From: CBDUXZ01 sp965371325 [NCBI: uncultured bacterium]
GTDB taxonomy: Bacteria; JAUYMQ01
Reading direction: 5' to 3'
Length of the DNA: 7,366 nt
Assembly: GCA_965371325.1 (NCBI GenBank)
Contig: CBDUXZ010000090.1
Location: 1 to 7,366 of the forward strand
Positions 1 through 7,366 of this stretch are shown here, one piece after another. Position 1 is the first letter of the stretch; each line of letters begins with the position of its first letter. The translations under genes and the position numbers were made by a program. The notes under the pieces are model-generated. The model had not been told where the DNA came from and did not search any database. It saw nothing but the letters and a program-made list of their open reading frames with translations.

Positions 1-485
1 CCGTTCAGGACCCAGTCGCTCCCGTCGCGGCGGGCGCGTGTGCGCATGCCCGATGGGTTGGAACCGAAATCCGCCTCGGTGAGGCCGAAGCAGCCGATCT
101 TCTCCCCCCGCGCCATGGCGGGTAGCCAGCGCGTGCGCTGCTCTTCAGTCCCGAAGGTGAGGATCGGATACATGCAGAGCGCCCCCTGGACGCTCGCAAA
201 GCTCCTGAGGCCGCTGTCGCCGCGCTCGAGCTCCTGCATGACGAGCCCATAGGCGATGTTCGACATGGCGGCGCAGCCGTAGCCCGACAGATTAGCTCCG
301 AAAACACCGAGCTTGGCCACTTCCGGAACGAGGTCCATCGGGAAGGTCCCGGCGCGGTTGTGCTCCTCGACGACTGGAAGAAAAGACGACTCGACCCACT
401 CTCCGACTGTTCGCCGGGCGGCGCGCTCCTCCGGTGTCAGAAGCGTTTCGATGTCGTAGAAATCGGGTGCTTCAAAGCCTTTCAT
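1..485 (-). CDS. gcdH: glutaryl-CoA dehydrogenase, N-terminal part (cut by window edge)
   Basis: This is the first 161 residues of an acyl-CoA dehydrogenase-family flavoprotein, best matching glutaryl-CoA dehydrogenase, which oxidises glutaryl-CoA to crotonyl-CoA (or glutaconyl-CoA in non-decarboxylating forms) in lysine, tryptophan and aromatic degradation. Visible signatures are the N-terminal helical domain with LLTPEERAAR (15-24), the family block ELERGDSGLRSFASVQG (85-101), whose Arg94-Ser95 corresponds to the pair contacting the substrate carboxylate in the human enzyme, and the flavin/substrate block CFGLTEADFGSNPSGM (132-147). The catalytic Glu and the C-terminal domain lie beyond position 1, so decarboxylating and non-decarboxylating forms cannot be separated. 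The ATG at 483-485 is the only good start: GGAG (492-495) lies 6 bases upstream. The gene overlaps the end of the upstream hydrolase gene by 14 bases, so translation is probably coupled. A general short-chain acyl-CoA dehydrogenase is the alternative, but the GDSGLRS block argues for GcdH. Confidence 0.85.
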   Translation of the reverse strand, partial: MKGFEAPDFYDIETLLTPEERAARRTVGEWVESSFLPVVEEHNRAGTFPMDLVPEVAKLGVFGANLSGYGCAAMSNIAYGLVMQELERGDSGLRSFASVQGALCMYPILTFGTEEQRTRWLPAMARGEKIGCFGLTEADFGSNPSGMRTRARRDGSDWVLN

Positions 486-1338
486 GATGCACTCCGGCGT
501 AACGCCCTTCCGCGCCCACGGCTGATGGCCCCGGGGCGTGGCGGCGTAGAAACGGCGCAACAAGCTGGTTGAACGCCCCGGCGCGCTCCTCCTGCGGGAA
601 GTGCCCGCAATCATCGAAGATATGGAGCTTCGCGCCGGGGATATCGCGTGAGAAAAGCGCAGCGTGAGCAACCGGGACAATCCGGTCCTTCGCCCCCCAG
701 ACGATGAGTGTCGGGACGCGGCACGGGACGGGGCCGGGCGCGGCGTCGAAATCCACCCTGCGAATGGTACGAAGCGCGGCGACGCGGCCCTCGGACCTCT
801 GCAGGGGCGCCAGGTAATTCGTGACGATCTCTCCGCTCACCTGCGCGGAATCGTAGTAGACAAAGATCCGGAGTATCAGGTCAACGGTGAAGCGGGTCAT
901 CGTGGCCATGAGCAGCTCGCCGATCCCCCGTATCGCCATCAGGCGGAAGATGAAGAAGCGCTCCCCACGGGGCTGGTAGCCCACGGCATCGACGAGAACG
1001 AGGCTTGAGACGCGCTCCGGAGAAGACGTCGCAAGGGTATAGGCAACACCACCCCCCATGGAATTGCCGATCAGCGCTCCCCGCGGGGCGCCGATCGCGT
1101 CCATGAAGGCGCCGAGCCACTTTGCGAATCCCGGAAGATCGTAGTCGAAGTCAGGCGGCTTCTCGCTGGCGCCACAACCGGGGAGATCCACCGCCACAAC
1201 TCGGAAGTCTTTGCGAAGAGCCGGGATGGTGTCGCGCCACGTATGGACCTGCGAGGTGAAACCGTGCACGAGGATGACAACGGGGCCTTTTCCCTCATCC
1301 TGGTAATGGCACCTGACGCCGTTGACCTCGATCTCCAA
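472..1338 (-). CDS. alpha/beta-hydrolase fold enzyme (TTG start)
   Basis: This 288-residue cytoplasmic hydrolase belongs to the alpha/beta-hydrolase superfamily. The oxyanion-hole motif HGFTSQVHTW begins at His25, the nucleophile elbow GNSMGG places the catalytic Ser at 93, the acid is probably Asp218 in WGAKD, and the base is His246 in DDCGHFPQEE. A cap domain fits between residues about 122 and 200. Length and motifs suit the group holding C-C bond hydrolases (MhpC/BphD-like), esterases and epoxide hydrolases; a Ser nucleophile makes a haloalkane dehalogenase or epoxide hydrolase unlikely. The substrate cannot be read from sequence. The start is TTG at 1336-1338, because GGAGG (1345-1349) lies 6 bases upstream and no in-frame ATG or GTG fits the conserved N-terminus. 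It begins 36 bases after the M28 peptidase stop and overlaps gcdH by 14 bases, so it is the middle gene of an apparent operon. It may act on a CoA-ester or aromatic breakdown intermediate beside gcdH (inference). Confidence 0.85.
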   Translation of the reverse strand: MEIEVNGVRCHYQDEGKGPVVILVHGFTSQVHTWRDTIPALRKDFRVVAVDLPGCGASEKPPDFDYDLPGFAKWLGAFMDAIGAPRGALIGNSMGGGVAYTLATSSPERVSSLVLVDAVGYQPRGERFFIFRLMAIRGIGELLMATMTRFTVDLILRIFVYYDSAQVSGEIVTNYLAPLQRSEGRVAALRTIRRVDFDAAPGPVPCRVPTLIVWGAKDRIVPVAHAALFSRDIPGAKLHIFDDCGHFPQEERAGAFNQLVAPFLRRHAPGPSAVGAEGRYAGVHHERL

Positions 1339-1344
1339 AGTGGC

Positions 1345-1349
1345 CCTCC
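1345..1349 (-). promoter_or_regulatory. Shine-Dalgarno fixing the TTG start of the hydrolase
   Basis: GGAGG on the minus strand ends 6 bases before TTG at 1336-1338. The nearby ATG at 1356-1358 is in another frame, so this site decides in favour of the TTG start. Confidence 0.75.
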
Positions 1350-1374
1350 AGGGCGCATGCCAGACCAGCCGCCC

Positions 1375-2547
1375 CTAGGCCGTGTCCTGCAGCGCGTGGT
1401 CCAGCCGCCGGATGATCTGCTCCGCGAAGTCGGCCCCCTTTTTCACCGTGTCCATGTCAAGATTTTCGATCGTGTCGGTGTGCCAGTGCCAGTTGGGAAT
1501 TTGGTCGTCCTCGTCGAGCGCCATCAGGGTGAGGGCCCCATAACCGCGGGCCGTCGGCACCAGGGCGTCGAAGTAGGCCCGCCTGTAGGAGTGGGGCGTG
1601 ACGTCCTGAAACGGGGCGGATCGGGCCGTCTGCTCCGCGAGATGAATGAGTGTCGGCGAGTAAGGAAAGAACTTGATCATCCCCTCGCCCGTGCAGTACC
1701 GAAGCCTGCCCGATCCGATACCGTCGATGTTCAGAAAGTAGGTTCGTTCGGGCGGAAGCTCGTGGGCGTGGTTGAGGAGGAAATGTCTCTGCCCGGTCAG
1801 GCCCACCTCCTCGCATCCGTTCGCAAGGAACCACATATCAAGCCCCTTCGGCGGCGCCTTTGCGAACCGATCCGCGAGCGCCAGCATCGCCGCGACCCCC
1901 GAGGCATTGTCATTGGCTCCGTTGACATACTCGCCCCGTACCTCCCGGTCCACCATGATGGCGACCCCGACCATGAGGTAGACGGTCCCAAGGACCTGAA
2001 AGGCGTCGAGCAGGAAACCGTCGCCGTTGAAGGTACGAATGAAAAAGATCAGCGTGAGGCCCACCTGGATTACGAGGGAGGAGAGAAACGAGCTGCGGAA
2101 GTGCCTGACCAGGGCAGGCGTATAGGGGAGCCCCGTCCGGCTCGTGTCGTAATGGCAGGTCACGACGACGCGGGTGCCGGGCTTCTCCATGGGGAGGCGT
2201 CCGACGACGTTCTGGGAGGGGTGCTTGGGAAGAAACTGGCCCAGCCCCTCGAATCGGGTGGTGTGCTCGGCCCAGTTGAAAAAAAGGCAGAGCAGCGCGA
2301 TCAGGAAGGCGAGGAACGGAGAAGCTGCGGAGATGAAGCTGGCCAGGATGAAGCCCGAGAACATGAGGGCGTAGACCCAGGACCAGGTCGTATGCGAGAA
2401 AAAACGCTCCTCTTCGGCTTCCAGTCCCATGCCTTTGAGGCGCCCCACCAGGAGATCCGCCGCCTTGCGCTCCTCCTCGGTGGTGGAACCTCTGTGGGGA
2501 AGCGCGCAGAGGGCCTCTATCTCCTTCCGGATTGCGTCGACGTTCAT
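1375..2547 (-). CDS. M28-family zinc metallopeptidase with four predicted membrane segments
   Basis: This 390-residue protein carries the M28 (aminopeptidase Y/PSMA-like) di-zinc ligand set: His132 in TCHYD, bridging Asp213 in NDNASG, the CEE pair with catalytic Glu246 and ligand Glu247, Asp275 in LNIDG, and His356 in HWHTDT. Members are mostly exo-peptidases or carboxypeptidases; the substrate here is unknown. Hydrophobic segments lie at about 57-73, 77-92, 154-171 and 183-199. The last two interrupt the catalytic domain between the first and second zinc ligands. No signal peptide is seen. Arg residues flank the outer ends of the segments, so the peptidase domain would face the cytoplasm by the positive-inside rule (inference). 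The ATG at 2545-2547 is preferred because AAGGGA sits just upstream. Longer in-frame starts up to 2736 would run through the phasin terminator and give an unconserved-looking leader. It is probably the first gene of the set with the hydrolase and gcdH. Confidence 0.85.
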   Translation of the reverse strand: MNVDAIRKEIEALCALPHRGSTTEEERKAADLLVGRLKGMGLEAEEERFFSHTTWSWVYALMFSGFILASFISAASPFLAFLIALLCLFFNWAEHTTRFEGLGQFLPKHPSQNVVGRLPMEKPGTRVVVTCHYDTSRTGLPYTPALVRHFRSSFLSSLVIQVGLTLIFFIRTFNGDGFLLDAFQVLGTVYLMVGVAIMVDREVRGEYVNGANDNASGVAAMLALADRFAKAPPKGLDMWFLANGCEEVGLTGQRHFLLNHAHELPPERTYFLNIDGIGSGRLRYCTGEGMIKFFPYSPTLIHLAEQTARSAPFQDVTPHSYRRAYFDALVPTARGYGALTLMALDEDDQIPNWHWHTDTIENLDMDTVKKGADFAEQIIRRLDHALQDTA

Positions 2548-2581
2548 GCGCGTCCCTTTTGACGGGGTTCTGTCAGGGATC

Positions 2582-2596
2582 GATGCCCCCGGCATC
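2582..2596 (-). other. small perfect hairpin in the peptidase leader
   Basis: GATGCC and GGCATC form a 6-bp stem around a 3-base loop, about 35 bases upstream of the M28 start and directly beside a run of seven C (seven G in the transcript, 2596-2602). It could shape translation or mRNA stability. It has no U-tract, so it is not a terminator. Confidence 0.35.
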
Positions 2597-2640
2597 CCCC
2601 CCTGTCCGAAGATCTGGTGAGTTATCGGGAAATCTTGGTC

Positions 2641-2669
2641 ACGGTAGCACCGGCTATGGGTTAATTCAA
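2641..2669 (-). promoter_or_regulatory. candidate sigma-70 promoter for the M28 peptidase operon
   Basis: TTGAAT (2664-2669) and TACCGT (2641-2646) are separated by 17 bases on the minus strand. The site lies downstream of the phasin terminator and about 95 bases before the peptidase start. The -35 is fair and the -10 is weak, so this is a position-supported guess only. Confidence 0.35.
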
Positions 2670-2698
2670 CGGCGGGCGCCCATGCCATGCCCGAGGAG

Positions 2699-2730
2699 AA
2701 AAAACGGGGGCTCGAGAGAGTCCCCGTTTT
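2699..2730 (-). terminator. intrinsic terminator of the phasin-like gene
   Basis: On the minus strand AAAACGGGG pairs with CCCCGTTTT (2722-2730 with 2701-2709) around a 12-base loop, followed by an uninterrupted run of T reaching 2699. It lies about 80 bases past the phasin stop and upstream of the M28 peptidase, so it separates the two transcription units. Confidence 0.8.
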
Positions 2731-2757
2731 ACCCATAGAGAAAATCCGCCCCCCCGG

Positions 2758-2789
2758 GCTCCGGAGAAATATCCCCGGGTGCCCGGAGC
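2758..2789 (-). repeat. inverted repeat just after the phasin stop
   Basis: GCTCCGG (2758-2764) and CCGGAGC (2783-2789) are perfect 7-base complements with an 18-base spacer that itself holds the palindrome CCCGGG. The repeat sits 20 bases past the phasin stop and has no T-run. It may protect the mRNA 3' end ahead of the true terminator. Confidence 0.35.
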
Positions 2790-2808
2790 GGAATGGTTCA
2801 AATGAAAG

Positions 2809-3219
2809 TCAGGCCGAGGCCCGCGCCCGTGTTGCAGCCCAGCGCCTGGAGCGCCGGAGAGTGCCGACCTGCTTTTCCAGTGACCGAACCTTCTTGTTGA
2901 GCGCTTCCACATCCTTGCGCTCCGGAAGATTGAGCAGCCGGAAAACCTGTGTTACGCCCTCGTCGACCGTCTTCTCGACCTCACGGCGAGCGTTCTTGAT
3001 GCGGCCCGTCACGCCGTTCTTCTGAATGTCCTTCAGGAGCTTGTTGACCTGCTTCCTCCCCTCGCGCTCCGCCTTCTTGCCTCTGCGGACGAACTGCTTC
3101 TGGAGCTTCTCCGCGTCGCGCTGCAGCTTGGAGAGGGTGTCGGCCAGACGATCGAGATTTTCCTCGATGACCTTAGGGAGCGGCAGCTGGCTGCTCGCAT
3201 TTGCTCTGGCTTTCGCCAT
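2809..3219 (-). CDS. phasin-like (polyhydroxyalkanoate granule-associated family) basic protein
   Basis: This 136-residue protein is predicted to be almost wholly helical. The block VFRLLNLPERKDVEALNKKVRSLEKQV (92-118) is characteristic of the PhaF/PhaI phasin family, where a short LGLPTRDDV-like turn precedes a coiled coil used for oligomerisation. Residues about 17-65 form another amphipathic, heptad-like helix, the part that would lie on a granule or membrane surface. It is strongly basic: by hand count 36 Lys/Arg against 17 Asp/Glu, ending in an Arg-rich tail (122-133), which hints at nucleic-acid binding as in PhaF, though the AAKP-type repeats of PhaF are absent. The start is certain: a full AAGGAGGT (3227-3234) lies 7 bases before the ATG. 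It is a single-gene unit with its own promoter, structured leader and terminator. No PHA synthase is in the window, so PHA granules are inferred from the family only; a nucleoid or membrane-adaptor role is possible. Confidence 0.75.
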   Translation of the reverse strand: MAKARANASSQLPLPKVIEENLDRLADTLSKLQRDAEKLQKQFVRRGKKAEREGRKQVNKLLKDIQKNGVTGRIKNARREVEKTVDEGVTQVFRLLNLPERKDVEALNKKVRSLEKQVGTLRRSRRWAATRARASA

Positions 3220-3242
3220 GATTTAAACCTCCTTCTTCTCGG

Positions 3243-3275
3243 AAGCCGGCGCGTCCGTTGCTACGACGCCGGCTT
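3243..3275 (-). other. leader hairpin next to the phasin ribosome binding site
   Basis: AAGCCGGCG (3243-3251) and CGCCGGCTT (3267-3275) form a perfect 9-bp stem with a 15-base loop. It lies in the expected 5' leader of the phasin mRNA and ends only 8 bases before the AAGGAGGT element. It leaves the ribosome binding site open and could stabilise the message or act in control. Confidence 0.55.
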
Positions 3276-3305
3276 GTGAAAACCCTTTCACCCCCTTCCG
3301 GGGGT
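3276..3305 (-). other. pair of overlapping, mutually exclusive hairpins
   Basis: GTGAAA/TTTCAC (3276-3281 with 3286-3291) and ACCCCC/GGGGGT (3290-3295 with 3300-3305) each form a perfect 6-bp stem with a 4-base loop, and they share bases 3290-3291, so both cannot fully form at once. In the minus transcript the G+C-rich stem has a GGAA loop, a GNRA-type tetraloop. GTGAAA-N4-TTTCAC could equally be a DNA operator for a dimeric repressor of the phasin gene. Confidence 0.45.
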
Positions 3306-3339
3306 CGGCATATCGGCCTTCCTCGTACCGACTACGCAC

Positions 3340-3368
3340 TCAATAACACAGCGCGTTAAGAATGCCAA
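3340..3368 (-). promoter_or_regulatory. candidate sigma-70 promoter of the phasin-like gene
   Basis: TTGGCA (3363-3368), five of six to the -35 consensus, is followed after exactly 17 bases by TATTGA (3340-3345). This predicts a leader of roughly 110 bases containing the hairpins at 3243-3305. It lies in an AT-richer patch between fabH and the phasin gene. Confidence 0.5.
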
Positions 3369-3411
3369 CGGTTTTTTGCCGCAGTGTGTTAAACCATTGA
3401 TAAACAAGGCG

Positions 3412-3437
3412 AAAAAGAGCACCAAGGGAGAGCCTGG
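3412..3437 (-). terminator. fabH: possible weak terminator after fabH
   Basis: On the minus strand CCAGG (3433-3437) can pair with CCTTGG (3422-3427) with one bulged base, and a run of five T (3412-3416) follows after about five bases. The stem is short and the T-run displaced, so it is marginal. It lies about 25 bases after the fabH stop, where a terminator would be expected. Confidence 0.3.
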
Positions 3438-3462
3438 GAACGATGGGAAACGATGCCTGGGG

Positions 3463-4458
3463 TCACCAGCGGATGATGGCGGACCCCCATGTGAAGCCCG
3501 AGCCAAAGCCGGCCATGCAGAGCAGCTGACCCTCCTTCACGCGGCCCATCTCAAGCAGCTCATCGAGCAGGATGGGGATCGCCGCCGCGGAGGTGTTTCC
3601 ATACTTCTGGATGTTGTTGTAGAGCTTCGATTCGGGAATTCCGAGGGAACCAGCGACGAATTCGTTGATGCGCAGGTTGGCCTGGTGGAAGAGGAAGTGA
3701 TCGATGTCGTCGAGTGCGAGCTTGTTGTGCTGCAGCGACTCGTTGATCACCTCGGGGAGCTTCACCACGGCGTGCTTGAAGACCAGCCGTCCCTGCATCT
3801 TCGGGAAGACGGTGCCTTCCTCGAACATTTCCCGCGTAATCCTAACGGGGTGATTAGCCGACCCCGGATGTTCGAGCCAGAGCGCCTTGGCGTAGCGGCC
3901 GTCGGCGTGGAGGTGGATCGACATGATCCCCCGATCCTCGTCCGTTGCCTCGAGAATGATGGCCCCGGCTCCGTCCCCGAAGATCACGGATACGTCGCGG
4001 CCTCGATCAGAAATGTCCAGGCCCGTGGAGTGCACCTCGGTTCCCACGACCAGAATGCGCTGGTAGGCCTCAGAGCGGATGAAGCTGTGTGCCGTGGAGA
4101 GCGCGTAGAGGATTCCCGTGCACTGGCAGCGGACGTCCATGGCAGGCACACCGGGAATTCCGAGGGTGGCGTTCAGGAAGGCCGAGGTCCCCGGAAACTC
4201 GTGCTCAGGAGAGAGGGTCGCCAGGATGATCAGGTCGATGTCGTCGTTCTTGAGCCCGGCATCGGCGATCGCCTTCTTGGATGCCTCGGTTGCGAGGGCG
4301 AGGGCCCCCACACCGTCCTCGGTCCAGTAACGGGTCGAGATCCCGGTGCGCTGACGGATCCACTCGTCCGAGGTGTCCATACGCTGGGCGAGATCATTAT
4401 TCGTGACGCAGATAGAAGGAATCGCGCGTCCGGTTCCGATAATTCGGGCATTCGGCAT
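3463..4458 (-). CDS. fabH: 3-oxoacyl-ACP synthase III (KAS III), initiation condensing enzyme
   Basis: FabH condenses an acyl-CoA primer with malonyl-ACP to start fatty-acid synthesis in the cytoplasm. The 331-residue protein has the thiolase-fold Cys-His-Asn triad: Cys113 in RCQCTGILYAL, His258 in FHQANLRI and Asn288 in KYGNTSAA. The DTSDEWIRQRTGI block (28-40), GDGAGA (161-166) and the terminal GFGSGFTWGSAI loop are also present. It is about 14 residues longer than the 317-residue E. coli enzyme, mainly in a loop at about 188-220 between LHADG and the MQGRLVFK block, and has Gln-Cys where E. coli has Ala-Cys. These traits suggest a side branch of KAS III that might use another primer (inference). 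The ATG at 4456-4458 has GGAGG (4463-4467) 4 bases upstream; in-frame ATG/GTG further up would sit inside the leader structures. It stands alone, without fabD, fabG or acpP. OleA- or PqsD-like activity is a less likely alternative. Confidence 0.9.
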   Translation of the reverse strand: MPNARIIGTGRAIPSICVTNNDLAQRMDTSDEWIRQRTGISTRYWTEDGVGALALATEASKKAIADAGLKNDDIDLIILATLSPEHEFPGTSAFLNATLGIPGVPAMDVRCQCTGILYALSTAHSFIRSEAYQRILVVGTEVHSTGLDISDRGRDVSVIFGDGAGAIILEATDEDRGIMSIHLHADGRYAKALWLEHPGSANHPVRITREMFEEGTVFPKMQGRLVFKHAVVKLPEVINESLQHNKLALDDIDHFLFHQANLRINEFVAGSLGIPESKLYNNIQKYGNTSAAAIPILLDELLEMGRVKEGQLLCMAGFGSGFTWGSAIIRW

Positions 4459-4474
4459 GAAGCCTCCAAATAAC

Positions 4475-4505
4475 GGGGGCCTGCCCCCCCCTGGACATGT
4501 GGGGG
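4475..4505 (-). other. G/C-run alternative hairpins in front of the fabH ribosome binding site
   Basis: A run of eight C (4484-4491) lies between runs of five G at 4475-4479 and 4501-4505. In the fabH mRNA the G8 run can pair with the downstream C5 (4-base loop, ending 7 bases before GGAGG) or with the upstream C5, but not fully with both. Homopolymer runs of this kind are also prone to slippage. Confidence 0.4.
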
Positions 4506-4548
4506 CCGATGTCACCAGGGACGAACGGTCTTTATCGAAGGGGCCGCG

Positions 4549-4579
4549 CCGGCGAGGGTGATCCATGTCACGGCGCCGG
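4549..4579 (-). other. hairpin in the hflX-fabH gap
   Basis: CCGGCG (4549-4554) pairs with CGCCGG (4574-4579), and an inner GTGA/TCAC stem (4558-4561 with 4568-4571) closes a 6-base loop, with a small internal loop between the stems. No T-run follows on the minus strand, so it is more likely a leader structure of fabH than an hflX terminator. GTGA-N6-TCAC could also be an operator half-site pair. Confidence 0.4.
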
Positions 4580-4601
4580 TGTTACCCCCCGGCAGGCGGT
4601 A

Positions 4602-4630
4602 AAGCTCACATATCGATCTACGCGTGTCAA
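4602..4630 (-). promoter_or_regulatory. fabH: candidate fabH promoter
   Basis: A perfect -35 TTGACA lies at 4625-4630, 38 bases past the hflX stop. At 17 bases downstream the hexamer is GAGCTT, a poor -10, and neighbouring spacings are no better. Either an activator is needed, or fabH is partly read through from hflX, after which I see no terminator. Confidence 0.35.
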
Positions 4631-4667
4631 CGATTCAATGGGAAGGTGATGCAGCCTCCGCGGTGCG

Positions 4668-6383
4668 CTACCCGGGCGCATTCCCCTTTGATCGATTTGA
4701 CGCTTGGGCGGCGATCTTTTCACGCCAGAGAATGCCCTGGATGCGCGTCACGAGCGGCGGGAGGGTGCTGCGATCAAGGGCGGATACCGGCACCGCTTCG
4801 TGGGCCGCCGCCAGGTGGTTCACCAGGATCGAATCGGCCCGATCGAGCTTGTTCAGGACGAGTAGCCGGGGGATCTGCGCAAGCGACAGATCCTCGAGAA
4901 TTCGGGTCACCGCATCGCGCTGCGCCTCGAAACGGGGACTGGAGACGTCGGCCACGTGTAGAAGAAGATCGGCCTCGGAGAGTTCCTCGAGGGTGGCTTT
5001 GAAGGCGGCGATAAGATCCTTCGGCAGGTCGCGGATGAAGCCGACCGTGTCGGTGATGATGGCCTCCTGCTCCCGCGGGAAGCGAAGTCGCTTCGAGGCC
5101 GGATCGAGGGTCGCGAAGAGGCGGTCCGCCACCGGCGTCTTGCTGTTCGTAAGCGCGTTGAGAAGCGTGGACTTCCCTGCGTTCGTGTAGCCCACGATGG
5201 AGATGATGGGAAGCCCGCGGCGGTTACGGCGAGCGCGGCGCTGCGCGCGTCCACGCGACAGGGCGCGAACCTCCCGTTCGAGACGCGATATCCGGTCGCG
5301 GATGCGCCTGCGATCGACCTCTAGGCGCGTCTCGCCGGGCCCTCGGGCGCCGATTCCGCCGGCGAGTCGCGAGAGCGCATCGTCCCGCAGGCCGAGACGC
5401 GGGAGCATGTACCGGAGGTTGGCAAGCTCCACCTGCATCTTCCCGTCGCGGCTTCGGGCCCGCCGGCCGAAAATATCGAGGATGAGCTGCGTGCGATCGA
5501 TCACCCGCAAGCCGGTGGCCGAAGCCATCTCACGGCTCTGCGCGGGTGTGAGGTTTTGATCGACGATTAACGCGTCGGCGCCGAGTTGCGTGGCACGAAT
5601 GGTGAGCTCACCGAGCTTCCCTTTCCCGATGAGGGTCTTCGGATCGAACCTCGGACGGACCTGCGTGAACGCATCGACCACCTCCACGTTGCTCGACTGG
5701 GCGAGCTCCCGCAGCTCTTCGAGTTCAGCCTCCGCCTCGGGCGCCGCGCCCTTCGTCCTGACCTTCGCCAATATGGCCGTCTCCCGGCGCCCGGAGGCGG
5801 CGCGCGGCCCCTGCACCCGTGCAAACTCTTCCTCGAGATTGCGAATGAGATCTGTGAAATCGATGTCGAGCTTCGATGGATGGACGGGGTCGAGAAAACG
5901 GTAAGCCCCGGCGCGATCCGCCTCGCCAAGGGGCCGTCCGTTTCCCTTCCCCTCGGCGGGCCGGGGAAGCAGGTGGGCGACGTGGGTGGTGCGGGGAAGC
6001 CCGTTCTCATCGAGCCCGATAGCCGCAACGAGATCGAGTCGGAGAAGTGAGAGGTCGGTCAGGTCATCGCGTGACAGGGGTTCGTTCTTAAGATGGGTGT
6101 GGATGAAGCGAAGACCGCGGAAGCGCGATTCGCCGGCGCGCAGCCGCCCGAACTCCGGAAGGAAAATCGTGCGCGCGTCTCCGACGACGACGTACTCGAT
6201 TTGACCCTTTCGATTGACAAGCGCGCCTATCTGGCGACCGGTCTGGTGGCTGACTTCGCCGAGGTAGCGCGACAGCTCGGGGGTGACGATCCGGGAGGGC
6301 GGAATCTTGCGGCGGTAGACGTGCTGGATCCGCTTGGTCTGGCTGGGCTTGAGACCCTGGATGTTTCCGTATAGGCGATTCGT
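4668..6383 (-). CDS. hflX: GTPase HflX, long form with N-terminal extension (probable ACG start)
   Basis: HflX is a cytoplasmic GTPase that binds the 50S subunit and splits stalled ribosomes under stress. Read from ACG at 6381-6383 it has 571 residues. Residues 1-189 are an extra N-terminal region starting NRLYGNIQGLKPSQTKR, as in long HflX proteins, followed by the HflX domain with its glycine-rich GGIGARGPGETRLE segment (342-355) and coiled coil, then the G domain: G1 GYTNAGKS (398-405), G2 ATLDP (424-428), G3 DTVGF (445-449), G4 NKLD (511-514) and G5 SAL (534-536). The open frame runs unbroken to a stop near 6475, but no ATG, GTG or TTG occurs before codon 190 (GTG, 5814-5816). That GTG would discard conserved sequence, while GGAGG (6390-6394) lies 6 bases before the ACG. 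A true ACG start, an ATG-to-ACG base error, or ATC/CTG initiation are the alternatives. The gene is divergent from the universal stress gene. Confidence 0.88.
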   Translation of the reverse strand, partial: TNRLYGNIQGLKPSQTKRIQHVYRRKIPPSRIVTPELSRYLGEVSHQTGRQIGALVNRKGQIEYVVVGDARTIFLPEFGRLRAGESRFRGLRFIHTHLKNEPLSRDDLTDLSLLRLDLVAAIGLDENGLPRTTHVAHLLPRPAEGKGNGRPLGEADRAGAYRFLDPVHPSKLDIDFTDLIRNLEEEFARVQGPRAASGRRETAILAKVRTKGAAPEAEAELEELRELAQSSNVEVVDAFTQVRPRFDPKTLIGKGKLGELTIRATQLGADALIVDQNLTPAQSREMASATGLRVIDRTQLILDIFGRRARSRDGKMQVELANLRYMLPRLGLRDDALSRLAGGIGARGPGETRLEVDRRRIRDRISRLEREVRALSRGRAQRRARRNRRGLPIISIVGYTNAGKSTLLNALTNSKTPVADRLFATLDPASKRLRFPREQEAIITDTVGFIRDLPKDLIAAFKATLEELSEADLLLHVADVSSPRFEAQRDAVTRILEDLSLAQIPRLLVLNKLDRADSILVNHLAAAHEAVPVSALDRSTLPPLVTRIQGILWREKIAAQASNRSKGNAPG

Positions 6384-6389
6384 AGGGTG

Positions 6390-6394
6390 CCTCC
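6390..6394 (-). promoter_or_regulatory. hflX: Shine-Dalgarno pointing to the ACG start of hflX
   Basis: GGAGG on the minus strand is followed by six bases and then ACG (6381-6383), in frame with the conserved N-terminus. No AUG, GUG or UUG lies in frame between the upstream stop and codon 190, so this element is the main evidence for where translation begins. Confidence 0.65.
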
Positions 6395-6445
6395 GGACTC
6401 CCCCGCTCCACGCTTCGCGTTCCGCGCGACAGGGGCCTGCAAAAT

Positions 6446-6474
6446 AGAATAGACACGGATCGGGCGAAAATCAA
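6446..6474 (-). promoter_or_regulatory. hflX: candidate sigma-70 promoter of hflX
   Basis: TTGATT (6469-6474) and TATTCT (6446-6451) are spaced by exactly 17 bases in an AT-rich patch of otherwise GC-rich DNA. The predicted start near 6439 gives a leader of about 56 bases that contains the GGAGG element, which supports translation from 6383 and not from 5816. Confidence 0.55.
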
Positions 6475-6497
6475 CGGCCCCTCTCGCGCAGGACCCA

Positions 6498-6526
6498 TTG
6501 TGTCCGTTCCGGCGGCGTGTTATAGG
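6498..6526 (+). promoter_or_regulatory. candidate promoter of the universal stress gene
   Basis: TTGTGT (6498-6503) and TATAGG (6521-6526) have 17-base spacing. Short imperfect inverted arms around the -10 (GTCCG near 6502-6506 and CGGAC near 6531-6535) could be an operator. It lies 24 bases from the hflX -35 element, facing the other way. Confidence 0.4.
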
Positions 6527-6543
6527 CGAACCGGACTTCGAGG

Positions 6544-6588
6544 CCGCCGCCCCGGCGCCGATTCCCCGTTTTCCCAGATCTGCGGCGG
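6544..6588 (+). repeat. inverted repeat in the leader of the universal stress gene
   Basis: CCGCCGC (6544-6550) and GCGGCGG (6582-6588) are perfect 7-base complements 31 bases apart, ending 8 bases before the AGGGAGGT element. Such a stem could fold the leader upstream of the ribosome binding site. The low sequence complexity lowers its weight. Confidence 0.3.
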
Positions 6589-6609
6589 CGGTGTTCAGGG
6601 AGGTACCTG

Positions 6610-7092
6610 ATGGCAATGCCAGTCGTTCCCGTGAAGGTCGAGCGGATTCTCGTTCCTCTGTCTCTCTGCCCGCATTCCGAACAGGCCTTTCGCCTGGCCT
6701 ACGATCTGTCCGCACGCTTTGAATCGGAGATCTGCGCCATCCACATTTTCGCGGATCCCAAGGAGAAGGATGCGCTCTACTCTCCCGAGATTCGAGAAGA
6801 CGGGGTTTACGACAGGATTTTCCGCCAGCGTGTCGAGGAGATGCTGGAGCAGGCGGGCGCGAGCGAGAAGACCGTCAAGTCGACACGAACCATCGTTACG
6901 CACGGCCAGTTCGCCGAAGAGATTCTACGGGAGGCGAAGGACATGCGCGCGCACCTTATTGTGATGGGGACGCACTCTGACAAGACGCTCCAGCAGAACA
7001 TCATGGGGAGCACGATGACCAGGGTTCTGAGGCAGGCGCCATGCCCCGTTCTGACCATCCGGTATCCCGTTGGCGGGGAGGGCGACGACTGA
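6610..7092 (+). CDS. universal stress protein (UspA family), degenerate ATP motif
   Basis: This 160-residue single-domain cytoplasmic protein has the UspA fold pattern: first strand ERILVPLSLCPHSEQAFRLAYDLSARF (11-37), central helix REDGVYDRIFRQRVEEMLE (62-80), strand HLIVMGTHS (115-123) and the terminal GST...VLRQAPCPVLTI block (133-150). Members bind ATP or act as stress-tolerance factors through partners. The ATP loop normally reads G-x2-G-x9-G-S/T; here it is Gly120-x2-Ser123-x9-Gly133-Ser134, and the adenine-contacting Asp after the first strand is replaced (VPLS, Ser18). Nucleotide binding is therefore doubtful. The start at 6610 follows AGGGAGGT (6597-6604) with 5-base spacing; the ATG at 6616 is an in-frame alternative. 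It is divergent from hflX, with which it may share stress control (inference), and is followed by a terminator. Confidence 0.9.
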   Translation: MAMPVVPVKVERILVPLSLCPHSEQAFRLAYDLSARFESEICAIHIFADPKEKDALYSPEIREDGVYDRIFRQRVEEMLEQAGASEKTVKSTRTIVTHGQFAEEILREAKDMRAHLIVMGTHSDKTLQQNIMGSTMTRVLRQAPCPVLTIRYPVGGEGDD

Positions 7093-7117
7093 CGTCGTGG
7101 GCGGGAGGATTCATCGG

Positions 7118-7143
7118 GGGCGGCGCCGGGGCGCCGCCCTTTC
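7118..7143 (+). terminator. intrinsic terminator after the universal stress gene
   Basis: GGGCGGCGCC (7118-7127) and GGCGCCGCCC (7130-7139) form a 10-bp G+C stem with a minimal loop, followed by TTTT (7140-7143). It lies 26 bases past the stop, between the converging genes. There is no T-run on the opposite strand, so it mainly serves the plus-strand gene. Confidence 0.7.
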
Positions 7144-7161
7144 CTGTTCGGAGGAATTCCT

Positions 7162-7366
7162 TTAGCGCCACTTAGGCTTTATGCGGGTCCTGAGGAGAGC
7201 GGCGGTCGCGAGGATGTAGTTCAGAAGGAAGATCTTCCAGGCGAGATCGTAGGAGCCCTGTCGGTCATAGATCCAGCCGGCCAGGGGCGCACCGATCGCC
7301 TGGATGGGCACCATGATGAGCGTCAACAGCCCGCTCGCCGAGGCAAAGGCGCGCCGCCCGAAAACT
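7162..7366 (-). CDS. MFS transporter, C-terminal end (cut by window edge)
   Basis: Only the last 67 residues are present, ending at TAA (7162-7164). FGRRAFASASGLLTLIMVPIQAIGAPLAGWIYDRQGSYDLAWKIF resembles the segment spanning transmembrane helices 10-11 of major facilitator transporters, particularly the monocarboxylate/oxalate-formate type group, where GRR precedes a helix and GP(L)AGW-YD-GSY precedes the next. A last hydrophobic helix (about 44-58) is followed by a basic tail (RTRIKPKWR) that would be cytoplasmic. The substrate cannot be told from this fragment. The gene converges on the universal stress gene and no terminator of its own is evident on the minus strand. Confidence 0.75.
   Translation of the reverse strand, partial: VFGRRAFASASGLLTLIMVPIQAIGAPLAGWIYDRQGSYDLAWKIFLLNYILATAALLRTRIKPKWR

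What the first reader, a model, noticed from the sequence alone, without database searches (positions are those of the whole stretch)
6040..6240. JAMM/RadC-like motif in the N-terminal extension of HflX
In the extension (residues about 52-125) a strand-rich stretch (IGALVNRKGQIEYVVVGD) is followed by GLRFIHTHLKNEPLSRDDLTDL. His95-x-His97-x6-Ser104-x2-Asp107 closely follows the H-x-H-x7-S-x2-D metal signature of JAB/MPN (JAMM) and RadC proteins, with the usual HxHP proline replaced by Leu and one residue fewer in the spacer. The following LRLDLVAAIGLDENG also resembles the helix-strand after the motif in that fold. If real, this HflX carries a JAMM-type, perhaps metal-binding or peptidase-like, domain in front of a ribosome-splitting GTPase.
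Basis: partly seen in the sequence, partly recalled or inferred. Interest (0 to 1): 0.6.

Follow-up and report, generated by a model that had tools for sequence, protein, structure and literature searches.

The report
Hidden JAMM-like domain in HflX
A bacterial ribosome-splitting protein carries an extra front domain that is predicted to fold like a JAMM metallopeptidase but lacks its key catalytic residue, and its gene appears to begin with an unusual weak start codon like that of the gene for initiation factor IF3, which hides the domain from ordinary annotation and suggests an untested link between the two.

Summary
The motif is real: minus strand 6101-6063 encodes HTHLKNEPLSRDD, and relatives keep it. 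Across 270 distinct relatives His95 is kept in 260, His97 in 247, Ser/Thr104 in 230, Asp107 in 264. Two AlphaFold2 models of the extension (pLDDT 87 and 93) match JAMM/MPN structures best (PfJAMM1, Z 7.5 and 8.3), though profile-profile comparison is not significant. So the fold call is supported, with middling scores. A Fusobacterium relative has Glu plus an exact HTHP-x6-S-x2-D motif.

The larger surprise lies upstream. The window frame has no ATG/GTG/TTG before 5816, codon 190, near the end of the extension. Coding conservation begins at ACG 6383-6381, six bases after GGAGG. In relatives the equivalent codon is ATT/ATC/ATA in 142 of 270, 140 of them with a Shine-Dalgarno motif; of 75 with a canonical codon there, 63 lack one. 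infC in sampled genomes of the same groups has ATA/ATC/ATT in 44 of 47 loci. I infer IF3-sensitive expression of a long HflX with a degenerate JAMM-type domain; IF3 control is untested.

The parts
4668..6383 (-). hflX, 571 codons plus stop, read from the proposed ACG start; HflX core matches TIGR03156 over residues 198-544 of the 566-aa piece scanned (which begins at 6368)
   Evidence: coding boundary by comparison with L001
6390..6394 (-). Shine-Dalgarno GGAGG, 6 bases before the proposed start
   Evidence: sequence; pattern shared by relatives
6381..6383 (-). proposed near-cognate start codon ACG (ACG also in L001; ATT/ATC/ATA at this place in 142 of 270 rows)
5820..6368 (-). N-terminal extension with predicted JAMM/MPN-like fold (structural matches span about domain residues 24-173); no Pfam or NCBIfam match on its own at E 10 or better
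6231..6233 (-). Gln51, the position that best fits the JAMM catalytic Glu; Gln in 253 of 270 rows, Glu in 6
   Evidence: assignment by eye against RadC sequences printed
6063..6101 (-). degenerate JAMM motif HTHLKNEPLSRDD (His95, His97, Ser104, Asp107)
4668..5816 (-). the ORF as a start-codon-based lister sees it (GTG 5816 = codon 190 from ACG), which drops nearly the whole extension

Best explanation
This is a long form of the ribosome-splitting GTPase HflX with an extra N-terminal domain of JAMM/MPN-like fold, translated from a near-cognate start codon. Shown by sequence: coding conservation begins at or about ACG 6383 behind a Shine-Dalgarno motif, and the domain is conserved in several phyla with its His-x-His...Ser/Thr...Asp positions. 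Supported by prediction only: the JAMM/MPN fold. Inferred: the domain may bind a metal ion but is not a working JAMM peptidase in this lineage, because the catalytic Glu position is Gln; it more likely serves as a binding or positioning module for HflX on the ribosome. Also inferred: because IF3 represses initiation on codons other than AUG, GUG and UUG, HflX output should rise when IF3 is scarce relative to initiating ribosomes, as for infC itself. That would tie subunit splitting (HflX) to initiation fidelity and anti-association (IF3).
For: Fold. Residue conservation. Start: of 270 distinct rows the codon five before the conserved Gly is ATT/ATC/ATA in 142, and 112 of 270 have no ATG/GTG/TTG between the upstream stop and the domain. 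A Shine-Dalgarno motif (4+ bases, spacing 3-12) is present in 140 of 142 ATH rows against 16.4% in shuffles, and in 12 of 75 with a canonical codon there; Fisher p 1.3e-39 (rows are related, so p overstates). Window versus L001: identity by codon position 0.908/0.914/0.557 over 185 codons from ACG, 0.15/0.41/0.35 over 34 codons upstream. 165 pairs among 99 ATH loci show three-base periodicity starting at that codon. Flanking genes as control: with a 5-base SD, 47 of 228 have a canonical start and 9 only ATH (172 neither); hflX 2 and 119 of 266 (145 neither). infC in 50 sampled genomes: ATH behind an SD in 44 of 47 loci found. IF3 repression of such codons: PMC5472188, passages seen.
Against: hhalign against RadC and JAB was not significant and no better than shuffled columns; a profile search of PDB sequences found no JAMM protein. 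No Foldseek match reached E 0.001, and unrelated entries are mixed in; Z is middling (7.5, 8.3). No coordinates were inspected, so the metal-site geometry is unchecked. His95 is lost in 10 of 270 (Arg in 8), His97 in 23 of 270, so the site is dispensable in some. IF3 control is inferred from codon identity only; no expression data. In the class of G003, 60 of 62 rows start canonically, often directly behind dnaB, although infC there still has ATH, so such control would not be universal for long HflX. 14 of the 142 ATH rows also have a canonical codon within eight codons before the domain (difference).
Confidence: 0.68

Rival explanations
1. The domain is an active JAMM-type metallopeptidase that cuts a ribosome-associated or stalled-peptide substrate, with Gln51 or another residue doing the work of the usual Glu.
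For: His95, His97, Ser/Thr104 and Asp107 are strongly conserved. A Fusobacterium relative has Glu at the equivalent place and the exact HTHP-x6-S-x2-D motif.
Against: Gln at the equivalent position in 253 of 270; Leu for the motif Pro in 255 of 270. His95 is lost in 10 of 270.
Confidence: 0.12
2. The near-cognate start merely sets a low, constant HflX level; IF3 sensitivity is incidental and not selected.
For: Rows with a canonical codon at the place mostly lack a Shine-Dalgarno motif (63 of 75), so weak initiation of any kind may be what is kept. E. coli hflX starts with TTG. In the class of G003 hflX is canonical while infC is ATH, so the two do not simply co-vary.
Against: infC in sampled genomes of the same groups uses the same codon type (44 of 47 loci), and ATH with a strong SD is kept in rows from Acidobacteriota, Nitrospirae and Geobacteraceae-centred samples.
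Confidence: 0.3
3. Translation really begins at a canonical codon further downstream and the upstream conservation reflects something else, for example an RNA element.
For: A start-codon-based ORF lister chooses such a start.
Against: Codon-periodic conservation of the domain, a confident protein fold, and relatives with ATG at the same place.
Confidence: 0.03
4. The fold match is only a common alpha/beta arrangement and the domain is not related to JAMM/MPN.
For: Z 7.5 and 8.3 are in the range the tool calls middling; no Foldseek E below 0.001 and unrelated entries mixed in; hhalign not significant.
Against: Nearly all listed VIA matches are of one superfamily for two models; the His-x-His...Ser...Asp motif is conserved; the Fusobacterium extension gives RadC (E 0.037) and Prok-JAB (E 0.097) as first and third of three weak, sub-threshold Pfam hits.
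Confidence: 0.12

Closest known systems
JAMM/MPN+ metallopeptidases (PfJAMM1, AF2198, AMSH, RPN11, CSN5; Prok-JAB PF14464)
   Same: Best structural matches; His-x-His...Ser/Thr...Asp retained
   Different: Gln at the presumed catalytic Glu, Leu for the motif Pro, spacer one residue shorter, no significant profile match
RadC (PF04002, structure 2qlc)
   Same: MPN-type fold, Z 6.4 and 6.3; by eye the RadC strand with Glu (KKEFFISVLLD in L222) lines up with RQIGALVN
   Different: The RadC sequences keep Glu and HNHP; not significant by hhalign
infC near-cognate start (ATT in E. coli, ATC in Streptomyces; PMC5472188, passages seen)
   Same: ATH codon behind a strong SD; infC in sampled genomes of the same groups does this in 44 of 47 loci
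   Different: Different gene; IF3 control of hflX untested; the window codon is ACG
Streptomyces sigR GTC start repressed by IF3 (PMC5472188, passages seen)
   Same: A gene other than infC with a non-canonical start that IF3 represses
   Different: Different codon, gene and phylum; shown by experiment there, inferred here
Mycobacterial HflX N-terminal extension (PMC12493154, passages seen)
   Same: HflX with extra N-terminal residues
   Different: 39-58 residues there, about 185 with a globular predicted fold here; the passages seen name Actinobacteria, Clostridium and Paenibacilli, not these phyla, and no MPN fold

Membership tests
HflX (TIGR03156) | score over the curated family cut-off | tested here: met
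   436.2 bits against cut-off 216.75
JAMM/MPN superfamily (fold) | MPN fold | tested here: inconclusive
   predicted fold only; listed VIA matches nearly all MPN at Z 5.5-8.3, a range the tool calls middling
JAMM peptidase (MPN+) | His-x-His and downstream Asp metal ligands | tested here: met
   present in the window; 260, 247 and 264 of 270 rows; geometry not inspected
JAMM peptidase (MPN+) | H-x-H-P-x6-S-x2-D exactly | tested here: not met
   Leu for Pro and one residue fewer in the window; exact in the Fusobacterium relative
JAMM peptidase (MPN+) | catalytic Glu on the upstream strand | tested here: not met
   best-fitting position is Gln51; Gln in 253 of 270; the assignment is by eye
JAMM peptidase (MPN+) | metal-dependent isopeptidase activity | not testable with these tools
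   needs protein
RadC / Prok-JAB Pfam families | match over the family cut-off | tested here: not met
   no match at E 10 or better for the window extension; Fusobacterium extension 14.4 and 13.0 bits against cut-offs 22.1 and 25
infC-type near-cognate start | codon one base from AUG, behind an SD, at the onset of coding conservation | tested here: met
infC-type near-cognate start | repression by IF3 | not testable with these tools
   needs reporter assays

The most novel reading that the evidence does not exclude
Long hflX is a second gene, beside infC, kept in several phyla under a near-cognate start codon with a strong Shine-Dalgarno motif, so that IF3 level co-regulates the factor that splits ribosomes and the factor that keeps subunits apart; the HflX it makes carries a degenerate JAMM-type domain that start-codon-based gene calling hides.
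Probability: 0.45. Interest if true: 0.85.

Novelty: new variant of a known kind. Interest (0 to 1): 0.7.

Why it matters
If right, a whole domain of a ribosome-rescue GTPase is cut off by gene calling that relies on ATG/GTG/TTG, and hflX joins a short list of bacterial genes with a conserved near-cognate start. Both are directly testable: one codon change in a reporter tests IF3 control, and one purified domain tests metal binding.

Tried and rejected
Glu63 as catalytic Glu: rejected, not conserved. Sequence-profile proof of JAMM homology: hhalign of the 77-row alignment gave E 0.088 over 8 columns outside the motif (12 RadC sequences) and E 0.24 over 59 columns in the motif register (9 JAB sequences); the 270-row alignment gave 0.087 and 0.079; 40 column shuffles per family reached higher scores. 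A profile search of PDB sequences gave one irrelevant hit at E 0.26. Leaderless translation as the general explanation of canonical-start rows: only a part; TATAAT-like boxes (5 or 6 of 6) in 12 of 75 against 2.45 in shuffles, 0 of 142 for ATH. Translational coupling: ATGA overlap with an upstream ORF of 60+ codons in 28 of 74 rows canonical at the place, 12 of 29 canonical nearby, 0 of 137 ATH (24 of 137 ATH have some ORF ending nearby); the upstream ORF is dnaB in the two checked by Pfam; a DnaB motif lies just upstream in 61 of 118 rows with a canonical codon within eight codons (14 of these 118 also have ATH at the place), 1 of 128 other ATH rows, 0 of 24 remaining rows. A first control, distance from stop to first canonical codon in long flanking ORFs, was noisy (27 of 169 over 40 codons against 80 of 266 for hflX) and was replaced, which scans 40 codons for controls and 20 for hflX. 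Short HflX of genomes without the extension: canonical codons are near the N-domain in most of 22 loci, but its edge was placed poorly in several, so I draw little from it; L369 shows ATC behind an SD. Of 25 Acidobacteriota-centred genomes without the extension 22 have an HflX N-domain; of 5 Nitrospirae-centred ones (6 lacked the extension, 5 were searched) none has. The extension was not found in phages at E 0.01; in plasmid records only in Fusobacterium; a viral-contig scan with the Fusobacterium form found none. Paper library, listings only: hflX with JAMM 3 papers, with leaderless 15, with start codon and AUU 0, with MPN and N-terminal domain 0; a broader start-codon search held 599 papers, 20 listed, none of the 20 with hflX. 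A preprint on genes preferring non-AUG starts is known to me by recall only; one search listed four papers holding that phrase, which I did not open. VIA rows: no family is excluded by absence.

Rows dropped: A1 used 76 of 80 loci plus the window (L033 and L052 too short; L019 and L055 left out by me); A2 used 45 of 80 loci plus the window. The 270 rows are distinct by their first 150 domain bases; they come from the window, the 80 nearest loci, the Fusobacterium record and samples of four groups: up to 30 best loci per search plus, by the fetch from genomes, the 25 and 17 remaining places in the phyla of G004 and G005 and 37 (about every third) of the rest in the class of G003. Three loci fetched last in the phylum of G006 were not added. 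The four groups are not a random sample of bacteria.

Full report
What was checked. The HflX core is unambiguous: TIGR03156, 436.2 bits. The extension alone matches no Pfam or NCBIfam model at E 10 or better.

Conservation. A scan of genome contigs found 100 relatives and kept 80, L001 at 84% identity and the others at 41-58% over the best segment. In 81 aligned sequences (window + 80) His95, Thr96, Leu98, Leu103, Asp107, Asp110, Leu114 and Asp117 are invariant, as are three Gly; His97 is 77 of 81. In 270 distinct sequences: His95 260 (Arg 8), His97 247 (Gln 14), Ser/Thr104 230 (Asn 32, Asp 7), Asp107 264, residue 51 Gln 253, Pro 8, Glu 6. At least seven sequences have both Pro51 and Arg95 (top of its motif list). 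The only HTHP in the set is the Fusobacterium relative, which also has Glu at the place of Gln51 and the exact JAMM spacing.

Fold. Two AlphaFold2 models, one led by the window (77 sequences, pLDDT 87.3, pTM 0.84) and one by a Leptospiraceae relative trimmed to the core (46 sequences, 93.1, 0.88), have PfJAMM1 as first Foldseek match (E 4.1e-3 and 3.1e-3). No Foldseek match reaches E 0.001, and unrelated proteins appear from rank 7 and rank 4 on. VIA re-alignment of Foldseek's candidates gave 5ld9 at Z 7.5 (113 aligned, rmsd 3.9) and Z 8.3 (109 aligned, rmsd 3.3), followed among others by AMSH/Sst2, RPN11, CSN5, BRCC36, Prp8 Jab1, Cap3 and RadC (several chain identities recalled). The tool warns that Z under 8 can be a common arrangement; what persuades me is that nearly all listed rows belong to one superfamily, in two models, with the signature residues conserved. 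Sequence profiles do not confirm it; the Fusobacterium extension alone gives RadC and Prok-JAB as weak, sub-threshold hits over the motif.

Catalysis. RadC sequences printed have Glu at the start of the strand that corresponds, by eye, to RQIGALVN in the window; that position is Gln51. An E280A mutant of AMSH and an E286A mutant of Sst2 are among the listed structures; that these Glu residues are catalytic is recalled. So I do not file the domain as a JAMM peptidase. A metal-binding, non-peptidase module is my reading for this lineage; the Fusobacterium form could be active.

The start codon. The frame has no ATG/GTG/TTG between its upstream stop and GTG 5816, which is codon 190 from ACG. L001 has ACG at the same place; in the window GGAGG precedes it by six bases. 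Identity by codon position between window and L001 is 0.908, 0.914, 0.557 over 185 codons from ACG, and 0.15, 0.41, 0.35 over 34 codons upstream: coding starts at or about ACG.

Relatives. Of 270 rows (window included), codon -5 is ATT/ATC/ATA in 142 (57 ATC, 54 ATT, 31 ATA), a canonical start in 75; 29 more have a canonical start at a neighbouring place, 7 have ACG at -5 or -4, 17 are other. By eye in the listing at least 14 of those 17 have an ATH codon at -7, -6 or -4. By group, ATH at -5: 49 of 80 rows of the nearest loci, 15 of 28 in the phylum of G002 (a Chloracidobacterium locus), 46 of 54 in the phylum of G004 (a Nitrospirae locus), 32 of 44 in the phylum of G005 (a Geobacteraceae locus), 0 of 62 in the class of G003 (Desulfatibacillum), 0 of 1 Fusobacterium; the window has ACG. 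SD motifs: 140 of 142 ATH against 12 of 75 canonical (Fisher p 1.3e-39; rows are related, so the p value overstates). Periodic conservation starts at codon -5 in 165 pairs among 99 ATH loci; the first two bases of that codon are fixed by the choice of rows, but codons -4 to -1 are largely periodic and -6 and -7 are not. Of 228 flanking genes 47 have a 5-base SD with a canonical start, 9 with ATH only and 172 neither, scanned over 40 codons; of 266 hflX rows 2, 119 and 145.

infC as comparison. infC was found in 19 of 20 and 28 of 30 genomes; of these 47 loci 44 have an ATH codon behind an SD near the start, one has ATG, two gave no candidate, one of which shows ATA behind a G run. The scan covers 40 codons, so a few may be chance. 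The Leptospiraceae genome has ATG for both genes. The second infC set comes from the class of G003, where hflX itself is canonical, so the two genes do not simply co-vary.

Canonical relatives. 28 of 74 at -5 and 12 of 29 nearby have an ATGA overlap with an upstream ORF, which is dnaB in two checked by Pfam. A DnaB motif lies just upstream in 61 of 118 rows with a canonical codon within eight codons (14 of these also ATH at -5), 1 of 128 other ATH rows and 0 of 24 remaining rows. So a stand-alone long hflX tends to have SD plus ATH, and one behind dnaB has a canonical start, mostly without SD.

Distribution. The extension is found in 142 of 147 genomes of the class of G003, 47 of 59 of the phylum of G005, 55 of 61 of the phylum of G004, 29 of 99 of the phylum of G002 and 4 of 60 of the phylum of G006. 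The phylum of G001, the genome of the nearest relative L001, holds a single genome in the collection. No Bacillota genome could be sampled.

Mechanism. [quoted passage not shown] infC has ATT in E. coli and ATC in Streptomyces, giving autoregulation; and Streptomyces sigR (GTC) is repressed by IF3 (PMC5472188, passages seen). Applied to long hflX, low IF3 relative to initiating ribosomes should raise HflX. That HflX is a ribosome-splitting factor is the title of PMC4770234 (listing). The loop itself is inference. A review of HflX describes 39-58 residue mycobacterial extensions and mentions Clostridium and Paenibacilli; the term start codon does not occur in its main text (PMC12493154, find on selected terms).

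Noticed in passing
L081:2492-4294 (Fusobacterium animalis plasmid record): HflX with an intact JAMM signature: Glu at the place of Gln51 and HTHP-x6-S-x2-D; ordinary SD plus ATG start. Possibly an active version of the domain.
   Followed up: partly
L014:1541-2986 and L005:1508-2986: dnaB ends in an ATGA overlap with the long hflX ATG, suggesting translational coupling of replicative helicase and HflX in Desulfobacteria-type genomes.
   Followed up: partly
L319-L365: infC has ATA, ATC or ATT behind a strong SD in 44 of 47 loci; the Leptospiraceae one has ATG.
   Followed up: yes
L056, L062, L068, L074, L076, within about 15 bases before the ATG: TAAAAT-type -10 boxes close before the ATG, as expected for leaderless transcripts, in Magnetominusculus-type Nitrospirae.
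   Followed up: partly
L318:2173 (E. coli MG1655): The short hflX of E. coli starts with TTG, also a weak start.
   Followed up: no
window 6610-7092: An ORF on the plus strand whose sequence looks like a universal stress protein (recalled resemblance, not searched), divergent from hflX.
   Followed up: no
window 2809-3219 and 3463-4566: ORFs on the minus strand resembling a phasin-like coiled protein and a 3-oxoacyl-ACP synthase III (recalled resemblance, not searched).
   Followed up: no
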